This document shows positions 1-59,659 of a DNA stretch of 59,659 nt, piece after piece. The number at the start of each line of letters is the position of its first letter. Position 1 is the first letter of the stretch. The notes beneath the pieces are model-generated. The model saw only the letters and a list, made by a program, of their open reading frames with translations, searched no databases and had not been told where the DNA came from. The DNA is from Promicromonospora soli (lineage in GTDB: Bacteria > Actinomycetota > Actinomycetes > Actinomycetales > Cellulomonadaceae). The position numbers and the translations under genes were made by a program. The stretch spans positions 1 to 59,659 of the forward strand of contig NZ_BNAS01000012.1 in the NCBI RefSeq assembly GCF_014653785.1. Direction: 5' to 3'.

Positions 1-261
1 CTGCGCGTCCTGCTCCACGTCAAAGCTCGACGAGTTGGCCAGCAACGTGCCGTCCAGCGCCCTGGCCTCGTAGTTGAACCGCCCCAGCTTGCCCGACGCG
101 GTCTGGGTCACCCACACACCCGAGTCGTTCAGCCGCACATCAGCCGTCGCCTCGCCGTCGTACCACAGAGCGAAGCCCAGCAGACCCGCACCGAAGAGGG
201 TCACCACACCGACCGACGCAACGGACCTGCGGTTCTCAAACACGCTTGAGACCAGGCTCAT
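1..261 (-). CDS. N-terminal part of a membrane-anchored Ig/fibronectin-type protein (truncated by window edge)
   Basis: Reading leftward from an ATG at 261 the frame stays open to the window edge, giving the first 87 residues. It begins MSLVSSVFENRRSVASVG and has one hydrophobic segment (about residues 15-34), then an extracellular stretch with the motif DSGVWVT. This start resembles the large actinobacterial Ig-like/fibronectin-III repeat proteins usually encoded next to MoxR, DUF58 and transglutaminase genes, which are cell-surface or secretion-associated. That assignment rests on N-terminal similarity recalled from the family, and the repeat domains lie outside the window. The 166 bp between this gene and the next show no clear promoter or hairpin. 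Confidence 0.6.
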   Translation of the reverse strand, partial: MSLVSSVFENRRSVASVGVVTLFGAGLLGFALWYDGEATADVRLNDSGVWVTQTASGKLGRFNYEARALDGTLLANSSSFDVEQDAQ

Positions 262-427
262 GCGTCCTCCTCTTCATCACTCCACAAAAAGACTGCTCGC
301 CCGGCCATACACACAGGCGCAACGGCAGCACCCTACCGAGCGAGAGGGGAATAGTCGCCAAATCACGGTGGGCAAAACGACCCATATCGGTCGTCCGTCG
401 GGAGGTCTGGTTTCAGGCCGTCAGAGT

Positions 428-727
428 TCAGTAGGACGCCACGCGGCGTTCGATCCATGCCCTTGCCTCGACGGCCGTGTGACCGGTCGCCTGGCGGTAC
501 AGCCTGGTCGCTTCGGCTCGCCTGTCCGACCAGATGCACCTGTCGATCTCGGCCAGCGTCTCCGGCAGGATTCCGTCCACGGCCGGGCCCTCGATGCCGA
601 GGTGCTTGATCACCCGATCCACCTTGCGTTCGACTCGATCGACCGCCCGCCCGGTTGAGTTCACCGTGATGAGCACGAGCAACAGGACGACGAGTATCGC
701 TACGGGGACGAGCTCCGCGATGTACAT
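428..727 (-). CDS. Small membrane protein with an L7/L12-like C-terminal motif
   Basis: A 99-residue protein starting at the ATG at 727 (MYIAELVPVAILVVLLLVLI). The open frame extends further upstream, but the copZ promoter lies there. It has one N-terminal membrane helix (about residues 5-25), a short charged linker (RAVDRVERKVDRV) and a soluble C-terminal part. The end of the protein (EIDRCIWSDRRAEATRLYRQ, then EARAWIERR) resembles the helix-turn-helix-like C-terminal fold of ribosomal L7/L12 seen in small actinobacterial hypotheticals (DEV..LxxGxKIEAIKxYRE). Function unknown. It is divergent from the copper operon, with about 70 bp between its start and the copZ -35 element. Confidence 0.55.
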   Translation of the reverse strand: MYIAELVPVAILVVLLLVLITVNSTGRAVDRVERKVDRVIKHLGIEGPAVDGILPETLAEIDRCIWSDRRAEATRLYRQATGHTAVEARAWIERRVASY

Positions 728-797
728 GGCGAAACCGTAGCGGGCGAAAGTCCGACGACTGATGCGATCGACCCGCCTCTGAGCCCGGGGCTTCCCC

Positions 798-826
798 TTG
801 ACCGGAATACCCCGAGGGGGTATATG
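798..826 (+). promoter_or_regulatory. copZ operon promoter with embedded CsoR-type operator
   Basis: A -35 element TTGACC (798-803) and a -10 TATATG (821-826) are separated by 17 bp. Lying between them and overlapping the -10 is the dyad ATACCCCGAGGGGGTAT (807-823), a G/C-rich inverted repeat of the type bound by copper-sensing CsoR repressors. The geometry implies that bound CsoR blocks RNA polymerase and that Cu(I) relieves this. The same arrangement recurs at 7051-7079. Confidence 0.8.
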
Positions 827-840
827 GTTCGGAATACGGC

Positions 841-855
841 TACCCCCTAGGGGTA
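841..855. promoter_or_regulatory. Second CsoR-like dyad in the copZ leader
   Basis: TACCCCCTAGGGGTA is a near-perfect inverted repeat with the same CCCC/GGGG half-sites as the operator in the -35/-10 spacer. It lies 15 to 29 bp downstream of the -10 hexamer, in the early transcribed leader, and 29 bp before the copZ ATG. It may be a second CsoR tetramer site that tightens repression; this is inferred from sequence similarity only. Confidence 0.6.
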
Positions 856-884
856 CCATCGAACCCGAATGGAAGGAAGAGACC

Positions 885-1100
885 ATGGCGACGACGAGCG
901 AGTACCAGGTCACCGGAATGAGCTGCGGGCACTGCGAGGTCGCGGTCCGCGGCGAGGTGGGCCGGCTTCCCGGCGTGGAGCAGGTCGACGTGAGTGCCGC
1001 GACCGGCAAGCTCGTCGTCCGGAGCGCTGCCGTGCTGGACGACGCCGCGGTCGTGGCCGCCGTGGACGAGGCCGGATATGAGGCGGAGCGGGTCGCATGA
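885..1100 (+). CDS. copZ: Copper chaperone CopZ (HMA domain)
   Basis: A 71-residue single heavy-metal-associated domain. The Cu(I)-binding loop GMSCGHC occupies residues about 10-16. The rest follows the beta-alpha-beta-beta-alpha-beta ferredoxin-like pattern and ends GYEAERVA. The ATG at 885 follows the purine-rich sequence GGAAGGAAGAGACC, so longer upstream starts are not needed. It is the first gene of the CsoR-controlled operon and its stop overlaps the next start (ATGA at 1097-1100), giving translational coupling. It should bind cytosolic Cu(I) and hand it to the CopA ATPase two genes downstream, and possibly to CsoR. Confidence 0.92.
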   Translation: MATTSEYQVTGMSCGHCEVAVRGEVGRLPGVEQVDVSAATGKLVVRSAAVLDDAAVVAAVDEAGYEAERVA

Positions 1101-2010
1101 ACGTCCCTCAGCGGCTCGGCCTGTACGGCGGGGGCCTTGCGGCACTCTTCGTCGCGGCCTTCGTCGTCGCCGGTGCGGTGGTCCCGGAGCGTTCCGTCGC
1201 CGCGTGGTCGGCGACGACCGAGGGGGAGTCAGACGGCATGGAGGGGATGGAAGACATGGAAGGCATGAACGAGGGCCCCAGCGAAGCCACATCGGTACGC
1301 GGGCTCTCGCTCGAACAGGACGGCCTGCTCCTGAGCCCGGTCAGCGTTCCCGGCGAGACGGGCGAGACCGGAATGCTCTCGTTCACCATCACGTCGGCTG
1401 ACGGCGAGGCGGTGACCGGCTTCGAGACCGAGCACGACAAGAAGCTGCACCTGATCGTGGTGCGCTCCGACGGTGACCAGTTCCGTCATGTCCACCCGAC
1501 GATGTCGGCCGACGGCGTCTGGTCGATCCCGTGGACGTGGGCGGAGGCGGGCACCTACCGGGTGTTCACCGACTTCGTCCCCGAGGCGACCGGCGAGAAC
1601 GTGACGCTCACCCGCACGGTCGATGTCGCCGGACCTTTCTCGCCGCAGCCCGCGACGTCGGCGTCGACCAGCAATACGACCGGCGGCTACACAGCGACGC
1701 TCACCGGAGACCTGAGCGCGGACGGCGACTCCATGCTCACGGCGACCATCACGAAGGACGGCGAGCCGGTCACCCAGCTGGAGCCGTACCTCGGCGCCTA
1801 CGGGCACCTCGTCGCGCTGCGCGAGGGCGACCTGGCCTACCTGCACGTGCACCCCGAGGGTGACGAGCCGGAGGCCGGAGCGGAGTCCGGTCCGGACATC
1901 GAGTTCATGACCGAGGCGCCAACGCCCGGCCGGTACCTGCTGTACCTGGACTTCAAGGTCGACGGGGAAGTGCACACGGCGCGCTTCGTCCTGGACACGA
2001 CAGGGAGGGC

Positions 2011-2014
<4 letters not shown>
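1097..2014 (+). CDS. Secreted/membrane-anchored copper-operon protein with Met- and His-rich motifs
   Basis: A 305-residue protein with a signal-anchor or signal peptide (hydrophobic about residues 12-33) and then a Met-rich acidic stretch with repeated MEGM motifs (about 49-60). Two similar beta-sandwich-like halves follow, each containing an HxH motif (FRHVHP near 130 and YLHVHP near 252). Met-rich and HxH patches are typical of extracytoplasmic copper-binding proteins. Proteins of this type sit between copZ and copA in other actinobacteria and are usually annotated only as heavy-metal-binding. It probably buffers or passes copper outside the membrane. It overlaps both neighbours by 4 bp. 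Confidence 0.7.
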
Positions 2015-4302
<2,288 letters not shown>

Positions 4303-4331
4303 CCAGCTCACCATCGACGAAAGGACCCAAC

Positions 4332-4619
4332 ATGGGACACGACCACTCCCACGGCGACCACGAGCACGGCGATCACGCGCACGGCGGCCATTCGCACTCG
4401 CACTCGGCCGCGGCGAGCCCTCTCGGCGGCAACCTGCTCGGCCCCTCGGCCGACGAGATCGCGGAGTGCCCCGTGATGCGCGGCAGCACGGTAGTGAAGT
4501 CCGAAGCCGAGGCGAAGGGCCTGTTCCGCGACTACGAGGGCCAGCGCTACTGGTTCTGCTGCGCGGCCTGCGAGGCCCCGTTCGACGCCGACCCCGCGAA
4601 GTACGCGGCCGCGGCCTGA
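4332..4619 (+). CDS. His-rich YHS-domain metal-binding protein
   Basis: A 95-residue protein. The first ~27 residues are a His/Asp/Gly tract (HDHSHGDHEHGDHAHGGHSH) suited to binding soft or borderline metals. The remainder is a YHS-like domain with ECPVMRGS and the paired cysteines of YWFCCAACEAPF. YHS domains are common in copper and heavy-metal loci, where they act as metallochaperones or sensors of free metal. It lies 29 bp after copA, within the same transcription unit, and a strong hairpin follows its stop. The exact partner is unknown. Confidence 0.8.
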   Translation: MGHDHSHGDHEHGDHAHGGHSHSHSAAASPLGGNLLGPSADEIAECPVMRGSTVVKSEAEAKGLFRDYEGQRYWFCCAACEAPFDADPAKYAAAA

Positions 4620-4632
4620 TCCGCGCAGCCGG

Positions 4633-4667
4633 AGGTTCCGCGGCGCTCGTGATGCGCCGCGGAACCT
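4633..4667 (+). terminator. Strong hairpin between the YHS gene and csoR
   Basis: A perfect 13-bp stem, AGGTTCCGCGGCG (4633-4645) pairing with CGCCGCGGAACCT (4655-4667), closes a 9-nt loop 13 bp after the YHS stop. There is no T-tract, which is usual in very GC-rich actinobacteria. It could terminate the cop transcript or lower csoR expression relative to the upstream genes. Confidence 0.65.
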
Positions 4668-4716
4668 GCGACTTCGCCCCTGCAGCCAGCACGTTCGACC
4701 AAGTGGAGATGACACC

Positions 4717-5067
4717 ATGGGAACCATGACCGACACAGGATCCCCTGCCGACCTCGACGTGCGCGGGGAGGGCGACGCGCACGTCACCCACGGATACATC
4801 ACTGACAAGGCCAACTACCTCGCCCGGCTCAAGCGCATCGAGGGGCAGGCTCGCGGGATCCACCGGATGGTCGACGAGGAGCAGTACTGCATCGACATCC
4901 TGACCCAGGTGTCCGCCCTGACCAAGGCGCTCGAGAGCGTCGCGCTCGGCCTCCTGGACGACCATCTCAAGCACTGTGTGGTGGACGCCGCCCGGACCGG
5001 CGGTCCCGAGGCCGACGCGAAGGTCAAGGAAGCCTCCGACGCGATCGCACGGCTCGTCCGCTCCTGA
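4717..5067 (+). CDS. csoR: Copper-sensing transcriptional repressor CsoR
   Basis: A 116-residue all-helical protein of the CsoR/RcnR family. After a ~25-residue tail, helix 1 contains YLARLKRIEGQARGIHRMV, followed by the conserved Cys of YCIDIL and the His-x2-Cys of DDHLKHC. This is the Cys-His-Cys copper ligand set of CsoR, rather than the His-rich nickel set of RcnR. CsoR tetramers bind G/C-rich dyads such as those at 807-823, 841-855 and 7060-7076 and release DNA on binding Cu(I). The ATG at 4717 is preceded by GTGGAG; a second ATG lies at 4726. Confidence 0.92.
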   Translation: MGTMTDTGSPADLDVRGEGDAHVTHGYITDKANYLARLKRIEGQARGIHRMVDEEQYCIDILTQVSALTKALESVALGLLDDHLKHCVVDAARTGGPEADAKVKEASDAIARLVRS

Positions 5068-5079
5068 GCTCGTCCGCGA

Positions 5080-5095
5080 CCGGGTGCAGCCCGGG
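5080..5095. terminator. Weak hairpin between convergent csoR and LOG-like gene
   Basis: CCGGG (5080-5084) pairs with CCCGG (5090-5094) across a five-base loop and is followed by GTTCTTC. It lies in the 32-bp space between two convergent genes, so it may act as a short bidirectional terminator. The stem is only five pairs, so support is modest. Confidence 0.3.
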
Positions 5096-5099
5096 TTCT

Positions 5100-5582
5100 T
5101 CAGTCGCGCAGGGCCATCGAAAGAGCGAAGGCGACGGCGTCCTGGGGCGTGGCCGCGGTCGGGGGAGCGTCGGGCAGCGGGTTGCCGTCCGCGTCCAGGA
5201 CCTGCCAGCCGCCGAGGCTGATCACCGGCACGCCGCGCCACTGGGCGAGCGCGAGCTCGGACAGGGTGCCCCACGAGCCGCCGACGGCGATCACGGCGTC
5301 GGCCGACCACACCACGACGGCGTTACGGGCTTCGCCCATGTTCGTGGCCAGCACGGCGCTGAGGTCGGGGTTGGCGTCCTTTTTCGTTGATCCAGGCCGC
5401 ACGCCGATGACGAGGCCGCCGGCCAAGCGCGCTCCCGCCGAGACGGCTGCCATCACCCCTGCCCCGCCGCCGTTGAGCACCGTCACTCCGGCCTCGGCGA
5501 GCAGGCGCCCGACCTCGTGAGCGTGCTCCCGGTCCTGTTCGGTGCAGAAGCGCGGGCCGCACACGGCCACCTGGATGGGCAT
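5100..5582 (-). CDS. LOG-like / TIGR00725-family Rossmann-fold protein
   Basis: A 160-residue protein with the SLOG fold of the LOG/lysine-decarboxylase-like superfamily. It opens with VAVCGPR, followed by a glycine-rich nucleotide loop (NGGGAGVMAAVSAGA), the GVRPGST region and the AVGGSWGTLSELALA motif equivalent to the PGGxGTxxE signature of cytokinin phosphoribohydrolases (here GGSWGTLSE, keeping Gly, Thr and Glu). The TIGR00725 subgroup lacks a firm biochemical role, so a nucleotide-binding or hydrolase function is inferred. It is transcribed toward csoR and has no evident link to copper. Confidence 0.75.
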   Translation of the reverse strand: MPIQVAVCGPRFCTEQDREHAHEVGRLLAEAGVTVLNGGGAGVMAAVSAGARLAGGLVIGVRPGSTKKDANPDLSAVLATNMGEARNAVVVWSADAVIAVGGSWGTLSELALAQWRGVPVISLGGWQVLDADGNPLPDAPPTAATPQDAVAFALSMALRD

Positions 5583-5668
5583 CGGTTCTCCCTCCTGGGC
5601 GGTGCGACGTCCGCTTCGGGCAAGCTATCCGGCATGGCCCGGCGGGACCGGTGACCTGGCTCGCCGAC

Positions 5669-5710
5669 TTCGGTCCGAGGTCATCTGCGCGCAGACGACA
5701 TCGGACCGAA
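5669..5710. repeat. 42-bp near-perfect dyad between DUF305 and LOG-like genes
   Basis: TTCGGTCCGA (5669-5678) is the exact reverse complement of 5701-5710, and TCTGCGCGCAGA (5684-5695) is a perfect palindrome on the same centre (5689.5). In all, 19 of 21 base pairs match. It lies between a gene end (5771) and a gene start (5582) on the minus strand. It could be an extra terminator hairpin or a protein-binding/cruciform site; the absence of any loop at the centre favours a protein-binding site. Confidence 0.5.
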
Positions 5711-5731
5711 CTCATCATGCCTCAGCCCGGC

Positions 5732-5764
5732 GGGTGGTGCGCCACCATCAGCGGCGCACCACCC
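5732..5764 (-). terminator. Hairpin terminator after the DUF305 gene
   Basis: A 12-bp perfect stem, GGGTGGTGCGCC (5732-5743) with GGCGCACCACCC (5753-5764), closes a nine-base loop six bases past the stop of the minus-strand DUF305 gene. There is no T-run. Position and strength fit an intrinsic-type terminator of a GC-rich genome. Confidence 0.65.
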
Positions 5765-5770
5765 TCGGCG

Positions 5771-6433
5771 TCACATGCCGGCGAGCAGACCCTCCATCGT
5801 CTGGATCTCGCTCGACTGGCCGTCGATGATGGCGCCGGCCATCTCGACGGCGCCCTCGTGGGCGCCGTCCCCGACCTCGGTCTGCGCCATCTCGATGGCA
5901 CCCTCGTGGTGGACGATCATCTGCTCGAGGAACAGCCGGCTGGCTTCCGCCCCCTCGGCGCCTTCGAGCGCCTGCATGTCGTCCTCGCTCATCATGCCGC
6001 CCAGGGACTCGTCGCCCATTGAGTCGTCACCCATGGAGTCGTGGTCCATGCCCATGGAGTCGTCCGGCTGCTCGGCGCCCCACTCGTCGAGCCAGGTGCT
6101 GAGCTGCTCGATCTCCGGGCCCTGAGCCTCCTTGATCTGCGTGGCCAGGTCGGTGACCTCCGAGTCGATCCCCTCCTTGCCGAGGATGACGTCGGACATC
6201 TCGATTGCCTGCTCGTGGTGCGGGATCATCATCTGCGCGAACATCACGTCCGCGTCGTTGAACGCGGCGCCGTCCCCGGCGCTCTGGTCGTCCGAGGGCG
6301 ACGCGCCTTCGGACATGGACGCGCCGGACATGTCCATGCCGGAGTGGTCGGAGCCTGAGCCGTCGGAGCCGGTGCAGGCAGAGAAGGTCAGGGCGGTAGC
6401 CAGCACGAGGCTGGGCGCAAGGATGCGCTTCAT
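5771..6433 (-). CDS. DUF305 lipoprotein (copper-locus associated)
   Basis: A 220-residue lipoprotein. The signal peptide ends in the lipobox TFSAC (lipidated Cys at about 20), followed by a Ser/Asp/Met-rich linker (MDMSGASM). Two DUF305 (ferritin-like helical) halves follow, each with the hallmark MIPHHEQAIEMS / MIVHHEGAIEMAQ, joined by a second Met/Asp-rich linker. DUF305 proteins are frequent in copper-resistance islands, and their paired His and flanking Met residues suggest extracytoplasmic metal binding. It is probably part of the same copper response, although no CsoR-type dyad was seen directly upstream of it. Confidence 0.82.
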   Translation of the reverse strand: MKRILAPSLVLATALTFSACTGSDGSGSDHSGMDMSGASMSEGASPSDDQSAGDGAAFNDADVMFAQMMIPHHEQAIEMSDVILGKEGIDSEVTDLATQIKEAQGPEIEQLSTWLDEWGAEQPDDSMGMDHDSMGDDSMGDESLGGMMSEDDMQALEGAEGAEASRLFLEQMIVHHEGAIEMAQTEVGDGAHEGAVEMAGAIIDGQSSEIQTMEGLLAGM

Positions 6434-6530
6434 GGTTCATGGGCCTTTCAGTTCGGAGTAGCTGACACACGGCGCGGCCCCGGAAGGGTCGCGAAACGGC
6501 CGACCCGGCAGGGTCGGCATGCGCGTGCTT

Positions 6531-6974
6531 CTACGTCCGCAGGATGCCCAACGCGTGCAACGACGGCGGTGCCGCCGGTCGCGAGCGCGGCGCGGCCACC
6601 AGAACCCGCCGGGCGAACGGCAGCAGGACCGTGTTGAGGAAGCTCGCCGGCGGTGCGGCGAGGGTCAGCAGGACGACGAGCACCATCAGGCACATGGCTG
6701 TCGTCATGTCGTGCGCGTCGTGCGAGCCACAGCCGGATGAGCAGTCCGAGCCTTCGACGCCGGCGCCGGCGTGCGAGGCGGGGACGCCCGGCTGGGCCGG
6801 CGCCGCCACGTCGTGCGCCGCCGCAATCCCGGCTGGCGTGACGTGTGCGGTCGGCGAGCCGCTCATCGAGTGCATCGACACCACGCCCGCGATCACCACG
6901 GCGATCATCAGCGCGCTGGCCACCCCTCGCCGCGGTGCGGCGAGCAGCGACCGAAGGATGCTGATCACGTGCAT
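6531..6974 (-). CDS. DUF6153-like small membrane protein
   Basis: A 147-residue protein starting at ATG 6974 (MHVISILRSLLAAPRRG), with two hydrophobic segments (about 19-34 and 91-110). The intervening loop contains His and Cys clusters (SMHSMSG, SDCSSGCGSHDAHDM). It resembles the actinobacterial DUF6153 family, which often lies beside copper or DUF305 genes. The loop chemistry suggests metal contact outside the membrane, but no biochemical role is known. It diverges from copB; the CsoR-type operator at 7060-7076 lies in the shared upstream region, so both genes could be copper-controlled. The upstream open frame to 7100 would run through that promoter and is not used. Confidence 0.6.
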   Translation of the reverse strand: MHVISILRSLLAAPRRGVASALMIAVVIAGVVSMHSMSGSPTAHVTPAGIAAAHDVAAPAQPGVPASHAGAGVEGSDCSSGCGSHDAHDMTTAMCLMVLVVLLTLAAPPASFLNTVLLPFARRVLVAAPRSRPAAPPSLHALGILRT

Positions 6975-7050
6975 CACGCCGTCCACCCTAGTGGCTCGTG
7001 GATGCCAACGTGACCTCGGCGAGCGTCGTTCGGAGCACTCTCGCGACCCC

Positions 7051-7079
7051 TTGACGAGGATACCCCCACGGGGTATATA
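7051..7079 (+). promoter_or_regulatory. copB promoter with embedded CsoR-type operator
   Basis: TTGACG (7051-7056) and TATATA (7074-7079) are spaced by 17 bp. The dyad ATACCCCCACGGGGTAT (7060-7076) fills the spacer and overlaps the -10, as at the copZ promoter. This places copB in the CsoR regulon. The leader to the ATG at 7130 is about 45 nt. Confidence 0.8.
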
Positions 7080-7129
7080 TGGTTCTACTGCTGCCCCCAC
7101 GGATCACTGCTCAACCCAGGAGCGATTCC

Positions 7130-9457
7130 ATGAACGAGTCCCACATCCACCCCACCAAACAGCCTGTCGCACCGGAACCCGCAGTGCACCACGAGCACGG
7201 TCACGAGCACGGTGACGCCCTCCACGCGATGCACGAAGACCACACGTCGCACGACGGCGACCACGCAGGTCACGCGGACCACGGGGACCACGCCGGTCAC
7301 GTGGAGCACGGGGACCACCACGCCAGTCACGCCGAACATGCGGGCCACACCGTCCAGGCAGTCGCCACTGACCAGGCCGCGCCCGCGGGTCACGCCGCTC
7401 ACGCCGACTCGGCCGAGCACAGCGACCACGCCGAGCACGCCGGCCACACCGCTCATGCCGAGCACGCCGGCCACGGCGGCCACGGCGGCCACGCCGGACA
7501 CGGCGACCACGTCGGCCAGTTCCGGCGGCTGTTCTGGATCATGCTGGTGCTGGCCGTACCGGTCGTGGGGTTCTCCAGCATGTTCGCGATGATCCTCGGC
7601 TACACGCTGCCCGAAGGCGGCTGGGTGACCGCGGTCTCGCCAGTGCTGGGCACCGTCATGTACGTGTGGGGCGGGTCGCCGTTCCTGACCGGGGCGGTGA
7701 GCGAGCTCCGCTCCCGCAAGCCGGGGATGATGCTGCTGATCGGCCTGGCGATCACCGTCGCGTTTGTCGCCTCCCTGGGTGCCAGCCTCGGCCTGCTGGA
7801 CCACCAGCTCGACTTCTGGTGGGAGCTGGCGCTCCTGATCGTGATCATGCTGCTCGGCCACTGGATCGAGATGCGTTCGCTCGCGCAGACGACGTCGGCC
7901 CTGGACTCCCTCGCGGCACTGCTCCCGGACGAGGCGGAGCGCGTCGACGGGGACCAGATCGTCAAGGTCTCGCCGGCCGATCTCGTCGTCGGCGACGTCG
8001 TCGTCGTGCGGCCGGGTGGGAGCGTCCCCGCGGACGGCCGCGTCGTCGACGGCCGCGCGGAGATGGACGAGTCCATGGTGACGGGGGAGTCGCGCACCGT
8101 CCCGCGCGGCCCCGGCGAGCCGGTGACCGCGGGAACGGTCGCCACGGACTCCGGAATGCGGATCGAGGTGACGGCCACCGGCGACGACACCGCCCTGGCC
8201 GGCATCCAGCGGCTCGTGACCGAGGCGCAGAACTCGTCGTCGCGCGCGCAGCGCCTGGCGGACGTCGCGGCGGGCTGGCTGTTCTGGTTCGCCCTGGCCG
8301 CAGCGGCGGTCACGGCAGTGGTCTGGTCGGTCGCCGGACTCCCGGACGCCGCCGTCATACGCACCGTGACCGTGCTCGTGATCGCGTGCCCCCACGCCCT
8401 GGGGCTCGCCATCCCGCTCGTCGTCTCGATCGCCACCGAACGGGCCGCCCGTGGTGGCGTGCTCGTCAAGGACCGGCTGGCCCTGGAGAGCATGCGCACC
8501 GTGGACACCGTGCTGTTCGACAAGACCGGCACGCTCACGAAGGGTGAGCCCACCGTCGCCGACGCGCAGCCGGCCGGCGACGTCGACGCCGACATGCTCG
8601 TCGCGCTCGCCGCCGCCGCGGAGTCGGACAGCGAGCACCCCCTGGCCAAGGCCATCGTGCGCGCGGCGCAGGAGCGCGGCCTCACGGTCCCGCGGGCCAC
8701 GGGCTTCACCTCGTCGCCCGCGGTCGGGGTGACCGCTACGGTCGACGGCCACGAGATCCGGGTCGGCGGACCGCGGCTCCTGGAGGAGAGCGGCCAGGAC
8801 GAGCTGCCGGAGGCGGACGCCTGGCGCAAGGACGGGGCGATCATCCTGCACGTCCTGCGCGACGGGGCGGTGGTCGGCGGGATCAAGCTCGCCGACGAGG
8901 TGCGCACGGAGTCCGCGGACGCAGTCCGGAAGCTGCACGACCTGGGCGTCCAGGTGGTCATGATCACCGGCGACGCCGAGGCGGTCGCGCGGTCCGTGGC
9001 GGAGGAGATCGGCGTCGACCGGTATTTCGCCGGCGTCCGGCCGGAGGACAAGTCCGCCAAGGTCCAGCAGCTGCAGGGCGAGGGGCGCAAGGTGGCGATG
9101 GTGGGCGACGGCGTCAACGACGCCCCGGCGCTGGCGCAGGCCGACGTCGGCATCGCGATCGGAGCCGGAACCGACGTGGCGATCGCGTCCGCCGGCGTCA
9201 TCCTCGCGAGCGACGACCCCCGGTCCGTGCTGTCGGTGATCGAGCTGTCGCGAGCCAGCTACCGGAAGATGAAGCAGAACCTGTGGTGGGCAGCCGGGTA
9301 CAACCTGATCTCGGTGCCGCTCGCCGCGGGCGTCCTGGCGCCGATCGGCTTCGTGATGCCGATGTCGGCGGGCGCGGTCCTGATGTCGCTCTCGACGGTC
9401 GTGGTCGCGCTCAACGCCCAGCTGCTGCGCAGGCTCGACCTCCGTCCGGGGAAGTGA
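7130..9457 (+). CDS. copB: CopB-type P1B ATPase with long His-rich N terminus
   Basis: A 775-residue P-type ATPase starting at the ATG at 7130, which follows CAGGAGCG. Roughly the first 130 residues are a low-complexity His/Ala/Gly/Asp tract built on HAGH and HGDH units, without an HMA Cys motif. The membrane metal site is Cys420-Pro-His422 (VIACPHALG), the mark of P1B-3 (CopB) pumps, and catalytic Asp464 lies in DKTGT; TGES and [16 protein letters not shown] are intact. It exports copper, Cu(I) or Cu(II), or a similar ion, and its own CsoR-type operator links it to the copA operon. The N-terminal repeats may vary in number between strains. Confidence 0.88.
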   Translation: MNESHIHPTKQPVAPEPAVHHEHGHEHGDALHAMHEDHTSHDGDHAGHADHGDHAGHVEHGDHHASHAEHAGHTVQAVATDQAAPAGHAAHADSAEHSDHAEHAGHTAHAEHAGHGGHGGHAGHGDHVGQFRRLFWIMLVLAVPVVGFSSMFAMILGYTLPEGGWVTAVSPVLGTVMYVWGGSPFLTGAVSELRSRKPGMMLLIGLAITVAFVASLGASLGLLDHQLDFWWELALLIVIMLLGHWIEMRSLAQTTSALDSLAALLPDEAERVDGDQIVKVSPADLVVGDVVVVRPGGSVPADGRVVDGRAEMDESMVTGESRTVPRGPGEPVTAGTVATDSGMRIEVTATGDDTALAGIQRLVTEAQNSSSRAQRLADVAAGWLFWFALAAAAVTAVVWSVAGLPDAAVIRTVTVLVIACPHALGLAIPLVVSIATERAARGGVLVKDRLALESMRTVDTVLFDKTGTLTKGEPTVADAQPAGDVDADMLVALAAAAESDSEHPLAKAIVRAAQERGLTVPRATGFTSSPAVGVTATVDGHEIRVGGPRLLEESGQDELPEADAWRKDGAIILHVLRDGAVVGGIKLADEVRTESADAVRKLHDLGVQVVMITGDAEAVARSVAEEIGVDRYFAGVRPEDKSAKVQQLQGEGRKVAMVGDGVNDAPALAQADVGIAIGAGTDVAIASAGVILASDDPRSVLSVIELSRASYRKMKQNLWWAAGYNLISVPLAAGVLAPIGFVMPMSAGAVLMSLSTVVVALNAQLLRRLDLRPGK

Positions 9458-9513
9458 GGCGGCCCCGGCCGACCGTTCGTGCACCCGATGCCCGATCGCC
9501 GGCCGGAGTTGCA

Positions 9514-9571
9514 TAGGCTGAGTGGCATGACGACACATCGACCCGAGACGGGGGCGCCGTGGGCGGCCTGA
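9514..9571 (+). promoter_or_regulatory. Leaderless -10 and 14-codon upstream ORF before the DUF808 gene
   Basis: The hexamer TAGGCT (9514-9519) is followed after seven bases by an ATG at 9527, the spacing of a leaderless actinobacterial start. That ATG opens a 14-codon frame (MTTHRPETGAPWAA) whose TGA (9569-9571) overlaps the in-frame ATG of the DUF808 gene as TGATG. Such short leaderless upstream ORFs are known to couple translation in actinobacteria. Here it is a prediction from spacing alone. Confidence 0.4.
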
Positions 9572-10521
9572 TGGGACTGCTGGACGACATCGCCGCGCTC
9601 GCGAAGCTGGCGGCGGCGTCGATCGACGACGTCGGTGCGGCCACGGGCCGCGCGACCGCCAAGGCGGCCGGCGTGGTCGTGGACGACACGGCCGTGACGC
9701 CGCAGTACCTGCGGAGCGTCGCGGCGAAGCGCGAGCTGCCGATCGTGTGGAAGATCGCGGTCGGGTCGATCCGGAACAAGCTGGTCTTCATCCTCCCGGC
9801 CGCGCTGCTGCTCAGCCAGTTCCTGCCGTGGCTGCTGCCGATCGTCCTCATGATAGGCGGCACCTACCTCGCGTACGAGGGCGCGGAGAAGATCTGGCAC
9901 AAGGTCTCCGGCCACCACGACGCCGAGCTGCCGGCCACCGAGGTCAGCCCCGAGGCCGAGAAGAAGATGGTCGCGGGCGCCATCCGCACCGACCTCATCC
10001 TGTCGGCCGAGATCATGGTGATCGCCCTCGACGAGGTGGCCGACGAGACGTTCTGGTCCCGGCTCGCGATCCTCGTGGTCGTGGCGTTCGTCATCACGGT
10101 CATCGTCTACGGCATCGTCGCGGCCATCGTGAAGATGGACGACGTCGGGCTGCGGCTGGCCACGTACGACTCCGGGTTCTCGAGGACGCTGGGCCGCGGG
10201 CTCGTCAAGGCGATGCCGGTGGTCCTCGCGGTCATCTCCGTGGTCGGCACCGTGGCCATGCTCTGGGTGGGCGGGCACATCCTGCTCGTCAACCTGGGGG
10301 CCGACGGCACCGGCTGGATCCCCGCGCCCTACGAGTGGGTGCATCACATCGAGCTCGCGATCCACGACGGCGCCGGCGCGTTCGGCGGCACGCTCGGCTG
10401 GATCTTCAACACGCTGTGCTCCGCCGTCGTCGGCCTGGTGGTCGGTGGCCTCGTGGTGGCCGTGCTGCACCTGCTGCCGTCCCGGAAGAAGGAGACCCAG
10501 GAACACCCGGTCAGGGGCTGA
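9559..10521 (+). CDS. DUF808 (YedI-type) integral membrane protein
   Basis: A 320-residue protein with the conserved DUF808 start (GGLMGLLDDIAALAKLAAA), the segment AAGVVVDDTAVTPQYL, and several hydrophobic helices (about 78-105, 165-200, 220-250 and 285-310). DUF808/YedI proteins are conserved inner-membrane proteins of unknown role. The GTG at 9559 matches the MxGGLxxLLDD start of the family; the ATG at 9571 is an alternative that overlaps the stop of a possible 14-codon leader ORF (9527-9571) in a TGATG arrangement. The gene is convergent with the GNAT gene, with only two bases between their ends. Confidence 0.8.
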   Translation: MGGLMGLLDDIAALAKLAAASIDDVGAATGRATAKAAGVVVDDTAVTPQYLRSVAAKRELPIVWKIAVGSIRNKLVFILPAALLLSQFLPWLLPIVLMIGGTYLAYEGAEKIWHKVSGHHDAELPATEVSPEAEKKMVAGAIRTDLILSAEIMVIALDEVADETFWSRLAILVVVAFVITVIVYGIVAAIVKMDDVGLRLATYDSGFSRTLGRGLVKAMPVVLAVISVVGTVAMLWVGGHILLVNLGADGTGWIPAPYEWVHHIELAIHDGAGAFGGTLGWIFNTLCSAVVGLVVGGLVVAVLHLLPSRKKETQEHPVRG

Positions 10522-10523
10522 TC

Positions 10524-11288
10524 TCAGGGCCTGACCGGGGTGCGCAGGCTGGCGAAGGCCATTCGCCGGCGCAGCGTGAAGCCGAGCTTCTCGTAGAGCC
10601 GGATCGCGCCGGTGTTGTCCGCCGCAGCATGCAGCATGGCGCGCGCGCCGGGCTTGTCGACGCCGGGCTGGTGGACGTGGTGCACGACGTCGAGGACCAG
10701 GCGCGCGGCCAGGCCCTGGCCGCGGTACCGCTCGTCGGTCGCGACGGCGCTGATCTCGGTCCAGCCGGCGGGCCGCAGGCGCTCGCCGGCCATGGCCACG
10801 AGGCGCCCGTCGCGCCGGATCCCGATGTATCGACCCAGCTTGTAGGTGCGGGGCAGGAACGGGCCGGGCTGCGCGCGCGCCACCAGGTCCAGCATCTCGG
10901 GGACGTCGGCGGAGCCCAGGATCACCGCCTCGTCGTCGGGCCGCCCGCGCAGCCGCCCGGTCTCGACGAGCTGTACGCCCTCGAAGGGCTCTCCTCGCTC
11001 CCAGCCGGGTGGCAGCGTGACGGACTCCGGCGGGGCCGGGAACTCGGCGTCGTACCCGACCAGGTCGACTATCGCGTCCCAGACGCCCGGATCGTCCCAG
11101 GAGCGGACGGCGGCGAACGGCGAGACGTCGGTGGGGTACCGCCGGACGAGATCGCCGCCCTCCGCCAGGTGGGCGTGCGCTCCCGTGAGCGACGACCACG
11201 CGGGATTGTCCAGGGCGGCGTCGTCTTGGTCCCCGTCGCCGGACCCGGTGTTGTCCTGGACCGGGCGGTCCGCGTCGACGATGCTCAT
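10524..11288 (-). CDS. GNAT-family N-acetyltransferase
   Basis: A 254-residue protein with a C-terminal GNAT domain: the acetyl-CoA loop is seen as ERYRGQGLAARLVL (R/Q-x-x-G-x-A), with VATD just before it and NTGAIRLYEKLGF as motif B. The N-terminal half is a FR47-like extension (DLVGYDAEFPAPPESVTL). The start is the ATG at 11288 (MSIVDADRPVQDN); the longer open frame is not supported. It acetylates an unknown amine. It ends two bases from the convergent DUF808 gene. Confidence 0.8.
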   Translation of the reverse strand: MSIVDADRPVQDNTGSGDGDQDDAALDNPAWSSLTGAHAHLAEGGDLVRRYPTDVSPFAAVRSWDDPGVWDAIVDLVGYDAEFPAPPESVTLPPGWERGEPFEGVQLVETGRLRGRPDDEAVILGSADVPEMLDLVARAQPGPFLPRTYKLGRYIGIRRDGRLVAMAGERLRPAGWTEISAVATDERYRGQGLAARLVLDVVHHVHQPGVDKPGARAMLHAAADNTGAIRLYEKLGFTLRRRMAFASLRTPVRP

Positions 11289-11418
11289 GCGAGGTTTCCG
11301 GACGTGAGGTTCACGTCCATCACCAACGGGCGCCCGGCCGCGCGCATTCCGGTCCGGCCGCCCGTCGGTGACGCACGCACCGCCCACCGGCGGCAACCGC
11401 TCAGCACAACGGAACCGC

Positions 11419-11925
11419 TCAGCGCAGCGCCGCCTCCGCGGCGCGCGAGGGCGCGGGCGCCCTGAAGATCGCCACGATGTTGACGACGAGCGCCACTGCG
11501 ACGATGGCCATCACGGGCACCAGCAGTTCAGCGCTCGTGGACGGCCCGGTAGCCAGGAGGTCCCAACGGCCGATCGCGACAGTCCCGGCGAGCATCGCCC
11601 ACAGCGCGGTCTCCAGCGCGGGGAGCCATTCGCCGGCCCGGACGTGGAAGCCGCTCGCCATCAGTGTGACGACAGCGATGCCGACCGCTGCGAGCGGCGT
11701 CGTCCACTCGAAGGTGTCCAGGAGCATCGGGAGGATCAGCGCGACGGGCGCGGCGACCTCCGCGATGCCGATCAGGATGGTGAGCGGTCGTGGGACGTCG
11801 TCGAACCCGGTCCAGCGGTCGATGCCGCGCCCGAGGATCTTGGGCAGGCCCGCGAACAGGAAGAACAGGGCGAGCAGGATCTGCGCCGCCCACAGCGTGG
11901 TGGTGAGCAGGGTGGTGGTGAGCAT
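11419..11925 (-). CDS. DoxX-family membrane protein
   Basis: A 168-residue protein with four predicted helices (about 8-26, 50-68, 78-96 and 130-152) and the DoxX signature ALFFLFAGLPKIL near the N terminus. DoxX-like proteins are small quinone- or redox-associated membrane proteins, and in actinobacteria they are often targets of ECF41/SigJ-type sigma factors. Its gene diverges from such a sigma gene, and a matching promoter (CGTCACA-N16-CGTC) reads toward it. A role in oxidative or envelope stress is inferred from this context. Confidence 0.85.
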   Translation of the reverse strand: MLTTTLLTTTLWAAQILLALFFLFAGLPKILGRGIDRWTGFDDVPRPLTILIGIAEVAAPVALILPMLLDTFEWTTPLAAVGIAVVTLMASGFHVRAGEWLPALETALWAMLAGTVAIGRWDLLATGPSTSAELLVPVMAIVAVALVVNIVAIFRAPAPSRAAEAALR

Positions 11926-11975
11926 GGTGCTCCTTCAGCTTGTCGGCCGGCGGGTTGCCGGCGGCTGCGGGACAG

Positions 11976-12002
11976 GACGAACGGGAGGGCACGTGTGTGA
12001 CG
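11976..12002 (-). promoter_or_regulatory. ECF41-type promoter reading toward doxX
   Basis: On the minus strand the sequence reads CGTCACA (12002-11996), 16 bp, then CGTC (11979-11976). ECF41 sigma factors recognise TGTCACA-N16-CGTC, so this differs by one base at the edge of the -35. The transcript would start about 43 bp before the DoxX ATG. Confidence 0.65.
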
Positions 12003-12003
12003 C

Positions 12004-12030
12004 TGTCACACGGGAGAGGACGCGATCGTC
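12004..12030 (+). promoter_or_regulatory. ECF41-type autoregulatory promoter of sigJ
   Basis: TGTCACA (12004-12010), a 16-bp spacer, and CGTC (12027-12030) match the published ECF41 consensus exactly. The sigma ATG lies eight bases past the -10, which implies a leaderless mRNA. The -35 elements of this and the opposing promoter form a perfect 7-3-7 dyad (11995-12011). Confidence 0.75.
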
Positions 12031-12038
12031 TTGTGCAC

Positions 12039-12944
12039 ATGACTGAAAACGAACGCAGCGCAACCGAACGCAGCGCAACCGAACGCAGCGCAACCGAACG
12101 CAGCGCAACCGAACGCGTAGCCGCCGCCTCGCGGGACGACCGGGCCTATCTGCTCGCCGTCGCGCACCGGATCCTGGGCGATCTCGCCGAGGCCGAGGAC
12201 GTGGTGCAGGACGCGTTCGCGCGCCTCGCGGCGCAGGAGGTCGGCGAGATCCGGGACCTGCGCGGCTGGCTGGTCGTGGTGGTGCGCCGGCTCGCGCTGG
12301 ACCGGATCGGCTCGGCGCACGGCCGGCTCTCGGCGCCGCACGACCCGACCGGCTGGGACTTCGACGTGGTGGCGGACGCGCCGGACCCGGCGGACCGCGT
12401 CACCCTGGACGACGAGATCCGGCGCGCGCTGTCCGTGGTGCTCGAGCAGCTCACGCCGGGGGAGCGAGCGGCATTCCTGCTGCACGACGTGTTCGGGATC
12501 CCGTTCGAGAGCGTGGCCGAGATGGTAGGCCGCACTTCCGCCGCGTGCCGGCAGCTGGCGAGCCGCGCCCGGCGCGCGATCCGGGAGTCCGGTCCGACGG
12601 CGGACGCGCCGCGCGCCGATCCGGAGCTGCAGGGCGTCGTCGACAGCTTCATCGCGGCGTGCGCCGGGGGAGACCTGGACGCGCTGGCGCGGATCCTGCA
12701 CCGCGACGTGTCGGGCTGGGCGACCTTGCGCGGCGAGCGCGTCGGGTTCGACGTCGGCGCCGAGCGGGTGGCTGCCGGATCGCTGAAGTACCTGGGTCCG
12801 CAGTCCGGCTGGACGCTGGCTCCGCTGGCCCTGGACGACGGAATGGCCGTCGTCGGCACGCGGGGCGGCGACCCGGTGGCGCTGATCCGGCTGCTGATCA
12901 CCGACGGCCTGATCGCGGCGATCCATACGGTGCTGCTGCGCTGA
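12039..12944 (+). CDS. sigJ: ECF sigma factor, SigJ/ECF41-like, with C-terminal NTF2-like domain
   Basis: A 301-residue sigma factor. After an N-terminal repeat tract (four ERSAT units), region 2 (AYLLAVAHRILGDLAEAEDVVQDAF) and region 4 (LTPGERAAFLLHDVFGIPF, then VGRTSAACRQLASRARRAIR) are clear. A ~110-residue SnoaL/NTF2-like C-terminal domain follows. This architecture is that of SigJ/ECF41 factors, in which the C-terminal domain replaces an anti-sigma factor. The usual DGGGR signature of ECF41 is not recognisable here (WATLRGER instead). The ATG at 12039 is chosen because it sits just past an ECF41 promoter. Confidence 0.85.
   Translation: MTENERSATERSATERSATERSATERVAAASRDDRAYLLAVAHRILGDLAEAEDVVQDAFARLAAQEVGEIRDLRGWLVVVVRRLALDRIGSAHGRLSAPHDPTGWDFDVVADAPDPADRVTLDDEIRRALSVVLEQLTPGERAAFLLHDVFGIPFESVAEMVGRTSAACRQLASRARRAIRESGPTADAPRADPELQGVVDSFIAACAGGDLDALARILHRDVSGWATLRGERVGFDVGAERVAAGSLKYLGPQSGWTLAPLALDDGMAVVGTRGGDPVALIRLLITDGLIAAIHTVLLR
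12051..12110 (+). repeat. Four perfect 15-bp tandem repeats inside sigJ
   Basis: GAACGCAGCGCAACC is repeated four times without change, in frame, encoding (ERSAT)x4, followed by a degenerate fifth start (GAACGCGTA). It lies four codons after the start. Perfect short repeats at this position can change copy number by slippage; each step is 15 bp, so the frame is kept and only the length of the N-terminal tail changes. Confidence 0.95.
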
Positions 12945-13024
12945 CCACCGCGAGTGAACGATGTTGCGGTGAACGATGCTGCGCGGCCCTCGCCGCGATC
13001 TGGGACCGGCACCCGGCGCCGGGC

Positions 13025-13055
13025 TTGCCTTCGAGCGCGCTCGAAGACCTAGCGT
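13025..13055 (+). promoter_or_regulatory. MerR-type promoter with 19-bp spacer and 18-bp palindrome
   Basis: TTGCCT (13025-13030) and TAGCGT (13050-13055) are 19 bp apart, the over-long spacer typical of MerR-activated promoters. The perfect palindrome CTTCGAGCGCGCTCGAAG (13029-13046) fills it. The ATG of the SDR gene follows exactly seven bases after the -10, so the mRNA should be leaderless. A MerR gene lies immediately downstream of that SDR. Confidence 0.7.
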
Positions 13056-13062
13056 CCCGGTC

Positions 13063-13932
13063 ATGACGACGATCAGCAGCAAGACGTGGCTCATCACCGG
13101 CGCGAGCTCGGGTCTCGGCCTGGCCCTGGCCGAGAACGCGCTGCGGGCAGGCGAACGGGTTGTCGGGACGGCGCGCAGGACCAGCCGGTTCGACGCGCTC
13201 CGGGCCAGGTACGGGGATCGGCTGCTCGCGGTTGAGCACGACGTGCGGGACACCGCCGGGGCCGCCGCGGTCGCGCGGCGGGCCCTGGACGTGTTCGGGC
13301 GGGTCGACGTGCTCGTCAACAACGCCGGTGCCGGACAGGTCGGGGCCGCCGAGGAGATCTCGGACGGCCAGTTGCGGGACATGCTCGAACAGCACCTCTT
13401 CGGCCCTGCCGCCTATGTGCGCGCGGTCCTCCCGCACATGCGGGAACGAGGTTCGGGCGCGATCGTGCAGATGAGCAGCCAGGGTGGGCGCATGTCGTTC
13501 CCCGCGGTCGGCAGCTACTCGGCCGGCAAGTTCGCTCTGGAGGGCTGGTCCGAGGCCCTCGCGGGCGAGGTCGCCCCCTTCGGGATCCGCGTGCTGATCG
13601 TTGAGCCCAGCCGGTTCCGCACCGAGTTCAACGCGCCCGAGGTACTCGGCACGGCGGCACAGGACCCGATCTACGACGCGGTGACCGGCGCCGTGCGCTC
13701 GAACATGGCCGAGGCCGACGGCATCCAGGAGGGCGACCCGGAGCGCGCGGCCGCCGTGATCCGCGATGTGCTCGACGCCTTCGACGCGCCGCTGCGGCTG
13801 CCGCTCGGTGCCGAGGCGGTCCGCAACCTCAGGCGCGCCTACGCGAGTGCGCTCGACGACGTAGAGAAGTGGGCTCGGGCGAGCGAGTCGGCGGACTTCC
13901 CGGGCGTGCCCCCGGCCGTGCGGGCATTCTGA
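13063..13932 (+). CDS. Short-chain dehydrogenase/reductase under MerR control
   Basis: A 289-residue classical SDR: cofactor loop TGASSGLG (about residues 12-19), NNAG (about 86-89), catalytic Ser in VQMSSQGG and the YxxxK pair in SYSAGKFALEG. The length and the VEPSRFRTEFN segment fit the group of SDRs that act on small aldehydes or ketones. The start at 13063 is fixed by the MerR-type promoter, whose -10 ends seven bases upstream; the earlier in-frame start at 12976 would lie upstream of that promoter. The MerR gene follows after 40 bp. A substrate that is itself the MerR inducer is plausible; no substrate can be named. Confidence 0.85.
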   Translation: MTTISSKTWLITGASSGLGLALAENALRAGERVVGTARRTSRFDALRARYGDRLLAVEHDVRDTAGAAAVARRALDVFGRVDVLVNNAGAGQVGAAEEISDGQLRDMLEQHLFGPAAYVRAVLPHMRERGSGAIVQMSSQGGRMSFPAVGSYSAGKFALEGWSEALAGEVAPFGIRVLIVEPSRFRTEFNAPEVLGTAAQDPIYDAVTGAVRSNMAEADGIQEGDPERAAAVIRDVLDAFDAPLRLPLGAEAVRNLRRAYASALDDVEKWARASESADFPGVPPAVRAF

Positions 13933-13972
13933 TGGTCCGTCCGATCCAGGCCGGCGACTTTAGGCTGACGAC

Positions 13973-14503
13973 ATGGCAACGGACGATCTGATGTCGCGGG
14001 CGCTGGCGGCTCTGGGGGACGACGGCGCGCCGTCGGTCGAGGTGATCCAGGCCCTCGCCGACCCGGCCGGGACCTCCGAGCCGATGACCATCGCCGAGGC
14101 GGCCGCCCACCTGGACGTCTCGCCCCACACGCTGCGCTACTACGAGCGGGCCGGCCTGGTCGCGGTGAGCCGCGACGCCGCCGGCCACCGGGTATACGAC
14201 GCCGACGCAGTGCGCCGCCTGGTGTTCCTCACCCGGATGCGGCTGTCCGGCATGCCCGTGCGCGACCTGCAGCACTACGTCTCGCTGGTCGACGCCGGGA
14301 AGCAGACCGAGCCCGAGCGGCTCGACATCCTCCTGGAGCACCGCGACACCATCCGCCGTCGGATCCGGGAACTGACGCTCTCCCTGGCGGCCACGGAGTA
14401 CAAGATCGCCACCTATGGGGGATCGACCGGGCCGGACGTCGACTCCGCTGCCGCCCCAAACGTCGTTGCCGACGACGTCCTGGACCAGGTCCACCGACGC
14501 TGA
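13973..14503 (+). CDS. MerR-family transcriptional regulator
   Basis: A 176-residue protein. After a ~34-residue N-terminal extension comes the MerR winged helix: MTIAEAAAHLDVSPHTLRYYERAGLV, split here as an HTH (SPHTLRYYE) and wing (GHRVYDADAVRRLVFLTRMR). A coiled coil (DILLEHRDTIRRRIREL) and a short effector tail follow; there are no Cys clusters, so it is not a metal sensor. It resembles the MerR proteins that respond to drugs or aldehydes. The ATG at 13973 follows a possible leaderless -10 (TAGGCT, 13961-13966). It very likely binds the palindrome at 13029-13046 upstream of the SDR gene. Confidence 0.87.
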   Translation: MATDDLMSRALAALGDDGAPSVEVIQALADPAGTSEPMTIAEAAAHLDVSPHTLRYYERAGLVAVSRDAAGHRVYDADAVRRLVFLTRMRLSGMPVRDLQHYVSLVDAGKQTEPERLDILLEHRDTIRRRIRELTLSLAATEYKIATYGGSTGPDVDSAAAPNVVADDVLDQVHRR

Positions 14504-14592
14504 CCCAATATCAAGCTCTCGAACACACCCTGAGGTGCCCCGCCACGAAGATAATTGGCCGATCTCACTGGCGCGCTCCGACCTGGACATCC

Positions 14593-15354
14593 TCAGGCCG
14601 AGTCCTTCGTGATGCTCCAGCCGCCGTCGACGTTGAGCTCGACACCCGTGATGAACGAAGCGCGGTCGGAGCAGAGGTACACGATCGCGTCGGCGACCTC
14701 GGATGCCTCGCCCAGGCGTCCGAGGGCGGTCGCTCCCGCGGCACTGGCCCGGTCCGCCTCGCCGACGCCGTCCCAGTGCGGCGTGAGCACCGGGCCGGGC
14801 AGCACACTGTTGACCCGGACGGCCGGCGCGTACTCGGCGGCGAGCTGGCGGGCCAGCCCTGTCATCCCCGCCTTGGCTGAGGCGTACGCGGCCCGGCCCG
14901 GCAGCCCGAAGTGCGCGTGCACCGACGACACCATGACCACTGCGCCCCGCCCCGACGACGACAGATCAGTCAGGTGCGCGCGGGTGGCGAGGTAGGCGCC
15001 GGTGAGGCTGACGCGGAGCTGCCGCTCCCAGCTCGACAGCGGCGTCTCCTCCAGCGACGCGACCTGGACCGCGTACGCGTTGTTCACGAGGATCTCGGGC
15101 CGCCCGAGCTCGGCGCGGCAGACGACGACGGCGTCGGCCCAGGCCGCCTCGTCGGCGACGTCCATCACGGACGCCGCGGCGCGGTGGCCGGCGTCGCGCA
15201 GCTCGTCGCGGAGGTCGTGCACGGTCGGGGAGACGTCGACGAGGAAGACGCCGGCGCCGTCCTCCGCGAGCCGCCGAGCCGTGGCAGCGCCGATGCCCCG
15301 GGCGGCGCCGGTGACGACGGCCGTGCGGCCGTCCAGGGGGAGAGCACTCGTCAT
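14593..15354 (-). CDS. Short-chain dehydrogenase (SDR), catabolic type
   Basis: A 253-residue classical SDR with TGAARGIG (about 15-22), the variant NNAYA in place of NNAG, MVSSVHAH for the catalytic Ser, and YASAK as the Tyr-Lys pair. The C terminus is the usual SFITGVELNVDGGW. The fold is well conserved and NAD(H) use is likely (acidic VDVS after beta 2). It is separated by about 40 bp from the lyase gene further along the minus strand and may share its regulation, but its substrate is not evident from the sequence. Confidence 0.85.
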   Translation of the reverse strand: MTSALPLDGRTAVVTGAARGIGAATARRLAEDGAGVFLVDVSPTVHDLRDELRDAGHRAAASVMDVADEAAWADAVVVCRAELGRPEILVNNAYAVQVASLEETPLSSWERQLRVSLTGAYLATRAHLTDLSSSGRGAVVMVSSVHAHFGLPGRAAYASAKAGMTGLARQLAAEYAPAVRVNSVLPGPVLTPHWDGVGEADRASAAGATALGRLGEASEVADAIVYLCSDRASFITGVELNVDGGWSITKDSA

Positions 15355-15393
15355 CAGAGCAGTATCGGGGATCGCGGTGTCAGCGCGCGTGCA

Positions 15394-16860
15394 TCACCGC
15401 GAGTGCATCAGCGTGGTGAAGCCGAGCTGGTCGTAGCCGCCCCCGTTGCCGTAGTCCCCGCCCCCGCCGTCGGCGCGGATGCTCTCGGCCATCCGCCGGG
15501 TCCAGGGAGCGGAGAGCCCCTTGCGGCCGGAGTAGTGGCCGAGGACGATGTCCCACACGGGCCGGATGTGGCCGCGTGAGTAGTCGCTGACCACCGTGTG
15601 GGTGTCCCATCCGACGTGGGCGGCGATGGCGGTGGTCCCGGACTGCCACGTGTAGTCGGTGAACGGGACGTCGTAGCCGAGGTTGTACTTGGCGACGTAC
15701 TCAGCTCCCTTGAGGAAGCGGTTGTTGTCGTAGCCGTAGCAGTCGACTCCCTGGTGCCAGGCCATCTCGCAGAAGGTGGCCATCATGCCGATGCCCATCA
15801 CGGTGTGCCCCTGGTCGCGGCCGGCCTCCTGCCACTGGGCCAGGCCCTGACGGTCGTACACGAACGGGATGGCGTTCTTGATGGACCCGTTGCCCTTGCC
15901 GTTCTTGAAGTAGCTGATGGCCCGGTTCACCAGGTCCTTGCGGTCGGTGAAGGCACCGATGGCCAGCACCGAGCACATGTTGCACAGGTCCCAGTTGGCC
16001 CAGTAGTTCGTGATCACCGCGCCGTTGTGGATGGTCAGGAAGTGCTCGTTCATCGGGTAGAAGATCTCGAGGAGCATCTTCTTGAAGCGCGGCAGGTCGA
16101 AGTCGGGGTGGTCGCGCACGAGCTCGCCCGCGTTGGCGAACTGGTAGCCGTGGATCCCTGCCGCGAGGAAGCGGTCGGCGTTGCCGCCCAGGGACCGCAG
16201 CGTGCCCGACCAGGCGTTGAGGATGCGGACGGCGGCGTCGCCGTGGGCCTTCTCGCCGCTGATCCGCCAGCGCAGGCCATTCTGGTAGGCGGCGTGGATG
16301 TCGGCGTACATCTGGCCGACGTTGTCGCCGGCGACGCCTCGGATCACATCCGTCAGCGGACGGGGCTGCCAGTCGGCGGCCGACCGGCCGTTGGCGACCA
16401 GGCGGTCCCAGCCCGACGCCCAGGGCTGGGCACCCGCGGCGACCTTGTTTGCGACGTTCTCGAGGTCGGCCGCGGAGTGCAGCAGGCCGGGCCGCGTCGG
16501 GTCCACGGGCTTGGGCGTTGCTGAGGGCGTGGCCGACGCCGACGCGGAGGCCGAGGCCGAAGGGGAACCGGACGGGGAGGGCGACCCCGACGGCGAGGGG
16601 GAGGTCGAGGGGGACGCGGACGGCGAGCCGCTGGGGGAGCTGCTCGGGCGCCCGAGGGTGGCTGAGCCGCCCGGGCCGCTCGCTCCCGCGGGCGTCATCG
16701 TCCCGGTTCCGTCCGGGCGCGCCGCCCAGGCGGACCAGGCGATGAAGGGGACCGCGGCGGCGGCGCCGGCGAGGATGGCACGGCGGGTGACCTTGCTCGG
16801 GGAGGAGAGCGGTCCGCGGGCGTGGCTCGCCCGCGGACCGGGGGTGTCCTTCGGAGACAT
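15394..16860 (-). CDS. Tat-exported alginate-lyase-superfamily polysaccharide lyase
   Basis: A 488-residue protein starting at ATG 16860 (MSPKDTPGPR), preceded by GGAAGAAG. A Tat-like signal (KVTRRAILAGAAAAVPF, about 24-40) is followed by a long Ser/Pro linker of SPSGSPS units (about 70-115) and then a PF05426-like (alpha/alpha) toroid with the conserved segments NAWSGTL, HNGAVITNYWANWDLCN and QEAGRDQGH. Families with this fold (PL5, PL38) cleave uronate-containing polysaccharides; the substrate here is unproven. It is a paralogue of the next gene with stretches of identical DNA. The linker suggests attachment at, or extension from, the cell surface. Confidence 0.8.
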   Translation of the reverse strand: MSPKDTPGPRASHARGPLSSPSKVTRRAILAGAAAAVPFIAWSAWAARPDGTGTMTPAGASGPGGSATLGRPSSSPSGSPSASPSTSPSPSGSPSPSGSPSASASASASATPSATPKPVDPTRPGLLHSAADLENVANKVAAGAQPWASGWDRLVANGRSAADWQPRPLTDVIRGVAGDNVGQMYADIHAAYQNGLRWRISGEKAHGDAAVRILNAWSGTLRSLGGNADRFLAAGIHGYQFANAGELVRDHPDFDLPRFKKMLLEIFYPMNEHFLTIHNGAVITNYWANWDLCNMCSVLAIGAFTDRKDLVNRAISYFKNGKGNGSIKNAIPFVYDRQGLAQWQEAGRDQGHTVMGIGMMATFCEMAWHQGVDCYGYDNNRFLKGAEYVAKYNLGYDVPFTDYTWQSGTTAIAAHVGWDTHTVVSDYSRGHIRPVWDIVLGHYSGRKGLSAPWTRRMAESIRADGGGGDYGNGGGYDQLGFTTLMHSR

Positions 16861-16899
16861 CTTCTTCCGTTCGGTCGAGGCTGGGGGACTCGAGTGCGG

Positions 16900-16911
16900 G
16901 AGAACGTTATC
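16900..16911. promoter_or_regulatory. LacI-type operator upstream of the first lyase gene
   Basis: GAGAACGTTATC is one mismatch from the perfect palindrome GATAACGTTATC found upstream of the paralogous lyase (18848-18859). On the minus strand both read TGATAACGTT followed by A or C, then TCCCG. It lies 40 bp before the ATG at 16860. AACGTT-centred dyads are typical of LacI-family regulators. Confidence 0.55.
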
Positions 16912-16984
16912 AGGACAATTCACCCACACGGTTTGGGTCACCCTAGCGCGTCTACCGGACGGCCCTCACAGGGAAACGGTTTCG

Positions 16985-18661
16985 TCAGAGGATGCGGAAG
17001 GCGGCGTCCTGATTTGCCAGGTCCGAGTCGAGCGGGTCGATCCGCAGCAGGTTGTTCTGGTGCCGGAGGTACCGGTCCGGGAAGTTGTGCGAGCGGAACC
17101 TGGCGTACCCGGAGCCGACCGTGCTGGTCTGCTGCGCGAAGGTGGCGTCCCCGCGGAACGTCGCCGTGTTGTCGTACTGCTCGAGCCGGATCGCGTAGTC
17201 CCAGTGGCGCAGGAAGTACCCGGGGAGGTTGACGGACTCGAAGGAGACGGATCCCGGGCTGGCCAGGCCGCGCCGGATGTGGAACTGAGCGTCCTCCGCG
17301 GGGGAGACGTTGGCATCGAGGCGACCCACGTAGCTGGCGTGCCGCACGTACCGGTCGGGGAAGTTGTACGACTGGAGCCGGACAGCCGCTCTCTGGGCCG
17401 GCGCGAACATCAGCGTGGTGAAGCCGAGCTGGTCGTATCCGCCCGACGTCGAGCCGTAGTCGCCGCCGCCGCCCTCGGGCCGGACGCTCTCGGCCATCTG
17501 CCGGACCCACGGGGCGGACAGGCCCCGCCGCCCCTCGTAGTGGCCGAGGACGGTGTCCCAGACCGGACGCACGTGCCCGCGGCCCGCGGAGCTCACCTCG
17601 GTGTGCGTCTGCCACCCGGCGTGCGGGGCGGTGCTGCTGGGTCCGGACTGCCACGTGTAGTCGGTGAACGGGACCTCGAGCCCGAGGTTGTACCTGGCGA
17701 CGTACTCGGCGGCCTTGAGGAAGCGGTTGCCGCCGTGAGCGTAGAGATCGATGCCCTGGTGCCAGGCCATCTCGCAGAAGGTGGCCATCATGCCGATGCC
17801 CATCACGGTGTGCCCCTGGTCGCGGCCGGCCTCCTGCCACTGCGCCAGGCCCAGGTCGTCGTACACGTACGGGATCGCATGGTCGATCGACCCGTTGCCC
17901 GCGCCGGTCCTGAAGTAGCCGACCGCCCGGTCCACCAGGTCGTCGCGGTCGGCGAAGATCCCGATGGCCAGGATCGCGGCCATGTTGCACAGGTCCCAGT
18001 TGGCCCAGTAGTTCGTGATCACCGCGCCGTTGTGGTTGTTCAGGAAGTGCTCGCACATCGGGTGGAAGATGCCCAGCAGCATGTCGCGGAACCGGGTGCG
18101 GTTGAAGCGGGGGTGGTCGCGCACCAGCTCGCCCGCGTTGGCGAACTCGTACCCGTAGATCCCGGAGGCGAGGAAGCGGTCGGCGTTGCCGCCGATGGAC
18201 CGGAGGGTGCCGGACCAGGCGTTGAGGATGTTCACGGCGGTGTCGCCGTGCGCGGCGCTGCCGGTGAGGCGCCAGCGGAGCGCGTTCTGGTAGGCGGCGT
18301 GGATGTCGTACATCATCTGGGGGTAGTTCGACCCGTCCCCGCCGCGGATCACGTCCTGCAGCGGCCGCGGGGTCCAGGTGGACTGGCTGCGCCCGTTGGC
18401 GACCAGGCGGTCCCAGCCGCCGATCCACGGCTGGGAGCGGGCGGAGACGCGGCCGGCGGCGGTGCTGAGCTCGCCCGCCGTGTGCAGCGCGCTGGGGTGC
18501 GACGCGACCAGCGGCGCCGCCTCCGCCGCGGTGGCTGTGCCGCCAGCGGCGAGGGACGCGACGGTGGGCGCGCCCCAGGCCAGCAGCGGGACGGCGGCGG
18601 CGCCGCCGAGGAAGGTGCGCCGGGAGAGCGCGCGCGATCGTTCGAGGTCGTTCCGGGACAT
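16985..18661 (-). CDS. Tat-exported alginate-lyase-superfamily enzyme with CBM42/AbfB module
   Basis: A 558-residue protein with a Tat signal (RALSRRTFLGGAAAVPLLA, residues about 10-28). A lyase domain (about 50-410) is closely related to the adjacent paralogue (NYWANWDLCNM, QEAGRDQGHTVMGIGMM). The last ~134 residues form a beta-trefoil AbfB/CBM42 domain with three repeats built on SYNFPDRYVRH, ESVNLPGYFLRH and SHNFPDRYLRH. CBM42 binds arabinofuranose side chains, which hints that the natural target is an arabinose-bearing plant polysaccharide such as pectin or arabinoglucuronoxylan rather than algal alginate. That is inference. Confidence 0.82.
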   Translation of the reverse strand: MSRNDLERSRALSRRTFLGGAAAVPLLAWGAPTVASLAAGGTATAAEAAPLVASHPSALHTAGELSTAAGRVSARSQPWIGGWDRLVANGRSQSTWTPRPLQDVIRGGDGSNYPQMMYDIHAAYQNALRWRLTGSAAHGDTAVNILNAWSGTLRSIGGNADRFLASGIYGYEFANAGELVRDHPRFNRTRFRDMLLGIFHPMCEHFLNNHNGAVITNYWANWDLCNMAAILAIGIFADRDDLVDRAVGYFRTGAGNGSIDHAIPYVYDDLGLAQWQEAGRDQGHTVMGIGMMATFCEMAWHQGIDLYAHGGNRFLKAAEYVARYNLGLEVPFTDYTWQSGPSSTAPHAGWQTHTEVSSAGRGHVRPVWDTVLGHYEGRRGLSAPWVRQMAESVRPEGGGGDYGSTSGGYDQLGFTTLMFAPAQRAAVRLQSYNFPDRYVRHASYVGRLDANVSPAEDAQFHIRRGLASPGSVSFESVNLPGYFLRHWDYAIRLEQYDNTATFRGDATFAQQTSTVGSGYARFRSHNFPDRYLRHQNNLLRIDPLDSDLANQDAAFRIL

Positions 18662-18678
18662 GGGTCGCTCCGTTCTGC

Positions 18679-18777
18679 CGAGGCGGCTCGTCGGTGAGTC
18701 CGCCCGTCCTGTCGAGGCGGCTCGTCGGCGAGCCGTCTCCTCCCGTCGAGACGACTCGTCGGTGAGCCGTCGACAGC
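18679..18777. repeat. Three 34-bp direct repeats in the leader of the CBM42-lyase gene
   Basis: Copies begin at exactly 34-bp intervals (18679, 18713 and 18747). Each opens CGAGGCGGCTCGTCGGTGAG or a one- to three-base variant. The first two differ mainly in the second half; the third is shorter. They lie 18 to 116 bp upstream of the ATG at 18661 on the minus strand, inside the probable 5' leader. They belong to the 327-bp gene-free stretch 18662-18988. Confidence 0.8.
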
Positions 18778-18847
18778 AGCGGTGCCCTGCGGGACCCGGA
18801 TTCCCGAGCCCTCGCGACGAGGTCGGAGGGTGAAAAGCCCGGATCGG

Positions 18848-18859
18848 GATAACGTTATC
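18848..18859. promoter_or_regulatory. LacI-type operator, perfect palindrome GATAACGTTATC
   Basis: A perfect 12-bp palindrome about 190 bp before the CBM42-lyase start. On the minus strand it overlaps a possible -35 (TTGATA). A near copy precedes the paralogous lyase gene (16900-16911), and a related site, GACAACGTTGTC, precedes the frc-type importer (37947-37958), so two related LacI-type regulators may be involved. Confidence 0.6.
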
Positions 18860-18941
18860 AACGGTCGCGGCACTTGGGAAGAGGGTGTTGGCGGCCTACG
18901 GGGACGGCGGAGGCAATGGACTTGGCGGCCGTCTGGGCTTA

Positions 18942-18959
18942 TCGTTGGCATGCCAACGA
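18942..18959. promoter_or_regulatory. 18-bp perfect palindrome upstream of the gentisate genes
   Basis: TCGTTGGCATGCCAACGA is self-complementary over all 18 bases and lies 30 bp before the gentisate dioxygenase ATG (18989) and 18 bp before its AGGAGGAG ribosome-binding site. Size and position fit an operator for a dimeric regulator; the MarR protein encoded three genes downstream is the leading candidate. Confidence 0.6.
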
Positions 18960-18988
18960 ATGGCGACGAGGCCACCAGGAGGAGCACC

Positions 18989-20080
18989 ATGCAGCAGATG
19001 GACGGCACGGCGGACACCCCGGAGCTCAAACAGCTCTACGCGGACTTCGACACTCACCACCTGGCCCCGCTGTGGACCCAGCGCGACGGCCTGATGCCCA
19101 TGACGCCGTCGCCGAAGGCGGTGCCGCATGTGTGGGAGTGGTCCACGCTGTTCGGCCTCGCCGAGCGGTCCGGCGAGCTCGTGCCGGTCGGGCGCGGAGG
19201 CGAGCGGCGGGCGATCGGCCTGGCCAACCCCGGGCTCCCCGGCACGGCCTACGCGACGCCGACCCTGTGGTGCGCGATCCAGTATCTCGGCGGGTTCGAG
19301 ACCGCGCCGGAGCACCGGCACAGCCAGAACGCCTTCCGGTTCGTCGTCGAGGGCGAGGGAGTCTGGACAGTCGTCAACGGCGACCCCGTCGCGATGCGCC
19401 GCGGCGACCTGCTGCTCACGCCCGGCTGGAACTTCCACGGCCACCACAACGACACCGACCAGCCGATGGCCTGGATCGACGGCCTCGACGTGCCGTTCTC
19501 GCACTACGCCGACGTCGGCTTCTTCGAGTACGGCTCGGAGCGCGTCACCGACGAGGCGTCCCCTGACGTCTCCCGCTCCGAACGGCTGTGGGCCCACCCC
19601 GGTCTGCGCCCGCTCAGCGGCCTCGAGGACACCACGAGCTCGCCACTCGCCGCCTACCGCTGGGAGCACACCGACCGGGCGCTGACCGAGCAGCTCGCCC
19701 TGGAGGACGCCGGCCACCCGGCGACCGTCGGCCAGGGCCATGCCGCCATCCGGTACGTCAACCCGACCACGGGCGGCGACGTCATGCCGACCCTGCGCTG
19801 CGAGTTCCACCGGCTGCGCGCCGGCGCCTCCACGCCGGTCACGCACGAGGTCGGGTCCTCGGTGTGGCAGGTGTTCGAGGGCGAGGGCACGGTCGTGCTC
19901 GGCGAGACCGAGCACCGGCTGCACACCGGCGACCTGTTCGTCGTGCCGAGCTGGGTCCCGTGGTCGCTGCACGCCGACAGCCAGTTCGACCTGTTCCGGT
20001 TCAACGACGGCCCGATCGTCGACCGGCTGAACTTCACGCGCACCTACCGCCCCGGCCAGCGAAACGAGGACCTCGCATGA
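18989..20080 (+). CDS. Gentisate 1,2-dioxygenase
   Basis: A 363-residue bicupin. The first cupin carries the iron ligands in PEHRHSQNAFRFVVEGEG and GWNFHGHH; the second half has PVTHEVGSSVWQVFEGEG, with one His lost as in many family members. It opens the gentisate ring between C1 and C2 to give maleylpyruvate, using Fe(II) and O2. The ATG at 18989 follows an excellent AGGAGGAG (18977-18984). The next two genes encode the remaining two steps of the pathway, which makes the assignment firm compared with the related salicylate and 1-hydroxy-2-naphthoate dioxygenases. Confidence 0.9.
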   Translation: MQQMDGTADTPELKQLYADFDTHHLAPLWTQRDGLMPMTPSPKAVPHVWEWSTLFGLAERSGELVPVGRGGERRAIGLANPGLPGTAYATPTLWCAIQYLGGFETAPEHRHSQNAFRFVVEGEGVWTVVNGDPVAMRRGDLLLTPGWNFHGHHNDTDQPMAWIDGLDVPFSHYADVGFFEYGSERVTDEASPDVSRSERLWAHPGLRPLSGLEDTTSSPLAAYRWEHTDRALTEQLALEDAGHPATVGQGHAAIRYVNPTTGGDVMPTLRCEFHRLRAGASTPVTHEVGSSVWQVFEGEGTVVLGETEHRLHTGDLFVVPSWVPWSLHADSQFDLFRFNDGPIVDRLNFTRTYRPGQRNEDLA

Positions 20081-20913
20081 GACTCGCAACCCTCCGTCTC
20101 GGCGCGAGCACCGTCGCCGTCCGCGTCGACGAGCACGTCGCCGTCGAGGTGCCCGGCCACGCCGACGTCGGCCACCTGCTCCAGGACTCGCAGTGGGCCT
20201 CGGTCGCGCGTGCCGCGGACGGCCCGGCGCACGACCTCGCCGACCTCGACCCGCAGGCCTGGGCGCCGCCGGTGCTGCGCCCGGCCAAGATCGTCTGCGT
20301 CGGGCTCAACTACCGCAACCACATCCTCGAGATGGGTCGCGAGCTGCCCGAGCACCCCACGCTCTTCGCCAAGTTCCCCGAGGCGCTGATCGGCCCGTAC
20401 GACCCCGTGGTGCTGCCGGCGCACGCCGGGGACGCCGTCGACTGGGAGGGCGAGGTCGCCGTCGTCGTCGGCCGGACGGCGCGCCGGCTCACCGCCGCGG
20501 AGGCCGAGGACTCGATCGCCGGCTACGCCGTGATCAACGACGTGACGATGCGCGACTTCCAGTACCGCACCCCGCAGTGGCTGCAGGGCAAGACCTTCGA
20601 GGCGACGACGCCGTTCGGCCCCTGGCTGACGACGCTCGACGCGGTCGATCCGGGGGGCGAGCTGGTCACGGAGGTCGACGGCGAAGCGGTGCAGCGCACG
20701 GCGATCGACGACATGGTGTTCGGCCCGGCCGCGCTCGTCGCCTACATCTCGCAGATCCTCACGCTCCACCCCGGCGACGTCATCGCCACCGGCACGCCCG
20801 GCGGCGTCGGCCACGCGCGGCGACCCCCGCGCTACCTCGCGCCCGGGCAGGAGCTGGTCACCTCCATCACCGGGCTCGGCACGCTGCGCAACGCCGTCGT
20901 CAAGGAGGGCTGA
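20077..20913 (+). CDS. Fumarylacetoacetate hydrolase family: fumarylpyruvate hydrolase
   Basis: A 278-residue FAH-fold protein. Metal-binding residues are visible in VDWEGEVAVVVG (two Glu) and INDVTMRDFQ (Asp), followed by the lysine-containing QGKTFEATTPFGPW and the C-terminal HPGDVIATGTPGGVG. It should hydrolyse fumarylpyruvate to fumarate and pyruvate, the last step of the gentisate route. The ATG at 20077 overlaps the dioxygenase stop (ATGA). An N-terminal ~65-residue domain precedes the catalytic core, as in most homologues. Confidence 0.88.
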   Translation: MRLATLRLGASTVAVRVDEHVAVEVPGHADVGHLLQDSQWASVARAADGPAHDLADLDPQAWAPPVLRPAKIVCVGLNYRNHILEMGRELPEHPTLFAKFPEALIGPYDPVVLPAHAGDAVDWEGEVAVVVGRTARRLTAAEAEDSIAGYAVINDVTMRDFQYRTPQWLQGKTFEATTPFGPWLTTLDAVDPGGELVTEVDGEAVQRTAIDDMVFGPAALVAYISQILTLHPGDVIATGTPGGVGHARRPPRYLAPGQELVTSITGLGTLRNAVVKEG

Positions 20914-20916
20914 GCG

Positions 20917-21678
20917 GTGCCCGCCCGCATGGACCAGGCCACCGATCCGCAGCTTCTCGCCGGCCTGCTGCTGGCCCGCCGCGGGCAGGCGTACTTCTCA
21001 CGCAAGCTCAACGAGCTGCGCAACGACGAGCTGGACGCGCCATCGCTGGTGGCCGGCTGGACGCGGCGGCACGTCGTCGCGCACGTCGGCCTCAACGCCC
21101 GCGCGCTCACCCGGCTCACCGAGTGGGCGGCCACCGGCGTCGAGACGCCGATGTACGCCTCGCCGGAGGAGCGCGACCAGGAGATCGCGTTCGCCGCTAC
21201 GCTCCCCGCCCGCGCCCTGCGCAACCTCTGTGCCCATGCCGCGGTGCACCTCGACGTGGAGTGGCGGGACCTGCCCGAGGAGGCGTGGCACGCTTCGGTG
21301 CGCACGGCGCTCGGGCGGGTCGTGCCCGCGTCCGAGACCGTCTGGATGCGGACCCGGGAGGTGTGGGTGCACGCCGTCGACCTCGACAACGGCGGCTCGT
21401 TCGGCGACTTCCCGGCCGAGCTGGTCGACGCGCTGCTCGCCGACGTCGTCGGTGGCTGGCGGCGCCGGCTCGGCCCGGCCGGCCTGCCGCCCCTCGTGCT
21501 GGAGCCGACCGACCGCGACGTCACCTACCCGCTGGCGCCGGACGGGACGGCGTCCGCGGGGACGGTGACGCTCCGCGGGACCGCCGCGGCGCTGACGCGG
21601 TGGGCGACGGGCCGAGGTGCCGCCGGGGTGCTCGCTGCCGACGGCGGTGCGGTTCCGCCGCCGCCGCGCTGGCTGTGA
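20917..21678 (+). CDS. Mycothiol-dependent maleylpyruvate isomerase
   Basis: A 253-residue DinB-like four-helix protein with the zinc ligands of the family: His in HVVAHVGLNARAL, and Glu and His in TREVWVHAVDL (ExxxH). A C-terminal SCP2-like domain follows. The enzyme converts maleylpyruvate to fumarylpyruvate using mycothiol instead of glutathione, which also marks the host as actinobacterial. The GTG at 20917 lies three bases after the hydrolase stop; an ATG at 20929 is a possible alternative. Confidence 0.87.
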   Translation: MPARMDQATDPQLLAGLLLARRGQAYFSRKLNELRNDELDAPSLVAGWTRRHVVAHVGLNARALTRLTEWAATGVETPMYASPEERDQEIAFAATLPARALRNLCAHAAVHLDVEWRDLPEEAWHASVRTALGRVVPASETVWMRTREVWVHAVDLDNGGSFGDFPAELVDALLADVVGGWRRRLGPAGLPPLVLEPTDRDVTYPLAPDGTASAGTVTLRGTAAALTRWATGRGAAGVLAADGGAVPPPPRWL

Positions 21679-21688
21679 TGATCGGTCC

Positions 21689-22138
21689 ATGACCCAGTCC
21701 CTGTACCTGCCCGAGCACGTGGGCTTCCTCATCCGGCGTGCCCAGCAGGTGCATCTGGCGGTGTGGGCCGAGGAGGCGGGGCCGGGCCTGAGCAACGTCC
21801 AGTTCGGCGTGCTCAACGTGCTGCACCGGACAGGTGGCGCCAGCCAGCGCGAGCTGTGCGACGTGCTCGACCTCGACCGCTCGACCGTCGCGGGCCTCGT
21901 CTCCCGGCTCGAGGCCAGGGGCCTGGTCGAGCGGACGAGGGCCGCCGCGGACCGCCGCCGCAACCTGGTCCGGCTCACCGACGACGGCGCCGCCGAGCTG
22001 CGCCGGCTCGTCCCGCACGTCGCCCAGGTGGACGCCTCGCTCACCGCCGGACTCAGCGAGGAGGAGCGGGCCACCTTGCGACGGCTCCTCACCAGGGTCC
22101 TCGACGCGCACGGCCACCACGCGCGCGACGACGTCTGA
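21689..22138 (+). CDS. MarR-family regulator
   Basis: A 149-residue MarR protein with a winged helix: SQRELCDVLDLDRSTVAGLVSRLEARGLVER, split here as an HTH (ELCDVLDLDRSTV) and the wing (TRAAADRRRNLVRLTDDG). Dimerisation helices lie at both ends. MarR proteins repress aromatic catabolic genes and are released by the aromatic acid or its CoA ester. It is transcribed 10 bp after the isomerase gene and probably acts on the palindrome at 18942-18959. Confidence 0.85.
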   Translation: MTQSLYLPEHVGFLIRRAQQVHLAVWAEEAGPGLSNVQFGVLNVLHRTGGASQRELCDVLDLDRSTVAGLVSRLEARGLVERTRAAADRRRNLVRLTDDGAAELRRLVPHVAQVDASLTAGLSEEERATLRRLLTRVLDAHGHHARDDV

Positions 22139-22175
22139 TCCAGCTGCCCACAACCCGTCTGGAATACTGCCGGGC

Positions 22176-23033
22176 ATGCCGGCACCTCTGGACAGCGGGG
22201 AACGCGTCGCAGCAGGACGGGCGTCGCGGCGTCCCGAGCAGCTACTTCTCGCGTTCCTCGGGGAGTTCGTGCTCGACGCCGACGTCGGGCCCGTCCCCTC
22301 GGCCGTGCTCATCGGGCTGCTCGCCGAGCTCGGCGTCGGCGATGCGGCGACGCGCGCCACGCTCGCCCGGATGAGCCGCCGCGACCTGCTCGCCAAGGTC
22401 CGCACCGGCCGGGAGGTGGCATACGGCCTCGCTCCGGGCGGCGAGTCCGTGCTCCGTGAGGCGCGCGGCCGCGTGCTCGCGGACGAGCCCTTCGCCCCGG
22501 TCGGCACCGGCTGGACCCTTGTGACGTTCTCCGTGCCGGAGAGCCAGCGCGACGCGCGCCACCGGGTGCGCGCGACGCTGACCTGGTCGGGCTTCGGCCT
22601 GCTGCGCGACGGGCTGTGGATCGCCCCCGGCGAGGTCGATGTGGCCTCCGCGCTCCGCCCGCTCGACGGTGACCTCGCCGGCGTCGAGCTGTCCGCGTTC
22701 CGCGCGTACGAGATCGAGGGCTTCTCGGCGACGCGGGCGGTCCGCTCGGCCTGGCGGCTGGACGAGATCCGCGCACACCACGTCGAGTTCCTCGGCACCT
22801 GGGCCGACGTCGAGGCCTCGGCCCACCCGCTGCGGGACATGACGGCGCTGGGCGCCGACTGGCTCGCGCTGCTGCGCGCCGACCCCAGGCTGCCCGCCGA
22901 GCACCTCTCGGCCGACTGGCCGTCCGGCCGCTCCGCGGCCACGTTCCGGCGTCTGCGCGAGGTCTTCGTCGGCGCCGCGCGAGCCGACCTCGCCGAGCTG
23001 ATGGGCCGGTCGAACGTGCCGTCGACCACCTGA
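22176..23033 (+). CDS. PaaX-family transcriptional regulator (first of two)
   Basis: A 285-residue protein with the three PaaX parts: an N-terminal winged helix (LLAFLGEFVLDADVGPVPSA to MSRRDLLAKVRTG), a central Cas2-like domain (WTLVTFSVPESQRDARHRVR to GLWIAPG) and a C-terminal helical domain. PaaX repressors respond to aryl-CoA compounds such as phenylacetyl-CoA. The ATG at 22176 lies seven bases after AATACT, a plausible -10, so a leaderless transcript is possible. A second PaaX gene (27894-28805) is encoded 5 kb away; they are clearly diverged in sequence. Confidence 0.85.
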   Translation: MPAPLDSGERVAAGRASRRPEQLLLAFLGEFVLDADVGPVPSAVLIGLLAELGVGDAATRATLARMSRRDLLAKVRTGREVAYGLAPGGESVLREARGRVLADEPFAPVGTGWTLVTFSVPESQRDARHRVRATLTWSGFGLLRDGLWIAPGEVDVASALRPLDGDLAGVELSAFRAYEIEGFSATRAVRSAWRLDEIRAHHVEFLGTWADVEASAHPLRDMTALGADWLALLRADPRLPAEHLSADWPSGRSAATFRRLREVFVGAARADLAELMGRSNVPSTT

Positions 23034-23048
23034 CGTTCTACTTTCTCA

Positions 23049-23075
23049 TGACGGGCGTCACGAAAGTGCTTGACG
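23049..23075 (+). promoter_or_regulatory. Possible promoter/operator before the acyl-CoA operon
   Basis: The dyad TGACG-GG-CGTCA (23049-23060) is followed by a -35-like TTGACG (23070-23075); a weak -10 candidate, CACGAT, lies 18 bp further on (23094-23099). The region separates the PaaX gene from the AMP-ligase gene starting at 23170. Either PaaX protein could bind here; support is limited. Confidence 0.3.
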
Positions 23076-23169
23076 TCCGGGGGTGCGGTGAGGCACGATC
23101 GAGTCCTCGCCGCCGGTCCGGCTGCCCGCTCAGGGCGTCGACCACGGCCCGCCCACGAGGATGTGAGCA

Positions 23170-24816
23170 GTGGAACAGCCGACCCCTAGCAACCATCTGA
23201 GCCGAGCGAACTACGCGACCATCTGGGAGTCCGTGGCTCGTGCGGTGCCCGACCGTCCCGCCGTCCATGCCGACGGCCGCACGATGACCTACCGCGAGCT
23301 CGACGACGCCGCGGCCCGCGTGGCCGGCACGCTGCGCGCCGAGGGCCTCGGCGCCGGGTCGCGCGTCGCGATCTTCATGTACAACCGCGTCGAGTACCTC
23401 GTCACCGTGTACGCGGCGTACAAGATCGGCGCGATACCGGTCAACATCAACTTCCGCTACCAGGGGCGCGAGCTCGCCGAACTGCTGCGTGCCTCGCGCG
23501 CCGAGGCCCTCGTCCACCCGACGAGCCTCGGCCGGCACGTGCGCGACGCCGCCGCGGACGTCGTGCTGCCGAACCTCGTGCTCGCCGTGCCCGACGACGA
23601 CGGCCCCACGGCGCCGGGCCGGCCGTTCGCCACCGCGCTGGACGCCGAGCCGCTCGACCCGCAGCCCCTGTCGCCGGACCACCAGATCTTCATGTTCACC
23701 GGCGGCACGACGGGCACCCCCAAGGCCGTCGTCTGGACGCACGGGAACCTGTTCGACAGCCAGCTCTTCTCGATCTACGGCTCGCTGCCCGTCGCCGTCC
23801 CCAAAGATCTCGACGAGGTGACGCGCATCGCCGCGCGCACGGACCTCCCGCCGACCGTGACCCTGCCGCTGACCCCCCTCATGCACGCCCTGGCGCTGTT
23901 CAACGTGATGAACGCGCTGGTCCTCGGCGGGTGCGTGATCTTCCTGCCGTCGGTGAGCCACAACCCGCAGGCCGCCGCCCGGGCCATCCACGAGTGGCGG
24001 GTGACCCGGATGATCGTGGCGGGCAACGCCGTCGTCGGGCCGCTCGTCGACGTGCTCGACTCCCCGGAGGGCGCCGGGCTCGACGTGTCGAGCCTGACCA
24101 CCGTGCTCAGCTCGGGAATGGCGTGGTCCGACGAGCTCAAGCTGGCGCTCATCGCGCACGCACCCCGGGCGACGCTGGTCGACATCTTCGGCTCGAGCGA
24201 GGGCGGCCCGTTCGCCTACGGGGTGGTCCGCGGACCGCAGGACATCCCGTGCCATCCGCGGCTCGCCCCCGGCGCCGTCGTGTTCGACACCGAGCTGCGC
24301 GAGGTCCAGGACGTCCCCGGCGCCACCGGCGTGCTCGCCTACCGCGGGCAGATGCCGCTCGGCTACGACGGCGACCCGGAGCGGACCGCCCAGGTCTACC
24401 CCACGATCGACGGCGTCCGCTACGTCATGCCGGGCGACCACGTCCGGGTCCTCGGCGACGGCCTGGTCGAGCTCCTCGGCCGCGGGTCGGCGGTGGTCAA
24501 CACGGGCGGGGAGAAGGTGTTCCCCGGCGAGGTGGAGGCCGTCCTGGTCGAGATCCCCGACGTGACCGACGCCGTCGTCTTCGGCACACCCGACCCCCGG
24601 TGGGGAGAGGTGGTCACCGCGTACGTCACCACCGTGCCCGGCTCGCCGCTGACCGCCGAGCAGATCCAGGAGGAGGTCGGACGGCGGCTCGCCGGCTACA
24701 AGAAGCCGCGCAAGGTCTTCCTCGTCGACGCCCTCCACCGGAGCCCGAGCGGAAAGCTCAACATGCGCGCGCTGCGCGCCCAGGTCCCCGAACTAGAGGC
24801 AGGTCAGCACGCATGA
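23170..24816 (+). CDS. AMP-forming acyl/aryl-CoA synthetase
   Basis: A 548-residue ANL-superfamily ligase. The P-loop is FTGGTTGTPK (about 176-185), with later signatures EGGPFAYG, YVMPGDHVRV and the A10 lysine region SPSGKLNM near the C terminus. It activates a carboxylic acid with ATP and joins it to CoA. The next genes (thiolase, MaoC, SDR, thioesterase) indicate that the product enters a beta-oxidation-like side-chain shortening. The GTG start at 23170 is preceded by GAGGATG. The specific acid (aromatic, steroid-like or fatty) cannot be told from motifs alone. Confidence 0.85.
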   Translation: MEQPTPSNHLSRANYATIWESVARAVPDRPAVHADGRTMTYRELDDAAARVAGTLRAEGLGAGSRVAIFMYNRVEYLVTVYAAYKIGAIPVNINFRYQGRELAELLRASRAEALVHPTSLGRHVRDAAADVVLPNLVLAVPDDDGPTAPGRPFATALDAEPLDPQPLSPDHQIFMFTGGTTGTPKAVVWTHGNLFDSQLFSIYGSLPVAVPKDLDEVTRIAARTDLPPTVTLPLTPLMHALALFNVMNALVLGGCVIFLPSVSHNPQAAARAIHEWRVTRMIVAGNAVVGPLVDVLDSPEGAGLDVSSLTTVLSSGMAWSDELKLALIAHAPRATLVDIFGSSEGGPFAYGVVRGPQDIPCHPRLAPGAVVFDTELREVQDVPGATGVLAYRGQMPLGYDGDPERTAQVYPTIDGVRYVMPGDHVRVLGDGLVELLGRGSAVVNTGGEKVFPGEVEAVLVEIPDVTDAVVFGTPDPRWGEVVTAYVTTVPGSPLTAEQIQEEVGRRLAGYKKPRKVFLVDALHRSPSGKLNMRALRAQVPELEAGQHA

Positions 24817-26006
24817 GATTCCGCGACGCGCACATCCCCTTCGGCCTGAGCTGGACCTCGCCGTTCGCCAAGTGGCAGGGCCCCCTGGCAGAGGTGAACA
24901 GCCTCGACATGGCGGTCGACGTCACCGGCCGCGCGCTGGGGGCCCGAGGGCTGCCGCCCGAGGAGATCACCGAGTGGACGCTCGGCGCAACCGTGCCCCA
25001 GCAGTACGGGTTCTACGGCGTGACCCTCGTGTCCCGGCGGCTCGGCGCCGGCCAGTACGGCGGGCCGTGGCTCTCGCGGGCCTGCGCGACGTCGGCGGTG
25101 GTCGTGGAGCACCTGGCCACCCAGGTCGAGCTCGGCGCGCACGCCACGACGATCGGCGTCATCACGGACCGGACCAGCAACGGCCCGCTGATGCTCTACT
25201 CCAGCCAGCGCAGCGCCGGGGGCGCCCCGCTGGCCGAGCACTGGGTGCTCGACCCCATGAAGCTCGACCCGACCACCGGCCAGAGCATGAACGACACCGC
25301 GGAGAACACCGCCGTCGACGGCGGCTACACGCGCGATCAGGTCGACGAGGTGGCGCTGCTGCGTTACGAGCAGTACGTGAGCGCGCTCGCCGACGACCGC
25401 GCCGTCCAGCGCCAGTACATGGTGCCCGTACGCCTCCCGCGCAAGAAGGGCGGCGACGACTGGGTCGAGGAGGACCACGGCGTCTTCCCGACCACCGCCG
25501 AGGGGCTGGCCAAGCTGTCACCGGTCAAGCCCGGGGGAGTGGTCACCTACGGTGCGCAGACCCACCCCGCCGACGGCTGCGCAGGGATCGTCGTCGCGAC
25601 GGGCGACCGGGCCCGGGAGATCGGGCAGGACGGCGTGACCGCGCAGATCCTGGCCACCGGGTTCGGTCGCGCCGAGCCTGCGTACATGCCCAAGGCCCCC
25701 GTCGAGGCCGCCCGCGTCGCGCTGGCGGACGCCGGGATCGAGATGTCCGACGTCGACGTCGTCACCACGCACAACCCGTTCTCGGTGAACGACCTGTGGC
25801 TCTCCGACCAGATGGGCTACCCGCTGGAGCGGATGAACCCGTACGGGTCGTCGCTCGTCTACGGCCACCCGCAGGGGCCGACCGGCGCCCGGGCGATCAC
25901 CGAGCTCATCTACGCCCTTCACGCGCGGGGCGGCGGCACCGGCCTGTTCACGGGCTGCGCGGCCGGCGACTCCGCCGGGGCCGTCGTGGTCCGGGTCGAC
26001 GGATAG
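24813..26006 (+). CDS. Thiolase-family acetyl-CoA acyltransferase
   Basis: A 397-residue thiolase with nucleophilic Cys in SRACATSAVVVEH (about residue 91), the His of THNPFSVND and GHPQGPTGAR, and the second Cys in GCAAGDSAG. It should cleave a beta-ketoacyl-CoA to acetyl-CoA and a shortened acyl-CoA. Sequence style (LGATVPQQ, NDTAENTA) suggests an unusual branch rather than FadA. Its start overlaps the ligase stop by four bases (ATGA), so the two proteins are translationally coupled. Confidence 0.82.
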   Translation: MRFRDAHIPFGLSWTSPFAKWQGPLAEVNSLDMAVDVTGRALGARGLPPEEITEWTLGATVPQQYGFYGVTLVSRRLGAGQYGGPWLSRACATSAVVVEHLATQVELGAHATTIGVITDRTSNGPLMLYSSQRSAGGAPLAEHWVLDPMKLDPTTGQSMNDTAENTAVDGGYTRDQVDEVALLRYEQYVSALADDRAVQRQYMVPVRLPRKKGGDDWVEEDHGVFPTTAEGLAKLSPVKPGGVVTYGAQTHPADGCAGIVVATGDRAREIGQDGVTAQILATGFGRAEPAYMPKAPVEAARVALADAGIEMSDVDVVTTHNPFSVNDLWLSDQMGYPLERMNPYGSSLVYGHPQGPTGARAITELIYALHARGGGTGLFTGCAAGDSAGAVVVRVDG

Positions 26007-26071
26007 CCGATCCACCCCGCCCCTCCCTGCCCGACCCCACCGAACCACCGACCTCGATTGCGAGCGAGCCC

Positions 26072-26578
26072 GTGACCCAAGCACCGACCCAAGCACCGAC
26101 GCCCGAAGCGCCGACAACGCCCCAGGCACCTACGACCGTGGCCCTGGCGGACCTGCCCCAGCACGTCGGGACCGTGTTCGGCCCGTCCTCCTGGCGCACC
26201 GTCACCCAGGAGGAGGTCAACGACTTCGCCGACCTCACCGGCGACCACAACCCCATCCACCTCGACCCCGAGGTCGCCGCCCGGTCGCCGTTCGGCGGGA
26301 CCATCGTGCACGGCTACTTCACGCTGAGCCTCGTCGTCCCGCTCATGGCCGAGATCGTCGAGGTCACGGGCGTGACGACCGGCGTCAACTACGGCCTGGA
26401 CCGCCTGCGCTTCCCGGCCCCGGTACGGGTCGGCGCGCGCATCCGGGTCCTGTCCACGCTGCGCGAGGTCACCGAGGTGCCCGGCGGGTACCAGGCGGTC
26501 TTCGAGAGCGTCTTCGAGGTGGAGGACCAGGCCAAGCCCGGCGCCGTCGCCGTGATGGTCCTGAGGTTCCTCGGATGA
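26072..26578 (+). CDS. MaoC-like (R)-enoyl-CoA hydratase
   Basis: A 168-residue hot-dog protein. After a ~30-residue Thr/Pro/Ala-rich N-terminal tail (PTQAPTPEAPTTP) comes the hydratase-2 motif: ADLTGDHNPIHLDPEVA, followed by the FGGTIVHGYFTLS segment, giving the catalytic Asp-His pair. It adds water to a trans-enoyl-CoA. The GTG at 26072 is chosen as the first start in frame after the thiolase stop. Its last four bases overlap the SDR start, consistent with consecutive hydratase and 3-hydroxyacyl-CoA dehydrogenase steps. Confidence 0.82.
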   Translation: MTQAPTQAPTPEAPTTPQAPTTVALADLPQHVGTVFGPSSWRTVTQEEVNDFADLTGDHNPIHLDPEVAARSPFGGTIVHGYFTLSLVVPLMAEIVEVTGVTTGVNYGLDRLRFPAPVRVGARIRVLSTLREVTEVPGGYQAVFESVFEVEDQAKPGAVAVMVLRFLG

Positions 26579-27546
26579 GCGGGCAGATGAAGGAGCAGGG
26601 TGTGAGCGAGCAGGGAAGCGAGTCGATCGAGCTGACCGGGAAGGTCGCGATCGTCACCGGCAGCGGGCAGGGCCTCGGGCTGGCCTACGCGAAGGCGCTC
26701 GCCCAGGCCGGGGCGAAGGTGGTGGTCAACGACGTCGACGGCGCCGCGGCCGAGCGTGCCGTCAAGGCGATCACGGAAGCGGGCGGCACGGCGGTCGCCG
26801 TGGTCGCCCCCGTGGGCCCGACGAGCACCGCCGACCTGCTCGTGCAGACCGCGGTCGAGGAGTTCGGGCGGCTCGACGTGCTCGTGGCCAACGCCGGGGT
26901 GATCCGCGACCGGGTGCTGTGGAAGATGGAGGACGCCGACTTCGACGTCGTCGTCGCCACGCACCTGCGGGGCACGTTCACCACGGTGCGCGCGGCCGCG
27001 ACCCGCCTGCGCGAGCAGGGTGAGGGTGGCCGGATCGTCGTGGTCGGGTCGCCCGCCGGGCAGCACGGCAACTTCGGGCAGACGAGCTACGCGGCGGCAA
27101 AGGCCGGCGTCGTCGCCATGGCCCGCACGTGGTCGCTGGAGCTGGCGCGCGCGCAGGTGACCGTGAACGTGGTGATCCCGACGGCGATCACGGCGATGAC
27201 CGCGACCATCCCCGTGTACCGGGAGGTCGCCGAGGCGTACGAGCGCGGCGAGACCTTGCCGCGCGTCGTCCGGCAGGAGCACGCGCTGGGCGGCCCGGAG
27301 GACGTGGCGCCGCTGGTCGTGTGGCTCGCCTCCGACCGCAGCGCCGACGTCACCGGGCAGGCGATCGGCGTCGGCGGGGACAAGCTGTCGCTGTACTCGT
27401 ACTCCGAGGAGCTCGCGGTCACCTACCGGGAGGGCGGCTGGTCGGCCGAGGCGATCGCCGAGGCCTGGCCCACGGCGTTCGCCCCGTCCGCGCAGACGAG
27501 CGGCATCACGCTGCCCCCGCTGGACGCCGGTGTCCCAGCACAGTGA
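26575..27546 (+). CDS. SDR, probable 3-hydroxyacyl-CoA dehydrogenase
   Basis: A 323-residue SDR with TGSGQGLG (cofactor loop), NAGVIRD in the NNAG position (here ANAG), and Tyr-Lys in SYAAAKAG. The C-terminal extension of about 50 residues (SYSEELAVTYREGGWSAEAI) is seen in SDR domains related to peroxisomal multifunctional enzyme type 2, which partner with MaoC hydratases. This supports oxidation of the (R)-3-hydroxyacyl-CoA made by the preceding gene. The ATG overlaps the MaoC stop; its 3' end overlaps the thioesterase start by 17 bp. Confidence 0.8.
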   Translation: MSGQMKEQGVSEQGSESIELTGKVAIVTGSGQGLGLAYAKALAQAGAKVVVNDVDGAAAERAVKAITEAGGTAVAVVAPVGPTSTADLLVQTAVEEFGRLDVLVANAGVIRDRVLWKMEDADFDVVVATHLRGTFTTVRAAATRLREQGEGGRIVVVGSPAGQHGNFGQTSYAAAKAGVVAMARTWSLELARAQVTVNVVIPTAITAMTATIPVYREVAEAYERGETLPRVVRQEHALGGPEDVAPLVVWLASDRSADVTGQAIGVGGDKLSLYSYSEELAVTYREGGWSAEAIAEAWPTAFAPSAQTSGITLPPLDAGVPAQ

Positions 27547-27901
27547 GCCGGTCCGTGTCGAGTTCGCCGACACGGACGCGGGCGGCCGTATCCATCACAC
27601 GGCCGCCCTGCGGTGGGCCGAGCGGGCGGAGCACCAGCTGCTCCGCTCGCTCGGCTGGTCCGAGGTGGCCCGGTTCCCGCGCCGCCGGCTCGAGGTGGAC
27701 TTCCTCGCGCCGCTCCGGTTCGGTGACGAGGTGGTGGTCGAGATAGCGGCCACCGCGATCGGCCGGACGTCGGTCACCTACGGCTGGCGGGTGCTGAAGG
27801 ACGGCGTGACCTGCATCGAGGGCACCACCACGTGTGTCCACGTGGACGACGACGGCCTGCCGTGCCCGGTGCCCGCGGAGCTGCGGGCGGCGCTCAGCTG
27901 A
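27530..27901 (+). CDS. 4HBT-type acyl-CoA thioesterase
   Basis: A 123-residue hot-dog fold protein with the 4-hydroxybenzoyl-CoA thioesterase motif EFADTDAGGRIHHTAALRW, which places the catalytic Asp at about 15. It would release a free acid from CoA. If the pathway works on CoA-bound aromatics, its product could be the free hydroxybenzoate/gentisate, as in the known salicylyl-CoA/gentisyl-CoA route; this is inference. The GTG at 27530 lies inside the end of the SDR gene. Its 3' end overlaps by eight bases with the convergent PaaX gene. Confidence 0.8.
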   Translation: MSQHSEPVRVEFADTDAGGRIHHTAALRWAERAEHQLLRSLGWSEVARFPRRRLEVDFLAPLRFGDEVVVEIAATAIGRTSVTYGWRVLKDGVTCIEGTTTCVHVDDDGLPCPVPAELRAALS

Positions 27902-28805
27902 CGACCGGGCCGCGCTCGACCACCTTGTCGGCGAGCTCGGGCGCGTGGCGGGCGATGACCTCGCGCACGCGTGCCGACGCCGCCACGCCGAGCCGTTCGT
28001 AGGTGTCGCGGAAGAGCTCGCGGGCCTGCGGCCGCGGCCAGCCCGCCGGCAGGAGCGACGTCGGCAGCTCGGGGTCGAGGCCGGGGAAGGCGCGCCAGGC
28101 GTCCATGAGCTCGGTGCGTCGCACGAGCGCGTCGGCCGGTTCGATGGTGCCCCGGCCGAGCGCCGCGTGGGTCGGCTCCCAGGCGTCGACGAACGCCTGG
28201 TACATCTCGGCGAGCCCGTCGAGGTCCCACGCGCTCTGCGGGGGCACGGTCGCCGGCAGGTCGGGCGCCGTCGCCACGAAGGCAGTGGCCGCCGTGACCC
28301 CGAGGTCGACCAGCTCGGCGAGCGCCTCAGCGTGGTGCTCGTGGGGGGAGACCCACAGGGCGTCGTAGAGCGGCGCGAAGCCCAGCCAGCGCAGCCGGGT
28401 GCGCAACGCCTCGCGGACCGAGCGGTTGGCCTCGGGCACGGAGAACGCGACGACGCTCCAGCGGCCGTCCCAGGACTCCGTGTCGTCCTCGCCGAAGCTG
28501 AAGATCCGTGCGCCGCCGTCGCTCAGCACCTCCTGGGCGCGCGGCGTGAGCCCGTGGAAGGTGTTCCGGCCGGAGCGGGTGGTCGCGAGGAGCCCGTGCT
28601 TGACCATCCGGCTCAGTGCGGCGCGGGCGGCGACGTCGCTGACCCCGAAGTCGCCGAGCAGCTCGACGAGGGCGGCCGACGGCAGCGGCTCGGCGCGTCT
28701 CCACCAGTAGTCGCCGAGCAGCGTCAGCAGCAGGCTCGGCGGCGAGCCCTGGCGGGTGCGGGGCAGGCGGGGGTGCTTTGCGCCGTCCGATGTCGCCTTC
28801 GTCAT
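27894..28805 (-). CDS. PaaX-family transcriptional regulator (second)
   Basis: A 303-residue PaaX protein with the winged helix (LLLTLLGDYWWRRAEPLPSA to LSRMVKHGLLATTRSGRN), the Cas2-like core (WSVVAFSVPEANRSVREALR, then DALWVSPHEH), and the C-terminal helical part (FRDTYERLG). It diverges from the FAH/CoA-ligase operon at 28931, and the short repeats between them (28820-28853) are the likely binding sites. An aryl-CoA made by one of the two ligases in the cluster is the natural candidate inducer. Confidence 0.86.
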   Translation of the reverse strand: MTKATSDGAKHPRLPRTRQGSPPSLLLTLLGDYWWRRAEPLPSAALVELLGDFGVSDVAARAALSRMVKHGLLATTRSGRNTFHGLTPRAQEVLSDGGARIFSFGEDDTESWDGRWSVVAFSVPEANRSVREALRTRLRWLGFAPLYDALWVSPHEHHAEALAELVDLGVTAATAFVATAPDLPATVPPQSAWDLDGLAEMYQAFVDAWEPTHAALGRGTIEPADALVRRTELMDAWRAFPGLDPELPTSLLPAGWPRPQARELFRDTYERLGVAASARVREVIARHAPELADKVVERGPVVS

Positions 28806-28819
28806 GGGCAGCCTTCCCT

Positions 28820-28877
28820 GTTGTTCCGAGGTTGTTCCGAGGTTTGGTCCGAGATCGGTCCGGATCGATACTTGACA
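28820..28877. promoter_or_regulatory. Tandem 11-bp repeats and -35 in the PaaX/FAH divergent region
   Basis: GTTGTTCCGAG occurs twice in perfect tandem (28820-28830 and 28831-28841), followed by the variant GTTTGGTCCGAG (28842-28853) and ATCGGTCCGG. A consensus TTGACA (28872-28877) follows, with a weak -10 candidate GATGGT 18 bp later. The iterated TCCGAG units look like a cooperative binding site for the divergently encoded PaaX. Confidence 0.45.
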
Positions 28878-28930
28878 TATCTTACTCCGACCGCCGATGG
28901 TTGTGTCACGTTACCGAAGGAGCACTGACG

Positions 28931-29791
28931 ATGAGGTTAGCCAGCACCGTCGACGCCCGCCTGCACGCTGTCGTGGAGGACCGTCTCGTCGACCTGACCG
29001 ATGCGCTGGGGGTGGCCGGCGCCGGAGCGGGCGGTCCGCTGCTCGCGTTCCTCGAGCGCGGCGGCACTCTCGCCGAGCTCGCCGCCCTGGACCTGGACAA
29101 GCTGCCGAGCCGCCCGCTCGACGGCGCCCGGCTCGCCGCGCCGATCGCCCGGCCGGGCAAGGTGGTCGGCGCTCCGGTCAACTACCTCGACCACAAGGCC
29201 GAGATGGGGGAGCAGAAGACGATCGCCGAGTACGGCGTGTTCCTGAAGGCGAACTCTTCGGTGATCGGCCCGTCAGATGCGATCCGGCTGCCGTACACCG
29301 ACGTGCGGACCGACCAGGAGGGCGAGCTCGCCGTCGTCATCGGACGGACCGCAAGCCGCGTGGACGCCGCCGACGCCCTCGACCACGTGCTCGGCTACGC
29401 CCCGACCCTGGACATCACCGTGCGGTCCACCGAGGACCGCTCGACCCGCAAGTCGTTCGACACGTTCACGCCGTTCGGCCCCTGGATCACCACCGCCGAC
29501 GAGGTCGGCGACCCCGGCGACCTGGAGCTGCGCTGCTGGGTGGGCGGGGAGCTGCGCCAGCAGGTGCGGACCAAGGAGCTGATCTTCGACGTCGCCGAGC
29601 TCGTCGCCTACACCAGCCACGTCATGACCCTGCACCCCGGCGACGTCATCGCGACGGGCACCCCCGCGGGGGTCGGGCCCATCTCTGCGGGCCAGCGCGT
29701 GGTGGTCGAGATCGACAAGCTCGGCAGGCTCGACGTCCCGGTGACGTCCGACGGCGCGATCCCCTACGGCCGCCGCCCGGGTGCACGATGA
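28931..29791 (+). CDS. Second FAH-family hydrolase
   Basis: A 286-residue FAH-fold protein, with metal-binding DQEGELAVVIGR and the downstream KSFDTFTPFGPW and HPGDVIATGTPAGVG. The usual NDVTxRD motif is altered to LDITVRS, keeping Asp but changing its neighbours, so substrate or mechanism may differ from the gentisate enzyme at 20077. It may hydrolyse another beta-diketo or acylpyruvate compound. The ATG at 28931 follows GAAGGAGCACTGACG, and it is the first gene of a six-gene operon. Confidence 0.82.
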   Translation: MRLASTVDARLHAVVEDRLVDLTDALGVAGAGAGGPLLAFLERGGTLAELAALDLDKLPSRPLDGARLAAPIARPGKVVGAPVNYLDHKAEMGEQKTIAEYGVFLKANSSVIGPSDAIRLPYTDVRTDQEGELAVVIGRTASRVDAADALDHVLGYAPTLDITVRSTEDRSTRKSFDTFTPFGPWITTADEVGDPGDLELRCWVGGELRQQVRTKELIFDVAELVAYTSHVMTLHPGDVIATGTPAGVGPISAGQRVVVEIDKLGRLDVPVTSDGAIPYGRRPGAR

Positions 29792-31908
29792 CCGCCACCA
29801 GGGCCGGCGAGGCCGCCCTCGACACGTCCGCGCTCTCCGCGCACCCGCTGGACGCCCTGCTGCGGCCGCGCAGCATCGCCGTGGTCGGCGCGTCGGCCAG
29901 CCCCGACAAGGCCGGGCACGCCATGATGCAGGCGCTCGACGGCTTCGCCGGGGACCTCTTCCCGGTCAACCCCCGGGGCGGCACCATCCTGGGCCGCACG
30001 GCAGTGACCGGCCTGGGCGAGCTCCCCGGCCCGGTCGACCTTGCCGTCCTGGTCGTCCCGCCGCAGGCCGTCCCCGGTGCGATCGAACAGGCCGCGGAGG
30101 CCGGGGTGCGGGCCGCCGTCGTGTGCGCGGGCGGCTTCGCCGAGAGCGGCCCCGCGGGCCACGAGCTGCAGCAGCGGACCATCGAGGCGGCCCGGCAGGG
30201 CGGCGTCCGGCTGCTCGGCCCCAACACGTCCGGCTTCATGAACCCGGTCGACGGCGTGTTCGCGAACTTCATGCCCGCGGCCGCCGCGCTGCGGCCCGGC
30301 ACGGTGGGGGTCGTCGCCCAGTCCGGCGGCATCAACCTCGCGATCGCGTTCCTCCTGGAGCGCGCCGGCATCGGCCTCCGCCTCGGCGTGGGGCTGGGCA
30401 ACGCGGTCGACGTCGGCTTCGCCGACATGCTGGAGTTCTTCGCGGGCGACGACACGACCACCGCCGTCGGCCTGCACGTCGAGGGCGTCGCCGACGGCGA
30501 CGCCCTGGTCGCCGCCCTGCGCCGCGTCACCGCCCGCAAGCCCGTCGTCGCGTTCAAGGTCGGGCGCTCCGACGTCGGCGACTTCGCGAAGTCGCACACG
30601 GGGTCGCTCACCGGCTCCTACGCCCTGACCCGCGCCGCGCTCGCCCAGGCGGGAGCGGTCGTCGTCGACGGCCTCGACGAGATGGTCGCCGCCCTCCAGG
30701 CGCTGCGGTCCGTCCGGCTGCCCGCTGCGCCCCGGTCCGCGACCGGCGTCGCCGTGCTCACCGGTCAGGCCGGGCCCGGCCTCGTCGTCGCCGACGCGCT
30801 CGGCGCCCGGGGCGTGCGCGTCCCCGAGCTGGCCCCCGCGACCCTCGACCGGCTCGGCGAACTCCTGCCGCCGCTGACCTACCAGCGCAACCCGGTGGAC
30901 ACCGGGCGGCCCTCGGACACGTTCCCCGACGTGCTGCGCCTCGTCGCCGCCGAGCCCGGGATCGACGCGGTCGGGGTCTACGCGCTCGACGAGCCCGGAG
31001 TCCTGGACCCGGTGACCGCCGTCGCAGGCGCCGCCGGGCGGGTGCTCTACGCGACCGGCGGACCCGCCGACGCCGTCGAGCGGCACCGGGTGCGCCTGGC
31101 GGAGATCGGCGTCCCGCTGTACTCCGGGCCGGGCGACCTCGCGATCGGGCTCGCCGCACTGGTCAGCGACGCCGCCGCCCGTGCCGTACCCGACGCGCCG
31201 CCCGTCACCGCCACGCGGACCCTCGGGCGCGACCTGGACGAGGACGAGGCCAAGTCGCTCTTCGAGGCCCAGGGACTGCGCACCATGGGCCGGCGGGCGG
31301 TCGCAGACCGGGCCGCGGCCCACGACGTCCTGGACGAGCTCGGTGGCCCGGACAACCCCGTGGTCGTCAAGGTCCTCGACGCGGCGGTGCTGCACAAGTC
31401 CGACGTCGGCGGTGTCCACGTCGGGGTCCGCAGCCACGCGGAGCTGGACGCGGCCCTCGACGCCATCGACAAGATCGATGGCACCTCCGGGCGGCGTTAC
31501 CTCGTCGAGGAGCAGGCGCCGGGTGGCACCGAGCTCATCGTCGGCGGCGTCCGCGACGCCGTCTTCGGGCCGGTCGTCCTGCTCGGCCTCGGCGGCGTCG
31601 GCGTCGAGCTGGGCGGGTCCGGAGCCGAACCCGTCCTGCGCCTCGCGCCCCTCTCCGCCGAGCGTGCTGCCGAGATGGTCGACGCGCTGCCGGCGGCGGT
31701 GCTCGACGGCTTCCGCGGGGCGCCCCCGGTGGACCGCGGGGCGCTCGCAGCGACCCTGATCGCCGTGAGCGACGTGCTCACGGCGCACCGTGACATCACC
31801 GAGATCGATCTCAACCCGGTACGGGTCACCTCCCGTGGACCGGTAGTTCTCGACGCCGTCGTCGTCCGGACCCCAGAAGAGGAGAACCATGTCCAGCACA
31901 ACGCCTGA
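29788..31908 (+). CDS. ADP-forming-type acyl-CoA synthetase (NDP-forming ligase family)
   Basis: A 706-residue fusion of a CoA-binding domain (LLRPRSIAVVGASASPDKAG, about 25-145), a succinyl-CoA-synthetase-like domain with the phosphohistidine motif KSHTGSLTG (His270), and a C-terminal ATP-grasp domain (about 485-700; VVKVLDAAVLHKSDVGGV, EIDLNPV). Family members link acid plus CoA with ATP to give ADP, or act in related reactions such as pimeloyl- or feruloyl-CoA synthesis. Its place next to a monooxygenase suggests activation of an aromatic acid. Starts by ATGA overlap; 20 bp overlap with the next gene. Confidence 0.82.
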   Translation: MTATRAGEAALDTSALSAHPLDALLRPRSIAVVGASASPDKAGHAMMQALDGFAGDLFPVNPRGGTILGRTAVTGLGELPGPVDLAVLVVPPQAVPGAIEQAAEAGVRAAVVCAGGFAESGPAGHELQQRTIEAARQGGVRLLGPNTSGFMNPVDGVFANFMPAAAALRPGTVGVVAQSGGINLAIAFLLERAGIGLRLGVGLGNAVDVGFADMLEFFAGDDTTTAVGLHVEGVADGDALVAALRRVTARKPVVAFKVGRSDVGDFAKSHTGSLTGSYALTRAALAQAGAVVVDGLDEMVAALQALRSVRLPAAPRSATGVAVLTGQAGPGLVVADALGARGVRVPELAPATLDRLGELLPPLTYQRNPVDTGRPSDTFPDVLRLVAAEPGIDAVGVYALDEPGVLDPVTAVAGAAGRVLYATGGPADAVERHRVRLAEIGVPLYSGPGDLAIGLAALVSDAAARAVPDAPPVTATRTLGRDLDEDEAKSLFEAQGLRTMGRRAVADRAAAHDVLDELGGPDNPVVVKVLDAAVLHKSDVGGVHVGVRSHAELDAALDAIDKIDGTSGRRYLVEEQAPGGTELIVGGVRDAVFGPVVLLGLGGVGVELGGSGAEPVLRLAPLSAERAAEMVDALPAAVLDGFRGAPPVDRGALAATLIAVSDVLTAHRDITEIDLNPVRVTSRGPVVLDAVVVRTPEEENHVQHNA

Positions 31909-33130
31909 GGGCTTCGGAGTGCGGGAGCGCGAGACGCTCGTTGTCGGCGCGGGGCCGGTCGGCCTGACCGCGGCCCTGGCGCTGCGGTCCTTCGGCCGGC
32001 CGGTGACCGTCCTGGAGGCGGGGCCCGACGGCCGGCAGCGGCCGGGCAGCCGCGCGATCTTCACGCACAGCCAGACGCTGCAGATCCTCGACCGGATCAG
32101 CCCAGGGCTCGGCGCCGAGCTGTACGGGCACGGCGTCTACTGGAACACGCAGCGCACCTACTTCGAGGGCAAGGAGGTCTACGCCAAGACCTACCCTGAC
32201 CCCGCGCCGGGGACGTACCCGCACTTCACGAGCCTGCCGCAGGTCGAGACCGAGCGATACCTCTACGAGCGGGCAGTCGCCGCCGGGGTCGAGTTCGCCT
32301 GGGAGCAGGAGGTCTCCGAGGTCGTCGCGACCGACGACGCCGTGCGGCTCACGACCCTGGGCGGCGACCGCTGGCAGGCGAAGTACGTGATCGCAGCCGA
32401 CGGCTCGCGCTCCGCCGTTCGCAAGCAGATCGGCACCCGGATGGAGGGCGGGCGCGACGACGGCTGGTACATCGTCGTCGACGTCGACGAGATCGAGCAG
32501 CCGACGCTGCCCCAGGAGCGGCACTTCCACTACGCCCACCCCGCGGTCCAGGGCCGCAACGTCCTGATCGTGCCGTTCGCCGGCGGCTACCGGGTCGACC
32601 TGCAGCTCATCGACGGCGACGACGCAGACAAGTTCGCGTCGCCGGACTGCGTGCGCACCTGGCTCGACGCGGTGCTCCCGCGCGGGTACGCGGAGCAGAC
32701 GTCGTGGGTCTCGACCTACCAGTTCCTCCAGCTCGTCGGGCACGACTTCGCCGACCCGGCCCGCCGGGTGCTGCTCGTCGGGGAGGCGGCCCACCTGTTC
32801 GCGCCGTTCGGCGCACGGGGCCTCAACTCGGGCGTGCCCGACGCCGAGGCGGCCGCGTCCGCCGTCGTCCTGGCGCTCGCCGCGAGCAGCCGCGAGTCCG
32901 CGCGGACGGCGGTGGAGTCGTTCGCGCTCGCCCGCCGGTCCGCCGCGCTGTTCAACCGGGACGCGGCGGGGGAGGCGCTGGCCCACCTGCGCCCCTCGCT
33001 CGAGAAGGCCGACGAGGTCCGGGCCGCCGCCGAGCTCGCCCCGCAGAACGAGGCCGCGTCCGCCTGGCTCGAGAAGGCACCCTACGGTCCCCGTGGAGTG
33101 CACACCGCGCAGAGCGTCTACCGATACTAA
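31889..33130 (+). CDS. FAD-dependent aromatic-ring monooxygenase
   Basis: A 413-residue PHBH-fold flavoprotein: FAD dinucleotide motif VVGAGPVGLTAALAL near the N terminus, the DG motif in IAADGSRSAVRKQIG, and the second FAD motif LLVGEAAHLFAPFGARGLNSG (Glu instead of the usual Asp of GDAAH). It hydroxylates an aromatic ring with NAD(P)H and O2. In a locus that also encodes gentisate dioxygenase, it is a candidate for making a dihydroxylated aromatic (for example from a monohydroxybenzoate or its CoA ester). The reaction is inferred. Confidence 0.82.
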   Translation: MSSTTPEGFGVRERETLVVGAGPVGLTAALALRSFGRPVTVLEAGPDGRQRPGSRAIFTHSQTLQILDRISPGLGAELYGHGVYWNTQRTYFEGKEVYAKTYPDPAPGTYPHFTSLPQVETERYLYERAVAAGVEFAWEQEVSEVVATDDAVRLTTLGGDRWQAKYVIAADGSRSAVRKQIGTRMEGGRDDGWYIVVDVDEIEQPTLPQERHFHYAHPAVQGRNVLIVPFAGGYRVDLQLIDGDDADKFASPDCVRTWLDAVLPRGYAEQTSWVSTYQFLQLVGHDFADPARRVLLVGEAAHLFAPFGARGLNSGVPDAEAAASAVVLALAASSRESARTAVESFALARRSAALFNRDAAGEALAHLRPSLEKADEVRAAAELAPQNEAASAWLEKAPYGPRGVHTAQSVYRY

Positions 33131-33144
33131 GGAAGGTGGCGAAG

Positions 33145-34119
33145 ATGTCTGTACTCAGCAACGTGCACGTGGCCTCAACAGTGGCGCTCGGCATGCAGCG
33201 GCTGTCCGCGGTCGGCGTCAAGCTGGCCGCGCGCGGCAAGCCGACGCCGTTCCCCGAGTGCCGCGCGGAGATTTCCGAGGTCGTCGTCCCCACCTCGGTC
33301 GGGCCCGCCCGGGCCGTCGTCTACCGGCCCGTCGACCAGTCCGCCGGCGAGTCCGCCGGGGGAGCCCCGAGCCTGCCCGTGCACGTCAACTTCCACGGCG
33401 GCGGGTACGTCATGCGCGACGTCCAGCTCGACGACCCCCTGTGCCGGTACCTCGCCGCCGAGGCGGGGGTGGTCGTCGTCAACGTCGACTACGTCGTCGC
33501 GCCGCAGCACCGGTTCCCCGCTGCGCCGCACCAGGCCTACGAGGTCGTGCGGTGGGTCACCGAGCACGGCGACGCCAACGGCTGGGACGGGACCCGGCTC
33601 ACGGTGGGCGGCCAGAGCGCCGGCGGCGCGCTCGCGGCGGCCGTCGCCCGCCAGGCCCTGGAGCAGGGCGATCCGCGCATCGCGCTCCAGGTGCTCCACT
33701 ACCCGCCGCTCGACCTGGTCACCCATGCCCGGGACAAGGTGGCGGCGGGCACCAACCCGCTGATCAAGCCGTGGATGGGCGACGTGTTCGACAACGCCTA
33801 CATCCCGGACCCCGCGATGCGCGCGGACCGGCTCGCCTCCCCGGCCAACGCCGCAGACGACGCCGACCTGACCGGCATCGCGCCCGCGGTGGTCCTGACC
33901 TGCGAGCTGGACACGCTCCGCGGCGACGGCGAGGCATACGCGCGGCGGCTCCAGGCCGTGGGCGCCCTGGTCGCCCACGTCGACCTCCCGGGGGTGGACC
34001 ACGCCTACGACATGAACGACCTCGACACCGCCCGGCGCACGTACGCCTTCATCGCCGAGCGGCTCCGGGAGGTGGCGCAGCAGTCGGCCCCCACGGCCCA
34101 GGACCCGGGCCTCGCCTGA
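33145..34119 (+). CDS. HSL-family alpha/beta hydrolase (esterase)
   Basis: A 324-residue hydrolase with the hormone-sensitive-lipase oxyanion motif NFHGGGYV, nucleophile elbow GGQSAGGALAA (Ser), and the expected downstream Asp (CELDTLRGDGE) and His (GVDHAYD). It probably cleaves an ester or lactone that enters the pathway. The ATG at 33145 follows AAGGAAGG in the 14-bp gap after the monooxygenase gene, so both are likely co-expressed. Confidence 0.82.
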   Translation: MSVLSNVHVASTVALGMQRLSAVGVKLAARGKPTPFPECRAEISEVVVPTSVGPARAVVYRPVDQSAGESAGGAPSLPVHVNFHGGGYVMRDVQLDDPLCRYLAAEAGVVVVNVDYVVAPQHRFPAAPHQAYEVVRWVTEHGDANGWDGTRLTVGGQSAGGALAAAVARQALEQGDPRIALQVLHYPPLDLVTHARDKVAAGTNPLIKPWMGDVFDNAYIPDPAMRADRLASPANAADDADLTGIAPAVVLTCELDTLRGDGEAYARRLQAVGALVAHVDLPGVDHAYDMNDLDTARRTYAFIAERLREVAQQSAPTAQDPGLA

Positions 34120-34154
34120 ACGTCTCGCGACGATGCTCCCCAGCGGTGCCCCAG

Positions 34155-34180
34155 CGAAGTTTCTCAACGAAGTTTCTCAA
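34155..34180 (+). repeat. Perfect 13-bp tandem duplication before the aldehyde dehydrogenase
   Basis: CGAAGTTTCTCAA is present twice back to back in the 77-bp gap between the esterase and aldehyde dehydrogenase genes. The stretch is AT-richer than its surroundings. It ends 16 bp before the ATG, with GAGAGGACA as the ribosome-binding region. It may be a recent slip duplication or a binding-site pair. Confidence 0.85.
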
Positions 34181-34196
34181 TGATGAGAGGACAGTC

Positions 34197-35693
34197 ATGA
34201 CCATCACCGACAACCCCCCTGCTGTCACCGACAGCATCCAGTTCCCGCCCGGGCAGCTGTTCATCGGCGGCGAGTGGAAGGAGGCGGCCGACGGCGCACG
34301 CCGCGACGTGATCAGCCCGGCCACGGGCCGCGTGATCTCGTCCGTGGCCTGGGCGTCGGACGCCGACGTCGACACGGCCGTCGCCGCCGCCCGCGAGTCG
34401 TTCGACTCCGGCGTCTGGTCGCGCCTCAGCGGCCGTGAGCGGTCGCGCGTGCTGCTGAAGGCCGTCGAGATCCTTCGCGAGCGCCGCGAGGAGCTCGCCC
34501 AGCTCGAGAGCCACGACGCCGGCAAGCCGATCACGTTCGCGCGGATCGTCGACGTCGAGCACGCCATCCTGCAGTTCGAGTACGCGGCGAGCCTCGGCCA
34601 GCACCTGGACGGCTCGGTCCGGGAGATCCCGGCCAACGCCCATGCGTACATCCGCAAGGAGCCGATCGGCGTCGTCGCCGCGATCACGCCCTTCAACTTC
34701 CCGCTGATCCTCTCGTCCACCAAGATCGCTCCCGCGCTCGTCGCCGGGAACTCGGTGGTGCACAAGCCCGCCAGCGACACGCCTCTCAGCGCCCTGTTCA
34801 TGGCCCAGGTGCTCAAGGACGCCGGCGTCCCGGACGGCGTCTTCAACGTCATCACGGGCTCGGGCGCGAGCCTGGGCGACCACCTCGTCGGCCACCCGCA
34901 GGTCGACAAGGTGGCGTTCACCGGTTCGACGGAGGTGGGCGCGCACGCCGCGGCGCTCGCCTCGCGCACCCTCAAGCCGTTCACCGCGGAGCTCGGCGGA
35001 AACGCGGCCAACATCCTGTTCGCCGACGCCGACCTCGACAAGGCGATCGGCACCGTGATCGGCGCCTTCGTCTTCAACGCCGGCCAGTTCTGCATGGCCG
35101 GACCGCGCCTGCTCGTCGAGCGGCCGATCTACGACACCGTGCTGGGCATCCTGAGCCAGGCGGTCCCGGGTGTGCCCTTCGGCGACATCACGGACGACGC
35201 CACCGTCGTCGGGCCGCTCGCCAGCCAGAACCAGCTCGACAAGGTCACGGCCATGGTCGAGTCCGCTCGCCGGGACGGCGCGCAGGTGGTGTGCGGCGGC
35301 GAGCAGGTCGACATGGGCGGCGGGTTCTACTACCGGCCCACGGTCCTGGCCGGCCTGTCGTCGGACGCCGAGTGTGTCCGCGAGGAGGTGTTCGGGCCGG
35401 TCCTGACCGTCCAGCCCTTCGACACCGAGGAGGAGGCCATCGCGATGGCCAACGAGACGGCGTACGGCCTCGCCTCCGGCATCCAGAGCTCGAACATCGC
35501 GCGCATCCACCGTGTGGCCAAGCGGCTCGACGCCGGGATCTGCTGGGTCAACGGCTGGGCCGTGCTCGACCCGTCCGTGCCGTTCGGCGGGGTCAAGGCG
35601 TCGGGGTGGGGCCGCGAGTACGGTCCCGAGGCGCTGGCCTCCTACCAGCGCACCAAGTCCATCGTCATCGACCTCGGAGAGGACCCGGCATGA
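34197..35693 (+). CDS. NAD(P)-dependent aldehyde dehydrogenase
   Basis: A 498-residue ALDH with AITPFNFPL, the Rossmann loop FTGSTEVGAHAA, catalytic Glu in ELGGNAAN and catalytic Cys in NAGQFCMAGPR, and the C-terminal PFGGVKASGWGREYG. It oxidises an aldehyde to the acid, most simply the product of the zinc alcohol dehydrogenase encoded next, as in the benzyl-alcohol to benzoate pair. The ATG at 34197 is the first in frame after the intergenic repeats. Confidence 0.87.
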   Translation: MTITDNPPAVTDSIQFPPGQLFIGGEWKEAADGARRDVISPATGRVISSVAWASDADVDTAVAAARESFDSGVWSRLSGRERSRVLLKAVEILRERREELAQLESHDAGKPITFARIVDVEHAILQFEYAASLGQHLDGSVREIPANAHAYIRKEPIGVVAAITPFNFPLILSSTKIAPALVAGNSVVHKPASDTPLSALFMAQVLKDAGVPDGVFNVITGSGASLGDHLVGHPQVDKVAFTGSTEVGAHAAALASRTLKPFTAELGGNAANILFADADLDKAIGTVIGAFVFNAGQFCMAGPRLLVERPIYDTVLGILSQAVPGVPFGDITDDATVVGPLASQNQLDKVTAMVESARRDGAQVVCGGEQVDMGGGFYYRPTVLAGLSSDAECVREEVFGPVLTVQPFDTEEEAIAMANETAYGLASGIQSSNIARIHRVAKRLDAGICWVNGWAVLDPSVPFGGVKASGWGREYGPEALASYQRTKSIVIDLGEDPA

Positions 35694-36796
35694 GCGCCAA
35701 GACCAGGGCAGCGGTCCTGACCGCCCCCCAGACGCCGTTCACCGTGCAGGACGTCGAGCTCGCCGACCTGCGCGAGCACGAGGTCCTCGTACGGATGGTC
35801 GCCACCGGCGTGTGCCACACCGACCTCGGCGTGTGGGCCGGCGGCATCCCGTTCCCGCTGCCCGGCGTCATCGGCCACGAGGGCGCCGGAGTGGTGGAGC
35901 AGGTGGGCTCGGCGGTCACGACGATCGCCCCGGGCGACCAGGTGGTGCTGAGCTACACGTCGTGCGGTGACTGCCCGGCGTGCCTGGACGGCCATCCGGC
36001 CTACTGCGCCACCTGGCTGCCGCGGAACCTGTTCGCCGGGGCGCGCGAGGACGGTACGCCGACGCTCACGGTCGACGGCGCACCCATCGGCGGGCACTTC
36101 TTCGCCCAGTCCTCGTTCGCCCAGCACGCGGTCGCCGAGGAGCGCAACGTAGTCGTCGTGGGCGCTGACGCCGACCTGACAAGCCTCGCCCCGCTCGGGT
36201 GCGGCGTGATGACGGGCTTCGGATCGGTGTGGAACGCGCTGGACGTGCAGGCACACGCCCGGGTCGCGGTGTTCGGGGCGGGAGCCGTGGGCCTGTCGGG
36301 TGTGGTGGCCGCCGCGCTGCGCGAGCCGGACCTGCTCATCGCCGTCGACGTCGTGCCGGAACGGCTGGAGCTCGCCCTCGAGCTCGGGGCAACGCACGCC
36401 ATCAACGGCAAGGAGGAGGACGTCGTCGCCCGCATCGCGGAGCTCACCGGCGGCGCGGGCCTGACCCACGCCTTCGACACCACGGGAGTGCCCGCCGTCG
36501 GGCGGTCTGCCATCGACGCCCTCGGCGCACGGGGCCACCTCGTCACCTGCGGCGCCCCGCCGCCCGGGACGGAGATCCCCGTGGACTTCCAGGGCATCCT
36601 CCCCGGGAAGTCGGTCAGCGGCGTGACCATGGGCGACGCCGACCCGAAGGTGCTCATCCCGCAGCTCGTCGACCTCGTGGCTGCCGGCCGGCTCCCGCTC
36701 GGGCGGCTCATCAAGCAGTACAAGCTGTCGGAGCTCGACGCGGCCTTCGCCGACATGCACCAGGGCACGACCGTCAAGCCGGTCATCGTCCACTGA
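35690..36796 (+). CDS. Zinc-dependent (aryl) alcohol dehydrogenase
   Basis: A 368-residue MDR-family enzyme. Catalytic zinc ligands are in GVCHTDLG and GHEGAGVVE, the structural-zinc cysteines in CGDCPACLDGHPAYC, and the NAD site is FGAGAVGLSGV. Spacing and motifs match aryl-alcohol dehydrogenases (XylB type), which interconvert benzylic alcohols and aldehydes. The ATG overlaps the ALDH stop. It closes the six-gene operon and is followed by a hairpin. Confidence 0.86.
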   Translation: MSAKTRAAVLTAPQTPFTVQDVELADLREHEVLVRMVATGVCHTDLGVWAGGIPFPLPGVIGHEGAGVVEQVGSAVTTIAPGDQVVLSYTSCGDCPACLDGHPAYCATWLPRNLFAGAREDGTPTLTVDGAPIGGHFFAQSSFAQHAVAEERNVVVVGADADLTSLAPLGCGVMTGFGSVWNALDVQAHARVAVFGAGAVGLSGVVAAALREPDLLIAVDVVPERLELALELGATHAINGKEEDVVARIAELTGGAGLTHAFDTTGVPAVGRSAIDALGARGHLVTCGAPPPGTEIPVDFQGILPGKSVSGVTMGDADPKVLIPQLVDLVAAGRLPLGRLIKQYKLSELDAAFADMHQGTTVKPVIVH

Positions 36797-36803
36797 TCCG
36801 CCC

Positions 36804-36835
36804 GGCGGCGCCGTGCCTCAGTGCGCGGCGCCGCC
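36804..36835. terminator. Bidirectional hairpin between adh and lacI
   Basis: GGCGGCGCCG (36804-36813) pairs with CGGCGCCGCC (36826-36835) around a 12-base loop, directly after the alcohol dehydrogenase stop and overlapping the last codons of the convergent lacI gene. There is no T-run. It probably ends the catabolic operon. Confidence 0.55.
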
Positions 36836-37906
36836 CGGGGCCGGGATCTCGCCCGACCCCCGGACGATGAGGCGCGTGGGCACGACGACCTGGCGTGCCG
36901 GGCTGGTGTCGCCGTCGAGGTGCGCGAAGAGGCGCTCAGCGGCGAGCCGGCCGATGCGGTCGGGGTCCTGCGCGACCGCCGTGATGGCGGGCTTCATCAG
37001 GTCGCCGGTCTCGACGTCGTCGAAGCCGACCAGCGCAACCTTGTGCTCGAGGCCGAGCTGCTGCAGGGCCCGGATCGTGCCGATGGTGATGAGGTTCTGG
37101 CTCGAGAAGATGGCAGTCGGCGGGTCGGGGAGCGTGAGCAGCCGACGGGCGACGGCGGTGGCTGTCGCGTCGTCGTGCAGGCCGAGCACGACCAGCGCCG
37201 GGTCGACGTCGATCCCGGCTGCCGCGAGCTCGGTGACGTAGCCCTCCCGCCTCAGCCGCGCCGTCTCGATCCTGTCGAGGTCGCCGAGGAAGGCGATCCG
37301 CCGGTGCCCGAACGACAGCAGATGGCGCACCGCGTCGCGGGCACCGTCGACGTTCGCCGTCACCACGCAGTCCGTCTCGATGCCGCGCGGCGCGCGGTCG
37401 ACGCACACCAGCGGCGTCCCGCGGTCGACGTGCACGCGCAGGTACGACTGGTCGTCGCGGACCGGCGTGACGATGAACCCGTCGACCCTGCGCCTGGCGA
37501 GCGCGGTCACCGCCCTCAGCTCGGCGGCCGGGTCGTCCTCCAGGCTCGCCGCGAGGACCGCGTACCCGTACTCGATGGCGACCCGCTCGATCGCACGGTG
37601 CACCTGCGCGGCGAACGGGTTGGCGACGCTGGACACGAGCAGGCCGAGGGTGCGGGAGCGGCCGTCGGCGCGGCGCAGGTTGCCGGCGTGGAGGTCCGGC
37701 TCGTAGAGCAGGTCAGCCGCGGCGCGGCGGACGCGCTCGGTCGTTCCGGGGGACACGTTGGGCTCCCCGTTGATGACCCGAGAGACCGTCTTGATGCCGA
37801 CCCCGGCGAGCCGCGCCACGTCGCGCATGGTCGGCCGTCGCTGGCGGACCGACGGCGACGAGTCGTCTGACACCGATGTCACGAAACTGTCACTCCTTGC
37901 ATCCAT
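36818..37906 (-). CDS. LacI-family repressor of the frc-type importer
   Basis: A 362-residue LacI protein: HTH in MRDVARLAGVGIKTVSRVIN, hinge helix RRAAADLLYEPD, and a periplasmic-binding-type sensor domain (TLGLLVSSVANPFAAQ to VGFDDVETGDLMKPAITAV). Two starts are possible. ATG 37906 lies seven bases after TAGGGT, as in leaderless genes; GTG 37882 is preceded by AAGGAG with a 10-base gap. It diverges from the sugar importer and very likely binds GACAACGTTGTC (37947-37958). The lyase-gene palindromes have a similar core, so it might act there too. Confidence 0.87.
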   Translation of the reverse strand: MDARSDSFVTSVSDDSSPSVRQRRPTMRDVARLAGVGIKTVSRVINGEPNVSPGTTERVRRAAADLLYEPDLHAGNLRRADGRSRTLGLLVSSVANPFAAQVHRAIERVAIEYGYAVLAASLEDDPAAELRAVTALARRRVDGFIVTPVRDDQSYLRVHVDRGTPLVCVDRAPRGIETDCVVTANVDGARDAVRHLLSFGHRRIAFLGDLDRIETARLRREGYVTELAAAGIDVDPALVVLGLHDDATATAVARRLLTLPDPPTAIFSSQNLITIGTIRALQQLGLEHKVALVGFDDVETGDLMKPAITAVAQDPDRIGRLAAERLFAHLDGDTSPARQVVVPTRLIVRGSGEIPAPGGAAH

Positions 37907-37910
37907 TGGG

Positions 37911-37958
37911 TTGACCCTACCCCGCAATTCCGGTAGACAGGCTCCTGACAACGTTGTC
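37911..37958 (+). promoter_or_regulatory. frc-type operon promoter with LacI operator
   Basis: TTGACC (37911-37916) and TAGACA (37934-37939) are 17 bp apart. The perfect palindrome GACAACGTTGTC (37947-37958) starts about eight bases after the -10, at the expected transcription start, the usual place for LacI-type repression. The ribosome-binding site GGAGGA (37975-37980) and GTG start (37989) follow. Confidence 0.7.
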
Positions 37959-37988
37959 GGGCGCAAGCCCTCACGGAGGAGTTCGACG

Positions 37989-39086
37989 GTGAACCTTATG
38001 ACCAGCAACCGAGCCGCGCTGCGGCGTGGCGTGGCAGTGACCGGCGCAATCGCACTCGGGGCGCTCAGCCTCACCGCGTGCGGCGGCGGCGGCAGTGGCG
38101 ACAGCGGCGGTGACAACGGTGTCGGCGTCTCGCTGATCGTCAAGACGACCACCAACCCGTTCTTCGTCGCCATGCAGGACGGCGCCGAGGCTGCCGCCTC
38201 GGAGCACGGGGTCAGCCTCACGATGGCCGCCGGCAAGGCCGACGGCGACGAGGAGACGCAGATCCAGGCGATCGAGAACGCCGTCGCCCGCGGCGACGCC
38301 GGCATCCTCATCACGCCGAACGGCCCGTCCGTCGTGGATGCCATCGAGCGGGCGCGCGATGCGGGCCTGTACGTCATCGCCCTCGACACGCCGCCCGACC
38401 CGGCCGACGCGGTGGACATCACGTTCGCCACCGACAACCGGCAGGCCGGCACGCTGATCGGCGAGTGGACCGCCGCGCAGCTCGACGGCGAGCAGGCCAC
38501 CATCGCGATGCTCGACCTCTTCGACGACAAGGTCGTCTCGGTCGACTACGACCGTGACCAGGGCTTCCTGGAGGGCATGGGCATCGACGTCGCCGACCCG
38601 GCGGTCAACGGCGACGAGGCCGCCACCGGCTCCTACAGCGGCGGCGAGTACGAGATCGTCGGCAACGAGGCGAGCCAGGGTTCCGAGGACGCCGGGCGGA
38701 CCGCGATGGAGAACCTGCTCACCAAGAACCCGGACATCAACGTCGTCTACACGATCAACGAGCCCGCCGCGTACGGGGCCTTCCAGGCGCTCGAGGCGGC
38801 CGGCAAGTCCGCCGACGACGTGCTGATCGTCTCGGTCGACGGCGGGTGCGCGGGCGTCGACAACGTGCAGAGCGGCACCATCGACGCGACGAGCCAGCAG
38901 TACCCGGTCAAGATGGCCGAGCTGGGCGTCGAGGCGATCGCCGAGCTGGTGGAGACGGGCACCGCTCCCGAGACCACCGAGGGCCTCGACTTCTTCAACA
39001 CCGGGGTCGCGCTCGTGACGGACTCTGCCGCCGACGGCGTCGAGTCCATCGACTCGGCCGCCGCGTCCGAGATCTGCTGGGGCTGA
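37989..39086 (+). CDS. frcB: Sugar ABC transporter substrate-binding lipoprotein (FrcB-like)
   Basis: A 365-residue lipoprotein: the signal peptide ends in the lipobox LTAC, then a class-B sugar-binding fold (TNPFFVAMQDGAEAAA, ILITPNGPSVVDAIERARD, SVDGGCAGVDNVQ). The segments ITPNGPS, ALDTPPDP and VDGGCAGVDNVQSG resemble FrcB, the fructose-binding protein of rhizobia, so fructose or a related ketose is the best guess. The GTG at 37989 is fixed by GGAGGA eight bases upstream. Confidence 0.84.
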   Translation: MNLMTSNRAALRRGVAVTGAIALGALSLTACGGGGSGDSGGDNGVGVSLIVKTTTNPFFVAMQDGAEAAASEHGVSLTMAAGKADGDEETQIQAIENAVARGDAGILITPNGPSVVDAIERARDAGLYVIALDTPPDPADAVDITFATDNRQAGTLIGEWTAAQLDGEQATIAMLDLFDDKVVSVDYDRDQGFLEGMGIDVADPAVNGDEAATGSYSGGEYEIVGNEASQGSEDAGRTAMENLLTKNPDINVVYTINEPAAYGAFQALEAAGKSADDVLIVSVDGGCAGVDNVQSGTIDATSQQYPVKMAELGVEAIAELVETGTAPETTEGLDFFNTGVALVTDSAADGVESIDSAAASEICWG

Positions 39087-39089
39087 CGG

Positions 39090-40130
39090 ATGAGCACCTC
39101 AACGCTGCCCGCGTCGGCGTCGGCCCACGACCCGGCCGCCGAGTTCCTCGACCGCCGCACCCCGCTCGAACGCGCGCGCGGCGTCCTGCACCGGTACCCC
39201 GCGCTGAGCCCGGCGATCGTCCTGGTCATCTCCGTGGTCGTCTTCGGGTTCCTCAACGACCGGTTCTGGGCGCCGGGGAACCTGTCCCTGATCACGCAGC
39301 AGGTGGCGGTGGTCGGCACTCTCGCCGTCGCCCAGACGCTGGTGATCCTTACCGCTGGCATCGACCTGTCGGTCGGGGCGACGATGGTCCTCGCCTCGAT
39401 GGTCATGGCCCAGGTCACGACGACGGCCGGGGCCTCGCCGGTGGTCGCGCTGCTGCTCGGGCTGGTCGTGGGGCTCGCAGCGGGCGGGCTGAACGGCCTG
39501 CTGGTGACCAGGCTCAAGCTGCCTCCGTTCATCGCCACGCTCGGCACGCTCAACGTCTACCTGGCGATCACGCTGCTGTACTCGCACGGCGCCACCGTCC
39601 GCGGGGGCGACATGCCGGCGGCGATGACGTGGACGGGAACCACCTTCCCGGTGCTCGGCGTGCGGGTCTCCACGGGTGTGGTGCTCATGCTCGCGGCCTA
39701 CGTGCTGGTGGCGTTCGTGCTCTCCCGTACCGCCTGGGGCACGCACGTCTACGCGGTAGGTGACGACCGGGACGCCGCACGGCTGTCCGGCATCAGCGTC
39801 AACCGGGTCCTGCTGAGCGTGTACCTGGCCGCGGGCGCGATCCTCGCGCTCGCCGCCTGGCTCCAGATCGGGCGCGCCAACGCGGCGAGCCCCAACGTCG
39901 GCGTGGACATGAACCTCGACTCGATCACCGCTGTCGTCATCGGCGGCACGAGCCTGTTCGGCGGCCGCGGCACCGTCTGGGGCACCCTGCTCGGCGCGCT
40001 GATCGTCGGCGTGTTCCGCAACGGTCTGTCGCTCGCCGGCCTCGACGTGCTGTACCAGACCCTCGCCGTGGGCGTCCTCGTGATCGTCGCGGTCTCGCTC
40101 GACCAGTGGATCAGGAAGGTGCGCAAGTGA
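39090..40130 (+). CDS. frcC: Sugar ABC transporter permease (FrcC/RbsC-like)
   Basis: A 346-residue membrane protein with 8-10 predicted helices and the family signature ILTAGIDLSVGA near residue 90, plus YAVGDDRDAARLSGI in the cytoplasmic coupling loop. It forms the homodimeric channel of a ribose/fructose-type importer. It starts four bases after the binding-protein gene. Its last bases overlap the ATPase start (GTGA), so the two components are translationally coupled. Confidence 0.87.
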   Translation: MSTSTLPASASAHDPAAEFLDRRTPLERARGVLHRYPALSPAIVLVISVVVFGFLNDRFWAPGNLSLITQQVAVVGTLAVAQTLVILTAGIDLSVGATMVLASMVMAQVTTTAGASPVVALLLGLVVGLAAGGLNGLLVTRLKLPPFIATLGTLNVYLAITLLYSHGATVRGGDMPAAMTWTGTTFPVLGVRVSTGVVLMLAAYVLVAFVLSRTAWGTHVYAVGDDRDAARLSGISVNRVLLSVYLAAGAILALAAWLQIGRANAASPNVGVDMNLDSITAVVIGGTSLFGGRGTVWGTLLGALIVGVFRNGLSLAGLDVLYQTLAVGVLVIVAVSLDQWIRKVRK

Positions 40131-40933
40131 CCACCATCGACGCCACCACAGCGCCCGGCCGCCCCGGCGGCACCGACACGACGCCCGTGCTCCAGGCCCG
40201 CGGGCTCGTCAAGACCTACGGCCGGGTCGTCGGGCTCGACGGCGTGGACCTCGAGCTGCACCGCGGCGAGGTGCTCGCGATCATCGGCGACAACGGCGCC
40301 GGGAAGTCGACGCTCATCAAGTGCCTGACGGGCGCCGAGATCCCCGACCAGGGGGAGATCCTCCTCGACGGCAAGCCCGTGCACTTCAAGCGTCCCCAGG
40401 ACGCGCGCACGGCCGGGATCGAGACCGTCTACCAGACGCTGGCCGTCGCCCCGTCGCTCGACGTCGCGGCGAACCTGTTCCTCGGCCGGGAGGTGCGTCG
40501 CAAGGGCCCGCTCGGCTCCGTGCTGCGCATCACCGACCGGGCCGGGATGCGCGAACGGGCCCGCCAGGAGCTTCGCGAGCTCGGCATCTCGACGCTGCAG
40601 GACGTGACGGTGCCGGTCGAGAACCTGTCCGGCGGCCAGCGCCAGGCGGTGGCCGTGGCGCGGGCCGCGGCGTTCGGCTCCAAGGTGGTGGTCCTCGACG
40701 AGCCGACGGCGGCGCTGGGTGTCCGCGAGTCGGGTCAGGTGCTCGAGCTCGTGCGGACCCTGCGGGACAGGGGCGTGCCGGTCATCATCATCAGCCACAA
40801 CATGCCCCACGTCTTCGACATCGCCGACCGGATCCACGTCCAGCGGCTGGGCAGGCGCGCGGCGACGATCACGCCGAAGTCGCACACCATGACGGAGGCC
40901 GTGGCGATCATGACCGGCGCCGCGGAGGCCTGA
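40127..40933 (+). CDS. frcA: Sugar ABC transporter ATPase (FrcA-like, single domain)
   Basis: A 268-residue nucleotide-binding protein with Walker A GDNGAGKST, signature LSGGQRQAV, Walker B VVVLDEPTAALG and switch His in IIISHNM. Unlike RbsA or MglA it has only one ATPase domain, which matches the FrcA type. It powers uptake through the permease encoded just before. The GTG start at 40127 overlaps the permease stop. Confidence 0.87.
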   Translation: MTTIDATTAPGRPGGTDTTPVLQARGLVKTYGRVVGLDGVDLELHRGEVLAIIGDNGAGKSTLIKCLTGAEIPDQGEILLDGKPVHFKRPQDARTAGIETVYQTLAVAPSLDVAANLFLGREVRRKGPLGSVLRITDRAGMRERARQELRELGISTLQDVTVPVENLSGGQRQAVAVARAAAFGSKVVVLDEPTAALGVRESGQVLELVRTLRDRGVPVIIISHNMPHVFDIADRIHVQRLGRRAATITPKSHTMTEAVAIMTGAAEA

Positions 40934-40934
40934 C

Positions 40935-41891
40935 GTGCAGGCTGGCGACGGGCATGCCGGCGACGCACATGCGGGCGAGGGCCGCCGGGTCCTCGTCGTC
41001 GGCGAGGCGCTCACCGACGTCGTCACGACGGCGGACGGGAGGCACCGGGAGCATCCCGGCGGGAGCCCGGCGAACGTCGCGGTGACGCTGGGCCGGATCG
41101 GCCACCGGCCGATGTTCGCGACGTCGATCGGCAGGGACGACCGCGGCCGCCGGATCCAGGAGTGGCTCGCCGAGTCCGACGTCGAGCTCACGCCCGGCAG
41201 CGCGGGCAGCGGCGCGACGTCGGTGGCGGCCTCCCGGCTGGGCCCGGACGGTGCGGCCGACTACGAGTTCGCGCTCGGCTGGGCGCCCCGCCTGCCCCGG
41301 GCGGGCGCGGCGAGCGTCGTCCACGTGGGGAGCATCTCGACCCTGCTCGAGCCAGGCGCGGGCGACGTGCTGCGGCTCGTCGAGGAGGCCCGGGCGACGG
41401 CTACCGTCACGTACGACCCGAACCTGCGGCCGTCGATCTGCCCGGACCGGGCGGCGGTCCGGCGCCGGGTGGAGCGCCTGGTCCAGCTGGCCGACGTCGT
41501 GAAGGTGTCGGACGAGGACCTGGCCTGGCTGTATCCCGGGGAGGGTTTTGGGGCGGTGCTCGGCCGCTGGTCGGGCGCCGGTCCGGCCGTCGTCGTCGGC
41601 ACGCGAGGTGCCCAGGGTGCCGTGCTCCTCGCGGACGGCGTGGAGCTCGACGTGCCGGGGCGGACCGTGACGGTAGTGGACACCATCGGTGCGGGGGACG
41701 CGTTCATGGGCGGGCTGATCCACGGCCTGCTGGCCGCGGGCCTCGACGGCGCGGACCGGCGCACCCTCCTGAGAACCGTGCCGCCGTCGACGCTGGAGGA
41801 GATCCTGAACTTCGCCGCCGACATCGCGGCGGCGACGGTGGAACGCCCCGGGGCCAACCCCCCGTGGCTCTCGCGGGACGCGGCGGAGTGA
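40935..41891 (+). CDS. PfkB-family carbohydrate kinase (probable fructokinase)
   Basis: A 318-residue ribokinase-fold enzyme with the N-terminal GGSPANVAVTLGRIG motif and the anion-hole/catalytic-base motif DTIGAGDAFMGG. It phosphorylates the imported sugar. With an FrcB-like importer, fructose to fructose phosphate is the simplest reading. The GTG at 40935 follows one base after the ATPase stop; the N-terminal ~17 residues (GDGHAGDAHAGEG) are low complexity and may not all be translated. Confidence 0.83.
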   Translation: MQAGDGHAGDAHAGEGRRVLVVGEALTDVVTTADGRHREHPGGSPANVAVTLGRIGHRPMFATSIGRDDRGRRIQEWLAESDVELTPGSAGSGATSVAASRLGPDGAADYEFALGWAPRLPRAGAASVVHVGSISTLLEPGAGDVLRLVEEARATATVTYDPNLRPSICPDRAAVRRRVERLVQLADVVKVSDEDLAWLYPGEGFGAVLGRWSGAGPAVVVGTRGAQGAVLLADGVELDVPGRTVTVVDTIGAGDAFMGGLIHGLLAAGLDGADRRTLLRTVPPSTLEEILNFAADIAAATVERPGANPPWLSRDAAE

Positions 41892-41916
41892 CGGGGGGTC
41901 GCGCCGGGAGGGCAGG

Positions 41917-42414
41917 ATGGGGGACATGAGCGAACCCGATGTCACCACGATCATCGCCGAGGTCGAGGCCCAGGAGGCCGAGCTCGTGCTGGCCACGTTC
42001 ACGCACGAGCAGGCGTGGCGCCTGGGCGCCCGGCTCGTCGAGCTGGCGACCGAGCGCGAGCTGCCCGTGACCGTCGACATCCGCAAGGGGACCCAGCAGG
42101 TGTTCCACGCGGCCCGGCCCAGCACGACGCCCGACAACGACTCGTGGATCAAGCGCAAGGTGCGGGTGGTCTACCGGTTCGGGGCGTCGTCGTACCTGGT
42201 GGGCCTGCGTGCCCGGGCGAAGGGGACCGACTTCAACGCCGACCAGGGCCTGCTGTTCCAGGAGTACGCGGCGCACGGCGGTGCCTTCCCGGTGCGGGTC
42301 GCCGGCGTGGGCATCGTCGGCGTCGTCACCGTGTCCGGTCTGGCGCAGCAGGACGACCACGCCCTCGTGGTCGAGGCGCTGCGCGAGCTGGCCGGGTCCC
42401 GGCCCGCGGCCTGA
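41917..42414 (+). CDS. UPF0303 / HbpS-like (GlcG-type) domain protein
   Basis: A 165-residue protein of the HbpS/GlcG fold, UPF0303 subgroup. Conserved segments are DIRKGTQQVFHAARP, DNDSWIKRKVRVVYRFG and the C-terminal AGVGIVGVVTVSGL. Some databases call these heme-degrading or heme-binding by homology to HbpS, which is unproven here. The start is ATG 41917 or 41926. It lies 25 bp after the kinase gene and may be expressed with it. Confidence 0.75.
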   Translation: MGDMSEPDVTTIIAEVEAQEAELVLATFTHEQAWRLGARLVELATERELPVTVDIRKGTQQVFHAARPSTTPDNDSWIKRKVRVVYRFGASSYLVGLRARAKGTDFNADQGLLFQEYAAHGGAFPVRVAGVGIVGVVTVSGLAQQDDHALVVEALRELAGSRPAA

Positions 42415-42416
42415 GG

Positions 42417-43046
42417 TCAGGACGTCGACCACCGCTGGTTGTCCCCGGCGTGGCAGCTGAACATGATCGCGGGTGTCCCGTTCTCGGTGCCCCCGCCCGA
42501 GACGTCGAGGCACAGTCCGGTGGCGACGTTGCGCACGGTGCCGTCGGCCTGCGGGCTCCACTGCTGGTTCCCGGCGCCGTGGCACGTCCAGATGGTCGCG
42601 GGACCGCCGGGCTGTCCGCCGCCCGGGTCGTCCAGGCACATGGTCCCCAGGGTGCGCAGCTCCCCTGAGGCCGACGCGGTCCACTGCTGGCCCGCGGCCC
42701 CGGTGCAGTCGTAGATCTGCAGGGCGGTGCCGTCCGCGGCGGCCCCGCCGGGCACGTCGAGGCATCGGCCGGACGCGACGGCCCGCAGCGCGACGATCGT
42801 CGGCGCAGCGGGCGGAGGGCTCGGCGTGGGCGACGGTTCCGGGCTCGCGGGGGCGCTCACCTGGCTCGGCTCGGGTGTGCTCGCGGTCTCGGCCGCGCTT
42901 GGCCCGGGCCCGCCCTGCGGGTCGGACAGGTCGCGCGTCAGCACCCACACGGTGCCGACCACGGCGGAGAGCGACAGCACGACGGCGAGCACCCATGCGA
43001 CTGTGCCGAGGGGCGAGCGCCGACGCGGCGTGACTTGGTCGTACAC
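42417..43046 (-). CDS. Membrane-anchored ricin-type lectin (CBM13) protein
   Basis: A 209-residue protein with a short cytoplasmic tail (QVTPRRRSPLG), one membrane helix (about 15-37), a Pro/Ser-rich linker (SPEPSPTPSPPPAAP) and a C-terminal beta-trefoil with three repeats carrying QQW, QQW and QRW motifs, preceded by Cys pairs typical of ricin B domains. It probably displays a carbohydrate-binding domain on the outer face of the membrane. No catalytic part is present. Its 3' end is two bases from the convergent UPF0303 gene, and it lies downstream of the gas-vesicle operon on the same strand, 70 bp after gvpL. Confidence 0.8.
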   Translation of the reverse strand: MYDQVTPRRRSPLGTVAWVLAVVLSLSAVVGTVWVLTRDLSDPQGGPGPSAAETASTPEPSQVSAPASPEPSPTPSPPPAAPTIVALRAVASGRCLDVPGGAAADGTALQIYDCTGAAGQQWTASASGELRTLGTMCLDDPGGGQPGGPATIWTCHGAGNQQWSPQADGTVRNVATGLCLDVSGGGTENGTPAIMFSCHAGDNQRWSTS

Positions 43047-43116
43047 CCTTGTGCTTCCCTTCGTGCCTGACGGCGTTCGCGCGTGCGAGCGGCACCCTAC
43101 TCCGTCAGGAGCGCCC

Positions 43117-43938
43117 TCACGGCCGGAGATCCGCCGGCGGGCGGGCAGCGGCCTGCCCGGGCCCCGGCGTCTCCGCGAAGGAGTACGTGGGCCACGGTCC
43201 CGAGTACCGGATGCGCGCCGCGGGCTGCTCGTCGGTGATCGCCGCGAGCTCGCGGCCGACCGCTTCCATGTCGTCCCGCGGTACGAGCAGCGAGACGCTG
43301 AGCACGGCGACGACGCCGGGCTCGAAGCGAGCGCTGCGGTTCTCCGCGAGGTCCTCGGACACCTTCGCGAGGCGGCGGCGGTACTCCTGGTACAGATCGT
43401 CGGCGAGCGCGTCGGTCAGGTCGCGCTCGAGCCGCGCCAGCCGCTTGCGCAGGAGCCGCTGCACGCCCGCGGGGCGTCCGGCGAGCTCGGCGCGCACGGC
43501 GTCGGCCCGCGGGTCGTGCCTCCCCACCTCCTCCTGGTCGAGCCCGATCTCGACCCGGAGCTCGACACGGCCGTCCAGGCGGTCCAGCCGGGCCAGGAGC
43601 ACCTCGGCGTTCGCCGTCAGCCAGGTCTCGAGCCGATGCCGCGCCGACTGCTCCTCGCCGCCGGCGACGATGACGTTGAAGGTCATCGGCAGCACGGTGA
43701 ACCCGGCCTCCCAGACCCGGTCGACGACCTCGCTGTGCTCCACGACCCAGCGCCGGACGTCGTCGTCGGGGCCCGTGTACGGGCCCCCGGCGTGGTGGTG
43801 GACGACGGCGGAGAGCCCCTCGCCGACCGTGACGACGACGAGCGGTGCGTCGTCGATGCCGGTGCCCGCGTCACCCGGCACGTCACCCGGCAGAGCGCGG
43901 GCGACGGCGTAGACGTACAGGCCCTCCGCGTCCGTCAC
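43117..43938 (-). CDS. gvpL: Gas vesicle protein GvpL/GvpF family
   Basis: A 273-residue GvpL/F protein. It begins with the family motif LYVYAVAR and carries the conserved VLPMTFNVIV region (equivalent to the VLPVRFGT segment of GvpF) and a C-terminal DDMEAVGRELAAI and GPWPTYSFA (GPWPPYSF motif). GvpF/L proteins bind GvpA and assist vesicle assembly, and may be minor shell parts. The GTG at 43938 overlaps the gvpK stop (GTGA), marking the true start within a longer open frame. It is the last gene of the gvp operon. Confidence 0.9.
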   Translation of the reverse strand: MTDAEGLYVYAVARALPGDVPGDAGTGIDDAPLVVVTVGEGLSAVVHHHAGGPYTGPDDDVRRWVVEHSEVVDRVWEAGFTVLPMTFNVIVAGGEEQSARHRLETWLTANAEVLLARLDRLDGRVELRVEIGLDQEEVGRHDPRADAVRAELAGRPAGVQRLLRKRLARLERDLTDALADDLYQEYRRRLAKVSEDLAENRSARFEPGVVAVLSVSLLVPRDDMEAVGRELAAITDEQPAARIRYSGPWPTYSFAETPGPGQAAARPPADLRP

Positions 43939-44258
43939 GCGCCCTCCCCGGCGGTCCCGTCGGCCCAGCGGGCCGGGTTGACGAGCCTGTCGACGACGTC
44001 GTTCACCACGTCGTCGAGGCCGCGCCGCAGGTCGGCGACGGAGGTCGTCAGCCCGTGGTCGGCCTTGATGGACTCGAGCGCTTCGTCCAGGTCGAGCAGT
44101 GCCTGGCCGAGGCGCTCCTGCTCCTCCTCCGTGAGCTCGCCGCCCTCGAGGCGGCGCACCGCCTGGCTCTCGAGCGCCTCCTGGATGATCTCGACCAGCG
44201 TCACGACGAGCGTGAGGAGGCCGTTCTTGAGGCTGGTCTCGTCGACTCTGAGCGTCAC
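43935..44258 (-). CDS. gvpK: Gas vesicle protein GvpK
   Basis: A 107-residue protein with the GvpK motif LKNGLLTLVVTLVEIIQEALESQAVRR in two parts: LKNGLLTLVVTLVEI, then EALESQAVRRLEGG. The acidic segment GQALLDLDEALESIKADHGL follows. GvpK is required for vesicle formation in other bacteria, but its mechanism is not settled. The GTG at 44258 is chosen because GGAGGAG lies four bases before it and it overlaps the upstream stop (GTGA). The longer open frame to 44312 is therefore not used. Confidence 0.9.
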   Translation of the reverse strand: MTLRVDETSLKNGLLTLVVTLVEIIQEALESQAVRRLEGGELTEEEQERLGQALLDLDEALESIKADHGLTTSVADLRRGLDDVVNDVVDRLVNPARWADGTAGEGA

Positions 44259-45235
44259 GTCGCTCCTCCTCCCGTGGCGGCGCCCGCGACGTCGCGGAGC
44301 GACGCCGCCCACAGAGCCGTGTCCCTGGTGGCGAGCCGGACGGGCCGTGTCCCGCCCCTGACAACGAGCATCTCGTCGCCCACCGGTGTCCGGCCTCGGA
44401 CGAGCTCGACCGAGCGGATGTCGCCCGGCCTCAGGCGGACGGCGGGCCTGGCATCACGGACACCCTTCCACGTCAGGCCCTCGACCCAGTCGAGCGTTCC
44501 TGTGCCGCCCCGCCAGGCCGAGCCGCCGGCGAGATCCTCGAGGTACCAGACCGCTCCCTGGAGCGCCGGGCCGCCCGAGCCGCTCTCGATCGCTTTGCTC
44601 GTGGCGGCCACATTCTGGCGCAGCAGCGACGCGAGGCCCTCGGGCGACGCCGCCGAGACCAGCGTGGTGCCCGCGGGTGTGGTCACGGCGAGGCGGCTGC
44701 GCTCCTCGCCACCCGCGCTCCGCTCGCTCCGCAGCTCGACGCCGGTGATCTCCTCGAGGTACGCCTGCCAGAGCAGCTCGCGCGGTTCCGCGCGCCACAC
44801 CATGAGCCGCCGCGTGGTGAGGTAGACCGTACCGAGCCGCCACGCGTCGTACGGCTCGTCCTGGCGATGGCCGCCCGCCATGCGGGTGACGACGTCCTCG
44901 TCGGCGTGCAGCGGTACGCGACGCGCGAGAGAGGTGCGGGCCCACGCCCGGGTCTGCTCGTCCCACTGCTGCATCATCCCGTGCTCGAGCATCGTGTCGA
45001 TGCCGGCGATCGCGGCCCGGAGGCTGACGCCGATCAAGGGAATGTCCGCCACGGTGACGATCAGGTCGAGGTCGAGGTAGACGCCCTTGTCGAGCAGCAC
45101 GTCGAGCAGGTCGGGGAGTGTCGCCCGAAGGTCGCGCGTCGGCTCCATGGCCGACGACCGGTCGCGGTCGTGCACCAGCTCCTGCCCGCGCTCCTGTCCG
45201 TGCGACGGTGCCGTGGTCACCCGGCTCTCAGCCAT
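44255..45235 (-). CDS. GvpJ/GvpS-type protein fused to a GRAM/PH-like domain
   Basis: A 326-residue protein. Residues about 38-90 form a GvpA/J/S-type core (LLDVLLDKGVYLDLDLIVTV, IPLIGVSLRAAIAGID). The remaining ~230 residues resemble GRAM or bacterial PH domains: HADEDVVTRMAGG, GTVYLTTRRLMVWR, LEEITGVELR, and a second similar unit (RPGDIRSVELVRG, then VRLATRDTALW). Typical GvpJ/S proteins are much shorter. A PH-like domain would give it a membrane- or partner-binding role. It starts eight bases inside the zinc-ribbon gvpJ gene and overlaps gvpK, so it is coupled to both. The domain call is from pattern recognition only. Confidence 0.7.
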   Translation of the reverse strand: MAESRVTTAPSHGQERGQELVHDRDRSSAMEPTRDLRATLPDLLDVLLDKGVYLDLDLIVTVADIPLIGVSLRAAIAGIDTMLEHGMMQQWDEQTRAWARTSLARRVPLHADEDVVTRMAGGHRQDEPYDAWRLGTVYLTTRRLMVWRAEPRELLWQAYLEEITGVELRSERSAGGEERSRLAVTTPAGTTLVSAASPEGLASLLRQNVAATSKAIESGSGGPALQGAVWYLEDLAGGSAWRGGTGTLDWVEGLTWKGVRDARPAVRLRPGDIRSVELVRGRTPVGDEMLVVRGGTRPVRLATRDTALWAASLRDVAGAATGGGAT

Positions 45236-45677
45236 CGTTGCGACCGCGCTCCTCTTCCTCTTGCTCGTCCGCTTCCTGTTCCTCGGCCGGCTCGAGGGCG
45301 CGGGCCTGGCCCTCGCTCAGCGCTCGGGCGCTCTGCCACCCGCACCACGGGCAGTACTCGTCGAGCAGCTGTGCCGTCGGCGACGTCTTGCCGCAGCTCG
45401 GGCAGGTCTCCTTGGCCTCCAGCGCCTCCCGCCATGCCACGGTGTCCGTGTTCGCTCCGCCCGGGAACTCCAGGCCGTAGCGCGCGGCGGTCTCGAAGGA
45501 GGCCAGCGCGGCGCGGATGCGGATGCCCAGCAGCTCGACACCGCCGACCGAGACCATGATGTCGGCGTTGAGCACCAGTCCCTTGTCGAGCAGCGTCTCG
45601 ATGACATGCGCGAGGGTGCCTTCTCGTTCGCGCTGAGGCTCCATGGCACTGCGCCCGCTGCCGCCGACCACGGTCAT
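45228..45677 (-). CDS. gvpJ: GvpJ-like protein with C-terminal zinc ribbon
   Basis: A 149-residue protein with a GvpA/J core (residues about 20-75: VIETLLDKGLVLNADIMVSV, VELLGIRIRAALASFETA), then a CPSC...CPWC zinc-ribbon-like segment (about 93-115) and a very acidic tail (EEQEADEQEEEERG). Zinc ribbons are not part of the usual GvpA/GvpJ fold, so this is an added module that may bind metal or a partner protein. The ATG at 45677 follows AGGGAG. An ATG at 45644 is the other option. Confidence 0.8.
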   Translation of the reverse strand: MTVVGGSGRSAMEPQREREGTLAHVIETLLDKGLVLNADIMVSVGGVELLGIRIRAALASFETAARYGLEFPGGANTDTVAWREALEAKETCPSCGKTSPTAQLLDEYCPWCGWQSARALSEGQARALEPAEEQEADEQEEEERGRNDG

Positions 45678-45709
45678 GCCGCTCCCTCTCCATCGTGGCG
45701 CCGCACGCC

Positions 45710-46192
45710 TCAGGCCTCGACCCGCCCGCGGACATAGCGCCGTCCGCGGCTGTAGCCGAGAAGCTCACCCTCGTCGCTCAGCCGGACCTCGCACTCGGCG
45801 AGGATGTCGGAGGTGCTCGGGATGTGCGCGTCCTCCAAGACCTCGATCGTGACCACCCACGACTCGTCCTCCTGCCGCACCCCGACGACGCCTTCCACCT
45901 GGTGGGAGATCAGAGCGGTGATCTCGTCGAGGGCCCTGCGCACCGCCCCTCGGGCGTCGAGCCTGCCCGCCCTCGGGCGGCTCCGCTTCTCGCCGTCGTC
46001 GTGCGGGGGCCGGCTCTCGCGGCTCTCGGACGGCGTCGCGTGCTCGCGATTCTCGGGCGTCGCGGACGGCTCGCGGCTCTCGGACGTCGTGGACCGCTTT
46101 CGGCTCTCGGACTGCGTGCCGCTCGCGCTCGCCGGGCGCCGTCGGCGAGGGGATCGTGCGGGGTCCGGCCGGTGTTCGCGTTCCTCGCTCAT
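45710..46192 (-). CDS. gvpO: Gas vesicle protein GvpO
   Basis: A 160-residue protein. The N-terminal ~75 residues are a basic/Ser/Glu-rich low-complexity tail with iterated SESRE/PENRE units; the C-terminal GvpO domain includes ALISHQVEGVVGVR, WVVTIEVLEDAHIPSTSDILA and GYSRGRRYVRG. GvpO is an essential accessory or regulatory factor in haloarchaea and actinobacteria. The ATG at 46192 overlaps the gvpG stop. The DNA for the tail is itself repetitive (CGGCTCTCGGA-like units near 46010-46100). Confidence 0.87.
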   Translation of the reverse strand: MSEEREHRPDPARSPRRRRPASASGTQSESRKRSTTSESREPSATPENREHATPSESRESRPPHDDGEKRSRPRAGRLDARGAVRRALDEITALISHQVEGVVGVRQEDESWVVTIEVLEDAHIPSTSDILAECEVRLSDEGELLGYSRGRRYVRGRVEA

Positions 46193-46440
46193 GGTCCTCC
46201 TTGCCGCTTCCGGCGTCTGCCCTCGACCAGCCTGGCCACCAGCGCCTGCTCCAGCGCGTCGGCCTCGGTGTCGTCGATCTCTCCGCGTTCCCGGGCCTGG
46301 GCGACCTCTTCGAGCTGCCGACGAATCGCGCTCGGGTCGTAGTACTCGCGCTCGGCCTCCTGGAGCACCTGGTCGGCGATCCACGCGACGCCACGTACCG
46401 GTGCCAGGGGCAGCCCGAACAGCGCGCCCAAGAGGCCCAC
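46189..46440 (-). CDS. gvpG: Gas vesicle protein GvpG
   Basis: An 83-residue protein with the GvpG pattern: hydrophobic start MGLLGALFGLPLAPVRGV and WIADQVLQEAE, followed by a charged helix (IRRQLEEVAQARERGEIDDTE) with predicted coiled-coil character. GvpG is a small assembly accessory that works with GvpF/L. It starts three bases after gvpF and overlaps gvpO by four bases. Confidence 0.9.
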   Translation of the reverse strand: MGLLGALFGLPLAPVRGVAWIADQVLQEAEREYYDPSAIRRQLEEVAQARERGEIDDTEADALEQALVARLVEGRRRKRQGGP

Positions 46441-46443
46441 CGA

Positions 46444-47223
46444 TCACACCTCCTCGGCGAAGTCGTACGGGGCCTGCGGCCCGACGAGGCGCAGGGCGAT
46501 GCGCGGGAAGATCCCGGCCGCGACGTCCTCGAGCCCGTCCTCGAGTCGTCGCACCGCATCTCGGCGCACCAGGAGCGCGGCGTCCAGCACGGTGTCGACC
46601 TGCCCGACCTCACGGTGCCGGACCTCCACGGCGAGCGGCGCGAGACGGCGCGCGAGGAAGTCGGCGTCCGCCGCCCGTTTCCGCTCGAATCCGGCGACGA
46701 CCAGTTCGCCCAGCCGGACTCGCTCGCCGTACGTCGCCGCCTCGGGCTGTCCGCGCGTGAGATCGCGGAGCCGACGGATCTCCGGCTCCTCGTCCACCAG
46801 CTCCGCGATAACCGCGTCCTCGTCGTAGCGCGCCGTCAGGCTGAGCTGAACCACTCCCGCGAGCTCGCGGAGCCGGTCCGAGTACGCCTCCAGGCGCGGC
46901 ACGGGAAGCCCGGAGGCCAGCGCATCGACGTCGGGGGCGGTCGTGCCGAACTGCACGGGGAGCACGGAGCAGCCCGACAGAGCCACCGCGTCGAGTACTG
47001 CGCCGTGCGCGCGGACCTCGTCCGGCAGACCGATCAGCTCCATGTCGGCGACGTCCGAGACGAGCGCGGTGACCGGCCCGAGGCTCACGGTGCGTACCGC
47101 CCCGCCGCTGACACCGGTCAGGCCGTCCGGCACCCGCGCGTCGGGCATCACCAGGCCGTAGAGGTACAGGCCGGGCTCGACAGGCGCCTCGACCTGCTCG
47201 GGCGTGCTCGCGCTCGCGCTCAC
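46444..47223 (-). CDS. gvpF: Gas vesicle protein GvpF
   Basis: A 259-residue GvpF/L protein with [12 protein letters not shown] at the start, [13 protein letters not shown] (the conserved VLPxxFGT segment), a helical middle, and the C-terminal [15 protein letters not shown] (GPxxPYxF). It is clearly distinct from gvpL at the other end of the operon, so the locus has two F/L paralogues as in Streptomyces. The ATG overlaps the gvpA stop (ATGA), ensuring coupled synthesis with the main shell protein. Confidence 0.9.
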
Positions 47224-47738
47224 GACTGTTCCTTGCGGACCGGCCGACGCCGGGGCCTCTCCTGCGGCTTCCTCTGTCTCGGCTGCCGCACTTCCTCGGG
47301 CTCCTCCGACTCCTCGGGCTCTTCAGGCTCCTCGGGCTCCTCGGGTCGTTCGCGCTCCTTGTCGTCGGCCTTGCTCTTGCTCCCGCGCTCCTTGTCGTCC
47401 TCGCCGAAGATCGCCTCCTTCGCGCTCTGCAGCACACCCTTGGCCTTGCCCTTGCTACCGGACTTGGCCATGTCCTCGGTGAGCTCCGGCAGGGTGCTCC
47501 CTCCGGTCTTTTCCAGGTCGAGACGGTTGGTCGCCTCCGCGAACCGCAGGTACGTGTCGACACTGGCGATCACGATGCGGGCGTCGATGGTGATCAGCTC
47601 GATCCCGACCACGGATATGCGGACGAACGCATCGATGACGAGGCCCTTGTCGAGGATGATGTTGATCACGTCGATCAAGGACGAGGTCGACGGACGGTCG
47701 ACGTACCCGCGGCTGCGCGTAGTGCTCACTTCGCTCAT
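47220..47738 (-). CDS. gvpA: Gas vesicle shell protein GvpA with long charged tail
   Basis: A 172-residue protein. Residues about 18-77 are a very well conserved GvpA core ([40 protein letters not shown]), which forms the amphipathic ribs of the vesicle wall. The last ~90 residues are an added charged, Pro/Glu-rich then Arg-rich tail ([23 protein letters not shown]). Bacterial GvpA is often near 70 residues, so the tail is notable. This appears to be the only bona fide GvpA; the two GvpJ-type cores downstream are more diverged. Confidence 0.9.
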
Positions 47739-47779
47739 GGTGTCTCCTCCCTACCGGTCCGGTGGCTTGGTCGTCGCGG

Positions 47780-48799
47780 TCAGCGGGTTCGGCTCGGAGC
47801 CTCCTCCGGCTCTTCCTCGTACTCCTCCTCTTCTTCCTCCTCCTCGTACTCGTCCTCGGGCTCTTCGTCCCCGGCCTCTTCCTCGGGCTCCTCCTCTTCA
47901 GGCTCCTCTTCCTCGGACGCCTCGTCCTCGTACTCGCCTTCGCCCTCCGGCTCCTCGAATTCCTCCTCGAGGACCTGGTCGTGCGAGCGCACGATCTCCT
48001 CGTCGTCGATCTCCGCCCAGTAGCCCTCGACGTTGTCGGGGTTGAGCACGGCGTCGGTCATGACGTATCGGACGAACAGCTTCAGCTCCAGCCGGAGCCG
48101 TCGGTTCAGGGCCTTCCAGACGTTGCCCGTCTTCTCCATGAAGCCCTTGGGGTGGTACTCGACCACCAGGACGATGCGGGTCAGCTCGTCGTCCAGCGAG
48201 TGGAAGGTGACGGTGCCACTGAGGTGCCCCTTGGCGCCGGTCGACCTCCACACGATGCGCTTGCCAGGGTCCTGGTGCGTGATGGTGGTCTGCCACTGGC
48301 GGCTCGACCAGAACACCTGCCCCTTGAACTCGACCTTGCCCTCGTCCCGGTTGAGCTCGGCGTGCTCGACCTTCTTCATGAAGTCGGGCCAGCGGTCGTA
48401 CTGCGTCCAGGCGTCGTAGACGATGTCGATCGGGGCGCCCACGTCGATGGCTTCGACGATGTTGTTGAACTTGAACGCCTTTCCTTTACCTCCTCCGCCG
48501 CCGAACAAGCCCTTGACCGTTTCCATGACCTTGGTCCCGGCGGCCTTGAGACCTGCCGTGATCGGGGAGCCGCCCTCCGCGAGCTCCTCGGCGCCTGTGG
48601 CGGCGGCCTTGACGTCCGGGCTGGACGTTCCCTCGGCGTAGTCGGTCAGCCGCTGCGTGACGCCACCGACCTTGTCGGTCACCTTGTTCACCGCCATGCC
48701 GCCGACGGCCTTCGCCAACCCGCCCACCGAGCTCTTGAGCGTGTCCACGGCAAGGCCTTTCAGGCCGGGTGCGCTCGGCGTAGGAGCCTGTGCGTTCAT
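47780..48799 (-). CDS. SRPBCC (polyketide cyclase/START-like) protein of the gvp operon with acidic tail
   Basis: A 339-residue protein. Residues 1-105 are a Gly/Ala/Lys-rich helical region (DTLKSSVGGLAKAVGG); residues about 108-250 are an SRPBCC/cyclase-like fold (APIDIVYDAWTQYDRWPDFM, RIVWRSTGAKGHLSGTVTFH, MEKTGNVWKALNRRL). The last ~65 residues are nearly all Glu and Asp. Comparable SRPBCC proteins occur in Streptomyces gvp loci, so the association is conserved, but the role is not established. SRPBCC folds bind hydrophobic ligands; chaperoning of the hydrophobic GvpA is one idea. Confidence 0.82.
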   Translation of the reverse strand: MNAQAPTPSAPGLKGLAVDTLKSSVGGLAKAVGGMAVNKVTDKVGGVTQRLTDYAEGTSSPDVKAAATGAEELAEGGSPITAGLKAAGTKVMETVKGLFGGGGGKGKAFKFNNIVEAIDVGAPIDIVYDAWTQYDRWPDFMKKVEHAELNRDEGKVEFKGQVFWSSRQWQTTITHQDPGKRIVWRSTGAKGHLSGTVTFHSLDDELTRIVLVVEYHPKGFMEKTGNVWKALNRRLRLELKLFVRYVMTDAVLNPDNVEGYWAEIDDEEIVRSHDQVLEEEFEEPEGEGEYEDEASEEEEPEEEEPEEEAGDEEPEDEYEEEEEEEEYEEEPEEAPSRTR

Positions 48800-48825
48800 G
48801 ACTCTCTCCTCCTCGCGATTCCCGG

Positions 48826-49488
48826 TCAGCTCGCCGAGCGGGAGTCGGAGGGCTTCCGCGCGCGTGGCTTGCTGGAACGCGTGGCGGCAGAGCCGCGCGA
48901 CGACGAGGCGCGCTGCGCCGAGCTCCGCGTGGACCTGGTGGGCTTCTCGTCTCCCTCGGCCGCCGCCTCCTTCTTCGGCTGCGGCTTCCTGCTACGGGGC
49001 GCCGGCTTGCGCTCCGCCTTGGCGGGCTTCGTGGTCTCCTCCTCCGCGGGCTCCGTGGTCTCGTCCTCGGCGGGCTCCTCCTCGGGCTCCTCTTCCGTGG
49101 TCTCCTCCTCCTCGGGCTCTTCCGGCTCTTCGGCCTCGTCCTTGGGGAGCACGTCAACGGGCGCGGCCGACCGGAGGCGCTCGGTCTGGGACTCGAGCGT
49201 CGAGTTGATCGAGGAGATGCCCTTGCCCACAGCGGCGAGCGCGGCAGTCTTGCCGGCGTCCACCAGCTTGCTCGTCACCTCGTCCGTGAGCCGCTTGATC
49301 TCGGGCGAGGACAGGACGGAGTCCTTCACGTTGCCGATCCCGCCGAGGAGAGCGTCCCGCGAGGACTCGTCCCGCAGCTTGTTGCCCGCGACCGCCCCGG
49401 CGATCGTCAGCGCAAGCTTCATCTTCTTGGTCCGCCCTAGCAGGTAACCTACGAGCACGAACACCGCAAGCTTGATCTTGTCGTCCAT
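48826..49488 (-). CDS. gvp-operon protein with hydrophobic N terminus, acidic and basic tails
   Basis: A 220-residue protein starting at ATG 49488 (MDDKIKLAVFVLVGYLLGRT), preceded by GGAGG seven bases upstream. An N-terminal hydrophobic segment is followed by a helical region (about 40-105; NSTLESQTERLRSA), then a Glu/Thr tract (EEPEEEETTEEEPEEEP) and a Lys/Arg/Ser-rich end. The charge reversal along the tail is striking. Proteins of this kind open several actinobacterial gvp operons (cf. GvpT/Y-like genes), without known function. It is the first gene of the operon; the 141 bp upstream hold no promoter I can identify with confidence. Confidence 0.72.
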   Translation of the reverse strand: MDDKIKLAVFVLVGYLLGRTKKMKLALTIAGAVAGNKLRDESSRDALLGGIGNVKDSVLSSPEIKRLTDEVTSKLVDAGKTAALAAVGKGISSINSTLESQTERLRSAAPVDVLPKDEAEEPEEPEEEETTEEEPEEEPAEDETTEPAEEETTKPAKAERKPAPRSRKPQPKKEAAAEGDEKPTRSTRSSAQRASSSRGSAATRSSKPRARKPSDSRSAS

Positions 49489-49629
49489 CGAGACCTCCAC
49501 TGCTGGTTGGTAGTCCATCCCTAGCGTCGCTGCTGGTCCCCACCCCCCAGTTCAGAGTTGCACGCGTCCTGCTGGCTCGCACGGCGGTGAGAAGAGCCTG
49601 TGCCGGCGCACCGGGTGCAGGATCGTGGG

Positions 49630-50427
49630 ATGACCACGAACGTAGACCCGACGAGTCGGAGCACCGAAGCAATCGGGGACGGCGGGCGCGGGGCGTCGCG
49701 CTCCTTCGTAGTGACCGGCGGCAGCCAGGGTGTGGGGCGCGCCATCGTGGAGCGGCTGGCCGCGGACGGCCACGTCGTGATCCTCGATCTCGCCGAGACG
49801 CTCACCTGGCAGGACCCGAACGTCACGCTCGTCAGCGGCGACGCGGGCGATCCCGATACCGCGCGCCGCGCTGCGGGCACGGCGGAGACCATGGCCCCCC
49901 TGGCCGGCTGGGTCAACAACGCCGCGGTCTTCCGGGACGCGCCCATCACCGCCCCGCCGTCCGATGTGCTCGGGGCCATCACGGCGAACCTGTCTCTCGC
50001 GATCACCGGCTGCCACGCCGCCGTCGGGCACTTTCTCCTGTACGGGCGGGCCGGGGCGATCGTCAACGTCTCGTCCCACCAGGCGCAGCGGCCGGTCCGT
50101 GGTGCCCTGCCGTACGCCACCGCAAAGGGCGCCGTCGAGGCGCTGACCAGGGCGGTCGCCGTCGACCACGGGCCTGATGCGATCCGCACCAACGCGGTTG
50201 CCCTCGGGTCCGTCGAGACCGCGCGCTATGAGGAGTACCGGCGGGAGCACCCCGACGTCGACCGCCAGATGGCTGCCTTGCACCCGCTCGGCCGCGTAGG
50301 TACGGGCCGCGAGGTCGCCGAGGCCGTGGCGTTCCTCCTCTCCGACCAGGCGGCGTTCGTCAACGGCGCGGTCCTGCCGGTCGACGGCGGGCGTGCCGCG
50401 CAGGGGGCTGATCCGGAGGGCGCCTGA
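49630..50427 (+). CDS. Short-chain dehydrogenase/reductase
   Basis: A 265-residue SDR with TGGSQGVG (cofactor loop), VNNAAVF for NNAG, VNVSSHQAQ (catalytic Ser), YATAK (Tyr-Lys) and AAFVNGAVLPVDGG near the C terminus. The N-terminal ~28 residues (RSTEAIGDGGRGA) are poorly conserved. It diverges from the gas-vesicle operon but shows no domain link to it, and its substrate is unknown. The start is the ATG at 49630. Confidence 0.84.
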   Translation: MTTNVDPTSRSTEAIGDGGRGASRSFVVTGGSQGVGRAIVERLAADGHVVILDLAETLTWQDPNVTLVSGDAGDPDTARRAAGTAETMAPLAGWVNNAAVFRDAPITAPPSDVLGAITANLSLAITGCHAAVGHFLLYGRAGAIVNVSSHQAQRPVRGALPYATAKGAVEALTRAVAVDHGPDAIRTNAVALGSVETARYEEYRREHPDVDRQMAALHPLGRVGTGREVAEAVAFLLSDQAAFVNGAVLPVDGGRAAQGADPEGA

Positions 50428-50483
50428 GGGCGCCGCTCATCGTGCTGCCGTCGCGCTACTGCTCCGATCACAGCACCGCAAGA

Positions 50484-51128
50484 TCAGGTCTCACTGTCCA
50501 CCACGACGTCCCGGACCCACCCCGCGCCCTCGGGCCGGAAGCCGACGCCGCGCAGGTACCCCAGCTCGCCAGGCCCAGCCTCCGGCACGACGACGCGGTC
50601 GAACCCCTTCGCCGCGAAGATCCCGCTGCGCCGGTACACGAACTCGCCGGGCGTGAAGTCGCGGAACCGCTTGGTCACCCAGTCGAGCTCGACGACGCCC
50701 ACGCCGTCGCCGGCGTCGCGCACCTCCACCACCCCTACCGTCTCGTCGCCGCGCTGCACCAGGAACGCCGAACGCTCCTCGCCCGGCTCCGGCACCGCTA
50801 CGAACCCCGGTGCGAACGTCGCGATGTCCGCCGCATGGGTGCGGAGCACGTGCAGCAGGTACGCGTCGTCGGGCGCCACCTCGACCACCTCGTAGACGGC
50901 GGCGTCGTGGCGCTCGCGGTTCAGCCGCCACAGCCAGTAGATGTTGATGACGCTGATGGCGGCGTTCATGGCGACGAACGGCCAGATCCCCAGGATCGCG
51001 TTGTAGGTGGTCGCAACCAGGGAGCCGACGAGGTTGAGCCAGCGGAAGCGGAGCACGCGCGCCTGCGTCAGGGACAGCACGATCAGGGCGGAACCTAGCC
51101 ACCCCGCGATCTCGAGCCAGGGAAACAT
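50484..51128 (-). CDS. YgjV-like membrane domain fused to a GNAT-like domain
   Basis: A 214-residue protein. Residues 1-75 contain three hydrophobic segments arranged like YgjV/PQ-loop-type membrane proteins (WLGSALIVLSL, NAAISVINIYWLWRL). The rest is soluble and resembles a GNAT or SH3-like fold with strand-rich segments (ERSAFLVQRGDETVGVVEV, then LRGVGFRPEG at the end). Similar actinobacterial proteins are labelled YgjV family. Function unknown. Confidence 0.65.
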   Translation of the reverse strand: MFPWLEIAGWLGSALIVLSLTQARVLRFRWLNLVGSLVATTYNAILGIWPFVAMNAAISVINIYWLWRLNRERHDAAVYEVVEVAPDDAYLLHVLRTHAADIATFAPGFVAVPEPGEERSAFLVQRGDETVGVVEVRDAGDGVGVVELDWVTKRFRDFTPGEFVYRRSGIFAAKGFDRVVVPEAGPGELGYLRGVGFRPEGAGWVRDVVVDSET

Positions 51129-51188
51129 GCCCCGACCCTAGGTGGCCTCCGGACGGACCGCGCGAGCATGGCGCGGGCGGTCCTGCCC

Positions 51189-51491
51189 TCACCAGGACCA
51201 GCCGCGCGCGCTGAGCTCCAGCTCCTCCCGCAGCCTCTCGTCCGCACCGGCGCGCTCGTCCGCGCGCAGCGGAGCACTCTCCGTAGGCAGGCCCGCGAGA
51301 CGACACGCCTCGCGCAGCAGCGCGTCGTAGGCGCCCTGCACCGCGAACCAGTGGTGGGCGCGCGCGTAGACGCCTGGGTCCTCCTCCACGCGACGCAGCT
51401 CGGCGGCGAGCTCCCCGAGCCGGACCTGCAGCCGCAGCGTGACCAGCGGGTCGGGCGCTCGCGCCGTCCGCGTCAGGAAGGTCCAGGTCAT
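51189..51491 (-). CDS. Hypothetical helical protein
   Basis: A 100-residue protein starting at ATG 51491 (MTWTFLTRTARAPDPLV). It is predicted to be mostly helical, with many Arg/Glu/Leu residues (LQVRLGELAAELRRVEEDPG) and a Trp-rich end (GWSW). I do not recognise a family. It stands alone between the YgjV-like gene and the sugar-acid operon. The longer frame to 51515 adds eight residues. Confidence 0.5.
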   Translation of the reverse strand: MTWTFLTRTARAPDPLVTLRLQVRLGELAAELRRVEEDPGVYARAHHWFAVQGAYDALLREACRLAGLPTESAPLRADERAGADERLREELELSARGWSW

Positions 51492-51610
51492 GACGTCACA
51501 CCGCCACGTCGTCATCGCGGAACTGGGTACACCACCAGCGTAGGTCCGCGGGGCCGCGAGGGCTATGCCTCAGGCGGCAGAAACGGCTCAGCGGCGCCGC
51601 CGCGCGGGGG

Positions 51611-52747
51611 TCACATCCAGGCCGTCGACCCGTCCGGGCGCACCGGAACCTTGCGCTCCCAGTGCACCCAGTCGTCCCGCGCGAGTGCGGCCTCGTCGAC
51701 CTCGACGCCCCAGCCGGGCCGGTCCGGCCGCAGCTCGAGGTGCCCGTCGACCGGCACGTAGGGATCGTGGCACCACGACACCTCCTCCGGCTTGTACTCC
51801 AGCACGGAGAAGTTCCACGTCGCTGCGGCGAAGTGCACGTTAGCCGCGGTCGCGAGGGGGCCCAGCGGATTGTGGGGCGCGACGGGGACGTCGTGCGCCT
51901 CGGCGAGGGTGGCGATCTTGCGCATCTGCGTCAGCCCGCCGACGACGCAGATGTCGGGCTGGATGATGTCGGCGCCCTGCACGGTCAACAGGCCCAGGAA
52001 CTCGTTCGGCGAGTAGAGCGACTCGCCCGTCGCGAGCGGCACCGCCATCTCCGCGCGGATCCGCCCCCAGGCCGGCAGGTACTCGGGACGGATCGGCTCC
52101 TCGAGGAACATCGGCTCGTTCGGCGCCAGCGCCGCGGCGAGATCGACCGCCTACCTCGGTTCCCAGAGGCAGCCGTGCGCGTCGAAAGCAAACTCCCACT
52201 CGTCGGGATGCTCTGCCCGGATGTCCGCGAACCAGTCGCCGAGCTCCCGCGCGACGAGCCCGAACCGCGACCGGTGCAGATCCCGCCGGTAGGGGCTGAG
52301 CTTGAAGGCGTCGACGCCGAGTGTCGCGTTCAGCTCCGCCGTGCGGTCCCGCAGCTCGCGGACGTCGGGTGCGGAGTAGAGCCCGGCGTACACGCGGACC
52401 CGGTCACGCACGCTGCCGCCGAGCAGCTGGTACACGGGCACGCCGACCGCCTTGGCTGCGATGTCCCAGAGCGCATGGTCCACCGCGGCGACCGCGGCGA
52501 GGCCGAGCGCCCCCTGCGGGAACCTGGCCGACTGGTGCAGCAGCTGGTTCACGAAAGCGACGCGGGACGCGTCGATCCCCGAGACCTGGTCGGCGATGAA
52601 GTCGATGATCGCGGGGTAGGCGAGATCAGGCCCGTGGTTGTAGATCTCCGCCCAGCCGTCGATGCCGTCATCGGTCGTGATGCGCAGCAGCACGCGCGGA
52701 CGGTCGCCCACCCGCTGCAGGTAGGTGGTGAGCCTGTCGATCTTCAT
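51611..52747 (-). pseudogene. Enolase-superfamily (mandelate racemase-like) sugar-acid dehydratase interrupted by an amber codon
   Basis: The two halves are in the same frame and separated only by TAG (52153-52151): the first half (ATG 52747) ends HGCLWEPR and the second continues AVDLAAALAPNEPMFLEEP. Homologues have Gln there, so one C-to-T change (CAG to TAG) explains it. The rest looks intact over 378 codons: FKLSPYRR (region of the catalytic Lys), FDAHG, EEPIRPE, TGESLY, PDICVVGG (metal ligands) and PHNPLGP (His). The operon also encodes an aldolase and a transporter. Sequencing error is the alternative. Confidence 0.85.
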
Positions 52748-53652
52748 GCGCGGACCTTCCAGTCGTCGAGGATGCGCGCGACGTCGGCCCGGCCGGCGTC
52801 GGCCAGGGTTGTGCTTGGCGGCCGGACGGACCGGTCGCACAGGCCCATCTGGTGCATGGCCTCCTTCACGACGGACACGTTGTCGGCCGAGCGGTCGCGG
52901 GCCCGCAGCTGCTCGAACCGGCGGATACGGCGCCACACGGCCGCCGCGCGCTCCGCGTCGTCCTGCCGCAGCGCGTCGAGGAGCGCGAACGAGATCTCCG
53001 GCGCGACGTTGACGAGGCCTGAGGTGAACGCCCGTGCGCCCGCCTGCCACGCCGACGGCGCGTACGACTCAGCCAGCCCCGCGATCCAGAGCAGGTCGGC
53101 GTCGGTCTCCTGCACGGTCTCGGCGAACTTGACCGGGTCGGGCACGGAGTACTTGATCCCGACGACGTTGGCAGCCCGCCGTGTGAGCACCGCGATGTCC
53201 GTCCCGCGGATGACCGGTGAGCTGACGTAGGGGAGGACGGCAAGCCGCGGCACGGCGTTCGCCACCGCCGCCGTGTACTCGACCCAGCCTCTGCGTGACA
53301 TGTACGGGAGCACGGGCTGGTGCACCATGATCGCGTGTGCGCCCAGCTCGGCGGCCTGCCGTGCCTCCGCCTGCGCCGTGGCGGGGTCCAGCCCGATCCC
53401 CACGATGGCCACCGCGCGGTCGCCCGCGACGTCGACGACGGTCCGTGCGACGTCGGCGCGTTCGCGCGCGGACAGCGCGTAGAACTCGCCGGTGTTGCCG
53501 TTGGGCGTGATCGCGCCGAGCCCCGAGGTGATCAGGCGGTCGGTGAGCTTCCCGGCGAGGGCGAGGTCCACGCCGCCGTCGGGTGCGTAGGGGACGACGG
53601 GGATGCCGACGACTGTCCCGAGGCGCGCGACGATGTCGTGGAGGCCGGTCAT
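52744..53652 (-). CDS. Dihydrodipicolinate synthase family, probable 2-keto-3-deoxy-sugar-acid aldolase/dehydratase
   Basis: A 302-residue TIM-barrel protein of the DHDPS/NAL superfamily. The alpha-keto-acid loop is TPNGNTGEFYALS (variant of GGxTGE), the Schiff-base Lys is in VGIKYSV, and the Tyr of LPYVSS is present. Next to a dehydratase of the mandelate racemase group and a GntR regulator, it most likely cleaves or dehydrates a 2-keto-3-deoxy sugar acid rather than making lysine precursors. Its stop overlaps the dehydratase start (ATGA), and its own start overlaps the MFS gene. Confidence 0.82.
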   Translation of the reverse strand: MTGLHDIVARLGTVVGIPVVPYAPDGGVDLALAGKLTDRLITSGLGAITPNGNTGEFYALSARERADVARTVVDVAGDRAVAIVGIGLDPATAQAEARQAAELGAHAIMVHQPVLPYMSRRGWVEYTAAVANAVPRLAVLPYVSSPVIRGTDIAVLTRRAANVVGIKYSVPDPVKFAETVQETDADLLWIAGLAESYAPSAWQAGARAFTSGLVNVAPEISFALLDALRQDDAERAAAVWRRIRRFEQLRARDRSADNVSVVKEAMHQMGLCDRSVRPPSTTLADAGRADVARILDDWKVRA

Positions 53653-55013
53653 GATTCTCCGTTCTGCAGGGGGCCGTCCTGAGCGGGCCCGACGGCCACG
53701 TGCTCGCCGGCGAGGCGTTCGACGGGCTTGACGTGCACCCAGAGGCCGTAGATCGCGGCGCTCACGAGGCAGCTGATCGCCGCGAACACGAGCGGCCAGA
53801 GGTAGGAGCCGCCCGAGACGGTGAGGAACAGTCCGATGGCGATGGGGCTCACGAGGTTGCCGACCTGCGACCCGAAGTTCTGGAAGCCGGCGAGCGAGCC
53901 GACACGCTCGGGGCTGGGTGACACCTCCGCGGGCAGGCTGAGGATCGCGGCCCCGGCGAAGGAGTGCGCGGCGCTCGAGACGGTGAGGATGACCATGAGG
54001 ACGACGTTGCTCTCCACGAACGGGCTGAAGCCGATGCACGCGCTCAGCACCAGCCCCGAGATGATCGGCACCTTGCGCGCGATGTTCGGGGACAGCCCGG
54101 ACGCGAGCATCCGGTCCGAGACGATCCCGCCCAGCACGGTCGATCCGATGGCGATGACGGCGGGGAGCGCCCCGACCATCCCGAACTCCGCCTCCGTGAA
54201 CCCGCGCGCGTCGAGCAGGTAGGTGGGGTACCAGGTCAGGAAGAACGCACCGGCGAGCGACCGGAAGACGTAGCCGAGCATGAGCGCCCACACCTGGTTG
54301 TCGCGCAGCAGCATGCTCCAGTGCACGGGCTCTCCGGTGTGCCGCACCATCTCGGCCTGGTCGGAGCGGATGTATGCGAGCTCCTGGGCGTTCACCCGCT
54401 GGTGGTGCTGCGGGGCACGGTAGATCGCGAGCCAGCCGATGATCCACAGCAGCCCCACAGCTCCGATGACGACGAAGGTCCAGCGCCATCCGGCGAAGAC
54501 CGCGATCCCCGTCACGACCGGGATGGAGAGCGCGGAGCCGATCTGCTGCCCCATGTCGAACAGGCTGGAGGCGAAGGCCCGCTCGCGACGCGGGAACCAG
54601 GTGGACACCACCTTGATGTTCGCAGGCTGCACTGGCGCCTCGCCGATCCCGAGGCCGAGCCGGAAGACGATCAGGCTCGTGACGCCCGTCGCGAAGGCCG
54701 TGAGCGCCGTCCACAGCGACCACCACCCGACCGCGATCGGGTAGATCACGCGCGGACCGAACTTGTCGAGAAGCCAGCCGGAGGGGACCTGGAACAGGGC
54801 ATAGGTCCAGAAGAAGGAGGAGAGCAGCACGCCCTGTACCGCGGGGCTGATGTGGAACTCGTCCGAGATGAACGGCAGCGCGACGCTGAGCGCCGCCCTG
54901 TCCAGGTAGGCGATCGTGAGCCCGAGGGCAGAGAACGCGACGATCGTCCAGCGCATCTGGCTGCGCCGGGCGCGGGCTGCGGCAGGCGCAAGCCGCTGAG
55001 TACTATTGAGCAT
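53649..55013 (-). CDS. MFS transporter, anion:cation symporter (sugar-acid) type
   Basis: A 454-residue protein with 12 predicted helices and the ACS-family features: an N-terminal YLDRAALSVALPFIS, loop 2-3 motif GWLLDKFGPRVIYP, and GLGIGEAPVQPANIK in helix 4. The family carries glucarate, galactonate and related acids with protons. The ATG at 55013 follows AAGGAGCAACG, a good ribosome-binding site; the longer open frame is not used. It leads the sugar-acid operon after the GntR gene. In the leader, ATCGAGTGG-like units recur three times (about 55024-55060). Confidence 0.85.
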   Translation of the reverse strand: MLNSTQRLAPAAARARRSQMRWTIVAFSALGLTIAYLDRAALSVALPFISDEFHISPAVQGVLLSSFFWTYALFQVPSGWLLDKFGPRVIYPIAVGWWSLWTALTAFATGVTSLIVFRLGLGIGEAPVQPANIKVVSTWFPRRERAFASSLFDMGQQIGSALSIPVVTGIAVFAGWRWTFVVIGAVGLLWIIGWLAIYRAPQHHQRVNAQELAYIRSDQAEMVRHTGEPVHWSMLLRDNQVWALMLGYVFRSLAGAFFLTWYPTYLLDARGFTEAEFGMVGALPAVIAIGSTVLGGIVSDRMLASGLSPNIARKVPIISGLVLSACIGFSPFVESNVVLMVILTVSSAAHSFAGAAILSLPAEVSPSPERVGSLAGFQNFGSQVGNLVSPIAIGLFLTVSGGSYLWPLVFAAISCLVSAAIYGLWVHVKPVERLAGEHVAVGPAQDGPLQNGES

Positions 55014-55154
55014 CGTTGCTCCTTGTTCATCGAGTGGTTGATCGAGTGGTCCATCGAGCGACGTGCGTGCTCCGTCTCGGAGCACTCGCTTCAGAGGTGC
55101 GGCCCGGGAACTTGGCGGTGAACGGGCCGTACCTCGCAGATCAGGTCTCGCAGG

Positions 55155-55808
55155 TCAGACGGTCATACCTCCCTCGCGAAGCCGGTCGAGGAAGCCGGAG
55201 ATGTGCCGGCGAGTCAGCTCCGCCGCGAGATCGGCGTCGGACGCCTCCGCGGCAGCCAGGATCTGCGCGTGCTCCTGGGCTTCGTCGCGCCAGCTCGGCT
55301 GCCGCGCCCAGGTGGTGACGGCGGCGAGCGCGGTCTGATCACGCAGGCTCTCGAGCACGCCGACGAGGATCGGATTGCCGGCATCGGCAAACAGCGCCGC
55401 GTGGAACGCGCGGTTCGCGAGGCTGCGCTGCGCGGGCTCGGTCGCCTCGGCCGCACGTTCCAGCGCCGCACGCGCCGCCACGGTGTCGACGCGATTGAGC
55501 ACGCTGCGCCGCACGGCTTCGGGCTCAAGCAGGAGCCGGGTCTCGTAGATCGCCACCGCGTCGGCCTGCGTCAGCTCGCGCACGCGCACCCCGACGTAGG
55601 GCCGCACGACGACGAGCCCGCTCATCTCCAGAGTCTTGAGCGCCTCGCGCACCGGGGTCTTCGACATCGCTAGCTCCTGGGCCAGGTCTGCCTCGACCAG
55701 CGGCTGACCGGCGGCGAGACGCCCGCTCAGGATGCCGTCCTTGATGGTGGCGAGCGCGTGTTCGGTTCGCGAAGGCAGGGCGACCGGAGCGGGGGGCGTC
55801 GTTGGCAC
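55155..55808 (-). CDS. GntR/FadR-family regulator of the sugar-acid operon
   Basis: A 217-residue GntR protein: winged helix (ILSGRLAAGQPLVEADLAQE, then MSKTPVREALKTLEMSGLV) followed by an all-helical FCD ligand domain (ETRLLLEPEAVRR, HAALFADAGNP with metal-binding His). The likely start is GTG 55808 (MPTTPPAPV), because a good promoter (GTGACT-N17-TATGAT) ends seven bases upstream, implying a leaderless mRNA; the open frame itself reaches 55844. It should respond to a sugar acid and control the three genes that follow. Confidence 0.83.
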   Translation of the reverse strand: MPTTPPAPVALPSRTEHALATIKDGILSGRLAAGQPLVEADLAQELAMSKTPVREALKTLEMSGLVVVRPYVGVRVRELTQADAVAIYETRLLLEPEAVRRSVLNRVDTVAARAALERAAEATEPAQRSLANRAFHAALFADAGNPILVGVLESLRDQTALAAVTTWARQPSWRDEAQEHAQILAAAEASDADLAAELTRRHISGFLDRLREGGMTV

Positions 55809-55815
55809 GTCGTAC

Positions 55816-55844
55816 ATCATATATGAGGCACGCCTCTGAGTCAC
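55816..55844 (-). promoter_or_regulatory. Leaderless GntR promoter with palindromic operator
   Basis: On the minus strand, GTGACT (55844-55839) and TATGAT (55821-55816) are 17 bp apart, and a GTG codon follows seven bases later at 55808. The 10-bp palindrome TCATATATGA (55817-55826) covers the -10, which suggests autoregulation by the GntR protein. TATGAT differs from the -10 consensus by one base. Confidence 0.6.
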
Positions 55845-55875
55845 TCCTGGATGTGCAGCGCCGCTGCTTTCGCCG

Positions 55876-57723
<1,848 letters not shown>

Positions 57724-57762
57724 GGCGGCCAGTGTGCCAGGGGCCGGTGACACGCACCCGGA

Positions 57763-57791
57763 GGGCGGCCGCCCGCAACGGACGGCCGCCC
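57763..57791. terminator. Hairpin between the GH5 and recQ genes
   Basis: GGGCGGCCG (57763-57771) pairs perfectly with CGGCCGCCC (57783-57791) around an 11-base loop, 14 bp after the GH5 stop on the minus strand. No T-run follows. It probably ends the GH5 transcript before the recQ promoter. Confidence 0.6.
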
Positions 57792-57804
57792 CCCGGACCT
57801 GCGG

Positions 57805-59659
57805 TCAGCTCGTCGAACCGGTGACCGAGGTTCCGTTCTTGGTGACGTAGTAGGTGACGCGGGCGCCGCTCCAGAAGTGGAGCGTGAGGGTGACCTGGGC
57901 ACCGTCCTTCACGGCGGGAACCCGGACGTTGTCGACGACCTCGGTGAAGAAGTCGGTGGGCATGCTGGTGGTTCCGTCGTCTTCTGTCTTGGTGATCGCC
58001 AGCGCGATGGTGTTGCCGCTGTAGCTCGGCTCGAACGCGCGGGTGAACTCCTTGTAGGACGTCCAGCTCGCAGGGCCGGCGTTGCTGCCGTCGGCGTACT
58101 TCGCTTCGATCGTCGCCAGCTGGTCCCCCCGGAAGGTGGTGGGGATGGCGAACGACGTCGTCGTGCCGCTCGCGTTCTGGAGGACCGGCGGGTCGTAGGT
58201 CCGGATGTCGACCCGCCACGGCACGCCCTGCGAGAACACCAGCTGCACCTGCGCGTTGACACCGTAGGCGCGCGATCCGCTCAACCTGGTGAGCGCCGAC
58301 GCGGTGAACGTCAGTCGGTCTCCGTCCAGGGTGTAGTCGCTTCCGTACGTGAGCCAGGTGCTGCCCTGCCGCACACCCTGGAAGGACGTCCCGTTTCGGT
58401 TGATGGTGATCGTCTTGGCCGTGATCGAGCTCGACCGCGCGTTGTAGACGAAGTCCTCGGAAGCCGTGCCCGACCGGGTGGTCCAGCTCGACTTGATCTG
58501 CGCGAACAGCTCCGGGTCCTTCCACTGGTTGGTGGTCCGGTTGAAGTGCTGGCCGTTGTCCCACCACATCGTGGTCAAGCCCTTGGTGCGGGCGTAGTAC
58601 CCGAAGTACTCGAAGAACTTCAGCTTCTCGCCCTGTTCAACCGTGCCGGTGTGCTTGTCGAAGCCGAGCAGGCCGAACTCGCCGATGATGACCGGGATGC
58701 CGCGGGCCACGAAGCTGTCGGCGTTCCTGTCGAGGGTGCCTGTCAGGTCGTTCTGGGTCTGCGCGTCGTAGCGGGTGGACCCGGCGATGTTCACACTGAA
58801 CGGCCAGTACCCGTAGTAGTGCGTGGTGGCCGCGAGGTTGGGGTCGTCGAGTGCGTCGAAAGTGGCCAGCAGCTCGTCGATGCGCGCCTGGTCGGAAGAG
58901 GTGTGCAGCGTGGGCAGCACCAGGACGCGGCTGGCGTTGTTACCCCCCGAGGAACGCACGATCTGGTGGAAGCTGGTGTTCAGCTCGTGGAGCAGCTGCG
59001 CGTTCTCCGCGTCATGGTCGTCCTTCGAGCAGACGTCCGGATCCGGCCCCGGCCAGCAGAACGTCGGTTCGTTGATGCTCTCGAACAGCAGCTTCGTGGA
59101 CGAGCCGCGGAACGTGTCGGCGATCTGGGTCCAGGTGGCGTCGAAGCGGTTGAGCACCCTGTCGTGGTCGCTGGGCATCTCGTCAACCCACTGCCACGAG
59201 TCGTGATGGACATTGAGCAGGACGTACATGTCGGCGGCAAGGGCCCAGTCGACGACCTCCTTGACCCTGCTGAGGTATGCGGGGTCGATGGTGTAACCGG
59301 GTGCGCCTCCCTGGCGTTCGTACCAGTTGACCGGGAGGCGGATGCTCTTGAAGCCCTGCGCCTTGATGTTGTTGATCAAGCTCTGCGTGATGACCGGGTT
59401 ACCCCATCCCGTCTCGCCACCGACTGCGTCCAGCGAGTTGCCAAGGTTCCAGCCCGGCTGCATCGCCGCCACGACGTCCATCGCGGTGGCTCCGGCGACC
59501 TTGGTCAGCTGCCACTGCTGGTTGGCACCGCCGCTGTCGGTGTACTGGGAGATACGGGCGCCGTCGGCGGTCGACCAGCCCCACAGGTCGAGAGCCTTGC
59601 CGCTGCTGCGGTTGATGAGCTTCACGTACCCGCCGTCGGTATCCACGACGCGGAACTGC
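57805..59659 (-). CDS. GH5 endoglucanase-like enzyme with ricin-type and CBM_X2-like modules (5' truncated)
   Basis: The frame is open to the window edge, so the N terminus is missing; 617 residues remain. The first ~50 are the end of a ricin-type/CBM13 trefoil (GKALDLWGWSTADGARISQY, then QQWQL). A GH5 barrel follows (PGWNLGNSLDAVG, LNVHHDSWQW, acid/base Glu in ESINEPTF, nucleophile Glu in IIGEFG). After it come a CBM_X2-like domain (NRNGTSFQGVRQG, YGSDYTLDGDRLT) and a C-terminal beta region. It is most likely a secreted cellulase or related beta-glucanase. Confidence 0.87.
   Translation of the reverse strand, partial: QFRVVDTDGGYVKLINRSSGKALDLWGWSTADGARISQYTDSGGANQQWQLTKVAGATAMDVVAAMQPGWNLGNSLDAVGGETGWGNPVITQSLINNIKAQGFKSIRLPVNWYERQGGAPGYTIDPAYLSRVKEVVDWALAADMYVLLNVHHDSWQWVDEMPSDHDRVLNRFDATWTQIADTFRGSSTKLLFESINEPTFCWPGPDPDVCSKDDHDAENAQLLHELNTSFHQIVRSSGGNNASRVLVLPTLHTSSDQARIDELLATFDALDDPNLAATTHYYGYWPFSVNIAGSTRYDAQTQNDLTGTLDRNADSFVARGIPVIIGEFGLLGFDKHTGTVEQGEKLKFFEYFGYYARTKGLTTMWWDNGQHFNRTTNQWKDPELFAQIKSSWTTRSGTASEDFVYNARSSSITAKTITINRNGTSFQGVRQGSTWLTYGSDYTLDGDRLTFTASALTRLSGSRAYGVNAQVQLVFSQGVPWRVDIRTYDPPVLQNASGTTTSFAIPTTFRGDQLATIEAKYADGSNAGPASWTSYKEFTRAFEPSYSGNTIALAITKTEDDGTTSMPTDFFTEVVDNVRVPAVKDGAQVTLTLHFWSGARVTYYVTKNGTSVTGSTS

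What the first reader, a model, noticed from the sequence alone, without database searches (positions are those of the whole stretch)
44255..45235. GvpJ/S core fused to GRAM/PH-like domains
A vesicle-wall core is followed by ~230 residues with the pattern of GRAM or bacterial PH domains, probably two units. This could attach the nascent vesicle to membrane lipid or to a protein scaffold, an assembly step not described for gas vesicles.
Basis: inference. Interest (0 to 1): 0.7.

Follow-up and report, generated by a model that had tools for sequence, protein, structure and literature searches.

The report
Gas-vesicle seed protein with PH tail
A minor gas-vesicle protein thought to help start new vesicles carries, in some actinobacteria, one or two extra domains predicted to fold like the PH/GRAM docking modules of animal signalling proteins, which suggests how vesicle seeds might be held together or placed in the cell.

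Summary
ORF 45235-44255 (-), 326 aa, sits in a gvp cluster. Residues 39-77 match Pfam Gas_vesicle (6e-11); the core is GvpM/GvpS type (best NCBIfam match GvpM, 1e-25), not GvpJ, which is the gene before it. The tail (about 105-322) is conserved and constrained. AlphaFold2 gives two successive seven-strand-plus-helix domains, mostly pLDDT 90-97; Foldseek matches are dominated by PH-fold proteins. Sequence support is weak: no PH family in the window protein itself, sub-threshold Vps36/GRAM hits in relatives.

All 36 loci found in a species-wide pattern scan fuse this tail to a GvpM/S core: eight in fuller clusters, 28 with only J-S-K-L in the fetched flanks. In four Streptomyces-type genomes that J-S-K-L locus holds the only GvpM/S and GvpK, with O-A-F-G elsewhere. 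In Bacillus, S, K and J are the proposed seeding factors and act with L (PMC11445434). Best reading: the tail is a protein-docking platform of the seed. A lipid anchor is possible but little supported. Nothing is shown experimentally.

The parts
44255..45235 (-). GvpM/GvpS-type gene with C-terminal tandem PH-fold tail, 326 aa
   Evidence: ORF; PF00741 6.3e-11; NCBIfam GvpM 1.3e-25
44948..45148 (-). GvpM-type core, residues 30-96
   Evidence: NF046091 match over model positions 1-67
44582..44893 (-). PH unit 1, residues 115-218
   Evidence: AlphaFold2 strands 115-195 and helix 198-218; alone pLDDT 91.9, pTM 0.84; Foldseek matches to PH domains
44276..44569 (-). PH unit 2, residues 223-320; absent from two lineages
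   Evidence: AlphaFold2 strands 223-302 and helix 306-320; tree; not folded alone
45228..45677 (-). gvpJ with a C-terminal CPxC-x13-CPWC motif; overlaps the GvpM/S gene by 8 nt
   Evidence: NCBIfam GvpJ 1.8e-29; motif in 37 of 37 relatives' loci, overlap
43935..44258 (-). gvpK; its likely GTG start overlaps the GvpM/S stop by 4 nt (GTGA)
   Evidence: PF05121 7e-22; overlap
43117..43938 (-). gvpL
   Evidence: PF06386 2.4e-46; NCBIfam GvpL 4.8e-34
45710..46204 (-). gvpO (start not determined)
   Evidence: PF05800 9.1e-26
46189..46440 (-). gvpG-like gene
   Evidence: name from position and recall; no gvpG model hit in the NCBIfam scan, not scanned with Pfam; tblastn kin in the same place in other clusters
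46444..47223 (-). gvpF
   Evidence: PF06386 2.9e-51
47220..47738 (-). gvpA, the shell protein of the cluster
   Evidence: PF00741 2.6e-13; PRK09368 1.3e-44, over its cut-off

Best explanation
The gene encodes the GvpM/GvpS-type minor shell homologue of this cluster, extended by two successive PH-fold domains. Shown here by sequence and prediction: the core, the fusion, its conservation, the tandem PH fold, the tight linkage with gvpJ, gvpK and gvpL. Inferred: as proposed for Bacillus and Halobacterium, the core joins the seed or conical tip of a new vesicle together with GvpJ; the PH tail stays in the cytosol as a docking platform for protein partners, most likely GvpL, GvpK or the cysteine-motif tail of GvpJ, so that J, S, K and L form one seeding complex. 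Unit 1, always present in the forms seen, makes the main contact; unit 2 is auxiliary, since two lineages lack it.
For: Core type. Tandem PH fold; profile match between the units; weak sequence hits in relatives to Vps36, GRAM, PH_TFIIH. Constraint. Fusion in 36 of 36 loci. J-S-K-L as the only gvp genes in the flanks of 28 of 36 loci and on one plasmid. Split but complete single-copy sets in four genomes. Gene overlaps J/S and S/K. Literature passages: S, K and J needed for the GvpA2-GvpL contact and proposed for seeding (PMC11445434); GvpM contacts GvpL (PMC9501494); GvpA homologues found in bicones (PMC10903477); tandem PH-like domains of CheF proposed as a protein platform (PMC9126983). Unit 1 without lipid motif and near-neutral.
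Against: No interaction or localisation data. The window protein alone hits no PH family; hits in relatives are under the Pfam cut-offs where scores were seen. The model's pTM is 0.50 and the core is low-confidence, so core and tail cannot be placed relative to each other. Halobacterium GvpM has no such tail and its last 20 residues are dispensable (PMC9501494), so a seed can form without it. Unit 2 was lost or gained separately in two lineages. The tail evolves faster than the core. Production of vesicles by these strains was not checked.
Confidence: 0.5

Rival explanations
1. Membrane tether: the PH units bind membrane lipid (actinobacteria have phosphatidylinositol, recalled) and fix the vesicle seed at the membrane.
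For: PH fold with lipid-binding relatives among the fold matches, such as Btk and the MTMR2 complex with a phosphoinositide. Unit-2 loop averages +1.5 and 9 of 35 unit-2 sequences fit a loose arginine motif. An SRPBCC 'lipid transport' fold gene lies in the cluster.
Against: Unit 1, always present, has no canonical motif in 37 of 37; no lysine-first motif in either unit; net charge averages -1.4 and +1.1; the window's unit-2 loop is not basic. Sequence counts only, no surface map.
Confidence: 0.18
2. Passive bulk: the tail is a soluble cap that keeps the hydrophobic core from aggregating or from entering the regular ribs, with no specific partner.
For: The tail is less constrained than the core (dN/dS 0.28 and 0.34 against 0.07); unit number varies; A. 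flos-aquae GvpJ has a quite different extension of unknown function (PMC10903477); Bacillus GvpS tolerates fusions (PMC11445434).
Against: Strong conservation of particular residues in unit 1, e.g. 23 invariant of 114 in 24 sequences, and retention of the same fold at about 45% identity between families.
Confidence: 0.17
3. Adaptor to a cell scaffold or signalling protein outside the Gvp set, as CheF links CheY to the archaellum.
For: CheF (7ovp) is rank 8 among fold matches, and 2 of 37 members match CheF-arch weakly by sequence, best 0.061.
Against: No candidate partner: only J, S, K and L recurred throughout around the detached locus; the next frames reached at most 11 of 28. The resemblance to CheF may be no more than a shared fold, and its PH units are at the N-terminus (PMC9126983).
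Confidence: 0.1
4. The tail is not a PH fold; the prediction and fold matches mislead.
For: No PH family over its cut-off; profile searches of PDB sequences found no PH protein for the whole tail or unit 1 and only TFIIH tfb1 at E 1.2 for unit 2.
Against: High pLDDT for both units, pTM 0.84 for unit 1 alone; query TM-scores of 0.60-0.75 to PH domains in 49 of the 50 listed matches, the other being SsgB at 0.37 (one of the 49, 4tyz, is an unnamed Leishmania protein).
Confidence: 0.04

Closest known systems
Haloarchaeal GvpM / Bacillus GvpS
   Same: Core sequence: 49% identity over 77 residues to pNRC100 GvpM; gene company of J, K, L
   Different: pNRC100 GvpM is 84 aa and ends soon after the core; here one or two PH units follow
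Short GvpS-like frames of other actinobacterial gvp clusters
   Same: GvpA-family core
   Different: The example read ends soon after the core (L020; an example, not a survey)
GvpJ and GvpK of Anabaena/A. flos-aquae
   Same: Minor GvpA homologues with unusual extensions or fusions (PMC10903477, passages)
   Different: There six 21-residue repeats, or fusion of a GvpA-like domain to GvpK; here a folded PH pair
Archaeal CheF
   Same: Two PH-like domains in a protein of a prokaryotic motility system, proposed as protein platform (PMC9126983, passages); fold match rank 8
   Different: CheF has its PH units first and a CheY-binding C-terminal domain, and no GvpA-family core; no CheF family hit in the window protein
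GRAM, Vps36-GLUE, PH domains of eukaryotes
   Same: Predicted fold
   Different: No family cut-off reached; no canonical lipid motif in unit 1

Membership tests
GvpM/GvpS (A-J-M family) | GvpA-family core over the Pfam cut-off | tested here: met
   PF00741 42.7 bits against 25; 37 of 37 members match
GvpM/GvpS (A-J-M family) | Closer to GvpM than to GvpA or GvpJ | tested here: met
   1.3e-25 against 4.9e-12 (GvpJ) and 7.8e-6 (GvpA); 88.9 bits is under the haloarchaeal model's own cut-off of 109
GvpM/GvpS (A-J-M family) | Short protein without further domain | tested here: not met
   326 aa with two extra folded units; hence 'GvpM/S-type core with extension'
GvpM/GvpS (A-J-M family) | Encoded with gvpJ, gvpK, gvpL | tested here: met
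   Window and 36 of 36 loci
GvpM/GvpS (A-J-M family) | Required for vesicle formation | not testable with these tools
   needs a knock-out
PH fold superfamily | Seven strands in two sheets capped by a C-terminal helix | tested here: met
   Seven strands and a helix in each unit by prediction; Foldseek; predicted, not solved
PH fold superfamily | Tryptophan in the C-terminal helix (hallmark recalled) | tested here: inconclusive
   W309 in the unit-2 helix is nearly invariant; the unit-1 helix 198-218 has none
GRAM domain (PF02893) | Score over the Pfam cut-off | tested here: not met
   8 of 37 members hit, best E 0.0036; the score seen is 16.8 bits against 23.6; none in the window protein
Phosphoinositide-binding PH domain | Basic K-x(n)-[KR]-x-R motif between strands 1 and 2 (recalled) | tested here: not met
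   Unit 1: 0 of 37 even with R allowed first. Unit 2: 0 with K first, 9 of 35 with R allowed first
CheF-arch (PF04283) | Family score and C-terminal CheY-binding domain after the PH units | tested here: not met
   2 of 37 members, best E 0.061, not the window protein; the PH units are the C-terminal part here

The most novel reading that the evidence does not exclude
J-S-K-L is a portable gas-vesicle seeding unit that evolves and moves apart from the shell-making genes, and its PH-tailed GvpS is the adaptor that decides where in the cell (membrane, pole or protein scaffold) a vesicle is started.
Probability: 0.25. Interest if true: 0.78.

Novelty: new variant of a known kind. Interest (0 to 1): 0.6.

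Why it matters
Seeding is called the least understood step of gas-vesicle assembly (PMC11445434, passage). A natural GvpS with a folded, deletable handle, encoded in a four-gene J-S-K-L locus that stands apart from the shell genes in some genomes, gives a direct way to ask which proteins make the seed, and a domain that can be expressed alone, solved and used as bait. If the docking reading holds, it also adds a PH-fold adaptor to a second prokaryotic motility organelle beside the archaellum.

Tried and rejected
Rejected: GvpJ identity (GvpJ is the neighbouring gene). Rejected: a chance or out-of-frame tail (conserved in 36 loci, dN/dS under 1). Rejected as chance: Glyco_transf_8 (0.16) and a nanobody (0.016) for the window protein; among relatives also ACT_PSP_2, DEC-1_N, Phage_RpbA and TOBE_2 (1-2 members each) and DUF2065. 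Not supported: membership of a Pfam PH-type family; none reached its cut-off where scores were seen.

Led nowhere: first genome-contig scan with the single protein (nothing confirmed); the VIA-align library was not available; profile searches of PDB sequences gave nothing for the tail, non-PH Crn4 at 0.68 for unit 1, and EEPD1 at 0.45 and TFIIH tfb1 at 1.2 for unit 2; the viral fold library gave two matches at E <= 0.001, neither of clear use; the one 'pleckstrin' paper was unrelated; 'gas vesicle' with 'Promicromonospora' gave no paper. Neighbours of the detached locus: frames over J, S, K and L reached all loci compared; others reached at most 11 of 28 (from five source loci). The GvpN search rings weakly in 12 of 14 control genomes, so its weak hits mean nothing.

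Rows left out: unit profiles used 24 of 37 and 21 of 35 rows, thinned by eye; dN/dS used 19 hand-picked pairs; one search used 8 of 37 proteins; the J-motif check took the GvpJ reading frames of the 36 loci and one plasmid. G780 (47 residues, E 7e-4) is not counted as a relative, nor are the weak long matches of G327, G235, G419. Only 5 or 7 candidates per genome were scored, so those counts are lower bounds. In A5 the relatives start at or near the conserved PT motif; L084's frame runs on past the usual end and was kept.

Full report
WHAT IS THERE. The finding names the minus-strand ORF 45235-44255. It is there, 326 codons from ATG to TGA. It lies in a gas-vesicle cluster read on the minus strand: an uncharacterised gene (49518-48826), an SRPBCC-fold gene (48799-47780), gvpA, gvpF, a gvpG-like gene (named by position and recall), gvpO, gvpJ, the gene in question, gvpK and gvpL. 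gvpJ and this gene overlap by 8 nt, this gene and gvpK by 4 nt. There is no gvpN match over the family cut-off in this genome or in seven others searched.

THE CORE. Residues 39-77 match PF00741 (6.3e-11). Among NCBIfam models the best is GvpM (1.3e-25, 88.9 bits, under that haloarchaeal model's cut-off of 109), ahead of GvpJ (4.9e-12) and GvpA (7.8e-6). pNRC100 GvpM of Halobacterium is 49% identical over 77 residues and is 84 aa long. So this is the GvpM/GvpS of the cluster with something added. In one GvpS-like frame that I read from another actinobacterial cluster the protein ends soon after the core (L020); that is an example, not a survey.

THE TAIL BY SEQUENCE. The window protein alone hits no PH-type family. 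Of 37 proteins (window and 36 relatives), 14 match Vps36_ESCRT-II, 8 GRAM, 2 PH_TFIIH, 2 CheF-arch and 1 DUF4429 at E <= 1, best values 0.0036-0.25; five other families of no evident relation match 1-3 members each. Scores were under the Pfam cut-offs in the 8 proteins whose tables I saw. Vps36-N, GRAM and the TFIIH p62 N-domain are PH folds (recalled). The convergence is suggestive, not proof. Profiles of the two halves of the tail align with each other (probability 91.7, E 7.7e-7).

THE TAIL BY FOLD. AlphaFold2 with the 37-row alignment gives mean pLDDT 79.9 and pTM 0.50. Block means are 39-76 up to residue 100, and 90-97 over 111-320 except the linker 211-230 (70 and 85). Two copies of seven strands plus a helix follow one another, 115-218 and 223-320. 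The low pTM leaves the relative placing of core and tail open. Foldseek lists 50 of 100 PDB matches at E <= 0.001: BBS5, FARP1/2 PH-PH, Dok7 and IRS-1 PH-PTB, CheF, centaurin, Rtt106, GRK2, Btk, and six chains named only by their assembly (polymerase II or replisome); TM-scores are low (query TM 0.19-0.29) because two domains and a floppy core are superposed at once. Unit 1 alone folds at pLDDT 91.9 and pTM 0.84 and matches Btk, GRK2, MTMR2, CARMIL, Lam6, Vps36 and TBC1D23 with query TM-scores of 0.60-0.75; of the 50 listed, SsgB (TM 0.37) is the exception and one, 4tyz, is an unnamed protein. Unit 2 was not folded alone.

WHO HAS IT. Relatives: 3 of 12 other genomes of the genus (one PH unit each), 1 of 24 others of the family (two units), 0 of 22 of the order. 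Class sample: 3 of 394 including the window's own, while 89 of 394 have some match to the query, mostly to the core; G327, G235 and G419 gave long weak matches, two of them with stops inside, that I do not count; 5 candidates per genome were scored, so this is a lower bound. One large genus (the same proteins occur in named Streptomyces loci): 12 of 392 with a convincing tail, 11 with two units and 1 with one, besides one weak 47-residue match. A scan of 84,980 species genomes, limited to one conserved nine-residue pattern, gave 36 loci from Isoptericola, Puerhibacterium, Brachybacterium, Promicromonospora, Actinomadura and Streptomyces. All 36 have the core in front of the tail, and 34 have two units (35 of 37 rows, one row being the window). 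None is a free-standing tail, but the pattern could miss others. A plasmid copy sits in Streptomyces sp. SGAir0924, annotated 'GvpJ'. In a 39-row tree the four one-unit rows fall in two places, and well-supported branches force two changes. By path the window row is nearest to two-unit Isoptericola rows, though the genomes called its own genus carry the one-unit form or none; the fork that joins them is unresolved.

TWO KINDS OF NEIGHBOURHOOD. In 8 of 36 loci (Promicromonosporaceae and Brachybacterium) the gene lies in a cluster with A, F, G, O, J, K and L. In the other 28 (Streptomyces, Actinomadura), and on the plasmid, only J, S, K and L are found in the fetched flanks of up to 6 kb, shorter at some contig ends. 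No other frame recurred in more than 11 of the 28. In four genomes (G326, G483, G643, G810) there are just three GvpA-family genes, two GvpF/L, one GvpK and one GvpO: O, A, F and G lie at one locus with an SRPBCC gene and, in two of the four by this search, a 48826-like gene; J, S, K and L lie at another, 561 kb away on one contig in G326 (the second locus was re-read only for G326). The window's set is thus there, cut in two, and the PH-tailed protein is the only GvpM/S these genomes have. The other nine genomes of the 13 have 5-11 GvpA-family genes, that is, further clusters.

HOW IT MOST LIKELY WORKS. In Bacillus, removing GvpS, K or J abolishes the GvpA2-GvpL contact; S, K and J are proposed for seeding and for the tips (PMC11445434, passages). 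GvpA homologues of this kind are absent from the cylinder and were found in bicones (PMC10903477, passages). Haloarchaeal GvpM contacts GvpL in split-GFP, is needed early, and tolerates loss of its last 20 residues (PMC9501494, passages). The natural J-S-K-L unit found here is the same four. I infer that the PH tail is a docking platform within that set. CheF is a precedent: two PH-like domains, judged unlikely to bind phosphate and proposed as a protein platform at the archaellum (PMC9126983, passages). Lipid binding is less likely: unit 1 lacks the basic motif in 37 of 37, a lysine-first motif is absent from both units, and net charges average -1.4 and +1.1. Against this, the unit-2 loop averages +1.5 and 9 of 35 fit an arginine version. 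These are sequence counts without a surface map.

SELECTION. Median dN/dS in 19 hand-picked pairs: core 0.07, unit 1 0.28, unit 2 0.34 (18 pairs); the highest single value is 0.82 (unit 2, L060/L061). The tail is constrained, but much less than the core, which also fits the passive-bulk rival.

COMPANION FEATURE. GvpJ at the same loci ends in a CPxC-x13-CPWC motif in 37 of 37 (36 loci and the plasmid); pNRC100 GvpJ and the Natronorubrum GvpJ-like protein have no cysteine pair of this kind. Both minor shell homologues of this cluster type thus carry an added C-terminal module.

LIMITS. Literature was searched in an open library only: 'gas vesicle' with 'GRAM domain' 0 papers, with 'PH domain' 0, with 'pleckstrin' 1, unrelated. 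Papers of subscription journals on actinomycete gas vesicles were not seen. I checked no experimental record of vesicles in these strains beyond one search for Promicromonospora, which found none.

Noticed in passing
window 45228-45677 (-): GvpJ carries a C-terminal CPxC-x13-CPWC motif that looks like a zinc ribbon; present in 37 of 37 loci checked that have the PH-tailed GvpS, absent from pNRC100 GvpJ. Zinc-ribbon Pfam hits are weak, 0.02-0.9.
   Followed up: partly
L100, L104 (G326); L101-L103 (G483, G643, G810): The gas-vesicle genes of four Streptomyces-type genomes are split into two distant single-copy loci, O-A-F-G plus SRPBCC, and J-S-K-L.
   Followed up: partly
L098 (NZ_CP027299.1, 198325-200918): The J-S-K-L unit occurs alone on a 377-kb linear Streptomyces plasmid, with the PH-tailed gene annotated as gvpJ and a B12-binding-domain gene upstream.
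   Followed up: no
window 43117-49518: No gvpN in the cluster and none over the family cut-off in the genome, although a review lists gvpN among genes conserved in all clusters (PMC9501494).
   Followed up: partly
window 47780-48799 (-): SRPBCC / polyketide-cyclase 'lipid transport' fold protein with a long acidic C-terminal tail inside the gvp cluster (PF03364 5.4e-16); kin also beside the split A-F-G-O locus.
   Followed up: no
window 48826-49518 (-): Gene with a hydrophobic start and a low-complexity E/P/A/K-rich remainder at the 5' end of the cluster, no convincing family, with kin at that place in other full clusters.
   Followed up: no
L005/L079, L006, L007/L088, L056: One-unit forms lacking PH unit 2 arose in two separate lineages.
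   Followed up: yes
window 42417-43046 (-): Downstream ORF that by eye looks like a membrane-anchored ricin-type (beta-trefoil) carbohydrate-binding domain; not tested.
   Followed up: no
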